Assembly (NCBI GenBank): GCA_022651385.1
Contig: JALCQR010000014.1
Span: forward strand, 1-40,121
Length of the DNA: 40,121 nt
Direction of reading: 5' to 3'
Source: Clostridia bacterium
GTDB lineage: Bacteria > Bacillota > Clostridia > Lachnospirales > Anaerotignaceae
The notes below the pieces were generated by a model. The model made no database searches, was not told the DNA's origin, and was given only the letters and a program-made list of their open reading frames with translations. Positions 1 through 40,121 of the stretch are shown in pieces. A program made the translations under genes and the position numbers. How positions within the stretch are numbered: the first letter of the stretch is position 1; every line of letters starts with the position of its first letter.

Positions 1-43
1 TTTCCAATACATAAACGGCTTTTATAATTCTGTCAGGCCTCAT
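1..43 (-). CDS. Partial CDS running off the left edge
   Basis: Fourteen codons are visible on the minus strand, beginning ATG at 43 and reading MRPDRIIKAVYVLE before the edge. The frame is open to position 1. I do not recognise the family from so few residues. It lies in the same direction as the other small genes of the element and may belong to its early operon. There is no clear Shine-Dalgarno directly upstream, so the start is tentative. Confidence 0.25.
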   Translation of the reverse strand, partial: MRPDRIIKAVYVLE

Positions 44-245
44 TCTCACAACGGTGGCCTGTCCCCAATTCAAAGGGAATCTTTATTTCTTTGACATTTA
101 CTTGTCTACTTTATTGACTATGATCCAGTCATATAAACTTTTTCTCTTATGTTCATAACCGGATATCCATTTCTTTTAATACGTAAAAAGATAAGCTACA
201 TACAAGCTCTGCAAGGCCGATACGGCCATGAGCTTAATTCCTTGC
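44..245. other. Region without a confident gene
   Basis: On the minus strand short peptide-like stretches can be read in different frames, for example KIPFELGTGHRCENEA ending at 33, and GYEHKRKSLYDWIIVNKVDK ending near 106. Each is broken by stops and lacks a start with a ribosome binding site. This looks like a degenerate gene or plain spacer. I see no promoter or terminator I would defend. Confidence 0.3.
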
Positions 246-413
246 TTACAGATTTTTCAATATGTGTTTTATGTGCCTTAACTCGTTTTCAAGCAGTTCA
301 ATTTTAAGCTTGTCCTCAAGATTTTCACGTTTTTTCTTGTATTCAAAATGCCACACAATAGTTGATACAAGAACACACGTTCCCAAAAGCAAAATTAAAA
401 TTACCTTTTCCAT
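246..413 (-). CDS. Small single-pass membrane protein, 55 aa
   Basis: The protein starts MEKVILILLL, has one hydrophobic segment at about residues 3-19, and then a charged, probably coiled-coil tail rich in K, E and L ending HIKHILKNL. I chose the ATG at 413 because AAGGAGGA lies 7-8 bases upstream. A longer frame reaching 524 has no such site and would add an unsupported basic extension. Family unknown. Small membrane proteins of this form are common in Firmicutes prophages, and the context (serine recombinase, XRE switch) agrees. Function cannot be inferred. Confidence 0.6.
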   Translation of the reverse strand: MEKVILILLLGTCVLVSTIVWHFEYKKKRENLEDKLKIELLENELRHIKHILKNL

Positions 414-519
414 TTCTTTTTCCTCCTTAATATAGTTGATTTTTTGTATTGTCCGTTGGTTATGCGCCGCACGGATTGTATATATGCTTTTTTGGGGGAA
501 TAGCTTTTTGTCTGCACGA

Positions 520-568
520 CGCATACCGAAATCTTTAAAAAGCTTGTCCTTAAAAATATCGGTATGCG
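520..568. repeat. Inverted repeat CGCATACCG / CGGTATGCG
   Basis: Two perfect 9-bp arms at 520-528 and 560-568 are separated by 31 bases. They sit between two minus-strand small genes. There is no T-tract on either side, so this is not an obvious intrinsic terminator. It could be an operator or an RNA structure in the intergenic leader of the 55-aa gene. Confidence 0.4.
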
Positions 569-608
569 GCCGGAAGCCCCGGCGGCATACTCAAAATTTA
601 TGTATCGC

Positions 609-812
609 TCAATTTCTGTGCTGTCTTTTATTGTTATCGTTTTTCTTGTCAGGCGGGTTTTCTTTAAACCCCGCTCCTAATAAAGCGTCCCTGTTCCATT
701 GTGTGGCTCTGCGTCTAAGTTCGTCTTTTGGCATTCCCTCTACCGGAAGTATCGTTCCGTCAGGTTTTATAAAAACCGTGTCGGCCTTTAAAGGCTCGTC
801 TTTTTTCCTCAT
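609..812 (-). CDS. Small hypothetical phage-type protein, 67 aa
   Basis: This is a hydrophilic protein with a central DELRRRATQWNRDALLG stretch and a very basic, Asn-rich end. No membrane segment, signal or metal motif is seen. The ATG at 812 is preceded by GAGGTGA at good spacing, which supports translation. I do not recognise the family. It is in the same orientation as the other small genes on the left of the XRE repressor and is probably part of the early region of the integrated element. The stretch 813-988 upstream is AT-rich and has no gene I can support. Confidence 0.5.
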   Translation of the reverse strand: MRKKDEPLKADTVFIKPDGTILPVEGMPKDELRRRATQWNRDALLGAGFKENPPDKKNDNNKRQHRN

Positions 813-988
813 TTTTCATCACCTCGGTTTATTCTATGACCTTCTTGCTTGACCCTATTCTTGAGGTTTTTGCAATTTTTCAACAAAAATAGTCGTTTTC
901 TCTTTAACTTTTTTGCTTCTTTCTATTGCCATTTGTTTTAAAAACCCCTATACTTTTCTCAAGTAAAATTTAGGGAGTTGATTTTTTT

Positions 989-1348
989 ATGATTTCTATG
1001 CAGTCAAAAATTTTAGTCAAAATAAAAGAAGAAAATTATATTTCATACGGCGACCTATTAAATTTCATGATTAAAACATATGGCTACAATATCAATGATG
1101 TTCACTCCGTTTTAATGTGCTTAATTGATGCACACTATATTACCTCCTCAAATAGTGATGTTTACAATTCTTGTTTATCTCTTAGTGATTCTGGAATTTT
1201 GTATGTATTGACTGATATAGAATTCAATGAAAAACTTAAAATTGAACAAAGAAAGAACTCATTTTGGCGTATAATCACTATAACCATTTCTTTAATATCT
1301 GCTGTGTCAGTATTCTGGCAAGCATTTTACAATCATTTAATTCATTGA
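989..1348 (+). CDS. Hypothetical protein with C-terminal membrane anchor, 119 aa
   Basis: Residues 1-75 look like a small winged-helix type fold (KILVKIKEENYISYGDLLNF, then a helix and LSLSDSGILYVLTD), followed by a charged linker and one C-terminal transmembrane helix at about 95-113. This resembles tail-anchored phage or element proteins, but I do not recognise a family. The start is the ATG at 989, with AGGGAG 12 bases upstream; a second in-frame ATG at 998 is possible. The 3' end overlaps the convergent 59-aa gene by 12 bases. Unlike its immediate neighbours it is on the plus strand. Confidence 0.55.
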   Translation: MISMQSKILVKIKEENYISYGDLLNFMIKTYGYNINDVHSVLMCLIDAHYITSSNSDVYNSCLSLSDSGILYVLTDIEFNEKLKIEQRKNSFWRIITITISLISAVSVFWQAFYNHLIH

Positions 1349-1516
1349 TGTTATTAAAATCCTGAATATAATTGCCAATGCCGGAGCGGCAATTACAATT
1401 ACATACGGATATTTGTCAATAAAATCACTTGCTTTTTTTAACTTGAATAATGCGGCTATTGATATTATTAAAAATATTAATTCAGCCACCATTATTGAAT
1501 GTAAAATAATTCTCAT
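1337..1516 (-). CDS. Small two-helix membrane protein, 59 aa
   Basis: The open frame begins MRIILHSIMVAELIFLIISI and continues through a short charged loop (KLKKASDFIDKYPY) to a second hydrophobic helix (VIVIAAPALAIIFRILI). It therefore forms a hairpin of two membrane segments, a shape seen among holin-like and other small phage proteins. The ribosome binding site is weak, so the start is uncertain. It follows the 53-aa gene in the same direction and overlaps the convergent gene at 989-1348 by 12 bases. Function unknown. Confidence 0.45.
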   Translation of the reverse strand: MRIILHSIMVAELIFLIISIAALFKLKKASDFIDKYPYVIVIAAPALAIIFRILITSMN

Positions 1517-1546
1517 TCGTAAGTTTTCACATCATTTCTTCCTTGC

Positions 1547-1708
1547 TTAACATTGTTTTTTACTGCCATCTATAGCCAGTGCTGCGCCCTCTGCCATATA
1601 CAAAAACCTTATTCTTTCCGGCTTTGGTAGTTTTTTGATAACTTTTGTTAGTTTTTCCATCTCATCCAAATAGTCATATGGATACATAATTTGTACTGTA
1701 TCAGCCAT
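1547..1708 (-). CDS. Small hypothetical protein, 53 aa, first gene left of the repressor
   Basis: The frame reads MADTVQIMYPYDYLDEMEKL and ends DGSKKQC. A strong AAGGAGG lies 8 bases upstream of the ATG, and a good promoter (TTGAAA, 17 bp, TATCAT) lies upstream at 1750-1778. It is soluble, with a probable helical middle (YLDEMEKLTKVIKKLPKPER). Its place next to and divergent from an XRE repressor is where a Cro/excisionase-type or other early phage gene would sit, but the sequence shows no HTH I can defend. Family unknown. Confidence 0.6.
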   Translation of the reverse strand: MADTVQIMYPYDYLDEMEKLTKVIKKLPKPERIRFLYMAEGAALAIDGSKKQC

Positions 1709-1749
1709 TTTGTTTGCCTCCTTTTACTTTTGTTTTGTGCTTTAAACAC

Positions 1750-1778
1750 ATGATAATTCTATTTTTTGTGTTTTTCAA
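1750..1778 (-). promoter_or_regulatory. Leftward promoter of the small-gene operon
   Basis: On the minus strand, TTGAAA (1773-1778), a 17-bp spacer and TATCAT (1750-1755) form a good sigma-A promoter. It reads into the 53-aa gene with AAGGAGG downstream. Together with the rightward promoter at 1804-1832 it makes a back-to-back lysogeny-type switch. Confidence 0.55.
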
Positions 1779-1794
1779 GCATTTCCGGAAAATA

Positions 1795-1832
1795 ATTTTG
1801 TGATTGACACACAAAATCCAAAGTGATACTAT
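1795..1832 (+). promoter_or_regulatory. Repressor promoter with operator over the -35 box
   Basis: TTGACA (1804-1809), 17 bp, TACTAT (1827-1832) form a near-consensus promoter for the XRE gene. The -35 box lies in the middle of a perfect inverted repeat ATTTTGTG (1795-1802) / CACAAAAT (1810-1817). A third related half-site, TTTTTGTG, lies at about 1763-1770 near the opposing promoter. This layout suggests autoregulation by the adjacent XRE protein. Confidence 0.6.
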
Positions 1833-1853
1833 AAATATAAGGAGGTATACAAG

Positions 1854-2354
1854 ATGTTGAATGATAGAATTAAGCTATTAAGAAAAGAATATCTCAAACT
1901 AACACAAGAAGAATTTGCATCAAAAATCAAAATCAGTAGAGCAAATTTAGGAAGTATTGAAACAAAAAGAATAAATGTAACTGACAGAGTTATATCAGAT
2001 ATATGTAAAGAATTTAATGTAAATAAAGATTGGATACTGAATGGAAGTGAACCTATCTTTATTAAACCTGAAAAATTTAGTCTTGACGCTTTTGTAAAAG
2101 AACACAACATGTCAGATTTAGAACTTGAAATAATAAAAAAATATTTTGAGCTTGAACCAAGTGTAAGAAAAAAATTACTTGGTCTTTTTGAAAATCCAAA
2201 TACTATAGATAAATCAGAGAAATACTCAAGTGAATTCGGTGTTGATAATAATATTGATAAAGAAGTTGAAAGTTATCGCCGAGAGCTTGAGTATGAAAAA
2301 GCTGCGAAAATGTCAGGAGCTTCACAGCCTTTAGAAGACGAAAAGCATGCTTGA
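1854..2354 (+). CDS. XRE-family (Cro/CI-type) repressor, 166 aa
   Basis: Residues 1-65 form a classic helix-turn-helix XRE domain: LRKEYLKLTQEEFASKI, then SRANLGSIETKRINVTDRVI and the DWILNGSEP motif that closes many Clostridial phage repressors. The C-terminal half is acidic and helical, with no LexA-type peptidase residues, so SOS self-cleavage is not expected. The start ATG has AAGGAGG (1839-1845) upstream. The gene reads divergently from the small minus-strand genes and its promoter overlaps an inverted-repeat operator. It probably controls the integrated element. Its 3' end overlaps the next gene by 8 bases. Confidence 0.85.
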   Translation: MLNDRIKLLRKEYLKLTQEEFASKIKISRANLGSIETKRINVTDRVISDICKEFNVNKDWILNGSEPIFIKPEKFSLDAFVKEHNMSDLELEIIKKYFELEPSVRKKLLGLFENPNTIDKSEKYSSEFGVDNNIDKEVESYRRELEYEKAAKMSGASQPLEDEKHA

Positions 2355-2691
2355 AATCAAAATTATAGAAAGAGTGAAAATTTTGGAAATAGAGTTTATA
2401 AAAGAGCTTTGCAGGAATAAAAAAATTCGTTGGACTAATCATATATTTGTACGTCTCGTTCAGCGTGGAATATCAATGAATGATGTCACAACAGCCATTA
2501 TAAACGGAGAGATAATCGAAAACTATCCCGACGATTATCCTTACCCAAGCTGTTTAATACTCGGTCTTACAGTAAATAATAAACCTCTGCATGTTGTATG
2601 CGGAACTAATGGTATTGAACTGTGGCTTATAACCGCTTATTATCCTAACGCTGATATGTGGTCAAGTGATTTTAAGACAAGAAAGGAGTAA
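2347..2691 (+). CDS. DUF4258 protein, putative toxin of a TA pair
   Basis: The 114-aa protein carries the DUF4258 pattern: TNHIFVRLVQRGIS near the start of the domain, then DVTTAIINGEIIENYPDDYP, CLILGL, PLHVVC and ELWLITAYYP. This is an RNase-like BECR fold family often paired with a YgiT-type zinc-finger antitoxin, and the next gene is exactly that. It overlaps the XRE gene by 8 bases and is 5 bases from the antitoxin gene, so the three are probably co-transcribed. Toxicity is inferred from family and context only. An internal start at a later Met is possible. Confidence 0.75.
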   Translation: MLEIKIIERVKILEIEFIKELCRNKKIRWTNHIFVRLVQRGISMNDVTTAIINGEIIENYPDDYPYPSCLILGLTVNNKPLHVVCGTNGIELWLITAYYPNADMWSSDFKTRKE

Positions 2692-2696
2692 TAAAT

Positions 2697-2927
2697 ATGA
2701 CTTGTTTTATGTGCAAAGGGACTCTGGAAAATAAACTTACAAATTTTATTGCCGACATGGGTAATTGTATAATTATTGTAAAAGGTGTCCCTTCTCAGGT
2801 TTGTACACAGTGCGGCGAAATTTCTTATAGCAATGAAGTAGCTGAACAGCTTGAAAAAATTATTGCCGCTACAAAAAACACACTTACTGAAATTGCAATC
2901 GTGCACTATGCCGATAATGTGGCTTGA
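2697..2927 (+). CDS. YgiT-type zinc-finger protein, putative antitoxin
   Basis: The 76-aa protein has two CxxC zinc knuckles (CFMC at residues 3-6 and CTQC near 38), then the conserved GEISYSNEVAEQLEKII helix of the YgiT/MqsA N-terminal domain. It lacks the C-terminal HTH of full MqsA, as is usual for the DUF4258-linked form. ATG at 2697 follows AAAGGAG. It is translated just downstream of the DUF4258 gene and most likely neutralises it. DNA binding may be supplied by the co-transcribed XRE protein, which is an inference. Confidence 0.75.
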   Translation: MTCFMCKGTLENKLTNFIADMGNCIIIVKGVPSQVCTQCGEISYSNEVAEQLEKIIAATKNTLTEIAIVHYADNVA

Positions 2928-2937
2928 TATTTGAAAA

Positions 2938-3015
2938 CTAAAAAAGACCTGATAGCGCAAATATCAGGTCTTAAGTAATTGGAACCGCCACTACTACATG
3001 ACTGTCCTTACCTCA
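2938..3015 (-). ncRNA. Candidate small RNA, orphan type I antitoxin remnant
   Basis: A leftward promoter (TTGACA at 3045-3050, 17 bp, AATAAT at 3022-3027, 5 of 6 match) would start an RNA near 3015. About 45 bases on is a perfect 11-bp hairpin (AAGACCTGATA at 2944-2954, TATCAGGTCTT at 2962-2972) followed on the minus strand by a T-run. The predicted RNA is about 80 nt and has no useful reading frame. On the plus strand the frame across the hairpin reads LKTKKDLIAQISGLK and stop, which resembles the tail of a small hydrophobic toxin whose front has been lost. The intact locus at 29.4-29.6 kb has the same order of parts. Confidence 0.4.
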
Positions 3016-3043
3016 ATATTAATTATTACACGTAACGTAAAAA

Positions 3044-4243
3044 TTGTCAATTGTTGGTGTGGTTTCCTTGTTTGAAAATTTTTATAAAAAATCTTCTTTG
3101 TATACTGAACAAGAAGCTTCAATACAAAAACTTGTTAATGAAATTTTAGATAAAAATGACAAAATAAAAGAACTTACAGATAGTCTTGATAATATAAAAA
3201 ATTCATATGCTTCTCTAATGTCTGATAATGAACAATTGGAAGAAAAGCTGAGACAGACTTCCACTAATCTTACTTATTTTAAAAATAAGTATGAAGACTT
3301 AAAAAGTTTATGTGATTCAGTATCTGTTATAAAAAGTAAAATCAAAAATTTAGAAAATATGTTGGATTTAAAGAAAAATGAATACGATAGAGCCCTTGTT
3401 CAATTACAAATTAAGCAAGATAAAGAAACTGAATCTGCAAATGAAAAATACCAACAGTCATTAAAAGAACTAAAATTTGAGTATATTAAAAAATATAGAG
3501 CTTCAAGATTTTCATACATAAGAACTCTTTCTAATCTTAAATTAAAATTCTCAAAACAAATTGACGAGTATGAAAACTCACTATTTCTTAATGAATATAA
3601 AAATCTTCGTAATTATATATCTAAAGAAGAATTTTTCTCTCTTGAATCCGCAAAACGTTACCAGCTTGCACTTGATAGATATAATAACGTTGCTTCAAAA
3701 AGCAGTCAGCGCATAGGCCTTGAATATGAAAGATATATAGGTTACCTGTTGGAAATGAAAGGTTATACTGTACGGTATCATGGAGCATTAAATAAATTTA
3801 AAGATAATGGTATTGATATTATAGCTGAAGACAGAAAAACGATTATTGCAATTCAATGCAAAAATTGGAAATCTACCTCAGTAGTCAGAGAAAATACCAT
3901 AACTCAGTTAAGCGGCAGTTTACAGCTTTTAAAAAACGATATGCCTTCTAAATCTAAAAAATATGTTGCTATACTTTGTACAACAACAAATCTCTCCAAT
4001 GAAGCATTAGAAAATGCGAAAAAATTAAATGTGCGTGTATATGAAAATTTTAAATTAGAGCCCTATCCACTTATTAAATGTAATAATTCAAAATCAGAGA
4101 AAATATATCATATGCCGTTTGACCAAATGTACGATAAGGTTTTTATCAGACCTAAAGATGGTGATTTTTATGCCTCTACAACTTCGGAAGCAGAAAGCGC
4201 AGGATATCGCCATGCACATGTTTGGCACCCTGATAATGTTTGA
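3044..4243 (+). CDS. Mrr-family restriction endonuclease with coiled coil
   Basis: Residues about 15-200 are a long charged coiled coil. A restriction-endonuclease-like Mrr domain follows at about 225-330: IGLEYERYIGYLLEMKGYTV, the acidic GIDIIAED strand and the QCKNW motif give the D...QxK catalytic core. The C-terminus (KIYHMPFDQMYDKVFI...DGDFYASTTSEAESAGYR) looks like the small Ada-like module seen on some nucleases. It probably cuts foreign or modified DNA. The start is doubtful: only TTG at 3044, without a ribosome binding site, and overlapping an opposing -35 box. The gene may be 5'-truncated, or may start at GTG 3059 or TTG 3068. Confidence 0.75.
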   Translation: MSIVGVVSLFENFYKKSSLYTEQEASIQKLVNEILDKNDKIKELTDSLDNIKNSYASLMSDNEQLEEKLRQTSTNLTYFKNKYEDLKSLCDSVSVIKSKIKNLENMLDLKKNEYDRALVQLQIKQDKETESANEKYQQSLKELKFEYIKKYRASRFSYIRTLSNLKLKFSKQIDEYENSLFLNEYKNLRNYISKEEFFSLESAKRYQLALDRYNNVASKSSQRIGLEYERYIGYLLEMKGYTVRYHGALNKFKDNGIDIIAEDRKTIIAIQCKNWKSTSVVRENTITQLSGSLQLLKNDMPSKSKKYVAILCTTTNLSNEALENAKKLNVRVYENFKLEPYPLIKCNNSKSEKIYHMPFDQMYDKVFIRPKDGDFYASTTSEAESAGYRHAHVWHPDNV

Positions 4244-4353
4244 CCCACAAACGGTATCTTGTCTTATAAAAGTTTGTAAAATCAATTATTTAATTTCCAA
4301 ATTCTCACTTTGAAATTATTATTTAACTCTAACAATTTGAGGAAGTGACAGAC

Positions 4354-5823
4354 ATGGAACATGCGGCAATTTATATCAGAGTATCAACCGATGAGCAGAC
4401 AGAGTATTCCCCTGCCGCACAAAAAACCGAAATAATGGAATATGCGCATAAAAACGATATGCTTGTAGATTCGGAGCATGTCTTTATCGATGAAGGCATA
4501 AGCGGCAAGTCTGCCAAAAACAGGCCGGCTTTTCAACATATGATAGCTCTTGCACGCTCAAAATCACACCCTTTTTCCGTTATTCTTGTACATAAATTTG
4601 ACCGCTTTGCCAGAAATAAAGAAGACAGTGTTATTTATAAGGCTCTGCTTAAAAAAGACGGCGTGCGTGTAATTTCCGTAAAAGAGCCGATACCCGATGA
4701 TGATAAATTTGCCGTTATATATGAAAGTATGCTTGAAGCAATGGCCGAATATTATAGCCTAAACCTTGCCGAGGAAGTCAAAAAGACAATGCTCCAAAAA
4801 GCAAAAGCCGGAGAATATCAGACAGCGCCCTCTTTCGGTTATATGGCTAAAGACGGAAAACTTGTCATAAAGGAAGATGAGGCAAAGTATGTAAAATATA
4901 TCTTTGACCAGTATGTAAACAATAATAAGACAATTCTTGAAATTGCAAAGAGCCTTAATGCTATGGGAGTTAAGACAAAGCGCAAAAATGCAATTGAAAA
5001 CAGGACTGTCCAGTACATACTTCTGAATCCCGTTTATATTGGATACCTTCGTTGGACGCCTTCCGGAAAGACACGCAGAAATTATAAAAATCCCGATACA
5101 CTAATAGTTAAGTCGACTCATGCGCCTATAGTGTCAGAAGATATATTTCTTGCGGCACGTGAAAAATGGGAGCTGAACCGAAAGAAAAATGTCCCGCACC
5201 GCCGTCCGCTTACTGAAGGCAAGCATTGGCTAAGCGGTCTTGTAAAATGCCACTCATGCGGCCGCAGTCTTATTGTATCGAGAAATTATAAATACGGTCA
5301 ATTTTCTCTCCAGTGCGGCGGGTATAATCACGGCCAGTGCCACGTTTCCCACTCAATTACTTCAAGAAAACTTATTCCCACTGTTCTTAACCAGCTTTAC
5401 AGTATCGCTACTTCTTCAGATGTGTATAATTCTTTCAGCATTGCGGATACCACCTCAACAGAGTGCGCGGAAAAAATCGACGAAATAAAAAAACAGCTTT
5501 CACGCCTTGACTTAAGCCTTCAGAAAGCAAAACAAGCTTACCTTGCCGGGATTGATGATTTAAACGAGTATAGGGAAAACAAAAACATGATTACAAAAAA
5601 TAAAACCGAGCTTGAAGCCCAGCTTAAAAAACTAAATATTCAGCATACAAAAGATGTTCTTACGGACAAAGATTTTCGCAATTCCTTACTTGATGTTTAT
5701 GAGGCTTTGTCCTCTGCCACTGTAGACATGGAAACGAAAAAGATGATAGCCCGCCGGTCCATACAAAAAATAGTATATAACAGCGAGACAAATTCAATAA
5801 GGCTTTTTCTTTTTACCAAATAG
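4354..5823 (+). CDS. Large serine recombinase (element integrase), 489 aa
   Basis: The N-terminal resolvase domain has IYIRVSTDEQ with the catalytic Ser at about residue 10, and VHKFDRFARNKED as the second conserved block. The recombinase domain follows (KAGEYQTAPSFGY to PHRRPLTEGKHWLSG), then a zinc ribbon (CHSCGR...CGGYNHGQC) and a C-terminal coiled coil that is typical for controlling excision. Length is normal for the family. I prefer ATG 4354 because GAGG at 4339 is too close to GTG 4345. The stop codon lies immediately before the interrupted cotJC frame, so this is the integrase of the element. No separate directionality factor is recognised in the window. Confidence 0.93.
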   Translation: MEHAAIYIRVSTDEQTEYSPAAQKTEIMEYAHKNDMLVDSEHVFIDEGISGKSAKNRPAFQHMIALARSKSHPFSVILVHKFDRFARNKEDSVIYKALLKKDGVRVISVKEPIPDDDKFAVIYESMLEAMAEYYSLNLAEEVKKTMLQKAKAGEYQTAPSFGYMAKDGKLVIKEDEAKYVKYIFDQYVNNNKTILEIAKSLNAMGVKTKRKNAIENRTVQYILLNPVYIGYLRWTPSGKTRRNYKNPDTLIVKSTHAPIVSEDIFLAAREKWELNRKKNVPHRRPLTEGKHWLSGLVKCHSCGRSLIVSRNYKYGQFSLQCGGYNHGQCHVSHSITSRKLIPTVLNQLYSIATSSDVYNSFSIADTTSTECAEKIDEIKKQLSRLDLSLQKAKQAYLAGIDDLNEYRENKNMITKNKTELEAQLKKLNIQHTKDVLTDKDFRNSLLDVYEALSSATVDMETKKMIARRSIQKIVYNSETNSIRLFLFTK

Positions 5824-5850
5824 TCATACCCTAATACAGTACGGTGGTGC
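5820..5850. other. Right attachment junction inside cotJC
   Basis: The recombinase stop TAG is at 5821-5823. Reading on in the cotJC frame gives SHTL and then IQYGGADGELGASVRYLSQ, where clear CotJC similarity begins at about 5834. The crossover therefore lies within roughly 5824-5845. The other half-site and the first ~26 codons of cotJC should lie at the far left end of the element, outside this window. The exact core dinucleotide cannot be fixed from one side. Confidence 0.7.
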
Positions 5851-6361
5851 AGATGGTGAATTAGGAGCTTCTGTTCGGTACCTCAGTCAAAAATTTACTA
5901 TGGTTACCCCGCAGGCAAGAGCCGTTTTAAATGATATTGCTACAGAAGAATTTGCACACGAAGAAATGATGGGCACAATAACATGCCAGCTTTTATGCGG
6001 ACTGTGTCCTGATGAAATTATTAAAGGCGGACTTGATCCTTATTATGTCGGTCACGGATTAGGCGTTTATCCTTGCAGCGCAGCCGGCGTTCCGTTTTCG
6101 GCAAGCGCACTTCAGAGCAAAGGCGACCCTGTAACAGACCTTTATGAAGATTTAGCTGCTGAAAAAAAGGCTTTGAAAACATACGATTATCTTCTTGACC
6201 TTACAATGGACCCTGATGTTATAAAACCGCTTAAGTTTTTAAGAGAAAGAGAAATCGTACATTTCCAGAGATTCGGCGAAGCACTCGATATAGTAAAATT
6301 CTATTTAGGTGAAAACAAAACTTTCTGTATGCCTGAAGTTGAATCTGATAAATGTAAATGA
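5824..6361 (+). pseudogene. cotJC: 3' part of cotJC, spore coat manganese-catalase-like protein
   Basis: The frame is open from the recombinase stop onward and encodes about 170 residues matching CotJC from the QYGG block to the end: ATEEFAHEEMM (metal-site E..H), AAGVPFSASALQSKGDPVTDLYEDLAAE and FLREREIVHFQRFGEAL. CotJC is a mother-cell coat protein made under sigma-E in Bacillus and related to Mn catalase. The usual ~26 N-terminal residues (the MWVYEKKLQYP-type start and the LA.YLI helix) are absent because an integrated element precedes them. No mutation is visible in the remaining part, which suggests that precise excision restores the gene. Confidence 0.85.
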
Positions 6362-6432
6362 CAGCCTGTACAGGCGTTTATATAAATGTTTTACTTTTAA
6401 GGCGGTGTGGGATTCCATGCCGTCTTAAGACT

Positions 6433-6469
6433 AAAAAAGCGGACAGCATAAGTAACCGTCCGCTTTTTT
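6433..6469. terminator. Bidirectional terminator between cotJC and rnfB
   Basis: A perfect 12-bp stem, AAAAAAGCGGAC (6433-6444) and GTCCGCTTTTTT (6458-6469), with a 13-nt loop, has a T-run on both strands. It serves the convergent cotJC and rnf transcripts. Confidence 0.85.
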
Positions 6470-6486
6470 ATAAGCATATTTTTTCT

Positions 6487-7362
6487 TTATTTGGAATCTC
6501 CGGCTGGAGCGGCAGCCTTTGCAGCTGCAGCCTCAGCTGCCTTCTTAGCAGCCATAGCCTCAATTCTTTCATTCTTTATTGCGTGTTTCGGACACTTCAT
6601 AGCACAAAGACCGCAGTCTTTACACTTTGTGTAATCAATAACAGCAAGATTGTTTTCAACATGAATTGCATCAAACTTACAGTTCTTCTCACAAATACCG
6701 CATCCGATACAGCCCGTTGAACAATTTGCTATAACTTCTTTGCCGAAGTCTTTTGAGCTGCATCTTACAGCAGTCTTTTTGTTCTTTGGTTTAAACTGTA
6801 TAAGCCCTTTTGGACATGCTTCTAAACATTTTCCGCATGCAACGCATTTTTCCTCATCAACAACAGCAACGCCGTCTTTGATTGAAAGAGCACCAAATGC
6901 GCATACCTTTACACAGTTGCCGAGTCCGAGACAGCCATATGCACAGCCTTTTGCTCCACCGCCAGAAAGCTGTGCCTCAAATGCACAGTCACTTATTCCT
7001 TTATATTCATATTTCATTTTTGCGTTATTACATGTACCATTGCATTTAACAAAAGCAACCTGAGGCTCTGACTCTTCGGCTGAAACACCCATTATCTCGC
7101 CTACAAGAGCTGCAACCTTTGCTCCGCCTACAGGGCAGGCATTTACAGGCGCCTTGCCTTCAGCTATAGCCGTGGCACAGCCAGCGCAGCCGGGATAGCC
7201 GCATCCGCCGCAGTTTGCACCCGGAAGCACAGACTGTATCTTGCTTACCTTAGGGTCAACCTCAACTGCAAAAATCTTTGAAGCATATCCAAGGAAACCG
7301 CCGAATACGACACCCATGCCGCCAATGCTTGCAACAGCTGTTACAACGTTAATAATTTCCAT
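6487..7362 (-). CDS. rnfB: Rnf complex subunit B, polyferredoxin
   Basis: RnfB receives electrons from ferredoxin and passes them into the membrane-bound Rnf complex. It has one N-terminal membrane helix, then a CGGCGYPGC cluster domain, a pair of CxxCxxCxxxC ferredoxin motifs (CVACGKCLEACP and others) and two more clusters (CIGCGICEKNC, CKDCGLCAMKC). The Ala/Lys-rich tail (AAKKAAEAAAAKAAAP) is low-complexity. Length 291 aa is usual for Clostridia. It is the last gene of the operon, 18 bases after rnfA, and is followed by a strong terminator. Confidence 0.95.
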   Translation of the reverse strand: MEIINVVTAVASIGGMGVVFGGFLGYASKIFAVEVDPKVSKIQSVLPGANCGGCGYPGCAGCATAIAEGKAPVNACPVGGAKVAALVGEIMGVSAEESEPQVAFVKCNGTCNNAKMKYEYKGISDCAFEAQLSGGGAKGCAYGCLGLGNCVKVCAFGALSIKDGVAVVDEEKCVACGKCLEACPKGLIQFKPKNKKTAVRCSSKDFGKEVIANCSTGCIGCGICEKNCKFDAIHVENNLAVIDYTKCKDCGLCAMKCPKHAIKNERIEAMAAKKAAEAAAAKAAAPAGDSK

Positions 7363-7380
7363 AGTTTAAGCCCCTCCTGA

Positions 7381-7965
7381 TTAAAGTTTTATCAATCCCG
7401 AGAATCCAAGGAAGGAAACTGACATAAGTCCCGCACCTATAAGCGCGATAGGGAATCCTTCAAATGCCTTAGGGATGTCATTGAATTCAATTCTTTCACG
7501 GATGCCTGCAAAAAGAACAATAGCAAGCGTGAAACCACCTGCAGCACCAATACCGGATACAAGAGATTCAATAAAGTTATATCCTACCTGCATGTTTGAA
7601 ACCGCAACACCAAGTACGGCACAGTTTGTTGTTATAAGAGGAAGATAAACACCAAGTGCCTGATAAAGGGCTGGTGAGCTTTTCTTAATAAACATCTCAA
7701 CAAACTGAACAAGAGCTGCAATAACAAGTATAAATGCTATTGTGTAAAGATACTCAAGTCCGAGAGGAACAAGTATCAGATTATAAACAAGATATGTTGC
7801 TGCACAGGCAAGAGTTATAACAAATATAACGGCAATACCCATGCCGGCTGCTGTCTCAACCCTCTTAGAAACACCAAGGAAAGGACATATACCTAAAAAC
7901 TGCGATAAAATGTAGTTATTAACAAAAATTCCGGCTAATAATATAAGTATTAATCGTACAAACAT
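7381..7965 (-). CDS. rnfA: Rnf complex membrane subunit A
   Basis: RnfA is a six-helix membrane protein homologous to NqrE that, with RnfE, holds an intramembrane iron-sulfur centre. The sequence shows the hallmark NNYILSQFLGICPFLGVSKR with the conserved Cys near residue 26, and TTNCAVLGVA with the second Cys. Hydrophobic helices fill the 194 residues. It sits between rnfE (24 bases upstream) and rnfB (18 bases downstream) in one operon. Confidence 0.95.
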   Translation of the reverse strand: MFVRLILILLAGIFVNNYILSQFLGICPFLGVSKRVETAAGMGIAVIFVITLACAATYLVYNLILVPLGLEYLYTIAFILVIAALVQFVEMFIKKSSPALYQALGVYLPLITTNCAVLGVAVSNMQVGYNFIESLVSGIGAAGGFTLAIVLFAGIRERIEFNDIPKAFEGFPIALIGAGLMSVSFLGFSGLIKL

Positions 7966-7989
7966 TATTTATTTCTCTCCCTTCCTTAA

Positions 7990-8595
7990 TTATTCTGCTG
8001 TTTTTCTTTTAGCAATAACATGTTTGAAAAGTGCCATTAAAATTCCAAGTGTGAAGAAAGCACCAGGTGCCATTATTAAAAGAAGTGTCTTTGGGAATAC
8101 ATCAGGAAGTACCTTTGCACTGAGGAAAGTGCCTGAACCCAAGAATTCACGGATAGCACCCATAACACCAAGTACGATTGTAAAGCCGAGGCCGTTTCCT
8201 AAACCATCGAAGAATGAAGCAACAGGGCCGTTCTTTGATGCGAAACCTTCAGCTCTTGCAAGAATAATACAGTTAACAACGATAAGAGGTATGTAAAGAC
8301 CAAGTGCATCGTTAAGTGAAGGCAGATATGCCTGAAGAAGCAACTGTACTATAGTAACAAATGATGCTATTACGACTATGAAGCATGGTATCCTGACCGT
8401 ATCAGGAATAAATTTACGAAGAAGCGATATAACGACATTTGAGCCAACAAGAACGGCTGTTGTTGAAAGGCCCATGCCGACGCCGTTTATTATACTTGTA
8501 GAAGTAGCAAGAGTCGCACACATTCCGACTACCTGAATAAGGATTGGGTTGTCGAATATGATACCGTCTCTTAATACTTTAAGGTTATTACTCAT
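7990..8595 (-). CDS. rnfE: Rnf complex membrane subunit E
   Basis: The 201-aa integral membrane protein is the NqrD-like partner of RnfA. Conserved features are NPILIQVVGMCATLATSTS near the N-terminus (first Cys) and PLIVVNCIILARAEGFASKN (second Cys). The ATG at 8595 shares bases with the stop region of rnfG, indicating translational coupling. C-terminal KHVIAKRKTAE is cytoplasmic and basic. Confidence 0.95.
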   Translation of the reverse strand: MSNNLKVLRDGIIFDNPILIQVVGMCATLATSTSIINGVGMGLSTTAVLVGSNVVISLLRKFIPDTVRIPCFIVVIASFVTIVQLLLQAYLPSLNDALGLYIPLIVVNCIILARAEGFASKNGPVASFFDGLGNGLGFTIVLGVMGAIREFLGSGTFLSAKVLPDVFPKTLLLIMAPGAFFTLGILMALFKHVIAKRKTAE

Positions 8596-9140
8596 TAGTA
8601 AGCACCTCCGTTTTCGCTAACCCATTGAAGTGCAGCATTAGCACCTGATGTAACTGCTCTTGAAGTAATTGTTGCGCTTGTGATTGCTTTAACCTGACCG
8701 CCGTCTTTATCAACAGCAAGAGTTCCGCTCATGCCGTTAAACTGGCCGTAAAACTCAGGTTCAGTTGACCTTGCGCCAAGACCAGGTGTATCAGAATGCG
8801 AAAGGACACGAAGTCCGGTTATTGTTCCGTTAGGGTCAACGCCTACCATCATATCAAGAGGGCCGCCGAATGATGAAACCTCGCAGCTTACAACAAATCC
8901 GGCTGCGTTTCCGCTGTTGTCTGTAGCTTTTGCAACTGCAGTAACATTGTCGGAAAGTTTCGCGTCTTTAATATCTTCATACGTACAATCAGGAAGAACA
9001 GCTGCCATGGCTTCCTGCTGAGTTTTTATAGTCTGTGCCGCAATAGGCTCTTTTGTAACCTCAGAGCATATTCCGAGAAGAAAAGCACAAACAACACAAA
9101 TTACACAAAGTCTTATAGCCGGTGTACTTATCTGATTCAT
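8595..9140 (-). CDS. rnfG: Rnf complex FMN-binding subunit G
   Basis: RnfG carries FMN covalently bound to a Thr. One N-terminal membrane anchor (IRLCVICVVCAFLLGI) is followed by an extracytoplasmic FMN-binding domain with HSDTPGLGARSTEPEFYGQF and the flavinylation motif SATITS near residue 155. At 181 aa it is typical. It overlaps rnfD by 4 bases at its start and rnfE by one base at its end. Confidence 0.95.
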   Translation of the reverse strand: MNQISTPAIRLCVICVVCAFLLGICSEVTKEPIAAQTIKTQQEAMAAVLPDCTYEDIKDAKLSDNVTAVAKATDNSGNAAGFVVSCEVSSFGGPLDMMVGVDPNGTITGLRVLSHSDTPGLGARSTEPEFYGQFNGMSGTLAVDKDGGQVKAITSATITSRAVTSGANAALQWVSENGGAY

Positions 9141-10108
9141 GCCTTCTTCGCCTCCTTAACTTTTGGAAGAGCACCAAATATTTTACCTACTACATATTTA
9201 TCTATAAGCGGTACTCCAAGGTTCATAATAAGAATTGAATATGAAACACCTTCAGGATATGAACCATAAACTCTAATAAGATATGTAAGAACACCGCATC
9301 CTATAGCGTATATAATCTGACCTTTCGGAGTCATAGGAGACGTTGTATAGTCTGTTGCCATAAATATTGCACCGAGGAAAAGACCGCCGCAGAATATCTC
9401 ATAGTAACCCATTCTTACTCCATATCTTCCTATTATAGTTGAAAGAATAAATACCGTTGCAATATATATTACAGGAATTCTCCAAGAAATTACTTTTCTT
9501 ATAAGAAGATAAACAAATCCTATTAGAAGTGCGATTGCGCATGTTTCACCAATACATCCGCCTATTCCTACGCCTGTTGCAACCTGTGCAAGTGACGGAA
9601 GATTGAGGCTGTCAAGTGTAACACCTGAATTTTTAAGAGTTTTAAGAAGTGCGAGAGGCGTTGCTGTTGTAACACCGTCAACCGACCAAGTTGTCATAGC
9701 CGAAGGATATGACGCAAGAAGGAAAGCTCTGGCCATAAGAGCCGGGTTTACAAAGTTCTGGCCGATGCCGCCGAAAAGCTGTTTAGCTATAATAATAGCA
9801 AAAGCAGCGCCTACAATAGGCATCCACCAGCTTGCACCTACAGGCATGTTAAATGCTATAAGCATACCGGTAACCACTGCACTTAAATCATGTATTGTGC
9901 ATGGTTTTTTCAAAATTTTCTCATAAAGCCACTCGAAAAAAACGCTTGATACTACAGATATAACTGTAAGCATGAGGGCCTTGATGCCAAAAAATTTAAT
10001 ACCCATCACTGTAGCAGGGATAAGAGCGATTATTACATCACGCATTATGCTCTGAACAGATTCCTTGGAACGCACGTGAGGGGTAGCTGACATTACAATA
10101 TTATCCAT
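9137..10108 (-). CDS. rnfD: Rnf complex membrane subunit D
   Basis: RnfD is an NqrB-like membrane protein that binds FMN covalently through a Thr; the TTATPLALLKTLKNSG loop at about residues 146-161 matches that site. Other family marks are the PCTIHDLSAVVTGMLIAFNMP helix and KQLFGGIGQNFVNPALMARAFL. It has about nine membrane segments in 323 aa. It follows rnfC by 20 bases with a GGGGGA-like ribosome site and overlaps rnfG by 4 bases. Flavinylation would need an ApbE protein, which is not encoded in this window. Confidence 0.95.
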   Translation of the reverse strand: MDNIVMSATPHVRSKESVQSIMRDVIIALIPATVMGIKFFGIKALMLTVISVVSSVFFEWLYEKILKKPCTIHDLSAVVTGMLIAFNMPVGASWWMPIVGAAFAIIIAKQLFGGIGQNFVNPALMARAFLLASYPSAMTTWSVDGVTTATPLALLKTLKNSGVTLDSLNLPSLAQVATGVGIGGCIGETCAIALLIGFVYLLIRKVISWRIPVIYIATVFILSTIIGRYGVRMGYYEIFCGGLFLGAIFMATDYTTSPMTPKGQIIYAIGCGVLTYLIRVYGSYPEGVSYSILIMNLGVPLIDKYVVGKIFGALPKVKEAKKA

Positions 10109-10128
10109 TTGAATTTATCCCCCTTAAA

Positions 10129-11490
10129 TTATTTCTTAGCTTCCGCTGCCTTTGCTGCTTTAGCTTTAGCGGCAGCCTTAAGAGCACCTTCGATTCTCTT
10201 TCTTGCGGCAATAGACTGTGCAAGCTGTCTCTTTGCAGGACATTCGAATGAACAGCTTCCGCATGAAATACAATCAAGACCATGGTGTGCCAAAAATCCT
10301 GCCGAGTCTCCTCTGAGCGCCAATTTATTAAGCAAATACGGCTGAAGCCCCATTGGACAGTGGGCAACACATTTTCCGCAGCGAATACAGCTGCTTTCCG
10401 GCGGAATATAAGCTTCTTCCGGAGTAAAGCAAAGAAGGGATGAAGACGTCCTTGTTGTAGCTGTGTCAAGAGTGTACATAGTAAATCCCATCATAGGACC
10501 TCCGGCTATCATTTTGGCCGGTTCAACTTTAAATCCGCCAATCTGGTCCATAATGTCTTTGTAAGTCATTCCAACTCTAATCTGATAGTTTCCCGGATTC
10601 ATAGGCGCACCGCCTGATACGGTCATAATTTTTCTCATAACAGGCTTGCCCTCAACTATCGCGTTGTAAATGCTGATTATTGTGTCTACGTTGTCAACAA
10701 TGCAGCCTACTGCCGACGGAAGAGCACCTGACGGAACCTCACGTCCGCCTGTTACAGCGTAAATGATGTGCTTTTCAGAACCCTGCGGGAATTTCTTAAG
10801 AAGAGAAGCCACCTCAATATTAGGTATATCCTTTACCATATCGGAAAGAATTTTTATAGCTTCCGGTTTGTTGTCCTCTATACCGATAACGCCCTTTGCC
10901 TTAGGGAAAAGACTTAATACTATTTTCAGTCCTTCCACAAGCTTTTCCGGCTGTTCAAGCATAAGGCGGTAGTCACACGTAAGGTAAGGCTCACACTCTG
11001 CGGCGTTTACAATTACATGATCGATTTCTTCTTTTGGCGCGAGCTTAACTTGTGTAGGAAATCCGGCACCGCCCATACCTACAACTCCGCCTTCCTTAAT
11101 TTTATTAAGAATTTCCTCTTTTGTCAGTTTAGTCCAGTCTGGGCATCCCTTGAGACCTTCATATTCTGCCATGAGGCCATCATTTTTGATAACTACAGCA
11201 AGTGATTTTCCGCCTGACGGAATAAGAACAGGTCTTATATCCGTAACTTCACCGGAAACACTCGCAAAGATAGGCGAGCTTACGAAGCCTTTGGCTTCAC
11301 CGATTTTCTGACCTACCTTAACATAGTCACCTTTCTGAACAATCGGCTCACAAGGCGCGCCGATGTGCTGTGACATTGGGAAAAACAATTCGGAGCCTTC
11401 CTTAGGAAGAATGACTTTGATGGATTTATCCATAGTCAAAGCCTTAGCGTCATCAGGATGAACTCCACGTTTGAACGTTAAACTTTGCAT
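10129..11490 (-). CDS. rnfC: Rnf complex subunit C, NADH/ferredoxin-linked
   Basis: RnfC is the peripheral NADH-interacting subunit. The N-terminal barrel-like region (RGVHPDDAKALT, GAPCEPIVQKGDYVKVGQKIGE) is followed by the Nuo51-type nucleotide/FMN domain (GVVGMGGAGFPTQVKL, NAAECEPYLTCDYRLM) and two 4Fe-4S motifs, CIRCGKCVAHCPMGLQP and CISCGSCSFECPAKRQL. The tail is Ala/Lys rich like that of RnfB. It is first in the operon, with AGAGGGGGA before the ATG. Length 453 aa fits Clostridial RnfC. Confidence 0.95.
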   Translation of the reverse strand: MQSLTFKRGVHPDDAKALTMDKSIKVILPKEGSELFFPMSQHIGAPCEPIVQKGDYVKVGQKIGEAKGFVSSPIFASVSGEVTDIRPVLIPSGGKSLAVVIKNDGLMAEYEGLKGCPDWTKLTKEEILNKIKEGGVVGMGGAGFPTQVKLAPKEEIDHVIVNAAECEPYLTCDYRLMLEQPEKLVEGLKIVLSLFPKAKGVIGIEDNKPEAIKILSDMVKDIPNIEVASLLKKFPQGSEKHIIYAVTGGREVPSGALPSAVGCIVDNVDTIISIYNAIVEGKPVMRKIMTVSGGAPMNPGNYQIRVGMTYKDIMDQIGGFKVEPAKMIAGGPMMGFTMYTLDTATTRTSSSLLCFTPEEAYIPPESSCIRCGKCVAHCPMGLQPYLLNKLALRGDSAGFLAHHGLDCISCGSCSFECPAKRQLAQSIAARKRIEGALKAAAKAKAAKAAEAKK

Positions 11491-11557
11491 ATTATCCCCC
11501 TCTGTTTTGGTTTTTTTACATCTTGTTCATGATGTAAGGATATGATTGTAATAAAAA

Positions 11558-11587
11558 ATTATAGCTGTATAAACCTATTTGTTTCAG
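11558..11587 (-). promoter_or_regulatory. Likely promoter of the rnf operon
   Basis: On the minus strand CTGAAA (11582-11587), an 18-bp spacer and a perfect TATAAT (11558-11563) precede rnfC by about 65 bases. The rest of the 488-bp rnfC-rpoN gap is AT-rich. I found no -24/-12 (TGGCAC-N5-TTGC) element despite the neighbouring sigma-54 gene. A TATAAT at 11935-11940 may serve rpoN, but it has no convincing -35. Confidence 0.45.
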
Positions 11588-11978
11588 GATGCCAATAATA
11601 AAACAAACAGGATTTATAATTAACATTACTATTTTAATACAAAACTTCTGTATCAACAACATCTTTTTTGTATTTTAACTGATTTTTTGTTAAATTCAGA
11701 CAAAATACATTATTTATACATAAATACAGGCTTTTAACGCCATTAGAAGTATACATCTTTTTCTTAAATATGTAAATGTAAAATTGCGCCACGGATAAAT
11801 GTTTTTTGCATTTAAAATGTCACATACAATTCAAGTCCGTTAAATCTTATTTAATTAATCCATTAGTATTGAAAAAATAACTTCTTTTGCCGCTAAAAAT
11901 TTAATTTGGTGTAGAGCAAAACATTTTTGAGTAGTATAATATATTTGATTGTTCTTCAATCAGGGAGGCGATAGAAAA

Positions 11979-13334
11979 ATGAATCTTGTGCTGAATACAA
12001 CTCAAAGATTGCTTTTGAGCCAAAAAATGATATTATCCACAAAAATCCTTCAGATGGATTCACAGCAGCTTTATGAATATGTGAGCAGTCTATCGGCAGA
12101 AAACCCTGTTCTTGAGGTTGAGACAAACGAGCGCGAGGATGACAAAGCAGTTTCTCTGCGCAGCAAAATGGAATACCTCGACTCATCCGACGAGCAAAAC
12201 CGAACATATTACAAATATGAAAAAGAAGACGCTAACGGAAATGATGATTGGAAATTTAAAAGCGAGGATAATGTTTCGTTAAGTGATTTTCTTAAAGAGC
12301 AGCTTCTTTTTGCGGACATGCCTAAAAGCGATATCAGGCATATAAAATTTATGATAAGCTGTCTTGATAAAAACGGCTATATGCCTTTCAGCGAAAAAGA
12401 GCTTGCATCTGTGCTTAAAATAAGCGAAAACGATGTTAACCGCCTGATGGGCATAATAAAAAGCCTTGAACCTGTGGGAGTCGGGGCAGCGTCTGTAAGC
12501 GAGTGTCTGCTGCTTCAGTTAAAGAAAGCCGAAAAAAGAAACCCGACAGCCGAAAAAATAGTTGAGAAATATATTGATTTGCTCGGCAAAAATCAGCTGC
12601 ATATTATATCAAAAAAGCTTCACGTTTCCGTTTTGGAAGTTGAAAAAGCCGTTGATGTAATACGCGGTCTTAATCCTAAGCCGGGAGCTGCTTTTAATTC
12701 GGACGGCGATACAGAATATATAGTACCGGATGCCGTTATAGAAAAAATAAACGGGAAATATGAAATACGCTTTAACGAGCAATTCAGCGCCGATGTGGTT
12801 GTAAGCAGTTTTTATAGGAATATAATAAAAGCAGGAAATGATGAAAAAGCCGCCGCGTTTGTGGGCAAAAAAATAAAACAGGCAAATTGGGTAATAAAAT
12901 GCATTTCAAAACGTCATGAAACAATACTAAAAATAATCAGGACCATAATAGACAGACAAATGGATTTTTTTGAACACGGTCCGGAAAACATACGCCCCCT
13001 GCTTTTAAGTGACGTGGCAAATGCGGTAAACATGCATGAGTCCACAGTGTGCCGTGCCGTGCATTATAAATACATCCAGTGCCGCTACGGAGTGTACCCT
13101 CTTTCATATTTCTTTCATCAGGTGGCGGCAGTGTCAAACGGCAAGACAATTATACAGGACGATATTAAGAATGTAATTAAGGAAATAATTGATGCGGAAG
13201 ACAAATCGGCTCCTTTAAGCGACCGCAAAATATCTGAGGAGCTTGAAAAAAGAGGCATTGATATTTCCAGAAGAACAGTGGCCAAATACCGTTCGCAGAT
13301 GGGGATACTTGGCATAAGCGGCAGAAAGTTTTAA
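11979..13334 (+). CDS. rpoN: RNA polymerase sigma-54 factor
   Basis: Region I is the Gln/Leu-rich start (TTQRLLLSQKMILSTKILQMDSQQL) that contacts activators. The core-binding region follows, with KPGAAFN at about residue 240. The C-terminal HTH (LSDVANAVNMHESTVCRAVHYKY) precedes the RpoN box SRRTVAKYRSQMGI, which reads the -24 element. I chose ATG 11979 because GGGAGG lies just upstream; a TTG-region extension to 11949 is unlikely. At 451 aa it is normal. It is divergent from rnf. No sigma-54 activator gene is present in the window. Confidence 0.93.
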   Translation: MNLVLNTTQRLLLSQKMILSTKILQMDSQQLYEYVSSLSAENPVLEVETNEREDDKAVSLRSKMEYLDSSDEQNRTYYKYEKEDANGNDDWKFKSEDNVSLSDFLKEQLLFADMPKSDIRHIKFMISCLDKNGYMPFSEKELASVLKISENDVNRLMGIIKSLEPVGVGAASVSECLLLQLKKAEKRNPTAEKIVEKYIDLLGKNQLHIISKKLHVSVLEVEKAVDVIRGLNPKPGAAFNSDGDTEYIVPDAVIEKINGKYEIRFNEQFSADVVVSSFYRNIIKAGNDEKAAAFVGKKIKQANWVIKCISKRHETILKIIRTIIDRQMDFFEHGPENIRPLLLSDVANAVNMHESTVCRAVHYKYIQCRYGVYPLSYFFHQVAAVSNGKTIIQDDIKNVIKEIIDAEDKSAPLSDRKISEELEKRGIDISRRTVAKYRSQMGILGISGRKF

Positions 13335-13512
13335 AATGCTAAGGTCTTGTTTTTTTTGCTTTAAACTTTTTTTATAAAAAAGTCATGCATTCTTACATTA
13401 ATAAATGCAAAAAAATACACGTAAAAAACACTCTGATATATTTCAATGGTTATTGAATATTTCTGTACAATCAGTTAAAATATAGTTGAGCGAATTTTCC
13501 GGAGGGAATTTT

Positions 13513-13773
13513 ATGAGAAGATCAAAAAGCAAAAACGGTTTTGTGCTTGTTCTTATGCTTTTGGCCGGAATAGTGATAGGGGGTTTTATAGGTGACTATT
13601 GCGGTTCAGTTAAAGCCTTAAGCTGGCTTGGCTACGGCAAAACATTCGGCCTTACATCGCCGTTAAAGCTTGACATAGGCGTGCTTGTGCTGCAGTTCGG
13701 CCTTACAATTAAGTTTACTATTGCCGGTATAATAGGCATAGTAGTAGCGGCATTTATTTACAGATTTATATAA
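13513..13773 (+). CDS. DUF4321 small membrane protein, 86 aa
   Basis: The protein has a basic start (MRRSKSKNG), two or three hydrophobic segments (FVLVLMLLAGIVIGGFIGDY; LVLQFGLTIKFTIAGIIGIVVAAFIYRF) and a central GxTSPLKLDIGVLVLQFGLT pattern characteristic of DUF4321, a Firmicutes family commonly found just upstream of maf. GGAGGG at 13501 fixes the start at 13513. Function is unknown. The 31-base gap to maf indicates a shared transcript. Confidence 0.75.
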   Translation: MRRSKSKNGFVLVLMLLAGIVIGGFIGDYCGSVKALSWLGYGKTFGLTSPLKLDIGVLVLQFGLTIKFTIAGIIGIVVAAFIYRFI

Positions 13774-13804
13774 CACATTATTTAAAAATAAGGAGACGGT
13801 AACA

Positions 13805-14404
13805 ATGTATAAATTCATTCTTGCTTCAGCATCACCTCGCAGAAGGTCTATACTTGAGAAATTAAATATTCCTTTTGAGGTAATTGTGAGCGGAGCAGAA
13901 GAGCATCTTGAACTGGAGCACTCTCCATATGAGTGGGTTAAGATACTTTCAGAGAGGAAGGCATCTGCCGTAGCCCCGGGTGTAAAAGGCCCTGCCGTAA
14001 TAATAGGTGCTGACACGATAGTAACGTATCTGGGCAAAATCCTCATCAAGCCTACAAGTGAGGCAGAGGCATTCAGCATGCTTCGTCAGCTGAGCGGGAA
14101 AAAACACACTGTATACACCGGTATGACTCTTATATTCATTGACCAAAACGGCAATCGTGAAGTTGAGTCTTATGTAGACGCCACCGAGGTAACAATGCTT
14201 CCAATAACCGACGAGGAGATACGCACATACATATCCACTGAGGAATACGCAGACAAAGCCGGCGGATATGCCATACAGGGAAAGTCAAGTGTATTTATAG
14301 AATCAATTTATGGAAGCTATGATACTGTTGTGGGACTTCCTACATATATATTATATAAAGCACTTAAAGACCATGGCATAGATATAACCAAATTCTGGAA
14401 ATAA
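13805..14404 (+). CDS. maf: Maf-family nucleotide pyrophosphatase
   Basis: Maf proteins hydrolyse modified or canonical nucleoside triphosphates (dTTP/UTP type) and were named for a septum phenotype. The start FILASASPRRRSILEKL is the hallmark, followed by the active-site blocks LSERKASAV, IIGADTIVTYLGKILIKPTSEAEA, and YADKAGGYAIQGKSSVFI. At 199 aa it is complete. An AAGGAGA site precedes the ATG. A strong terminator follows at 14418-14454. Confidence 0.93.
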   Translation: MYKFILASASPRRRSILEKLNIPFEVIVSGAEEHLELEHSPYEWVKILSERKASAVAPGVKGPAVIIGADTIVTYLGKILIKPTSEAEAFSMLRQLSGKKHTVYTGMTLIFIDQNGNREVESYVDATEVTMLPITDEEIRTYISTEEYADKAGGYAIQGKSSVFIESIYGSYDTVVGLPTYILYKALKDHGIDITKFWK

Positions 14405-14417
14405 AAAAGCAAAAATT

Positions 14418-14454
14418 AAAATCCGCTGTTTTCTATGAAAACAACGGATTTTTT
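14418..14454 (+). terminator. Intrinsic terminator after maf
   Basis: The stem AAAATCCGCTGTTTTC (14418-14433) and GAAAACAACGGATTTT (14437-14452), with one mismatch and a 3-base loop, is followed by T bases. It is 14 bases after the maf stop. Confidence 0.85.
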
Positions 14455-14460
14455 ATAAAA

Positions 14461-14695
14461 TTTAGAGCCGGCCTTCACTTTCAGTAATCCGCCTACGGCG
14501 GCCGCATATCTTTGCGGTACTAAAAGGCTGGCAGGGTTTGGGACAGAGTCCCAAGATATGCGGCCGCCACAGACTTACTGAAAATGTGAAGTTTAACAAA
14601 CTTATTTCACTCTTAGACCTTGGTGGCTTTGCCCCCAATACCCCTACCAGCCTTTGAAAAGGCCGGCTCTAAACTTTATTACAGGCTTCGCCTGA
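14461..14695. repeat. Intergenic repeat family, copy A, with terminal inverted repeats
   Basis: This copy is bounded by a perfect 15-bp inverted pair, TTTAGAGCCGGCCTT (14461-14475) and AAGGCCGGCTCTAAA (14659-14673). It ends in the small hairpin CAGGCTTCGCCTG. Inside are modules shared with the other copies: ACTTTCAGTAA, GCATATCTTTGCGGTAC, AAAAGGCTGG, and GACCTTGGTGGCTTTGCCCC. A nested segment, GGGACAGAGTCCC, is another palindrome. No reading frame is present. The gap between maf and murA (299 bases) is wholly this repeat plus the maf terminator. Confidence 0.8.
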
Positions 14696-14703
14696 AAACC
14701 TAT

Positions 14704-15972
14704 TTATATTTCCTCATCCGATTTTTCAATATCGGCGCCTAATTTTCTAAGTTTTTCATCAAAATTGCTGTATCCTCTCTCAATATGCTGTATCTCGCCT
14801 ATTTCCGTCATACCTTCCGACGCCAGAGCAGCAATTACAAGTGCCGCTCCCGCTCTTAAATCCGGAGCGTTTACTCTTGCACCGGTAAGTTTGTCAACCC
14901 CTTCTATTACTGCTGTCCGGCCTTCCGTTTTTATATCGGCACCCATTCTTTTTAATTCCGCAGCCTGCAAAAACCTGTTTTCAAAAACGGTTTCCGTAAC
15001 CATGCTTGTGCCTTTCGATATTGTCATAAGACTCATAAAAATAGCCTGCATGTCAGTCGGAAATCCCGGAAAAGGCATCGTTTTTATATTAAACGCCTTT
15101 TTCTCGCCTGTGGAGTATACATGTATGCCGTTTCTGATTTTCTCGGTTATGGTTCCGTTTTCCGCAAGTTTTGCGCTTGCCGGCTGTACATGGTCCAGCA
15201 CTGCGTTTTTTAATATAATGTCACCGCCTGTAACAGCAGCGGCAGCCATAAAAGTACCTGTTTCTATTCTATCCGGCATAACAGTATGTTCGGTGCCTTT
15301 CAGCTTTTTTACACCTGTAATTTTTATTTTTCCGCTGCCCTTCATTTTTATGTTGGCACCCATTTTGTTTAAAAAAACCGCCAAATCATGAATTTCCGGT
15401 TCTTCTGCGGCATTTTCAATCAATGTGGCACCCTCGCTTATTGAAGCTGCCATCATTATATTTTCTGTTGCCCCTACACTCGGGAAATCGAGATATACAT
15501 AATCACCTTTAAGCTGTTCGGCTTGGGCCGATACATATCCAAACTCCTGATTAATTTTTGCCCCTAAAATTTCAAATCCCTTTAAATGCAAATCAACTGG
15601 GCGAGTGCCTATTCTGCATCCCCCCGGAAGCGGTATTTTTGCCTTTCCGGTTCTTGCAAGCATGGGTCCCATAATAAGAAACGACGCTCTCATGCTTGCC
15701 GCCAAATTGGTGTCAATCTCATTTTTTGTAATATTTAAAAACCGAATTTTAACAACCTCGTTTTCGTAGCTTACCTCTGCGCCGATGCTTTTTAAAATAT
15801 CAAGCAGCATGCAGACATCCATAAGCGGAGGCACGCTCTTAATCACACATTCCTCATCGGTAAGCAAACATGCACATAATATAGGCAAAACAGCATTTTT
15901 GGCACCGCTTATGTCAACTTCTCCCTTCAGCGGTCCGCTTCCTTTCACAATAAAAAAAGACATCTCCATCAC
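14704..15972 (-). CDS. murA: UDP-N-acetylglucosamine 1-carboxyvinyltransferase
   Basis: MurA transfers enolpyruvate from PEP to UDP-GlcNAc, the first committed step of peptidoglycan synthesis. SGAKNA near residue 23 carries the catalytic Lys, and PLPGGCRIGTRPVDLHL has the catalytic Cys that fosfomycin attacks; an Asp in its place would confer resistance, and it is not seen. PDRIETGTF and GFPTDMQA are further family blocks. At 422 aa it is complete. The start may be one of two nearby ATGs (MMEMSFF). It lies 48 bases after the HD gene on the same strand and is probably co-transcribed with it. Confidence 0.95.
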   Translation of the reverse strand: MMEMSFFIVKGSGPLKGEVDISGAKNAVLPILCACLLTDEECVIKSVPPLMDVCMLLDILKSIGAEVSYENEVVKIRFLNITKNEIDTNLAASMRASFLIMGPMLARTGKAKIPLPGGCRIGTRPVDLHLKGFEILGAKINQEFGYVSAQAEQLKGDYVYLDFPSVGATENIMMAASISEGATLIENAAEEPEIHDLAVFLNKMGANIKMKGSGKIKITGVKKLKGTEHTVMPDRIETGTFMAAAAVTGGDIILKNAVLDHVQPASAKLAENGTITEKIRNGIHVYSTGEKKAFNIKTMPFPGFPTDMQAIFMSLMTISKGTSMVTETVFENRFLQAAELKRMGADIKTEGRTAVIEGVDKLTGARVNAPDLRAGAALVIAALASEGMTEIGEIQHIERGYSNFDEKLRKLGADIEKSDEEI

Positions 15973-16020
15973 CCTTTCGTAGCTTCTGTTGATAGTATGT
16001 CTTTTAAAATAAAATAATAT

Positions 16021-16554
16021 TTAGCCTTTATCAGTTAGTATTAATTTTTCAAAAATGTCAATGCCTGTCTTTGTTTTAAAATTTTTATTTTCAATCATTT
16101 TGTAATCCGTGCCGTCCGGAAAATCTCCCTCATCAATATTTACTATAAAATCAGCCTCAAAAAGTATCTGAAGCAGAATGTCGTTTTTTATTGTGTATGT
16201 ATGGTGATGCCCTATAAGAAAACAAATGCGCTCACGTTCACTTTTTGTAAATCCAAGGCCTATAAGCATTTGGTAAGCAATGGCAGGCCCTAATTTTTCC
16301 TGCAGCTGGCCTGAGGCAGAGTTATACTGCTTTTCAGCCTCGTGTATTCCTATGTCATGAAGTACAGCGGCGCATAAAAGCAAAACCTTGTCTCTTTTTC
16401 CTATTTTTTCACCGTCGGCTATAACATGCGCAAAAGCTGTCACTTTTAAAGCATGATTAATTCTTTTCATATCAGGAGCATTATATTCAATCATTTTTCT
16501 TTCAAGTATGGATACTCTTACCAATATCAGGTCCCCTTTCAAAAAAAAGGACAT
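16021..16554 (-). CDS. HD-domain phosphohydrolase
   Basis: The 177-aa protein has the HD metal-binding residues: H in NHALKVTAFAHVIADGE, the HD pair in CAAVLHDIGIHEAE, HHH in IGHHHTYTIK, and a later D in FEADFIVNIDEG. This suggests a stand-alone HD hydrolase acting on a nucleotide or other phosphate ester. The substrate is unknown. GGAGGA about 9 bases upstream supports the ATG at 16554, although an internal MIEYNAPDMKRINHAL start is also reasonable. It precedes murA in the same direction. Confidence 0.8.
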   Translation of the reverse strand: MSFFLKGDLILVRVSILERKMIEYNAPDMKRINHALKVTAFAHVIADGEKIGKRDKVLLLCAAVLHDIGIHEAEKQYNSASGQLQEKLGPAIAYQMLIGLGFTKSERERICFLIGHHHTYTIKNDILLQILFEADFIVNIDEGDFPDGTDYKMIENKNFKTKTGIDIFEKLILTDKG

Positions 16555-16708
16555 GGAAAAATATCCTCCACGCCCTCATTGGCACTTTATTTTAAGTTAT
16601 TATTTATATTTTATCATTTAATTATACCTATATCAATAATTTTATTAAAAATTTTAATTTATTTTATATTGTGATTAATTGTATTAAATAATAATGGAAA
16701 ATTTAGGA

Positions 16709-16823
16709 TTTTCAGGCGAAGCCTGTAATAAAGTTTAGGTCAAGCCTTCACTTTCAGTAATTTTGCAGGCAAAATCCGCCTGCGGCGTCCGCACATCTTT
16801 GCGGTACTAAAAGGCTGGTAGGT
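16709..16823. repeat. Intergenic repeat family, copy B (truncated)
   Basis: It begins with the CAGGCGAAGCCTG hairpin, AATAAAGTTTAGG and AAGCCTTCACTTTCAGTAATTT, then has the TTTTGCAGGCAAAA hairpin, CCGCCTGCGGCG and CCGCACATCTTTGCGG. After AAAAGGCTGGTAGG it stops abruptly and the rest of the family's length is missing. Orientation is opposite to part of copy C. The 360-base gap 16555-16915 otherwise holds AT-rich spacer and a terminator. Confidence 0.75.
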
Positions 16824-16846
16824 ATAAAGTCTGTAGGTCTGAAGTC

Positions 16847-16882
16847 AAAATGCCCGAAAACCCTTTGGCTTTCAGGCATTTT
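16847..16882 (-). terminator. Terminator of the lysis cassette
   Basis: A hairpin with arms AAAATGCC...GAAA and TTTC..GGCATTTT lies 34 bases after the GH25 stop. The same AAAATGCCCGAAA arm recurs at 27612 and 39732. Confidence 0.65.
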
Positions 16883-16915
16883 ATGTTTATCCGTAGGAGA
16901 ACGTTTTTATAAATT

Positions 16916-17728
16916 TCAGCTTACTTTGTCAAAGAGCCTTTTAAGAAATACTACAAGCTGTTCTCTTGTGACAAAGTTTTCGTACTGCTTGTTTCCGTTT
17001 TCGTCGCCGGAAATAAGACCGTTCTTTTCGGCCCATTCTCTTGAATCTTTTGACCAGTCTGCCGGTGATTTGCTCTTTAAGCCGGACAGATAGTTGTCCA
17101 TCATTTCGTTAAATTTTTCCTGTGTCATATCCTCATTCTCGCTTTCCTCAAAATCTTTATAGCAGACATCCAAGTCAAAATCACCGCATCCCGCAATGCT
17201 TCCCGTTGCCGTGTACTGCCACATGGTGTCTTTTATGCTGTCCGTGCTGCCCCACTGAGCATTCCAGAAATAACAGCCAAACTCCGACCTGTTTATAACA
17301 CTTATAAGAACGCTTTTGCTTGCGTATATTCCGCATTTTAAGCCTTGTGACTTCATATATTTAATAAATGCACTGCACATTTCATTAATTAAATTCTTGT
17401 CGCTGTATATATTTACGCCGTTTTTGCTTTTGTACCCGTCGGCATCTTCCATGTCAAACCATACAGGCATGTCCAATTGTTTGCCTTTAATAAGGCCGCA
17501 TACAAATTTTGCTTCCCGCAGTGCCTCCGAAACCGACAAAGCATAGCTGTAATGGTAAACACCAACTTTAAGCCCGGCCGCTTTTGCCATATTGTAATTT
17601 TCTTCAAATTTGCTGTCAATGCTTCCAGTGCCGTATGAGCTTCTTATAATGACAAAGCTCATACCGTTTTTCTTAGCCGATGCAAAATCGACATTGCCGT
17701 TGTGTCTGCTTACATCAAATCCCTTTAT
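16916..17728 (-). CDS. GH25 lysozyme (endolysin-like) with ATA in place of ATG
   Basis: The GH25 muramidase starts IKGFDVSRHNGNVDFASAKK, where FDVSRHNG carries the first catalytic Asp, and continues with MPVWFDMEDADG (catalytic D and E) and AQWGSTDSIKDTMWQYT. From about residue 215 a segment (DWSKDSREWAEKNGLISGDE...REQLVVFLKRLF) resembles an S-layer-homology-like wall-binding repeat. The domain clearly starts at 17728, where the codon is ATA, 8 bases after AAGGTGA. The first ATG is 22 codons inside and would remove the catalytic DVSRHNG motif. Either ATA is used poorly or the gene is inactivated. It follows a holin-like gene, as in phage lysis cassettes. Confidence 0.85.
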   Translation of the reverse strand: MKGFDVSRHNGNVDFASAKKNGMSFVIIRSSYGTGSIDSKFEENYNMAKAAGLKVGVYHYSYALSVSEALREAKFVCGLIKGKQLDMPVWFDMEDADGYKSKNGVNIYSDKNLINEMCSAFIKYMKSQGLKCGIYASKSVLISVINRSEFGCYFWNAQWGSTDSIKDTMWQYTATGSIAGCGDFDLDVCYKDFEESENEDMTQEKFNEMMDNYLSGLKSKSPADWSKDSREWAEKNGLISGDENGNKQYENFVTREQLVVFLKRLFDKVS

Positions 17729-17752
17729 CGTTTAAATCACCTTCTAAATTTG

Positions 17753-18109
17753 TTAAACATGTCCGTTTACGGTGCTTTTGCCGGTATCCGCCGCATCATT
17801 TGTTTTGCCTGTGTCGTCTGTATTGTCGTCTGTTTTTTTAATTGCGTCAACGGCCGAAGAAGTGTTTTCTATTAACTCTTTTACTTTTTTTATAATAGTA
17901 TCTACATCTACTTCACTTCCGGCGCCTGCCGCGTCAATTTTAGCTTCGGCGCTGATATAGCTTATAAGCGATACCGCCGATATTACGGCTCCGGATATTG
18001 TCTGCAAAGTGCTGCTGTCAGCTCCAAGAGATGTGGCAACACCCACAGCCACGCCGGCTATACAGGCCCAAAGTTTTCTTGATGATAATTTTTTTAAAAG
18101 CGTGTCCAT
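17753..18109 (-). CDS. Holin-like protein, 118 aa
   Basis: The start MDTLLKKLSSRKLWACIAG, a hydrophobic segment (ACIAGVAVGVATSLG), a short turn and a second one (ISGAVISAVSLISYISAEA) match phage holins that are encoded next to GH25 endolysins. The C-terminal half is polar, rich in D, T and K, and ends DTGKSTVNGHV. ATG 18109 has AGGGGGA 8 bases upstream. The GH25 gene begins 24 bases downstream. It may release the lysozyme or be a prophage relic. Confidence 0.65.
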   Translation of the reverse strand: MDTLLKKLSSRKLWACIAGVAVGVATSLGADSSTLQTISGAVISAVSLISYISAEAKIDAAGAGSEVDVDTIIKKVKELIENTSSAVDAIKKTDDNTDDTGKTNDAADTGKSTVNGHV

Positions 18110-18275
18110 TTGAAAATCCCCCTTTTTATACAATCTGTATTTTTATTATCATTATATGTGCTTCCTTTGCCAAAGTTGATATATCTTGTCTTTATGTTTT
18201 TTGTTTTCCTCCTTCTTAATAGAATGACATTTTTATACCTGTATCCGGTTACCCTTTATATTTTTTAGCAATAAA

Positions 18276-18300
18276 AAAACCCCGCGGTGTGCGGAGTTTT
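18276..18300 (-). terminator. Intrinsic terminator, leftward
   Basis: AAAACCCCGC (18276-18285) and GCGGAGTTTT (18291-18300) form a 10-bp stem with one mismatch and a GGTGT loop. On the minus strand it is followed by seven T. It ends the transcript of the two small membrane-protein genes. The remaining stretch between 18301 and 18525 holds no gene I can support. Confidence 0.75.
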
Positions 18301-18525
18301 GGCCGCCGACTTTATCGGCAGTCTTTTGTCTAAATCAGGATTTTGACAAGAACTATATGTAAAACAATAAGTTCCAGCGGATTAAATGCCTTGAAACTTA
18401 CTGTTTTTCTCGGCGGAAATAAATTCCGTCTGCGGATTAAATTTGGGAAACAAATAGTTTTCCAAACCTTTCCACCACCAGAAATTACTTTTTTTACAGT
18501 TATAAACCCCTATATGTGCGGAGTT

Positions 18526-19116
18526 TTATGCGTTTGCAATATCGTATTTGTTGCTCTTATATTCATATATTTTATTAATATAATCGGCATTAGGTTTCAC
18601 TTCAAAGTTTTGTGAAACACAAATGATAAATTTCAAACTATGTAAAATCATATTTTGAAATATCAAGTCAAACCTATACCGAATAGGTTTTTTCAAAATC
18701 AATAATTCTTCTTTTATATTGCTGTTTAAATCCATAATTTCGTTTAAAATACCGGCTGTTTTAGAAATACTTTGCAGTTCTTTAAATAATTCGCTGTCTA
18801 TAAGGCCTTCATAACTCGCATTTTTTTTCCTGACAACAAGGATATTTTTAAAGCTGTAATCACCCTTATTAATACTCGAACTATAGATATTCAAAGTTTT
18901 TTCAATCTGTTTTTTAATTTCCGGATATTTCTGAAATTTGTTCTTTTTAAGTGCACCGTAATACTTGCGCTGTAGCAAAGACATATTATTTAAAATGCTT
19001 GCCGATTTTATCTCTTTAAGTGTTTTATATTTAAAAAAACACAATCCGAAAAAAGAGACTAACACAATGCACAGCAGCAAAGCGTAACAAAGGTACAAGC
19101 TATTAAAATATGCCAT
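18526..19116 (-). CDS. Hypothetical membrane-anchored protein, 196 aa
   Basis: One N-terminal membrane helix (LYLCYALLLCIVLVSFFGLCFF) is followed by a long Lys- and Ile-rich cytoplasmic helical region with no recognised motif. I set the start at ATG 19116 (MAYFNSLYL) because AGGGGGCGG lies about 9 bases upstream; a longer start at 19137 would lie on that site. It follows the other membrane/coiled-coil gene with a 22-base gap and ends before a terminator. Family unknown. Confidence 0.5.
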   Translation of the reverse strand: MAYFNSLYLCYALLLCIVLVSFFGLCFFKYKTLKEIKSASILNNMSLLQRKYYGALKKNKFQKYPEIKKQIEKTLNIYSSSINKGDYSFKNILVVRKKNASYEGLIDSELFKELQSISKTAGILNEIMDLNSNIKEELLILKKPIRYRFDLIFQNMILHSLKFIICVSQNFEVKPNADYINKIYEYKSNKYDIANA

Positions 19117-19138
19117 CGCAACCGCCCCCTTTCTCATA

Positions 19139-19450
19139 TCAATTCTTATTTTTGCTTAATCTCTGAATTATTCTGATATAGTTTTCTCTTTCTTTTGCGT
19201 AATCTGCACGCTCGTTTTCAAGAGTTGCACGCAAATCTTCGATTGTTTCCTGATTTAACCTTATGCTGCTATTATACGCATTTCTGATTTCATTGAGACT
19301 ATTTTTATGAATTTTCTGCATAATTTTAAATATCACGCAAACAAATATTAATAAAACTAATAGAACAAACACAAATGGAACATATTCAGTTGGGACTCTG
19401 CTTGCCATATCACTTGTCATTGTAGCTACTGTTTCTCCTATTTTTTCCAT
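19139..19450 (-). CDS. Hypothetical membrane/coiled-coil protein, 103 aa
   Basis: It begins MEKIGETVATMTSDMASRVP. One membrane helix (YVPFVFVLLVLLIFVCVIFKIM) follows, then a coiled coil (LNQETIEDLRATLENERADYAKERENY). GAGG 8 bases upstream supports ATG 19450 over the longer frame. This shape, N-terminal periplasmic stub, single helix and cytoplasmic coil, resembles small phage-encoded or cell-wall-associated proteins, but I cannot assign a family. It is co-directional with the next gene and the lysis cassette further left. Confidence 0.5.
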   Translation of the reverse strand: MEKIGETVATMTSDMASRVPTEYVPFVFVLLVLLIFVCVIFKIMQKIHKNSLNEIRNAYNSSIRLNQETIEDLRATLENERADYAKERENYIRIIQRLSKNKN

Positions 19451-19663
19451 AAGCATAACCTCGTAAGCAATCAAATTAATTTTGTCCAATTTTTAATTAA
19501 ATTATATACCCACTGTAAAAATTTAGCAACGTATTATGATGTGTTTTTTAAATTTAATTCACATATAATGACATTTTTCGATGATATCGGACAAAAACCA
19601 GGATAAAATCAAATAGAAAAAAACAAGTATATTTTAAGCACAAGTAAAAAATATCACATCAAA

Positions 19664-19708
19664 ATAAAAAAAGCGCAAATGCCAAAGTAAATTTAGGCAA
19701 TTACGCTT
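19664..19708 (-). terminator. Terminator after the lipoamide dehydrogenase
   Basis: On the minus strand AAGCGTAATTGCC pairs with GGCATTTGCGCTT, followed by seven T. It is 15 bases past the stop codon. The rest of the gap 19451-19663 is AT-rich with no gene seen. Confidence 0.7.
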
Positions 19709-19722
19709 ACGGAGAAAATATA

Positions 19723-21396
19723 TCAGCCGTGTATAGCTCTTCCCAAAGCTGAAAGCGCCGCTTCTCTTGTAGCTTCGCTTACAGTAGGATGCGAGTGAAT
19801 GGTATTTGCTATGTCCTCCAAACCGGCGCCCATTTTTATTGCCAAAGCGCCTTCCGTTATAAGGTCCGTTGCTCTCGGCCCTATTATCTGCATGCCGAGT
19901 ATTTTTTTTGAACGGCTGTGGGCAATTATTTTTACAAAGCCTTCCCCGCCGTTTAAGATTATGGCTTTTCCGTTGCCTGCGAGGTCAAAATAGCCAACTG
20001 TATAAGAAATTCCGGCTTTTTTGGCGCTTTCCTCACTGTAGCCTACGGAAGCCATTTCAGGGCTTGTATATACGCATGTAGGATTAGTTTTCTCATCGTA
20101 TCTGCTGTCCATACCCATTATATTTTCGGCTGCCGTTTCTCCCTGCATTGAAGCAATATGAGCAAGCATTGTGCCGCCAATGCAGTCTCCTATGGCATAT
20201 ATGCTGCTTATATTTGTCTCCATGCGGTCGTTTGCCTTAATAGCGCCGTTTTCAACATTTACGCCGGCGGCCTCCAAATTAAGTCCGTCTATAAGCGGCT
20301 TTCTGCCTATGCACACAAGCACTTTTTCGGCTTCAAAAGTGTCTGTTTTGCCGTCTTTTTCAACTGTCACAGCCGCCATATCTCCCCGGTCCTCAATTGA
20401 TATGACTTTTGTGGATGTCTTTATATCAGCGCCGCTTTTTATAAGTGATTTTTCGGCGATGTCCGCCATGTTCTTGTCCATGTTAATTACAAGCCTCGGA
20501 AGCATTTCCACAACCGTTACCTTTGTGCCGAGAAAACTGTAAACAGTGGCCATTTCGACTCCTATTACGCCTCCGCCTATAACTGCCATTGACTTTGGCA
20601 GTTTATCAAGAGAAAGGGCGCCTGTGCTGTCTATGCACTGCTTTGAGTCTATTCCCTTAATAGGTACGTTTGTCGGAACGGAGCCTGTGGAAATTATAAA
20701 CTTGTCGGCTCTAAACTCCTGATTACCGGAGTCGGTTTTAATGCTTGCCGTATTTTTGTCAATAAAGCTTGCCTCGCCGTAAATCACTTTTACGCCGTTT
20801 GATTTAAGCAAAATGTTTATGCCGTTTACAAGACGCTTTACTACGTTGTTTTTGTTTTCGATTACCTTTGTAAAATCAATTTTCGGGTTTGATATAACGC
20901 CTATACTCTCACTGTTTTTTGCCGTGTTAAATATTTCGGCACTGTGAAGAAGAGCCTTTGTAGGTATACAGCCCTCGTTTAGGCATGTACCGCCTATGTG
21001 GCGTTTTTCAATAAGCGTTACATCTGCTCCAAGCTGTGCGGCACGTATTGCGGCTACATATCCTCCGGGGCCTCCGCCTATAACGGCAACGGATGTTTTT
21101 TTCACGTTTTCCTCGGCTTTTTCCTCTTCTTTCGGTATAAGAGATTCAAAGTCCTCACCGACGGCGCCTATAACTGCTACTGCGTCGCCGCATTTTACTT
21201 TTTTGCCTGCACCGGCGATAATTTTAAGTATTGTGCCTTCTGTGTCACACTCAGCCGAGCCGCCTGTTTTTCCCGACTCCACATCATAAAGAATATCGCC
21301 TACATTTACATGGTCGCCTTCTTTAAAGTACCACTTTATTATAGTGCCTTCTTTCATTACTATGGATAATTTAGGTAAAACAATAAGCTTTGCCAT
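19723..21396 (-). CDS. lpdA: Dihydrolipoamide dehydrogenase with N-terminal lipoyl domain
   Basis: Residues 1-75 are a biotinyl/lipoyl domain (MAKLIVLPKLSIVMKEGTII; attachment Lys in VESGKTGG, a variant of the usual DKA turn). After an acidic linker comes the flavoprotein: FAD site SVAVIGGGPGGYVAAIRAAQ, redox disulfide GGTCLNEGCIPTKALL, NAD site MAVIGGGVIGVEMATVYSFLG, and the C-terminal HSHPTVSEA with the catalytic His. It oxidises dihydrolipoyl groups to NADH. No E1 or E2 gene is nearby; instead a lipoate ligase and an OsmC gene are. Such fusions also occur as E3 of Clostridial acetoin or pyruvate complexes, so a distant partner cannot be excluded. ATG 21396 follows AAAGGAGGA. Confidence 0.95.
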   Translation of the reverse strand: MAKLIVLPKLSIVMKEGTIIKWYFKEGDHVNVGDILYDVESGKTGGSAECDTEGTILKIIAGAGKKVKCGDAVAVIGAVGEDFESLIPKEEEKAEENVKKTSVAVIGGGPGGYVAAIRAAQLGADVTLIEKRHIGGTCLNEGCIPTKALLHSAEIFNTAKNSESIGVISNPKIDFTKVIENKNNVVKRLVNGINILLKSNGVKVIYGEASFIDKNTASIKTDSGNQEFRADKFIISTGSVPTNVPIKGIDSKQCIDSTGALSLDKLPKSMAVIGGGVIGVEMATVYSFLGTKVTVVEMLPRLVINMDKNMADIAEKSLIKSGADIKTSTKVISIEDRGDMAAVTVEKDGKTDTFEAEKVLVCIGRKPLIDGLNLEAAGVNVENGAIKANDRMETNISSIYAIGDCIGGTMLAHIASMQGETAAENIMGMDSRYDEKTNPTCVYTSPEMASVGYSEESAKKAGISYTVGYFDLAGNGKAIILNGGEGFVKIIAHSRSKKILGMQIIGPRATDLITEGALAIKMGAGLEDIANTIHSHPTVSEATREAALSALGRAIHG

Positions 21397-21412
21397 TCAT
21401 TTTCCTCCTTTT

Positions 21413-21855
21413 ATAAAAAATACGGGCGTAAGCCCGTGTCAAAGTTTAGGTCAATACTGTCTTCGCAAAAGGCTTAAGACCTTGGTGGTTTTGCCCCCAA
21501 ACCCTCACCAGCCTTTAAAAAGGCTGGACCTAAACTTTATAGCAGGCTTCGCCTGAAAAACTCAGACGTTATACCTGCCAGCCTTTTAGTACCGCAAAGA
21601 TATGCGGACGCCGCAGGCGGATTTTGCTTTAGCAAAATTACTGACCATGTACCGCAAAGATGTGCGGACGCCGCAGGCGGATTTTGCCTGCAAAATTACT
21701 GACCATGTACCGCAAAGATATGCGGACGCCGCAGGCGGATTTTGCCTGCAAAATTACTGACCATGTACCGCAAAGATATGCGGACGCCGCAGGCGGATTT
21801 TGCTTTAGCAAAATTACTGAAAGTGAAGGCCGGCTCTAAACTTTATTACGGGCTT
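21413..21855. repeat. Intergenic repeat family, copy C (longest)
   Basis: This fills the gap between the lpd and cupin genes. It begins with a CGGGC/GCCCG hairpin and AAAGTTTAGGTC, contains GACCTTGGTGG, AGCCTTTAAAAAGGCT and CAGGCTTCGCCTG, then a four-unit tandem array at 21589-21820, and closes with AAGGCCGGCTCTAAA, the same end as copy A. No gene is present. It may separate the lpd transcript from the cupin/osmC operon upstream. Confidence 0.85.
21589..21820. repeat. Four tandem units of 56-60 bp, each with three hairpins
   Basis: Units start at 21589, 21649, 21707 and 21765, each with GTACCGCAAAGATATGCGG. Each unit can fold as CCGCA/TGCGG, CCGC/GCGG and ATTTTGC/GCAAAAT hairpins. Units 1 and 4 have the CTTTAG loop form, and units 2 and 3 the shorter CTG form. 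The unit also occurs singly in the other copies, so this is a local expansion. Confidence 0.9.
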
Positions 21856-21889
21856 CGCCCCTAAAGATTTACATTACGCATACTACTTA

Positions 21890-22276
21890 TCAGCAGCCTT
21901 TGCCTTTAAGAAGCGGGCTTACATCGCCTTCAGGAGGTACTATGCAAAGGAAGCAGAACTTCTCTGTCTTGGACGGATTATAGTTGTAATGCGGATGATT
22001 TCCCGGAATGTGTACCCAGTCGCCGTGTTTTACATGATACTCAACGCCGTCAATTGCGAAAACGCCTTCGCCGTCATATACTACTACCCAATGACACCAT
22101 GGATGTGTGTGTGGCTCTTTCTCGCCTGCACCCGGCTCAAGATTAAAGCATCTCATTACATAATCAGGCCAAAAATGCGTTGGTCCGAAAACAACTTTTT
22201 TAGAAGCGTTTTGAATGAAATTTCCCGGTGCCTCCGGAAGGTCCTCTATTTTTCCTACATATTTTTCTTCGCTCAT
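21890..22276 (-). CDS. Small cupin-domain protein, 128 aa
   Basis: A single cupin barrel is shown by the metal-ligand motif EPHTHPWCHWVVVYDGEG at residues about 57-74 and the second motif GDWVHIPGNHPHYNYN at about 88-103. It probably binds Fe, Mn or Ni. The end KGKGC has a terminal Cys. Substrate unknown. It lies 35 bases after the osmC gene with AAAAGGGGAGA before the ATG, so it is likely co-transcribed. The XRE-cupin regulator in the same cluster has a related C-terminal barrel. Confidence 0.8.
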   Translation of the reverse strand: MSEEKYVGKIEDLPEAPGNFIQNASKKVVFGPTHFWPDYVMRCFNLEPGAGEKEPHTHPWCHWVVVYDGEGVFAIDGVEYHVKHGDWVHIPGNHPHYNYNPSKTEKFCFLCIVPPEGDVSPLLKGKGC

Positions 22277-22311
22277 TAATATTCTCCCCTTTTTAATTAG
22301 ATTTTTTTTTA

Positions 22312-22761
22312 TTATTTTTCAACATCAAGTGTTGCTTTCGCAAAATCAACGCCTTTTCTTATCGAGTCCTCGGCAGGACATCTGAGCTCAACAAGGTCTA
22401 CAAGCTGTTTAACCATTGACGGGTCGGAATCCGATTTGATTTTAATGTGTGTTCTTATGTTCGTAAAGCCCGGCCTGAATTTAGCATAGCCCATAGCTCC
22501 TGCGGAATCCAAATCGCCCTCAACGTCTACCGACATATCGTCAATCTTTATTCCCATAGACTCGGCATAAATTGAGGTAGTTATAGTCTGGCATGCGGCT
22601 ATGCTTCCGAGAAGCATTTCAACAGGGTTCATTCCCTTGTCTCCGCCGCCGCTTTCTGTAGGCTCGTCAATCTTTATTTTGTGCCCTCTGGCCTCAATAT
22701 CAACTTCAACATCGCCCACTTTTCTTCCTGTTACCTTATAAGTTTTTTCGTACATTTTCAA
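22312..22761 (-). CDS. OsmC/Ohr-family protein, putative thiol peroxidase
   Basis: The 149-aa protein has the OsmC fold with both conserved cysteines: GSIAACQTITT (first Cys, about residue 57) and VELRCPAEDSIRKGV (second Cys, about 128). GMNPVEMLLGS is the usual family start of the active helix. In Ohr/OsmC enzymes these two cysteines reduce organic hydroperoxides and are re-reduced by lipoyl groups and lipoamide dehydrogenase. Here the lipoyl-fused dehydrogenase and a lipoate ligase flank it. The sequence is closer to the general OsmC/YhfA type than to canonical Ohr, so the peroxidase role is likely but unproven. Confidence 0.85.
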   Translation of the reverse strand: MKMYEKTYKVTGRKVGDVEVDIEARGHKIKIDEPTESGGGDKGMNPVEMLLGSIAACQTITTSIYAESMGIKIDDMSVDVEGDLDSAGAMGYAKFRPGFTNIRTHIKIKSDSDPSMVKQLVDLVELRCPAEDSIRKGVDFAKATLDVEK

Positions 22762-23012
22762 CTCTCCTTATCAAAAGTATTTTTGAGAATATATTTATAA
22801 GATGTACTGCGGTTTGACTTTTTAAACTACTTTTCTTTAGTAAAATAAATATTACGTTTACAAATTATATTTTACATAGTACAATTACTTTATTAAATAT
22901 CTTTATTAAATAATACCACTAAAACATAATTATGGTCAATCGTAAACTCATTATAAAAATGTAGAAATGACAATATGTTCCGTTAAATATATTTATCAAT
23001 CATTACTTATAT

Positions 23013-23042
23013 TTAACATGCGTTTCGTTTGGTTTATATAAT
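23013..23042 (+). promoter_or_regulatory. Promoter of lplA and the XRE-cupin gene
   Basis: TTAACA (23013-23018), 18 bp, TATAAT (23037-23042) lies 33 bases before the lplA ATG. The 314-base gap between osmC and lplA is otherwise very AT-rich and must also hold the divergent osmC promoter, which I could not place with confidence. Confidence 0.6.
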
Positions 23043-23075
23043 TATTTGTCATTTTACGTCAGGAGATACAGCAAA

Positions 23076-24059
23076 ATGAATAAAAAACTATATTTTATTG
23101 ATAATAAAACTCTTAATCCGCATTTTAATCTTGCTTTGGAGGAATATCTGCTCACAATGAAAAAAACAGATTTTCTGATGCTATGGCAAAACGACAATAC
23201 GGTTGTTATAGGAATAAACCAAAACGCATATGAGGAGATTAATCCTGAGTTTATAGCCAAAAATAAAACCACAGTAGTAAGAAGGACCACAGGCGGCGGC
23301 GCCGTGTATCACGACTTGGGGAACATAAATTTTTCATTTATAACAGCTTTGGATGAAAGCGGAGGCTTTACTATAAACGATTTTACAAAGCCGGTAATAG
23401 CGGCGCTTTATAAAATGGGAGTTAAAGCCGAGGCAAACGGCAGAAACGATATTACCATAAACAATCAGAAAATATCCGGAAACGCACAGAGAATTTATAA
23501 AAACAGGATACTTCATCACGGCACACTTCTTTTTAAACCGGATATTGCTAATATGTCCGCGGCTTTAAATGTGGACAAAAGAAAATTTGAGTCCAAAAGC
23601 ACAAAGTCGGTACAAAGCCGAGTTGTGTCTGTTTCGGATTATGTAAACACCGATATCTCACACTTTAAGGCAGAGCTTATTAAAAATCTGGCGGAGTATT
23701 TTTCTCTTACAAAATACAGTCTTACAGCCGATGATTTAAAATCGGTAAACGAGCTTAAAAATAAGTATTCCAATCCCCAGTGGACTTTCCGTGCCGCACA
23801 GCCTATGAATTTTCATTCTTCAAAACGTTTTGACGGCGGTACGCTTGAAATAAATCTTAAAGTGGAGGATGAGTTTATAACATCCTGCCGCATTAACGGC
23901 GATTTTATGGCTGTAAGCGATATCTCGCCTTTGGAAAACGCTTTGACAGGCACGAAATTTTCGCCTTTTGAGATAAGGAATAAAATTGCAGGCCTTCCCT
24001 TAAAAAATATTCTCGGCAGCATAACAGCCGATGAGTTTATGGAATGTATAGAGAAATGA
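23076..24059 (+). CDS. lplA: Lipoate-protein ligase A
   Basis: The enzyme activates lipoate with ATP and attaches it to a Lys of lipoyl domains. Motifs are NPHFNLALEEYLL, LWQNDNTVVIGINQN, RRTTGGGAVYHDLGNINFSF (lipoate/AMP site), NDITINNQKISGNAQRI (catalytic Lys) and HHGTLLF. The C-terminal accessory domain (from about residue 245) is present, so a single polypeptide can do both steps. At 327 aa it is normal. ATG 23076 has AGGAGA upstream. The obvious local substrate is the lipoyl domain of the neighbouring dehydrogenase, which is an inference from context. Confidence 0.93.
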   Translation: MNKKLYFIDNKTLNPHFNLALEEYLLTMKKTDFLMLWQNDNTVVIGINQNAYEEINPEFIAKNKTTVVRRTTGGGAVYHDLGNINFSFITALDESGGFTINDFTKPVIAALYKMGVKAEANGRNDITINNQKISGNAQRIYKNRILHHGTLLFKPDIANMSAALNVDKRKFESKSTKSVQSRVVSVSDYVNTDISHFKAELIKNLAEYFSLTKYSLTADDLKSVNELKNKYSNPQWTFRAAQPMNFHSSKRFDGGTLEINLKVEDEFITSCRINGDFMAVSDISPLENALTGTKFSPFEIRNKIAGLPLKNILGSITADEFMECIEK

Positions 24060-24067
24060 GGATAAAA

Positions 24068-24619
24068 ATGGAGATTACACTTATTATTGCAGGCAATTTA
24101 AAAAAACTGCGCACCGAAAGAAATCTGAGCCTTGGGCAGCTTTCGTCTCTCTGCGGCGTAAGCAAGGTAATGCTTTCACAAATTGAGAAAGGCGACACCA
24201 ATCCCACAATAAATGTGCTGTGGAAAATAGCAAACGGCCTAAAGGTACCGTATACCGCGCTTCTCGACCAGCCTCCGGACAATACAACTGTAGTAAAGAG
24301 GTCCGAAATTATAGAGCAGGACGGGGATAATGAGCATTACCGCATATTTTGTTTTTACCCTAATACGCCGCGTAGAAACTTTGAGCTTTTTCAGCTTGAG
24401 CTTGACTGCGGACATAAATATGACTCTATAGGACATTCCGAAAAGTCGCAGGAATATATACTTGTATCGGAAGGAGAACTGACGCTTAACGTAAACAATA
24501 ATCGGTATGTGCTTAAAAAAGATGATGCTATAGAGTTTACCGCTTCAAATAAGCATAGCTATTATTCGTCGGGAAATACAACGCTTAAAGCCGTTGTAAT
24601 AAATTTTTATCCTGTGTAA
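24068..24619 (+). CDS. XRE-cupin transcriptional regulator
   Basis: Residues 5-65 are an XRE helix-turn-helix (NLKKLRTERNLSLGQLSSLC, VSKVMLSQIEKGDTNPTINV, LWKIANGLKVPYTALL). Residues 105-180 form a cupin ligand domain (SIGHSEKSQEYILVSEGELTL, DDAIEFTASNKHSYYS). Such regulators sense small metabolites or stress and often control the genes beside them. I prefer ATG 24068, with GAGGA six bases upstream; the ATGA overlap at 24056 is the alternative. It is coupled to lplA and probably regulates this cluster. Confidence 0.9.
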   Translation: MEITLIIAGNLKKLRTERNLSLGQLSSLCGVSKVMLSQIEKGDTNPTINVLWKIANGLKVPYTALLDQPPDNTTVVKRSEIIEQDGDNEHYRIFCFYPNTPRRNFELFQLELDCGHKYDSIGHSEKSQEYILVSEGELTLNVNNNRYVLKKDDAIEFTASNKHSYYSSGNTTLKAVVINFYPV

Positions 24620-24639
24620 TTTTGTCAGGCAAAGCATGT

Positions 24640-24782
24640 ATAAAAGTATGGCAATCCTTCACTTTCAATAATTTTGCTAAGGCAAAATCAATTACATTAA
24701 GACCTTGGTGGCTTTGCCCCCAAAACTCCCACAAGCCTTTAAAAAGGCTTGACCTAAACTTTATAACAGGCTTCGCCTGACA
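24640..24782. repeat. Intergenic repeat family, copy D (degenerate left end)
   Basis: CCTTCACTTTCAATAATTTTGC, AAGACCTTGGTGGCTTTGCC, AAGCCTTTAAAAAGGCTTG, ACCTAAACTTTAT and CAGGCTTCGCCTG identify the family. The CCGCAAAGATATGCGG module is absent. It lies between the XRE-cupin gene and the phage replication module. Confidence 0.75.
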
Positions 24783-24804
24783 CGCTATATTTTTTACTGC
24801 TTAT

Positions 24805-25035
24805 TTATTTTCTTTTTCTGTTCTTTATAGTAGCATGGGCATATTGATCACGTCTTGTTTTCTGATATTCCGTATAATCCAAGTTGCGGTCATGCCTGTA
24901 CTGCTCGCGGATTTTATCAACCTCCTTTCTGTACTGCTTATATCTTTCGCATACAGAGTGGCATCCGACCGACCTGTCACTGCACTTGTAGCACGGCGAC
25001 AGCACCCTGCTTGTCATCATACGTATATCTTTCAC
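24805..25035 (-). CDS. Small Cys-containing protein of the phage replication module, 76 aa
   Basis: It has the pattern SPCYKCSDRSVGCHSVCERYKQYRKEV, that is CxxC...CxxxC, suggesting a small zinc site, followed by a highly charged RQYRHDRNLDY-type helix. GTG 25035 is the start, with GAGGTGA upstream. Such short zinc-site proteins are common beside phage replication genes in Clostridia. It is downstream of the two replication genes on the same strand. Exact role unknown. Confidence 0.6.
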   Translation of the reverse strand: MKDIRMMTSRVLSPCYKCSDRSVGCHSVCERYKQYRKEVDKIREQYRHDRNLDYTEYQKTRRDQYAHATIKNRKRK

Positions 25036-25091
25036 ATAATCACCTCAAAATGTCATCTCAGTGTTCTGCTTTTGCAAAACTGTGATATCAA

Positions 25092-25625
25092 TTAATTGCT
25101 CTCAAGCATAAGGGCGTTTTGCTGTATTTCGTTTTTTAAAGTCTCAAGTTTAAATTTCACATCCGGCGAAAGCTGCTGTGCGTTTGACAGCGCTTTTTGC
25201 TCCTCGCGGTAAAGCCGGTCTATTCTCGGGTACACAAACTCCGGACTGGATTTGCAAATATTTATAAACCCAATGTCTTTTACTACTTTGTATGCCAAAG
25301 GATTTCTCTGCTTTATGTACTCACAGGCTTCCAATGCTCTTGGATACCCGAATTTGCGTATAGCATCCTGTATAAGCTTTGAGACTTCAGATGCCGTCTG
25401 TGAAAGCTCCGGCCTTGCTATACGTGCGCATGTTTTTCTGATTGCCGCTATTGTGGGAAAATACTCGCTTGTCTCAATAAGTTCCTTTACAGCCAATGCC
25501 GCTGTTTTAAAGTCAATATCCATAAGCTCGTTGTAGTACATACTTATCATTTCCGGTGTTGGTTTCCGGTCTGAATACGCTAAAAAAAGCTGTTCTGTTA
25601 ATTTGGTAAATTCATTTTTTGTCAA
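25092..25625 (-). CDS. Phage replication accessory protein (helicase-loader-like), 177 aa
   Basis: The protein is helical throughout, with KPTPEMISMYYNELMDIDFKTA... and TSEYFPTIAAIRKTCA, a pattern seen in Clostridial phage proteins encoded directly after a replisome organiser, related to helicase loader/inhibitor proteins of the G39P type. There is no Walker motif. The start is TTG at 25625, overlapping the upstream stop by 4 bases, with GGAG at proper spacing. It likely helps load the host DnaB on phage DNA; this is inferred from context and overall form. Confidence 0.6.
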   Translation of the reverse strand: MTKNEFTKLTEQLFLAYSDRKPTPEMISMYYNELMDIDFKTAALAVKELIETSEYFPTIAAIRKTCARIARPELSQTASEVSKLIQDAIRKFGYPRALEACEYIKQRNPLAYKVVKDIGFINICKSSPEFVYPRIDRLYREEQKALSNAQQLSPDVKFKLETLKNEIQQNALMLESN

Positions 25626-26467
25626 AATCCATCAACTCCGTTTCTGTTTGCCCATTTTGCTAAAACATCTAAATTGCTGTTGCCTGTTGTAACTTTTTTG
25701 TCTTGTTTGTTTTGATAGTTGCCCTCAAAAATTTTAATGGCGTTTTCCGGCTTAATTATCCAGTCGAAGTTAGCTTTCCAGCTTCTGTTTGTGCCTGTAA
25801 GAAAATCGCTTTCCTGCGCCGTGTCGAAAAGTTTGTACAAATCGGCTTCGCTGTGATTTTTCAGGAAATCTCTTATATGTTCTTTTCTCTGTTTTGTCAT
25901 TTCCGTTACTTTGGGAAAAGAAGTACAGTACTGGTTAAAATAGTCTTTGATGCCTTTAAAATCAATCATCTCTTTTTCAGGCTCACTCACACATACGGTT
26001 TTTTCTTTCCTGTCTTTATCTGACCTATCCTTACCTAAACTAACCTTACCTAACCTATCCTTACCTAACCTAACCTGTGCGGTCCGTTGGACGTCCATCT
26101 GCCGTCCGTTTTTCTTGTCTGCCCTGTCTCTTTTTTGTACAACCTCCAAATCCGGCAAAACTTTAAGCAATAGATTTTTGTATATGCTGTCTGTTTTTCT
26201 GTCAGGCCGTATGTGGTTGTGTTCCTGCCAGTCATTTATGTAAACCACTAAATCCTCGTTTAAGACAGTAATAAATCCTTTGTCAGCAAGCACGTTTAAA
26301 TCATCTTCCGAGGCCCCAAGCATTTTAATTACGTTGTACCCTTCAACCACGCCGTCGTCGTCGGCCCTTATACACATGTGAAAATATAAGTTTTGGCACA
26401 TAACAGGCATTTTTAAAAACCTTGCGCTGTCTATAATTTTTATTGAAAACATACGCCTTTCGGCCAA
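25622..26467 (-). CDS. Phage replisome organiser (DnaD-like)
   Basis: From the TTG start the protein reads AERRMFSIKIIDSARFLKMP, the signature opening of phage replisome organisers, then YFHMCIRADDDGVVEGYNVIKMLGA (winged helix), DWQEHNHIRPDRKTDSIYK, and a C-terminal DnaD-like part (KEHIRDFLKNHSEADLYKLF, SFDWII-type WKANFDWIIKPENA). I chose TTG 26467 because AAAGGAGG lies just upstream; a longer ATG frame to 26518 would contain that site. A linker at about 130-155 is encoded by 15-bp repeats (LGKDR LGKVS LGKDR). It would initiate replication of a phage that is otherwise missing here. Confidence 0.85.
   Translation of the reverse strand: MAERRMFSIKIIDSARFLKMPVMCQNLYFHMCIRADDDGVVEGYNVIKMLGASEDDLNVLADKGFITVLNEDLVVYINDWQEHNHIRPDRKTDSIYKNLLLKVLPDLEVVQKRDRADKKNGRQMDVQRTAQVRLGKDRLGKVSLGKDRSDKDRKEKTVCVSEPEKEMIDFKGIKDYFNQYCTSFPKVTEMTKQRKEHIRDFLKNHSEADLYKLFDTAQESDFLTGTNRSWKANFDWIIKPENAIKIFEGNYQNKQDKKVTTGNSNLDVLAKWANRNGVDGF
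26024..26075. repeat. 15-bp tandem repeat inside the replisome organiser
   Basis: Three units of about CCTATCCTTACCTAA (26024, 26039, 26054) plus a partial fourth. They encode a repeated five-residue LGKDR-like linker, so copy-number changes keep the frame. Confidence 0.8.
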
Positions 26468-26699
26468 ACTATCACCTCCTTTTAAATTTATTTCTTTCAG
26501 CAAATTCAATTTTATCAAGCCTCATAGTTACTGCAGTTACCCTTTTTTAAAATTGCATAAAATATAAAAAAAAGACATAAAAAAAGGCCTGCTTTTAAAC
26601 AGGCTACAGACTGTCGAAAAAGTTGTTTCAAAAATAAAATTGCACAAAAGAATAATTTTAAGGGGAGCTTTTTCACTTGCAAAAAGCTCCACTAACCCT

Positions 26700-26870
26700 T
26701 AAAAATGCGCTTATAAGCAAATTAAGACCTTGAGACTCTGTCCCAAACCCTGCAAGCCTTTTAGTACCGCAAAGATGTGCGGACGCCGAAGGCGGATTTT
26801 GCTTGCAAAATTACTGAAAATGAAGGCCGGCTCTAAACTTCAATAGGCTTCGCCCAAGTTTATTATTGTG
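26700..26870. repeat. Intergenic repeat family, copy E
   Basis: AAGACCTTGAGACTCTGTCCC, CAAGCCTTTTAGTACCGCAA, GATGTGCGGACGCCGAAGGC, TTTTGCTTGCAAAATTACTGA and AAGGCCGGCTCTAAACTT mark this copy, which shares its end with copies A and C. It fills the space between the replication module and the tRNA. The stretch 26519-26700 holds two short T-runs and AT-rich spacer only. Confidence 0.8.
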
Positions 26871-26913
26871 CAGAATTACTTTAACGATAGTTCTTGTTCT
26901 TTGAAATTTTCTA

Positions 26914-26941
26914 TTTACTTTTTCCCTCATAATGGTATAAT
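26914..26941 (+). promoter_or_regulatory. tRNA promoter
   Basis: TATAAT (26936-26941) with an extended TGG before it, and TTTACT (26914-26919) 16 bp upstream, lie 12 bases before the tRNA. Confidence 0.6.
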
Positions 26942-26953
26942 AGTAATTGTTTT

Positions 26954-27024
26954 GCGGATGTAGTTCAATGGCAGAACATCAGCTTCCCAAGCTGAATATG
27001 CGGGTTCGATTCCCGTCATTCGCT
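26954..27024 (+). tRNA. tRNA-Gly (CCC)
   Basis: A full cloverleaf can be drawn: acceptor GCGGATG/CATTCGC (one G-T), D arm GTTC/GAAC, anticodon stem TCAGC/GCTGA with loop TTCCCAA (anticodon CCC), a 4-base variable region, and T arm GCGGG/CCCGT with loop TTCGATT. CCA is not encoded. A T-run follows directly. Length is 71 nt. Confidence 0.93.
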
Positions 27025-27194
27025 TTTTCCTTTTCATTCAAACTATTTTTATTTTTTTAATCATAAGCGTTTTTGTCCAATCTGACTGGGTTATTTTTTT
27101 TGCTGTATGCCTTGTATATCCCCGTGTGACTGTTCCAAAGGCATACCCCAGTTTACGGCATAAATTTTATACTATAAATTTTTCAAATATTACC

Positions 27195-27223
27195 TTGACA
27201 TATCTATTATTGTGTGGTATAGT
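27195..27223 (+). promoter_or_regulatory. Cold-shock gene promoter
   Basis: A perfect TTGACA (27195-27200), 17 bp, TATAGT (27218-27223). Transcription would start near 27230, leaving a leader of about 127 bases before the ATG. Confidence 0.75.
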
Positions 27224-27252
27224 TAGGAAGTATTTTTGATGCTGGTTTTGAT

Positions 27253-27312
27253 TCACATATTTTTGTAAGTCATTATGGTATTGTGATGATTTACAAAAAT
27301 ATGTGATTTTTT
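27253..27312 (+). promoter_or_regulatory. Terminator-like hairpin in the cold-shock leader
   Basis: A perfect 16-bp inverted repeat, TCACATATTTTTGTAA (27253-27268) and TTACAAAAATATGTGA (27291-27306), with a 22-base loop, is followed at once by TTTTTT. It lies between promoter and coding region. It could act as an attenuator or thermosensitive leader. Confidence 0.7.
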
Positions 27313-27356
27313 ATATCCACCTAAAAATATAAATATTTTATCAGGAGGTATCTTTT

Positions 27357-27560
27357 ATGAATAAAGGTACAGTTAAATGGTTTAACGCAGAAAAAGGATA
27401 TGGTTTTATTACAAACGAAGAAACAAATGAAGATTTGTTTGTTCATTACTCAGGAATTGCTTCTGACGGATTCAAAACACTTGAAGAAGGTCAGAGTGTT
27501 ACTTTTGACATCACAAAAGGTGCAAAAGGATTCCAGGCAGTAAACGTTCATTTAGCTTAA
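27357..27560 (+). CDS. csp: Cold-shock protein (CspA family), 67 aa
   Basis: A single cold-shock domain binds single-stranded RNA and DNA. RNP1 is KGYGFI and RNP2 is LFVHYS, both intact, and [15 protein letters not shown] is the usual opening. Length 67 aa is typical. AGGAGGT precedes the ATG. The gene is single-copy in this window with its own promoter, a structured leader and a strong terminator at 27572-27596. Such proteins melt RNA hairpins and can act as antiterminators, which is relevant to its leader. Confidence 0.97.
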
Positions 27561-27571
27561 ACTAAAATCTT

Positions 27572-27596
27572 AAAAGGCTGTTTAACAGCCTTTTTT
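27572..27596 (+). terminator. Terminator of the cold-shock gene
   Basis: AAAAGGCTG and CAGCCTTTT with a 5-base loop, then T bases, 12 bases after the stop. Confidence 0.9.
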
Positions 27597-27610
27597 GTTT
27601 GCTCAAATAC

Positions 27611-27656
27611 AAAAATGCCCGAAACCTAAGTCACAAGGTTTGCAGGCATTTTTTTA
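27611..27656 (-). terminator. Terminator of the tlpA-type operon
   Basis: The hairpin AAAAATGCCcGAAACCT / AGGTTTgcAGGCATTTTT (lower case unpaired) has T-runs on both strands. It lies 22 bases past the stop of the polyferredoxin gene, on whose strand it terminates. The arm sequence is shared with hairpins at 16847 and 39731. Confidence 0.8.
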
Positions 27657-27678
27657 ATTTCAAAAATAATTTCCGTCT

Positions 27679-28539
27679 TTATTTAAAAGGTTTTTGCACC
27701 TTTATGGCACCTGTGGGACATGCCCTTCGGCAGTCGCCGCAGCGTATACACTCTGCACTGTTCGGCTTTTTAAATACCGAAACATTCATTTTGCAGACTT
27801 TCTCACACTCACCGCACTTAATACATTTGTCCGGGTCAATTGTAAACCTGTAAAGCGCAATTGGGTTAAACAGTCCGTAAATAGCTCCCAGCGGGCATAT
27901 ATAGCGGCAAAACGGCCTGTAAATTACAACAGACAGCAGTATAATAACCGAAAGCACGGCTATTTTCCATGCGTAAAGAAAGCCTATGGCCGACCTGAGC
28001 GCTTTGTTTGCAAGTACAAGCGGTATTCCGGCTGTAAGTGTGCCGGACGGACATATATACTCGCAGAACCACGGTTTGCCTTGGCCTGTGGCGTCTACCG
28101 CAAACAGAGGAAGCAAAATAACAAACAATACGAGCAAAACGTATTTAAGCCATTTAAGCACCCTGTCGGCAGGCAGTTTTTTAAACTTCCGCACAAAAGG
28201 TATTTTGTAAATCAAATCCTGTATAAGCCCGAACGGACAAAGAAAACCGCATACCACTCTGCCTAAAACGGCGCCTATAATCAGTAAAAAGCCTGTGGCA
28301 TAAAACGCAAACTTGTATCCGCGGGCGGCAAATGTGTTTTGCAGCGCACCCAGAGGGCAGGCTCCCAAAGCTCCCGGGCAGGAATAGCAGTTCAGTCCGG
28401 GAACGCATACATACTTAGTTTTGCCTGTAAATATCCTGCCTTTAGCAAAGCCCCTTACATAGCTGTTTGTAAAAGCCGCAAACAAAATCTGTGTTACAAG
28501 CCTTCCCCTGCCCTTTATTTTTCTTATGAAATCAGCCAA
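27679..28539 (-). CDS. NapH/YccM-like membrane polyferredoxin
   Basis: It has several membrane helices with Cys motifs on the cytoplasmic side: CVPGLNCYSCPGALGACPLG near the start, GFLCPFGLIQD, CEYICPSG, CRYICPLGAIYG, then two C-terminal 4Fe-4S clusters, CIKCGECEKVCKMN and CIRCGDCRRACPTGAI. Proteins of this type move electrons through the membrane. I chose TTG 28539 because GGAG lies upstream and homology begins there; the longer ATG frame reads the previous gene out of frame. It is third in an operon with a TlpA-like lipoprotein and a CXXC peptide, suggesting it feeds electrons to them. Confidence 0.88.
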   Translation of the reverse strand: MADFIRKIKGRGRLVTQILFAAFTNSYVRGFAKGRIFTGKTKYVCVPGLNCYSCPGALGACPLGALQNTFAARGYKFAFYATGFLLIIGAVLGRVVCGFLCPFGLIQDLIYKIPFVRKFKKLPADRVLKWLKYVLLVLFVILLPLFAVDATGQGKPWFCEYICPSGTLTAGIPLVLANKALRSAIGFLYAWKIAVLSVIILLSVVIYRPFCRYICPLGAIYGLFNPIALYRFTIDPDKCIKCGECEKVCKMNVSVFKKPNSAECIRCGDCRRACPTGAIKVQKPFK

Positions 28540-28672
28540 TGCCCATACACTCCAGACAAATATTGATTGCCTTGCGGTAAACGTCTGCGGCTTCGTTTCT
28601 TGCAATTCCCAATACAATAAAAGCAATTCCTATTATAATCAGCACCGCAGCCGGCCTGTACTTTGCGCTCAT
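28532..28672 (-). CDS. CD1871A-family CXXC peptide, 46 aa
   Basis: One membrane helix (PAAVLIIIGIAFIVLGIARN) is followed by EAADVYRKAINICLECMGIG, with a CxxC near the C-terminus and the conserved KAINICLEC.GIG ending of this tiny Clostridial family. GAGGTGG precedes ATG 28672. The start overlaps the tlpA-type stop by 4 bases (ATGA) and its end overlaps the next gene by 8, so the three are tightly coupled. It probably relays thiols or electrons between the membrane polyferredoxin and the thioredoxin-like lipoprotein; this is inferred. Confidence 0.85.
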   Translation of the reverse strand: MSAKYRPAAVLIIIGIAFIVLGIARNEAADVYRKAINICLECMGIG

Positions 28673-29292
28673 TTTTCCACCTCTTTCAGAAGCCCGTCTA
28701 TAACGGATTCCCAATCTTCCTTGGTTTTTGCGCCTACGTAAGTATCACCTATCTGATTTCCGTTTTCATCCACAAAAACAGTTGTAGGGACCGCTGATAT
28801 AGTGCTTATTAATTCCGTCATGCTGTCAAGAGACGGCAGAATATGGAGATAATCGGCACCCGTGGAATCAATTACGCTTTTGGCTTCCTTTATTTGGTCA
28901 TCTGATACACTGCCGTCGGAATTTAATGTATCAATAGGCATTCCGATTATCTGAAAATCTTTGTCTTTATATTCGCTGCTGATTTCGGCAAGTTCCGGCA
29001 TTTCGTTTATGCACGGAGAGCAGTACGTAGCCCATATATTGACCATTGTAAGTTTTTTGCCTTTAAGCACCGATGAATCCACCTTATTTTGGTCAATGTC
29101 AACAGTAGTAAATGATGAAAGCATGCCGCTTTCTGATGTGTTACCGACATCGGTATCGGCCTCAGAAGAAATACTTTCGGATGATTTTTGTTCAGACATA
29201 CTGCTTTGGGATGGTTTATTTGCATTGCCGGAGCAAGCCGAAAGAAGCAAACCGATTACGGTCATAGCAATAATGAATTTTAATTTTTTCAT
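28669..29292 (-). CDS. TlpA/ResA-like thioredoxin-fold lipoprotein
   Basis: The signal peptide MKKLKFIIAMTVIGLLLSAC ends in lipobox LSAC, so the protein is anchored outside the membrane. A Ser/Glu-rich linker follows, then the thioredoxin fold with WATYCSPCINEMPEL (active CxxC), FQIIGMPID and the cis-Pro in SAVPTTVFVDENG. At 207 aa it is full length. It likely reduces or oxidises thiols on exported proteins. It is first in the operon with the CXXC peptide and the polyferredoxin. A promoter upstream was not resolved. Confidence 0.9.
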   Translation of the reverse strand: MKKLKFIIAMTVIGLLLSACSGNANKPSQSSMSEQKSSESISSEADTDVGNTSESGMLSSFTTVDIDQNKVDSSVLKGKKLTMVNIWATYCSPCINEMPELAEISSEYKDKDFQIIGMPIDTLNSDGSVSDDQIKEAKSVIDSTGADYLHILPSLDSMTELISTISAVPTTVFVDENGNQIGDTYVGAKTKEDWESVIDGLLKEVEK

Positions 29293-29410
29293 AATACACG
29301 TCCTTTCCTGTACGGATTATTTTTGTAACTGTAGCAGCTAAGGAAATAAATGACACTACTTGATATTATGACTTAATTATGAGAATTTCAATCTGAAACG
29401 ATAAGTATGC

Positions 29411-29438
29411 TTTACAAATACAAAACATATGATATAAT
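29411..29438 (+). promoter_or_regulatory. Promoter of the antisense RNA
   Basis: TTTACA (29411-29416), 16 bp, TATAAT (29433-29438) with an extended TGA just before. It points at the 3' end of the opposing toxin gene. Confidence 0.7.
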
Positions 29439-29444
29439 TAGCTT

Positions 29445-29535
29445 AAGTAGGAAGCCGCCACAAAGTGGGCCTCCGGCGTTTTTAAATTATAACTGCCTTA
29501 ATCCGCCAAGATTATGAGGGGCAGTTATTTTTTTG
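29445..29535 (+). ncRNA. Antisense RNA antitoxin of a type I TA locus
   Basis: Downstream of a strong promoter, the RNA contains a GC-rich hairpin (around GCCGCC...GGCG at 29454-29479). It ends in a terminator with stem ATAACTGCC (29489-29497) and GGCAGTTAT (29520-29528) plus seven T. It has no useful reading frame. The terminator overlaps the last codons of the toxin gene on the other strand, so the two transcripts can pair at their 3' ends, as in TxpA/RatA-type systems. Confidence 0.65.
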
Positions 29536-29608
29536 TCCTGAAGTTCAGGATTGATATGATAAGAATACCAAAGGCAATCATTAAAGATAAAACTTGATAT
29601 GTACTCAT
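29525..29608 (-). CDS. Small hydrophobic type I toxin (holin-like toxin family), 27 aa
   Basis: The frame reads MSTYQVLSLMIAFGILIIS and ends ILNFRTKK. It closely resembles the short Firmicutes holin-like toxins with a MTVYEAL.LMIAF start, one membrane helix and a basic tail. GGAGG lies 8 bases upstream of the ATG. In the leader, GCCTCC (about 29639-29644) is complementary to the GGAGGC of the ribosome site, so the mRNA can hide its own site. An antisense RNA meets it at the 3' end. Such toxins insert in and depolarise the membrane. It is too short for usual gene finders. Confidence 0.75.
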   Translation of the reverse strand: MSTYQVLSLMIAFGILIISILNFRTKK

Positions 29609-29731
29609 CGGCACCGCCTCCCCCCTTAAGCCAAAAGGAGGCCAACCGCCCGTCACACGGCTTCCATGTGTTAAATTTTATCACAAAATGCAAATTATTT
29701 CTATATAAGTCTGCGCTATGCCAAATGGATG

Positions 29732-30190
29732 TTATTTTACAGCCTTGTATAAGTTTATTTTCTCTTTTAATTTACGTATTTCGTCCGGCACTTCATCTTT
29801 AGCCATGCAGCTAACAGCTTCTGCCGAGCCGGATTTTACGGCACAGTCATAAAACCAGCACTTATAGTTAATTGTGTCAAGTGTTTCCTGCAACGCTTCA
29901 ATTTGAGACTCTACAGCTTTTTTCCGCTCATAAAACATGTCCCGGCGCTTTTCAAGAGTAGAATCTCCCTCAAGAAACCAATTGATAAACTGTTTGATGT
30001 CTTTGATTGGCATGTCAGTGGCTTTCAGGCATTCTATAAGCCTAAGCCATTCAAAATCCTCCTGTCTGAATATCCTAATGCCTCCGGTACTCCTGTCCAT
30101 AAAAGGCAGCAGGCCTTCTTTATCATAGTATCGTATGGCGGAAGCAGATATACCGAGTTTTTCCGCCGCTTCTCCAATAGTAAATTCCAT
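29732..30190 (-). CDS. MerR-family regulator, 152 aa
   Basis: The N-terminal MerR HTH reads FTIGEAAEKLGISASAIRYYDKEGLLPFMDRSTGGIR, and is followed by the usual wing and long dimer coiled coil (LEKRRDMFYERKKAVESQIEAL). The C-terminus has Cys residues (KCWFYDCAVKSG, SCMAKDE) that might sense thiols or metals. It is divergent from a flavodoxin gene that has a 19-bp-spacer promoter with a dyad, the standard MerR target. AAGGAGA precedes the ATG. Confidence 0.92.
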   Translation of the reverse strand: MEFTIGEAAEKLGISASAIRYYDKEGLLPFMDRSTGGIRIFRQEDFEWLRLIECLKATDMPIKDIKQFINWFLEGDSTLEKRRDMFYERKKAVESQIEALQETLDTINYKCWFYDCAVKSGSAEAVSCMAKDEVPDEIRKLKEKINLYKAVK

Positions 30191-30229
30191 AACTATTCTC
30201 CTTGTAAATAAAAATAAATCTAAAAACTA

Positions 30230-30260
30230 TTGACTTAAAGTCAACTTTAAGTGATAAAAT
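30230..30260 (+). promoter_or_regulatory. MerR-type promoter with dyad operator
   Basis: TTGACT (30230-30235), a 19-bp spacer and TAAAAT (30255-30260). The spacer holds the perfect dyad ACTTAAAGT (30233-30241) / ACTTTAAGT (30244-30252). The over-long spacer is the classic form that MerR proteins untwist. It drives the flavodoxin gene. Confidence 0.85.
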
Positions 30261-30364
30261 TACTTTACAGTAAGAAGTATTGCTTGTCAATATTATTTTA
30301 ACGCAATAGCAATTTTATTAAAGCATAAACATAGAAATTTTTAGTAAAAAAAGGAGCGGTTTTT

Positions 30365-30844
30365 ATGGAAAATGTTTTAGTAGTTTATTATTCTCACTCA
30401 TCAAACACCAGTAAGCTTGCGAAAATGATTGCAGAAAAAGTCGGAGGAAAGCTATACGAGATTATTCCAAAGTCGGCTTATCCCAATGACTACAATGCTG
30501 TTGTAGAGCAGGCAAGAAAAGAAATTCAGGCAGGTTTTCGTCCGCCGCTTAAAACCAATATCGAAAACATTGATATTTATAATACAGTTTTTGTGGGCAC
30601 ACCGAATTGGCTGAGCTCTGTCGCACCGCCTGTGGCAACGTTTCTCGAGTCCAATGATTTGTCCGGCAAAACTGTCATACCTTTTTGTACCAACGGAGGA
30701 GGCGGCTTTGGTCATATAGAACATGATATTCAAAAATTATGTTCAAATTCAAAAATATTGCCCGGATTTTCCGCTTACGGCAGCAGCATCAAAGATACAG
30801 AAGTATCAGCATGGCTTAAAAGAATCGGCATTCAAGAAAAATAA
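30365..30844 (+). CDS. Flavodoxin-like protein, 159 aa
   Basis: The FMN phosphate-binding loop is YYSHSSNTSKLAKMIAEKVGG near the N-terminus. VFVGTPNWLSSVAPPVATFL and FCTNGGGGFGHIEHDI give the two isoalloxazine loops. It acts as a one- or two-electron carrier or NAD(P)H/quinone reductase. It is alone behind the MerR-controlled promoter, so expression should be inducible. AAGGAGCGG precedes the ATG. Confidence 0.9.
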   Translation: MENVLVVYYSHSSNTSKLAKMIAEKVGGKLYEIIPKSAYPNDYNAVVEQARKEIQAGFRPPLKTNIENIDIYNTVFVGTPNWLSSVAPPVATFLESNDLSGKTVIPFCTNGGGGFGHIEHDIQKLCSNSKILPGFSAYGSSIKDTEVSAWLKRIGIQEK

Positions 30845-30915
30845 CAAAACAAGAAAACACAAAACAGCCTAATAATTTAATTTTTTTCGGGCATTCTAAA
30901 TCCGAGGTGAATAGC

Positions 30916-31062
30916 ATGGATAAAAATAAAAAACAGCCCATAGGACACAAGCCTGAAAAAAATGAAAGGCACATTTCCAAAGCATATCCGGTAATTGATA
31001 CCGACCTTGCACGGGATAACATTGAAAATGATACGCCTAATGCCGACCTTCAAGACTTATGA
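30916..31062 (+). CDS. Small hydrophilic protein, 48 aa
   Basis: The frame reads MDKNKKQPIGHKPEKNERHI and ends PNADLQDL. CCGAGGTGAATAGC before the ATG gives a good ribosome site. The protein is charged, with no hydrophobic stretch, and contains SKAYPVIDTDLARDNIEND. It looks like a conserved short protein rather than chance, given the clean frame and codon use, but I do not recognise the family. It is 71 bases after the flavodoxin gene and may share its transcript. Confidence 0.6.
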   Translation: MDKNKKQPIGHKPEKNERHISKAYPVIDTDLARDNIENDTPNADLQDL

Positions 31063-31096
31063 GTACAATCATAAATGCCGCTGTTTTGGGATAATT

Positions 31097-31115
31097 AAGG
31101 AGCCGGCTCCTTTTA
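31097..31115 (+). terminator. Palindromic terminator-like hairpin
   Basis: AAGGAGCCGGCTCCTT is a perfect 16-base palindrome followed by TT. A second weaker GAG/CTC hairpin with seven T follows at about 31127-31147. One or both end the flavodoxin/small-protein transcript. Confidence 0.55.
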
Positions 31116-31213
31116 GATAGTCTTTAAGGAGTCTAAGCTCTTTTTTTAATATTTATTTTTCAGTCATAATAATTATAATAAATGATACCCCTAATGCAGC
31201 GGCAATCACACCC

Positions 31214-31945
31214 CTATTTTTTCATACAGGCGTTTACAAACATGTCGAAAATTCCCTGCATGGTTTTATCTCCATAGGCTGCCATCAGTTCCGGGTGCCA
31301 CTGGATTCCAACTACGAATTCATCGGATTCTTGCTCAATTTCCTCAATAATACCGTCTGAGGCAGTAGCGCCAATACGGAAACCTGATGCAACACGGCAT
31401 ATTGCCTGATGGTGAAAACTGTTGGTCTGCACTATGCTCCCAAGCAGATTGTAGAGTCGGCTTTCCGTCTGAATGTGCACAGTGTGACAGCAGGCATTTG
31501 GTGCAGCTTCCTGATGATGTTTAAGTGCCGCCGCACCATTAAGAGAAACATCCTGATACAGTGTACCGCCAAAAGCCACATTAAGAGATTGTATGCCTCG
31601 GCAAATGCCTAAAATGGGACGATGTATACGTGAAGCACTGCGGATGGCGCAGAAGTCGGTATGATCTCGTATCGCGCAGGAAAAGCCCTGTTTCGGCGTC
31701 GGCTCTTCTCCATATTCCAGCGGATTGATGTCGCCGCCTCCTGTTACGATTAGGCCGTCTACAGCCTGCACTGCAGCCTCTGTCACTTCGTCATTCCATG
31801 TCAGCGGCATTATAAGCGGCAGCCCTCCGGCGTTGATAACTGATACCATATAAGCGTTGTTCACATTTATATGCTGACCGCCTTCCGGCTTGCCGGCGTC
31901 CTCTGACTGATAATTTCCCATTATTCCGATGATTGGTTTTGACAT
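31214..31945 (-). CDS. Class I glutamine amidotransferase-like gamma-glutamyl hydrolase (peptidase C26)
   Basis: The protein resembles PuuD and related gamma-glutamyl-GABA hydrolases. GLIVTGGGDINPLEYGEE is a family block, the nucleophile is in ILGICRGIQSLNVAFGGTLYQD, and the catalytic His-x-Glu lies in IQWHPELM. At 243 aa it is complete. AGGGAGG precedes the ATG. The genes for the rest of a putrescine pathway are not nearby, so the substrate is uncertain. Confidence 0.92.
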   Translation of the reverse strand: MSKPIIGIMGNYQSEDAGKPEGGQHINVNNAYMVSVINAGGLPLIMPLTWNDEVTEAAVQAVDGLIVTGGGDINPLEYGEEPTPKQGFSCAIRDHTDFCAIRSASRIHRPILGICRGIQSLNVAFGGTLYQDVSLNGAAALKHHQEAAPNACCHTVHIQTESRLYNLLGSIVQTNSFHHQAICRVASGFRIGATASDGIIEEIEQESDEFVVGIQWHPELMAAYGDKTMQGIFDMFVNACMKK

Positions 31946-32187
31946 AATATTTCCTCCCTTTAACTAATATTAAATGATACAGTGTCCGTAGCAAAACATG
32001 TCATACAGTTAGCGTTCATAATGAGTATTTAAGGTTTCCTGACCCTTCGGTCCTGTTATCATTCTATTCTGTTAGGAACACAACAAGTTGTTCTCTTGTA
32101 ACAAATATTATAGTCTGTGATTATCACCCAAAACAGTCCTTTTCTTCACAATATGATTATTCTTTTTATCATAAAAGCTTTGATTCT

Positions 32188-32223
32188 CACATTGATATAC
32201 TTGGAAAATAAGTATATAATGTG
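32188..32223 (+). promoter_or_regulatory. Promoter within a long dyad, flavodoxin 2
   Basis: TTGATA (32192-32197), 17 bp, TATAAT (32215-32220). The whole promoter is embedded in an imperfect dyad: CACATT-g-ATATACTT and AAGTATAT-AATGTG. This suggests control by a dimeric regulator that is not obviously encoded next to it. The region 31946-32187 shows no gene. Confidence 0.65.
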
Positions 32224-32311
32224 ATTAAAGCTGTCGATAAAGTCGGCATAATTTTATGTAGCAGTTAATTTTCTTCGGAAACTTTAATTGTATAGAAAGG
32301 AGCAATTTGTG

Positions 32312-32770
32312 ATGAATATTGGTATTATTGTTATGTCAAAAACCGGACACACACTTTCAGTTGCTCAAAGACTAAAAGATGCTCTTACGGAGAAAGGCCA
32401 CACAGTAAATCTCGAACGGGTAACGGCCATGAATGATACGAATAAACCGTCCGGCAAGCAACTTAAAGACGCTCCCAATGCTGAGCCTTACGATGTACTC
32501 ATATTTGGATCGCCTGTATGGGCTTCTTCGCTTTCTTCTGTTATGAAAGCTTATATGTCGCAGCTTCCTTCTTTGCAGGGAAAAAAGGTTGGATGTTTCG
32601 TTACCCAGTCCTTTCCTTATGCTTGGATGGGCGGAAACCGCGCAGTTAACCAGATGAAAAAAATCTGCAGCATAAAAGGCACGACGGTCTTTGCAGAAGG
32701 TGTAATTAATTGGTCAAACAAAAAGAGAGAAAATCAGATTATAAAGCTAATCGAAAAGATGAGTATTTGA
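32312..32770 (+). CDS. Flavodoxin-family protein, 152 aa
   Basis: The phosphate loop is MSKTGHTLSVAQRLKDALTE, followed by VLIFGSPVWASSLSSVMKAYM and CFVTQSFPYAWMGGNRAV. It probably binds FMN and carries electrons. Relative to the flavodoxin at 30.4 kb it is a different branch. I take ATG 32312, with AAAGGAG nine bases upstream, over the longer frame from 32288. Confidence 0.88.
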   Translation: MNIGIIVMSKTGHTLSVAQRLKDALTEKGHTVNLERVTAMNDTNKPSGKQLKDAPNAEPYDVLIFGSPVWASSLSSVMKAYMSQLPSLQGKKVGCFVTQSFPYAWMGGNRAVNQMKKICSIKGTTVFAEGVINWSNKKRENQIIKLIEKMSI

Positions 32771-32956
32771 CTGCCGGCCTTTTAATTTAGGAGTATGCGC
32801 GGTACATTTTTATATGAATTTCATCAGTCTTACCTTAAATAAATCACTTATAATGTTAACGTTATTTTAATTTAAAAAATATGTACAAGTAGTATCAAAT
32901 GCCTGTCCTTGTTAATATTATATAGTAAACAAATAGTTAGGTAAGGAATTGATAAT

Positions 32957-33370
32957 ATGTCAAAACAAGAAGAATTATTATGTTCTTTAGAGGGAAAAAC
33001 AGATGACGAAATAAGAAGTATCCTTAACAGAAGATATAAATTAAATTGGGACGAGCCTGAAAAAAATTGTCAGCTAAGCGAGCCTGAAAAAAGCAACCAG
33101 CCCAGCGAACCTGAAAAAAGCAGTCAGCCTGTCGAGACTGACAAAAGTTGTAACCTAAATAAACCTTGTAAGCTTTGGTATGCAAAAGTTTTCACCTATT
33201 GTGACCCTCACAGCTTAGAAGATAAATTGAACTTTTTCTTGTTTTTAGTCAATACTTTTGGATATCTTTGGCATATATGCTTTACACCAGAAGATACAGT
33301 TTTTCTCGGATGTATCTGTCCTTGCGGGGAAAAACAAACGATTCTTTATTATTCAATAACAGTTGTATGA
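32957..33370 (+). CDS. Unknown protein with nine-residue repeats, 137 aa
   Basis: The N-terminus (SKQEELLCSLEGKTDDEIRS) is helical. Residues 32-68 have four imperfect nine-residue repeats of the EPEKxxQxS type, varying DEPEKNCQLS to ETDKSCNLN. The C-terminal half is rich in Cys and aromatics (LWYAKVFTYCDPH, GYLWHICFTPED, GCICPCGEKQ) and may bind metal. AAGGAATTG is a modest ribosome site. I do not recognise it. A clear terminator follows at 33448. Confidence 0.5.
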   Translation: MSKQEELLCSLEGKTDDEIRSILNRRYKLNWDEPEKNCQLSEPEKSNQPSEPEKSSQPVETDKSCNLNKPCKLWYAKVFTYCDPHSLEDKLNFFLFLVNTFGYLWHICFTPEDTVFLGCICPCGEKQTILYYSITVV

Positions 33371-33447
33371 TTAATGCTATTTATTAATTCATTACAAATG
33401 ATTATGTAAGTGATTAATAGGACAAGTTAAAAAGTAATATGTAAATT

Positions 33448-33479
33448 CGAGGATAGATTTTTGACCTATCCTCGTTTTT
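33448..33479 (+). terminator. Intrinsic terminator
   Basis: CGAGGATAG (33448-33456) and CTATCCTCG (33466-33474) with a 9-base loop, then TTTTT. Confidence 0.85.
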
Positions 33480-33572
33480 CTTTGTCCCTAAGTTCATGCT
33501 TAGTCAATTTCTTTTGTTTTTTAAAATGCATACTTAACTTTACCTTGGGCAACCTACAATCGAGGTGATACT

Positions 33573-33719
33573 ATGTCATATGTGAATCCTGCTATAAAAG
33601 AGAAATTCGAATCTCTTTCAATTGATTTAAAGAACGAGATATTAAGCAAAAATGTTCAGTTAAATACTTTGCAAGACCTTATTGATGTTTTGGAGGGCAT
33701 TGTAGCAGAAGAGAAGTAA
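33573..33719 (+). CDS. Small helical protein, 48 aa
   Basis: The frame reads MSYVNPAIKEKFESLSIDLK and ends LEGIVAEEK. A strong GAGGTGA lies 6 bases upstream of the ATG. It is predicted to be nearly all helical. It resembles short conserved Firmicutes proteins of unknown role; molecular-glue or spore-associated roles cannot be judged. Its stop codon lies in the loop of a terminator hairpin, so the transcript ends immediately. Confidence 0.65.
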   Translation: MSYVNPAIKEKFESLSIDLKNEILSKNVQLNTLQDLIDVLEGIVAEEK

Positions 33720-33735
33720 TCTTCTGCTTTTTTTA
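33704..33735 (+). terminator. Terminator overlapping the stop codon
   Basis: AGCAGAAGA (33704-33712) and TCTTCTGCT (33720-33728), followed by T bases. The loop contains the TAA stop of the 48-aa gene. Confidence 0.85.
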
Positions 33736-33798
33736 TTTATTTTTCTTTGCTGCAATAATGCAAAACTGAGGTCTGACATTAAGTGAATATATTTTAGC

Positions 33799-34614
33799 TT
33801 ATTTCTTTTTCACCGGATAGCATACCTCGGTAACGAATTCATCCGGATTTTGTGTTTCAGCCGGGCTTACATGATATATATTGAATATCAGCCCATTATA
33901 CTCATATCCATTTGCTGCAATCCATTTTGCAACAGCTGCATTGACTTCATTAATCAAATCATAAGAACCCTTGTAGGTAGCACTTGCAAAAGTTACTTCC
34001 GGCACCGTTTTGAATTTCACATGTTCTGTATCCGGATAGCTGCCTTTTACAGTTTTCTGTACTTCTACATCAACATCAGATTCTTTATACTCTCTGTCGT
34101 GAAATGCAGCGCTGCAGCAGCAAGGGTCGGCAGGAACCAGATTCATATTGTCGGTCTCTTCACAGAGAACATTCCAAACTATACATTCCTGCTCATAACA
34201 AGGAATTGCCATACGTACACTTGCAACATATCTCTGCGGTAAAGTTTTCACAGTTACATTATAATTCATATTGTCGTCCTTTCTCAGCTGTTCAATAGCT
34301 GTATCCAGAAGCCGCAGCCTGTGATTTGTTTCTTCTTGCAGAGAAATCAGCTCAGAACGCTTAGTATTCAGATAATTTTCTAATTGCTCATGATTATCAT
34401 AGCAATTCAAAATATCATGTATAGATGCCAATCCAAATCCCATATCTTTAAGCGCTGTAATTCGTCCTACAATGGGAAGCTGTTCCTCACTGTAATAGCG
34501 ATAGCCTGTGAACTCATCTATCATAACCGGATTCAATAGGCCAATTTCATCATAGTATCTTAACATACGGATGCTGACTCTGGACAGTTTTGAAAAATCT
34601 CCTATTTTTAACAT
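33799..34614 (-). CDS. MerR regulator with GyrI-like ligand domain (BmrR type)
   Basis: HTH: LKIGDFSKLSRVSIRMLRYYDEIGLLNPVMIDEFTGYR. A coiled coil follows (LENYLNTKRSELISLQEETNH). The C-terminal GyrI-like domain spans about 120-271, with PQRYVASVRMAI, the DPCCCSAAFHD Cys run and FNIYHVSPAETQNPDEFVTEV. Such proteins bind hydrophobic drugs or metabolites and activate efflux or resistance genes. No transporter is adjacent; the target may be its own operon, or the acetyltransferase downstream of a different promoter. GGAGGAAACGAA precedes the ATG. Confidence 0.92.
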   Translation of the reverse strand: MLKIGDFSKLSRVSIRMLRYYDEIGLLNPVMIDEFTGYRYYSEEQLPIVGRITALKDMGFGLASIHDILNCYDNHEQLENYLNTKRSELISLQEETNHRLRLLDTAIEQLRKDDNMNYNVTVKTLPQRYVASVRMAIPCYEQECIVWNVLCEETDNMNLVPADPCCCSAAFHDREYKESDVDVEVQKTVKGSYPDTEHVKFKTVPEVTFASATYKGSYDLINEVNAAVAKWIAANGYEYNGLIFNIYHVSPAETQNPDEFVTEVCYPVKKK

Positions 34615-34759
34615 TTCGTTTCCTCCACACCAGTGTGTTTTATTGAGCTCAGATAAATAATAATACCTACCATAATGTGAGAGTCAATAGGCTTTTCAAA
34701 ATAACCATGACTTTCAATTCAGTGTATCTTATTTTTGATATTATGAATACAGTAAATAA

Positions 34760-34787
34760 CCCTGCCGGCCAATTACATCCGGCAGGG
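34760..34787 (-). terminator. Terminator of the GNAT gene
   Basis: CCCTGCCGG (34760-34768) and CCGGCAGGG (34779-34787) form a perfect 9-bp stem. On the minus strand it is followed by TTATTTA. It is 22 bases past the acetyltransferase stop. Confidence 0.7.
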
Positions 34788-34809
34788 CTATCACTTCATT
34801 CGCTTGGAT

Positions 34810-35433
34810 TTACACGAGCTGTCCAGGCAGCTTCAATTTTTTCTTCGGCGGAAATTGTGCGTCAAAAGTATCAATATCGATGCCTTCGCAATCGTAACCG
34901 TCCGGATCTGCATATGTCCCGGTAATGCCGTCAAGGAAGCCCTCTTCCAGTTCCTTTATTAAAAAGAATGATGCTTCATCTTCTCTCGGAACCGCATAGT
35001 AATGAATTCCTTTCGTGCTTGCCACTACAAATCCGGATTTACCATAAAAATTGATATTTCCGGTTATTGCAAGTGCTTTTGCACCGAGTTTTTTTGCTTT
35101 TTTCATTGAATACTGCAGGAGAATCGTCCCATAGCCTTTGTGCTGTAAATTCGGAGCCACACTAATTGGGCCAAATGTCATAATAGGAATGATGCGGCCA
35201 TCGTCTGCATGAATTTCCGAACGTGCATACATAACATGAGCAATAATCTTGTTGTCAACTGCCATGCACAAGCTAAGTTCCGGAATAAAATCCGGGCGTG
35301 TGCGATAGCGGTGCAGTACATAGTGTTCCAGACACCCCGGACGGTAAACGTTCCAGAATGCCTCTCGTGTTAAATTCTCAACTTTGCTGTAATCAGCGCT
35401 TGTTTCTATTCGAATAATGTAGTCATTTTTCAT
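34810..35433 (-). CDS. GNAT-family N-acetyltransferase, 207 aa
   Basis: The GNAT fold shows the acetyl-CoA loop VAPNLQHKGYGTILLQYSMKKAKKLG and the following ALAITGNINFYGKSGFV strand. The N-terminal part ends in VENLTREAFWNVYRPGCLEHYVLHRYR, and the C-terminal third (DIDTFDAQFPPKKKLKLPGQLV) is basic. The substrate is unknown, possibly a small molecule or antibiotic. ATG 35433 has GGAGGG 8 bases upstream; a longer frame lies in the leader and is unlikely. The leader carries a small reading frame and mutually exclusive hairpins around the ribosome site. Confidence 0.9.
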   Translation of the reverse strand: MKNDYIIRIETSADYSKVENLTREAFWNVYRPGCLEHYVLHRYRTRPDFIPELSLCMAVDNKIIAHVMYARSEIHADDGRIIPIMTFGPISVAPNLQHKGYGTILLQYSMKKAKKLGAKALAITGNINFYGKSGFVVASTKGIHYYAVPREDEASFFLIKELEEGFLDGITGTYADPDGYDCEGIDIDTFDAQFPPKKKLKLPGQLV

Positions 35434-35441
35434 TGTGTTAA

Positions 35442-35506
35442 CCCTCCTAAAATTGTTGACTGTCAATTTGGGAGGTTTGTATGAGATTGATTTACGCAAA
35501 CCTCCC
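35442..35506 (-). promoter_or_regulatory. Putative translational attenuator of the GNAT gene
   Basis: Read on the minus strand, segment 1 is GGGAGGTTTG (35497-35506), segment 2 is CAAACCTCCC (35470-35479) and segment 3 is the ribosome site GGAGGG (35442-35447). Segments 1 and 2 pair perfectly over 10 bp. Segment 2 can instead pair with segment 3 (CCTCC with GGAGG), extended by AAATTG with CAATTT. The two folds exclude each other, hiding or freeing the ribosome site. Confidence 0.6.
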
Positions 35507-35551
35507 GGTCAGCCTACAATCTCCAAAGTGTTGTTCTTCTTCAAACAGCAT
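35492..35551 (-). CDS. Leader peptide, 19 aa, upstream of the GNAT gene
   Basis: The frame reads MLFEEEQHFGDCRLTGRFA and stop. Its last codons run through segment 1 of the hairpin and it stops just before segment 2. AAGGAG is present but very close to the ATG, so initiation may be weak or from a short-leader mRNA. A TATAAT lies upstream on the same strand at 35568-35573. Translation would cover segment 1 and favour the closed form. Confidence 0.45.
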   Translation of the reverse strand: MLFEEEQHFGDCRLTGRFA

Positions 35552-35903
35552 TCTCCTTAAAAAAAATATTATAATCAAGCCTTATGGCTTAATTAGCAGG
35601 TTATAACAGTTCAAAATATAATTCAGTTTGACTTTGCATCGTCTAAAACGATTGCTTTGCCATACACACTTTTAATTATATATGAAAAACTTGCAAAATC
35701 AAGCAAATATATTTGAATAAGTCATTATTCTTGATGTAAATCAATATGTCGTATATAATGTATTACAGCAAAAGAATAATACCATTACTTTCATATCATT
35801 TGCGTTAAAAATGGGCGATATCACAGAGAAAAGTATATTAAAACGATATGGGAAGTTGGTTATATAAAATTCCGCAAGTCACGGAGAAAGAGGAAACTAA
35901 TCT

Positions 35904-36419
35904 ATGGAGAAAAAGAGAAAACATTTAAAAATAATCGGTTCTGCATTATTTACAATTTACTTGGCATTATTGGTATGGATTATATTGTTTAAACTACAAT
36001 TCAGATTAAGCGATATGGATCACTTCAGAAGCATAAATCTCATACCCTTTCATTATTCTGTTTCAATTGGAGAACGTTTTCATTTTGAGGAAGTTAGGGA
36101 TAATGTTTTGATTTTTATCCCCTTTGGGATTTTTATATCCATGCTGGCTCCAAGAATGAAGCTGCGGAGTAAAATTTTAATCATTGTCGGAACAAGCCTT
36201 GCTCTGGAAACGATGCAGTATGTTCTTGCCATCGGAGGTACAGACATCACGGATTTAATCACCAATAGCGCAGGAGGAGTAATCGGCATTGCTCTGTATG
36301 CACTATTGCTGAAGGCAGTAAAAGACAAACAAAAAACAGACACGGTCATTTCAATTATTGCAGGAGTAGTTGCAGTGTTGTTTTTGGGATTGATATCTGT
36401 ATTGCTTATATCTAATTAA
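35904..36419 (+). CDS. VanZ-like membrane protein, 171 aa
   Basis: Four or five membrane helices and the family pattern INLIPFHYS, DNVLIFIPFGIFISML and LALETMQYVLAIGGTDITDLITNSAGGVIG mark the VanZ fold. In enterococci VanZ gives low-level teicoplanin resistance; most genomic members have no known role. It stands alone, with AGAGGAAA before the ATG. The gap 35552-35903 between the leader and this gene is AT-rich; besides the TATAAT at 35568-35573 and an AAGCC/GGCTT palindrome at 35577, I see nothing. Confidence 0.85.
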   Translation: MEKKRKHLKIIGSALFTIYLALLVWIILFKLQFRLSDMDHFRSINLIPFHYSVSIGERFHFEEVRDNVLIFIPFGIFISMLAPRMKLRSKILIIVGTSLALETMQYVLAIGGTDITDLITNSAGGVIGIALYALLLKAVKDKQKTDTVISIIAGVVAVLFLGLISVLLISN

Positions 36420-36491
36420 AAAAATCACAAATATGAATATGACAGCAGTAAAATAGCGACACAGTCATAAACCGTTATGTTATATGTTCAC

Positions 36492-37463
36492 TCAGCAGTT
36501 CTCTTTTAAATTACTCACATGCGGTATCTTTTTATGTAAATTTATCATGATACCTACAATAATAAAAATCGCGCCAATCCAAAAAGTGACTGCTGCTTGT
36601 TCATGTAAAAACAAAATACCAAGAAACGCTGACACAAGGGGTTGTACCGGATAAAACGATGAGCAAGACCCAGCCTCCATCATAGACAAACTTTTATTCC
36701 AAAGAATATAGGCTACTCCTGTACAAATACTTCCCATATAAAGCACAGCAAGCACACATGAAATATCAAAGTGTACTGAACTTCCTGTGTATAGCTCACA
36801 TATGCATAATGGCAAATAGCAAACAACAGCAATGCTAATTCCATAGCGCGTAATAAGCATTGCATCATATTTTTGTGTTATCTTTCTCATAAACACAGAA
36901 ATAACCGACCAAAGCAATACAGAAAACAACGACAGTCCTATTCCAAGAAAGCCCCCTATATTTCCGCCTCCAAGAATTATGTAAACTCCTATTAATGCAA
37001 TCACTAATCCTATAATTTTCCATCTGGTAAGTTTTTCATGTAAAATTATTGCTGCAAATAAAGTCATAGTCAATGGGTTTAGCGAATTGATTAATGACGC
37101 TAATGAGGCGTTCGAATATTTCGTTCCCAATAACTGTGCCCCAACTGCAATAAAATATCCGCCTACTCCAATTAAAAACAGATAAGGTATATCCTTTTTT
37201 TCTATCTTTTTAGTTTGTTTCTTTTTCCCGGATATAATAGTCAGTGTTACAAAAGCAATACAAAACCGAAGAAACGACAATGTGAATGTCGGTATTTTGC
37301 TTAATGTATATTTACTTACTACATACAAACTTCCCCATAAAATAAAAGTCATTATAAGATAAATGTATGCTTTCCTTTTTTCTGTTCTTTTCATCAACTC
37401 ATTTTCACTTGAAACAACCATGTCCACTTTTTCTGCACCTTCATTTTTAAATAGAATATACAT
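36492..37463 (-). CDS. EamA/DMT-family permease, 10 helices
   Basis: Two EamA repeats are visible: the first with AYIYLIMTFILWGSLYVVSKY and FLRFCIAFVTLTII, the second with FLGIGLSLFSVLLWSVISVFM and VQPLVSAFLGILFLHEQ. About ten membrane segments fit drug/metabolite exporters. The substrate is unknown. The start is uncertain between 37463 and an internal ATG at 37421, since neither has a strong ribosome site. It is not clearly in an operon. Confidence 0.87.
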   Translation of the reverse strand: MYILFKNEGAEKVDMVVSSENELMKRTEKRKAYIYLIMTFILWGSLYVVSKYTLSKIPTFTLSFLRFCIAFVTLTIISGKKKQTKKIEKKDIPYLFLIGVGGYFIAVGAQLLGTKYSNASLASLINSLNPLTMTLFAAIILHEKLTRWKIIGLVIALIGVYIILGGGNIGGFLGIGLSLFSVLLWSVISVFMRKITQKYDAMLITRYGISIAVVCYLPLCICELYTGSSVHFDISCVLAVLYMGSICTGVAYILWNKSLSMMEAGSCSSFYPVQPLVSAFLGILFLHEQAAVTFWIGAIFIIVGIMINLHKKIPHVSNLKENC

Positions 37464-37751
37464 ACATAACAGACACTTTAAATATGTATCCGTATTATGT
37501 ATAAATCGAAGCCATTGTTTAAATAAATACTTTCCATATTAAATAGACACATTTTTCACTTTTCTTGTCTACTCAAGGGGAAAATTAATTCAAAAAATAA
37601 TGTTATACCACATTAAATCAAATGTCAATTTAATTGTATATATTAAGCACTCTTCTTTTGCAAATAAACTTTCCAATGCTAATTGAACCGTCAGTGTATC
37701 GTCCCTTTTTCGAGGAGTTTGTAATAACTAATGGCCTTTAAATTCTTGGGA

Positions 37752-37779
37752 GTATTCTAATAAAAATATACACATACTA
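37752..37779 (+). promoter_or_regulatory. Sigma-G-like promoter before ku
   Basis: GTATT (37752-37756), 16 bp, CATACTA (37773-37779) fits the forespore sigma-G consensus. The -10 block is a full match. The start of transcription would fall right at the AAGGAG site, leaving a very short leader, which weakens the call. The rest of the 336-base gap after the permease is AT-rich and shows no gene. Confidence 0.4.
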
Positions 37780-37799
37780 CAAAAAAAGGAGTGTTTAGT

Positions 37800-38582
37800 A
37801 TGGCTGTAGCACATAAGAGTGCAATATCGGTAGGTTTATTATATATTCCTGTTGGTCTTTATAAATCAACAAGGGATATTTCTGTAAACTTTAACCAACT
37901 ATGTAAGGATACCCATGAAAGAATAAAATACAAAAAGTATTGTCCTTCCTGTAATAAGGAAGTAACCAGCGATGATATTATAAAAGGATACGAATTTGAA
38001 AAAGGCCGCTACGTTACCATATCCGAGGAAGAGCTTGAAAAAATAAAAACAAAAAAGGATAAAACTATTCATATAGAGCATTTTGCAAAAATCACAGATG
38101 TTGACCAGATTTATTATGAAAAAAATTATTATCTTGCGCCGCAAATAGGAGCAGAAAAAGCCTTTGAATTATTAAGGCAGGCAATGCTTATTCAAAAAGA
38201 AATAGCTGTTGCAAAAACAGTAATAGGAACTAATGAGCAGCTTCTTGTACTATATCCTACAAAGGAGACTATTATAGCTAAGACATTATTTTATCAGGAA
38301 GAAATTCAGGAAATCCCGAAATCCACGGCTAATGTACAAGTAGACAAAGCCGAATTGGATATGGCAAAGGCAATGATTTTATCTATGACAAAAAAATTTG
38401 ATATATCTGCATATCATGACGAATACCAGAAACGGCTTAAAGAAGCAATTGAAGCTAAAATAAGAGGTCAGGAAATTGTAAACGCTGATACAAGCAAGCC
38501 AAATAATGTTATTGACCTTATGGATGCTTTGAAAAAGACTGTTGAAATGGCTCAAACAAAAGAACATGTAGGTACCGCATGA
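37800..38582 (+). CDS. ku: Bacterial Ku, non-homologous end joining
   Basis: Ku homodimers bind DNA ends and recruit LigD. The open beta-barrel core begins SAISVGLLYIPVGLYKSTRD and continues with KYCPSCNKEVTSDDIIKGYEFEKGRYVTISEEELEKI, in which CPSC is a partial zinc knuckle. The C-terminal KIRGQEIVNAD region recruits ligase. At 260 aa it is a small, basic-tail-poor form. ATG 37800 follows AAGGAG. Its stop overlaps the ligase start by 4 bases, so the two are coupled. Confidence 0.95.
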   Translation: MAVAHKSAISVGLLYIPVGLYKSTRDISVNFNQLCKDTHERIKYKKYCPSCNKEVTSDDIIKGYEFEKGRYVTISEEELEKIKTKKDKTIHIEHFAKITDVDQIYYEKNYYLAPQIGAEKAFELLRQAMLIQKEIAVAKTVIGTNEQLLVLYPTKETIIAKTLFYQEEIQEIPKSTANVQVDKAELDMAKAMILSMTKKFDISAYHDEYQKRLKEAIEAKIRGQEIVNADTSKPNNVIDLMDALKKTVEMAQTKEHVGTA

Positions 38583-39535
38583 TGGATATTTTTGACGAAA
38601 AAAGCATAAAACCTATGCTCATATCTGAAATGAAAGAAGCGTTTGATTCGCCCGATTATATATATGAGATAAAACTTGACGGAATAAGGTGTATCGCGTA
38701 TCTTGATAAATCCTGCACTGATATAAGAAATAAAAGAGATAAGAAAATGCTGCCTCATGTGCCGGAGCTGTCACAGATTCATAAACAGGTAAAAGAAAAA
38801 TGTATTCTTGACGGCGAACTGTTTGTTATGAAAAATGGAGCAATAGATTTTTATGAAATACAAAGGCGTGCGCTTATGTCAGATACATTTAAAATTAAAC
38901 TTGCAGCAGATAAATATCCTGCTTGTTTTGTTGCGTACGACATAATATATAAAAACGGCAATATGCTTACAAACCTGCCATTGATTGAACGCAAAAAATT
39001 GCTGGCAGAAATAATTAATGAAAACAGTTTTATAAGTGTTTCCAGATATATTGATAAATACGGTATCAAGCTTTTTGAATTAGCAAAGGAACAAGGCCTT
39101 GAAGGTATTGTTGCAAAGAAAAAAGACAGTAAATATTATTTTGATAAACGTACAAAGGATTGGATAAAATGCAAAGTCATGGCCGATGATGACTGTGTAA
39201 TATGCGGATATATTAAAAAGGATAACAATATGGTAAGCCTTGTGCTTGGGCAGTATGACGAAGATTCATTGATATACAGAGGACATGTGACGTTAGGTGT
39301 TAGTTTAAGAATATTAAATCAATACAAATACAAGATAATTGATTATTCTCCATTTGGATATGTACCGGAAGGAAATGAGAATGCTATATGGATTGAGCCG
39401 GGGCTTGTCTGTACAGTGGAATCTATGCCAACAGAAAAAGACAGCTTCAGACAGCCAGTATTTAAAGGTATCCGTGATGATAAAGTCCCAAAAGAATGTA
39501 CAATTAACAAAACAAAAAACATTATTACAAAATAA
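38579..39535 (+). CDS. ligD: ATP-dependent DNA ligase (LigD ligase domain only)
   Basis: The adenylation motif is YIYEIKLDGIRCIAYL (active Lys), followed by LDGELFVM, CFVAYDII, EGIVAKKKDSKYYF and DWIKCKVM. The OB domain ends the protein at 318 aa. Neither the polymerase nor the phosphoesterase domain of full LigD is present; other proteins would have to fill ends. It starts with two ATGs inside the Ku stop (ATGATGG). Together with Ku this gives a minimal NHEJ pair useful in non-dividing or spore cells. Confidence 0.93.
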   Translation: MMDIFDEKSIKPMLISEMKEAFDSPDYIYEIKLDGIRCIAYLDKSCTDIRNKRDKKMLPHVPELSQIHKQVKEKCILDGELFVMKNGAIDFYEIQRRALMSDTFKIKLAADKYPACFVAYDIIYKNGNMLTNLPLIERKKLLAEIINENSFISVSRYIDKYGIKLFELAKEQGLEGIVAKKKDSKYYFDKRTKDWIKCKVMADDDCVICGYIKKDNNMVSLVLGQYDEDSLIYRGHVTLGVSLRILNQYKYKIIDYSPFGYVPEGNENAIWIEPGLVCTVESMPTEKDSFRQPVFKGIRDDKVPKECTINKTKNIITK

Positions 39536-39646
39536 AGAACTTCTCGGCACATACAAACCACTTTAAATATATACACTCATCTTGATAAAGAATTTAAAAA
39601 TAAGGAAATTCAAAAGCTTAATACTTACCTTTCAAATAAAATTTGA
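39534..39646 (+). pseudogene. C-terminal fragment of a tyrosine recombinase
   Basis: Directly after the ligase stop, KELLG is followed in a shifted frame by IQTTLNIYTHLDKEFKNKEI and a short end with stop at 39646. This matches the C-terminus of phage integrases, in which LLGH...TTLNIYTHL carries the active-site Tyr. A few bases around the missing His-containing turn are lost, so the frame breaks, and the front of the gene is absent. It is a scar from a lost or rearranged element. Confidence 0.65.
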
Positions 39647-39730
39647 CAGAACTTTTGACAGAACTCTGTATTGTATTTTAACGATTTTAATGTATTTTTA
39701 TGATTTTTCTGTTCGCCTATAAATAAAATA

Positions 39731-39746
39731 AAAATGCCCGAAACCT
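39731..39746. repeat. Half of the AAAATGCCCGAAA terminator hairpin
   Basis: AAAAATGCCCGAAACC matches the left arm of the hairpin at 27611, but the complementary right arm is missing. The sequence departs within about 10 bases, which may mark a junction with foreign DNA. Confidence 0.5.
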
Positions 39747-39814
39747 TAGTAAAAGCAGCGTTTTATTAGGGACCCCGGCATAAAACTACATAAGCCGAAT
39801 CTTCAAGCGGGAAT

Positions 39815-39858
39815 AAGAACAGTTCCTGGCAAATCAGCCAAGGACTGTTCTTTATTTT
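39815..39858 (+). terminator. Strong hairpin upstream of the right-edge gene
   Basis: AAGAACAGTTCCTGGC and GCCAAGGACTGTTCTT form a 16-bp stem with one mismatch and a T-rich tail. No gene ends just before it, so it may close a short RNA, act as a leader attenuator, or shield the next gene from outside transcription. Confidence 0.55.
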
Positions 39859-39942
39859 TGTGCTAATTTTCTAGGAATATTGCTTGCTATATTCCGAGCA
39901 CAGAGTGATGTATGTACTACCAAAACAAAGGAGGTACATACC

Positions 39943-40121
39943 ATGAAACTTGCATTTAACGTTACCAAGGAAAACAAGAAGGCTTTCGCAAAGACCATCG
40001 GAGAGATCACCGGAGAAAAAGCAGTCTACCAGTTCACCCCGACCTACGCCTTCCAGATCGGCGACCTGACCGTAAACCGGGATGCAACCCTGACGGCTCC
40101 GGACGGAAAGGACCTCGGGAG
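39943..40121 (+). CDS. Mobile-element accessory protein, partial at right edge
   Basis: The visible part reads MKLAFNVTKENKKAFAKTIG and then GEITGEKAVYQF, AFQIGDLTVNRDATLTAPDG before the edge. This matches the N-terminus of proteins loosely annotated as virulence protein in Clostridial conjugative elements; the true function is unknown. AAAGGAGG precedes the ATG. Its codons end mostly in C or G, unlike the AT-rich neighbours, so it is probably of foreign origin. Confidence 0.65.
   Translation, partial: MKLAFNVTKENKKAFAKTIGEITGEKAVYQFTPTYAFQIGDLTVNRDATLTAPDGKDLG

Follow-up and report, generated by a model that had tools for sequence, protein, structure and literature searches.

The spore-coat gene cotJC of a Clostridia bacterium of the family Anaerotignaceae is split at codons 28–32 by an element of at least 12 kb. 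With a probability of about two in three, the element is excised in the mother cell by its own recombinase, restoring cotJC, in an arrangement that is common in the family. The element's large serine recombinase would have integrated it, and the same enzyme, together with a directionality factor, would remove it in the sporulating mother cell and join the cores; the forespore chromosome would retain the element. Family-wide, three places in cotJC, up to three elements at once and distinct recombinase lineages appear to be involved, and a full CotJC would require one to three excisions.

The source genome is a 2.61-Mb draft in 19 contigs. The window, i.e. the whole stretch of DNA analysed (40,121 nucleotides), is the entire contig C14 (1–40121) and begins inside the element, so that the 5' fragment of cotJC is invisible from it. 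The recombinase frame has a GTG start at 4345, an ATG at 4354 and a TAG stop at 5821–5823. After a gap of 13 nt the first cotJC codon, Q28, follows at 5837, in a frame that is open to the TGA at 6359–6361; codons 1–27 are absent from the window. An earlier note, made from the window alone, had put these distances at about 10 bases and about 26 missing codons in an otherwise intact frame, close to what was measured. The window piece matches PF05067 at 6.7e-36, and a search of the genome with this family returns three places: the window piece, a paralogue on contig C7 and residues 1–34 on contig C3 (C3:267160–267261). The 5' fragment with a matching core that the earlier note expected is therefore present, at C3:267160–267254 (residues 1–32 including the core), directly downstream of cotJA-cotJB. 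CotJB (PF12652) has a single match in the genome, immediately upstream of this piece, and the frame preceding it is presumably cotJA, from its position and likeness. The core of the 5' piece runs straight into a stop codon, and C3 continues for another 6.3 kb before it ends. Both cotJC pieces are above the PF05067 cut-off and the gene order is cotJA-cotJB-cotJC, which identifies the protein as CotJC.

Both junctions share the 15-nt core ACAGTACGGTGGTGC, and in-silico joining there gives 201 codons, in frame and without a stop. Because the complement, residues 1–32 with the same core, lies directly behind cotJA-cotJB in the same genome, the split of cotJC into two pieces with a shared core is real and beyond chance. 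The third match, C7:83296–83919, is a complete but distant paralogue of the Mn-catalase family with 35% identity to CotJC; the PF05067 search found no second intact cotJC in the genome, a point on which the earlier idea also depended. As in skin, the serine recombinase is encoded at one end of the element, a mother-cell sporulation gene is divided into a 5' and a 3' piece, and identical cores restore the frame; the two ends are on different contigs here and on the same contig and strand in relatives such as G022 and G027. The mother-cell status of cotJC is taken from B. subtilis, where it is tabled as a sigma-E gene (PMC3416734).

Table 1. Features of the element and its right junction; positions are those of the window (contig C14) unless preceded by another contig.
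Feature	Position	Strand	Match or remark
Repeat end	1..127	+	exact match C2:1-127; 19-127 matches C17:1-109
53-aa ORF within element	1547..1708	-	no Pfam or PHROG family
Cargo: 166-aa helix-turn-helix regulator	1854..2354	+	Pfam
Cargo: 114-aa DUF4258 protein	2347..2691	+	Pfam
Cargo: 76-aa protein, two CxxC pairs, adjoins DUF4258	2697..2927	+	no Pfam match
Cargo: 399-aa protein with Mrr-type restriction endonuclease domain	3044..4243	+	Pfam
Large serine recombinase, 492 aa (Resolvase, Recombinase, zinc ribbon)	4345..5823	+	PF00239, PF07508, PF13408 above cut-off
Right junction core ACAGTACGGTGGTGC, codes QYGGA	5836..5850	+	identical 15 nt at C3:267240-267254 (L023 8717-8731)
cotJC 3' piece, residues 28-201, Mn-catalase-family spore-coat protein	5837..6361	+	PF05067 match
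Left part of element	C3:267255-273523		DpnII-type restriction-modification genes, Ntox44-domain protein

The right half of the element is in the window (Table 1). After the 5' piece, C3 encodes a protein of 211 aa, a restriction-modification set of the DpnII type, an Ntox44-domain protein and other ORFs, before ending in a repeat with which C7 begins and C19 (14,451 nt) ends. The start of C14 has 127 nt in common with the starts of C2 and C17. Together these ends look like a single repeat in three copies, with three contigs leading in and three leading out. The path C3-repeat-C14 is one of three possible pairings and likely the true one, because the two cotJC halves lie at its ends; the element would then span no less than 6.3 + 5.8 kb in addition to the repeat. 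Among ten element proteins compared with Pfam there are no phage structural, packaging or lysis genes, with the repeat between the contigs unassembled and the smaller ORFs searched with NCBIfam only, or as a single small protein, or left out of the scans. Identification of the element as a prophage was dropped for lack of a phage structural gene among these ten proteins, the small ORFs having been scanned less fully. The recombinase is presumed to recombine the two cores. It is neither XisF, the excisase of the fdxN element (NF041201; 112.4 bits against a curated cut-off of 375), nor a CcrA, CcrB or CcrC enzyme of SCCmec (85.3–142.1 bits against cut-offs of 700–900). No directionality factor was recognised in the window element, its 53-aa ORF being a weak candidate for a small accessory factor, and no excised-circle junction of the element was found in viral contigs.

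The comparison with relatives that the earlier note proposed was made by a PF05067 search of 58 genomes of the same family, many of them metagenome assemblies and including Anaerotignum neopropionicum DSM-3847 (G020) and Anaerotignum sp. MB30-C6 (G027). The gene is in pieces in 26 genomes, intact in 23 and absent or unclear in nine (G011, G013, G036, G041, G045, G046, G047, G050 and G054). G009 has a stray 5' fragment beside its intact copy, and G053 is scored as split solely from a contig ending at the break. Both sides of at least one interruption are on one contig in 13 of the 26 split genomes (G005, G012, G014, G015, G020, G022, G025, G027, G028, G030, G033, G039 and G044), G022 and G027 being single-contig genomes. 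In these one-contig cases the elements measure 2.2–43 kb, and G005 carries two, of 30 and 19 kb; the element of A. neopropionicum DSM 3847 (L106/L156) measures 4.4 kb and that of MB30-C6 37 kb. The other 13 split genomes have their pieces on separate contigs, with a recombinase at the broken end in six; one-contig pieces and/or an adjoining recombinase are found in 19 of the 26. The breaks fall near residues 28–34 (site 1), 60–69 (site 2) and 132–137 (site 3). Ten of the 26 genomes have breaks at two or three of these sites (G005, G007, G014, G015, G016, G026, G028, G030, G032 and G038), or nine without G030, whose sites 1 and 3 are contig ends only. In G014 and G015 three interruptions leave cotJC in four pieces.

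That the two window pieces are both open frames would suit a split protein, assembled from separately expressed pieces. This is very improbable. The earliest ATG, GTG or TTG in the frame of the 3' piece is at 5900, corresponding to residue 49, so this piece alone cannot supply residues 28–48, among them E35, a putative metal ligand. The 5' piece would be a peptide of 32 residues, and the four-piece genes of G014 and G015 also speak against such assembly.

When pieces were joined in silico, all 36 pairs gave an open frame (28 genomes: 23 of the family and five named others). The expected motif stays whole in 34 of the 36 joins, and one residue is dropped in two (G015 site 2 and L167 site 3). 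The procedure required a core of at least 3 nt, used five intact references and picked the best-fitting join; because the cores are 3–17 nt long and the best-fitting join was chosen, the short-core joins are weak evidence. Aligned to the Mn catalase 1jku, the common core of site 1 codes Y29-G30-G31, just ahead of E35, that of site 2 covers T63-E64-E65, beside H68, and that of site 3 covers A134-A135-E136. Other short cores occur at some junctions (site 2 of G033 and G049, site 1 of G028). The manganese ligands of 1jku we take to be E35, E66, H69 and E148, and the cotJC breaks thus fall on or beside putative Mn-ligand codons.

A break was counted as having a recombinase when a frame of at least 250 aa lay no more than 400 nt from the broken end, on the element side. 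By this measure a recombinase adjoins 22 of the 40 interruptions in the 26 family genomes, and none of at least 250 aa is present within 400 nt at the other 18. Among the latter, sites 1 and 3 of G030 and the break of G053 are contig ends, site 1 of G028 has a partial recombinase of less than 250 aa, and a recombinase is farther away or of another kind at site 3 of G005 and G015, sites 1 and 3 of G014, and in G040 and G044. At breaks of G007, G016, G049, G056 and G057 none was seen among frames of at least 250 aa within 400 nt. Two layouts occur among the site-1 loci of the larger collection: the recombinase is codirectional and adjoins the 3' piece in 26, as in the window, and is convergent and adjoins the 5' piece in 19. 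In a third layout, observed at seven loci (L125, L127, L188, L196, L199, L201 and L206), it converges with the 3' end of cotJC.

The recombinase tree contains 70 of 72 enzymes, after exclusion of two shorter than 380 aa (the short G033 and G034 enzymes) and removal of duplicate loci per genome; its row L142_2452 was assigned by hand to site 3, L208_369 to site 1 and L198_7989 to a break close to residue 125. The site-3 recombinases form one clade of six rows (100/99), counting L142_2452 as site 3, and the site-2 recombinases of the family one clade of eight (100/100). All site-1 recombinases except L198_9768 are inside one large clade of 54 rows, in which the window enzyme groups with those of G005, G015, G020, G022, G026 and G027 (99/91). 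The exceptions outside the family are site-1-class enzymes at a site-2 break (L017) and at a break near residue 125 (L198), together with L198_9768 and L208_2034, which are long, unsure branches. The site-3 recombinases are 86% identical in amino acids between G001 and G026, a pair for which cotJC is saturated, and 89% between G001 and L210; they look to have spread horizontally between distant hosts. Kin of the site-3 recombinases are found at 19 loci in viral contigs. In a phage collection, cotJC-like matches occur in 11 records, all unannotated.

Of 88 named-genome loci found with the window recombinase, the best 80 include 50 with a cotJC piece within 400 nt of the recombinase, eight of these 50 belonging to the family. 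Hosts among the matches listed include Lachnospiraceae, Oscillospiraceae, Defluviitaleaceae, Petroclostridium, Christensenella, Evtepia and Anaerosolibacter. The other 30 of the best 80 lack a cotJC piece; three of them end less than 300 nt from the recombinase, and in two (L231 and L232) the recombinase frame was left unread. Related recombinases at such places would be expected if cotJC were merely a safe landing site, conserved in sequence and dispensable, where the split gene stays dead until a chance loss of the element and excision is not programmed. The seemingly horizontal spread of the site-3 enzymes, the divergent paralogue in the source genome and a window recombinase without a CATA-type promoter point the same way, and the dispensability of CotJC-type coat catalases reported for C. 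difficile (PMC11222575) counts against programmed excision. We nevertheless regard a mere landing site as unlikely, in view of the selection on the split copies and the similar divergence of recombinase and cotJC in nine of 12 pairs, neither of which would be expected of dead genes.

Stops are absent from the cotJC codons read in 49 genomes (26 with split and 23 with intact copies), partly by construction, as the pieces are defined as open frames. Nearly all codons are covered in genomes from which every piece is available. Several wider PF05067 alignments report internal stops, which we read as alignment running beyond the break. For split-split pairs within genera, in some of which the interruption differs, dN/dS is 0.009–0.095 in 20 of 26, the other six having been dropped because their dS is saturated. 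The median pN/pS is 0.074 for split-split pairs, compared with 0.127 among intact pairs (18) and 0.107 among mixed pairs (55). Purifying selection thus acts on copies that are in pieces.

Most recombinases at the same site within a genus have diverged to about the same extent as the gene. In nine of 12 pairs with the same site and genus, recombinase dS is close to cotJC dS, values above 1 being imprecise: 1.02 and 1.15, respectively, for G020-G026, 1.48 and 1.31 for G020-G027, 1.01 and 0.84 for G028-G030, and 0.99 and 0.87 for G033-G034. The least close of the nine are G022-G026 (1.86 and 1.29) and G056-G057 (0.82 and 0.52), the latter with the 3'-end recombinase. Recombinase dN/dS in the nine pairs is 0.07–0.27. 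The remaining three pairs show no tracking, all at site 2: in G014-G015 the recombinase dS is 1.46 and cotJC is saturated, and in G028-G032 and G030-G032 the recombinases are less than 55% identical and were left unscored. The simplest reading of the nine pairs is that gene pieces and recombinase were inherited together from before the species split, both probably under selection. From the purifying selection and the similar divergence in nine of 12 pairs we infer that split cotJC copies are rebuilt and used. Confidence in excision by the element's own recombinase is lowered because a recombinase adjoins only 22 of the 40 breaks and because three of the 12 pairs do not co-diverge.

Signals that could time an excision were sought upstream of the recombinases. 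A CATA motif is absent from the 160 nt upstream of the window recombinase. Within 70 nt upstream, CATANNNT precedes 24 of 68 cotJC-associated recombinases and 7 of 44 other recombinases (p = 0.03, uncorrected); within 140 nt the counts are 33 of 68 and 18 of 44 (p = 0.45). Against control ORFs, the 24 of 68 compare with 86 of 997, and TATAAT is likewise enriched (18 of 68 against 95 of 997). We place no reliance on CATANNNT as a mother-cell promoter before the recombinases, since TATAAT is enriched too and the CATANNNT gap to other recombinases shrinks and vanishes at 140 nt. In C. difficile, skin has a constitutive recombinase, and its directionality factor is controlled by sigma-E and SpoIIID (PMC5025042).

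A candidate directionality factor is a companion family of about 65 aa, without a useful Pfam or PHROG name; one member, of 65 aa, is encoded at L107 6500-6703. Its gene is found less than 8 kb upstream of 28 of the 72 close recombinases that have at least 3 kb of upstream sequence, within 500 nt in 13 of the 28 and on the opposite strand in 27; it is absent from the other 44 and from the window element. The motif ATAGNACA-N11-15-CATA precedes 7 of 37 companions and 1 of 2292 control ORFs, a difference whose significance is inflated by the relatedness of the rows. The loci are the four Anaerotignum site-1 elements, where the companion gene has the upstream motif ATAGGACAA...CATA, a second MB30-C6 locus (L153), L120, and L015/L205, which are identical in their letters. 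GGACA...CATA as a general motif before cotJA was rejected (one of 44 regions).

A sigK-like gene lying in a single frame (296.2 bits, cut-off 298.65) is present in the source genome, as are Spo0A domains. Its only sigG is split by 429 nt (0.43 kb) between two copies of CCAATGA. In the other family genomes sigG is a whole-length single match in 45 of 57, the rest being partial, at a contig end, absent or, in G004, in two adjacent frames. The insert matches no Rfam family and folds no better than shuffled sequences (z = +1.02). If it is real and fixed, the source strain may be unable to complete sporulation. The skin-like switch of the earlier note stands in part: selection on the split copies and co-divergence of recombinase and cotJC favour it, and the missing CATA motif, the lack of a recognised directionality factor, the indirect C3-C14 link and the interrupted sigG weigh against it.

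A constitutive recombinase, as in C. difficile, where only the directionality factor is timed, would also fit active lysogeny or phase variation, with low-frequency exit and return of the elements during growth, so that cells with intact cotJC are mixed with others, independently of the mother cell. The contigs of G030 that end no more than 3 nt from two break sites, and that of G053 at one, are what mixed forms would give, but contig ends at repeats are also ordinary in assemblies, and reported elements in mother-cell genes leave during sporulation (PMC6957869; PMC5595907). We consider such exit and return improbable, well below the landing-site alternative.

Programmed excision of the cotJC element has its closest parallel in skin, which interrupts sigK in C. 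difficile and B. subtilis (PMC5025042). In C. difficile the recombinase is directly upstream of the 3' part of the mother-cell gene, as in the window. Excision of skin restores sigK; for the cotJC element, excision and a directionality factor are predicted. Skin targets a sigma factor gene (PMC5025042). The present element targets a coat protein gene, and its cargo differs from that of skin in having DpnII-type restriction-modification genes and an Mrr-type nuclease. The gin element in gerE of Bacillus cereus ATCC10987 is a non-prophage element, as the present one appears to be, carries restriction-modification genes and serine recombinases, and is removed from this mother-cell gene in sporulation (PMC5595907). 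It has three recombinases, 28.6 kb and a 9-bp core (PMC5595907); in the cotJC element one recombinase was found, in at least 12 kb, with a 15-nt core. The prophage phi027 of C. difficile R20291 also places a mobile element at a cotJC-family gene, its attR adjoining the CotJC homologue CDR20291_1465, and is the nearest mention in the literature (PMC11222575). Phi027 is, in contrast, a functional phage, and splitting or rebuilding of CDR20291_1465 goes unmentioned in the accessible part of that paper.

Known split sporulation genes include sigK, spoVFB, spoVR, spsM and gerE (PMC6957869) and also yabG (PMC10747680). No description of cotJC as a split and rebuilt gene was found in the accessible parts of the open-licence literature, an absence that is not proof, and the words "catalase" and "spore coat" do not occur in the main text of an extensive survey of serine recombinases (PMC10083194). 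Interruption of one gene by several elements at several sites is known from heterocyst genes such as nifD: ten cyanobacterial genes have multiple elements, with four in nifD of Rivularia (PMC4874684). Those elements belong to cyanobacteria and nitrogen fixation (PMC4874684), and cotJC is a spore gene. The cotJC element appears to be of a known, skin-like kind with a new target gene, the several interruptions of one sporulation gene being an unusual multiplicity and programmed excision the deduced part. No spore gene is known to us to bear more than one element of this sort.

Somewhat short of even odds, in our estimate, is a further-reaching proposal, that in spore formers cotJC is a lasting "gene in pieces", like nifD of cyanobacteria. 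Three recombinase lineages at metal-ligand motifs (QYGG..E35, TEE65xAH68 and AAE136), several of them co-inherited with the host gene, would then act in turn in the mother cell on up to four DNA segments, timed partly by a new small family of directionality factors under a sigma-E/SpoIIID-type promoter.

Where cotJC is recognisable in the family, it is split in about half of the genomes (26 of 49), with several interruptions in ten. Intact and split orthologues within genera provide a natural comparison that includes named isolates such as Anaerotignum neopropionicum DSM 3847, which sporulates. The cotJC elements are also a source of many site-specific recombinases with a few conserved target sites in common. 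Rebuilding of cotJC by excision, if it occurs, would mean that programmed DNA rearrangement is commoner among spore formers than single-gene reports suggest.

An insert of 429 nt interrupts the only sigG gene of the genome to which the window belongs. The insert contains no long open reading frame, is flanked at both ends by CCAATGA and is present in one copy in that genome. When the two sigG pieces are joined in silico at this repeat, YAVPMIIGEIRR is restored. In the computed fold, GGUCAAAA pairs with UUUUGACA near the ends of the insert; the insert folds no better than shuffled sequences, and an Rfam search with it gave no convincing match.

The cotJC break sites lie at most 3 nt from contig ends in loci L112, L139 and L140 (genome G030) and L144 (G053). 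This is the pattern expected of a mixture of joined and split forms, and repeats alone can also be sufficient for it. The element of G033, inserted at site 2 (near residues 60–69), is only 2.2 kb in size.

In seven loci (L125, L127, L188, L196, L199, L201 and L206), cotJC is followed, at a distance of 31–284 nt, by a convergent recombinase that shares a clade with other cotJC-adjacent recombinases. In G056 and G057, the position of a recombinase directly beside the cotJC 3' piece is taken by a gene that looks, by eye, like murA.

Features of the interrupted genes and recombinase loci
Feature	Location	Strand	Remarks
Interrupted sigG	L237 576-1782 = C6 about 120421-121615 of own genome	minus	429-nt insert
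Short serine recombinase, about 290 aa	L113 4461-5327		site-2 element, G033
Short serine recombinase, about 290 aa	L143 2643-3530		site-2 element, G034
485-aa cargo protein of the window's element	L023 (own-genome C3 end) 13271-14728	minus	Ntox44 (bacterial toxin 44) domain at the C terminus, E 1.3e-09
Short ORF	window 30820-31059	+	similar (2.7e-28) to 46-aa ORF of G020 and G022 cotJC elements
Second recombinase, Anaerotignum sp. MB30-C6	L153 / L184 = C1:928907-930319

Anaerotignum sp. MB30-C6, which has a split cotJC, contains a second recombinase, preceded by a sequence (CATAAG...CATACA) nearly identical to that upstream of the cotJC recombinases. The adjoining short open reading frame, rich in asparagine and cysteine, is possibly another coat gene.
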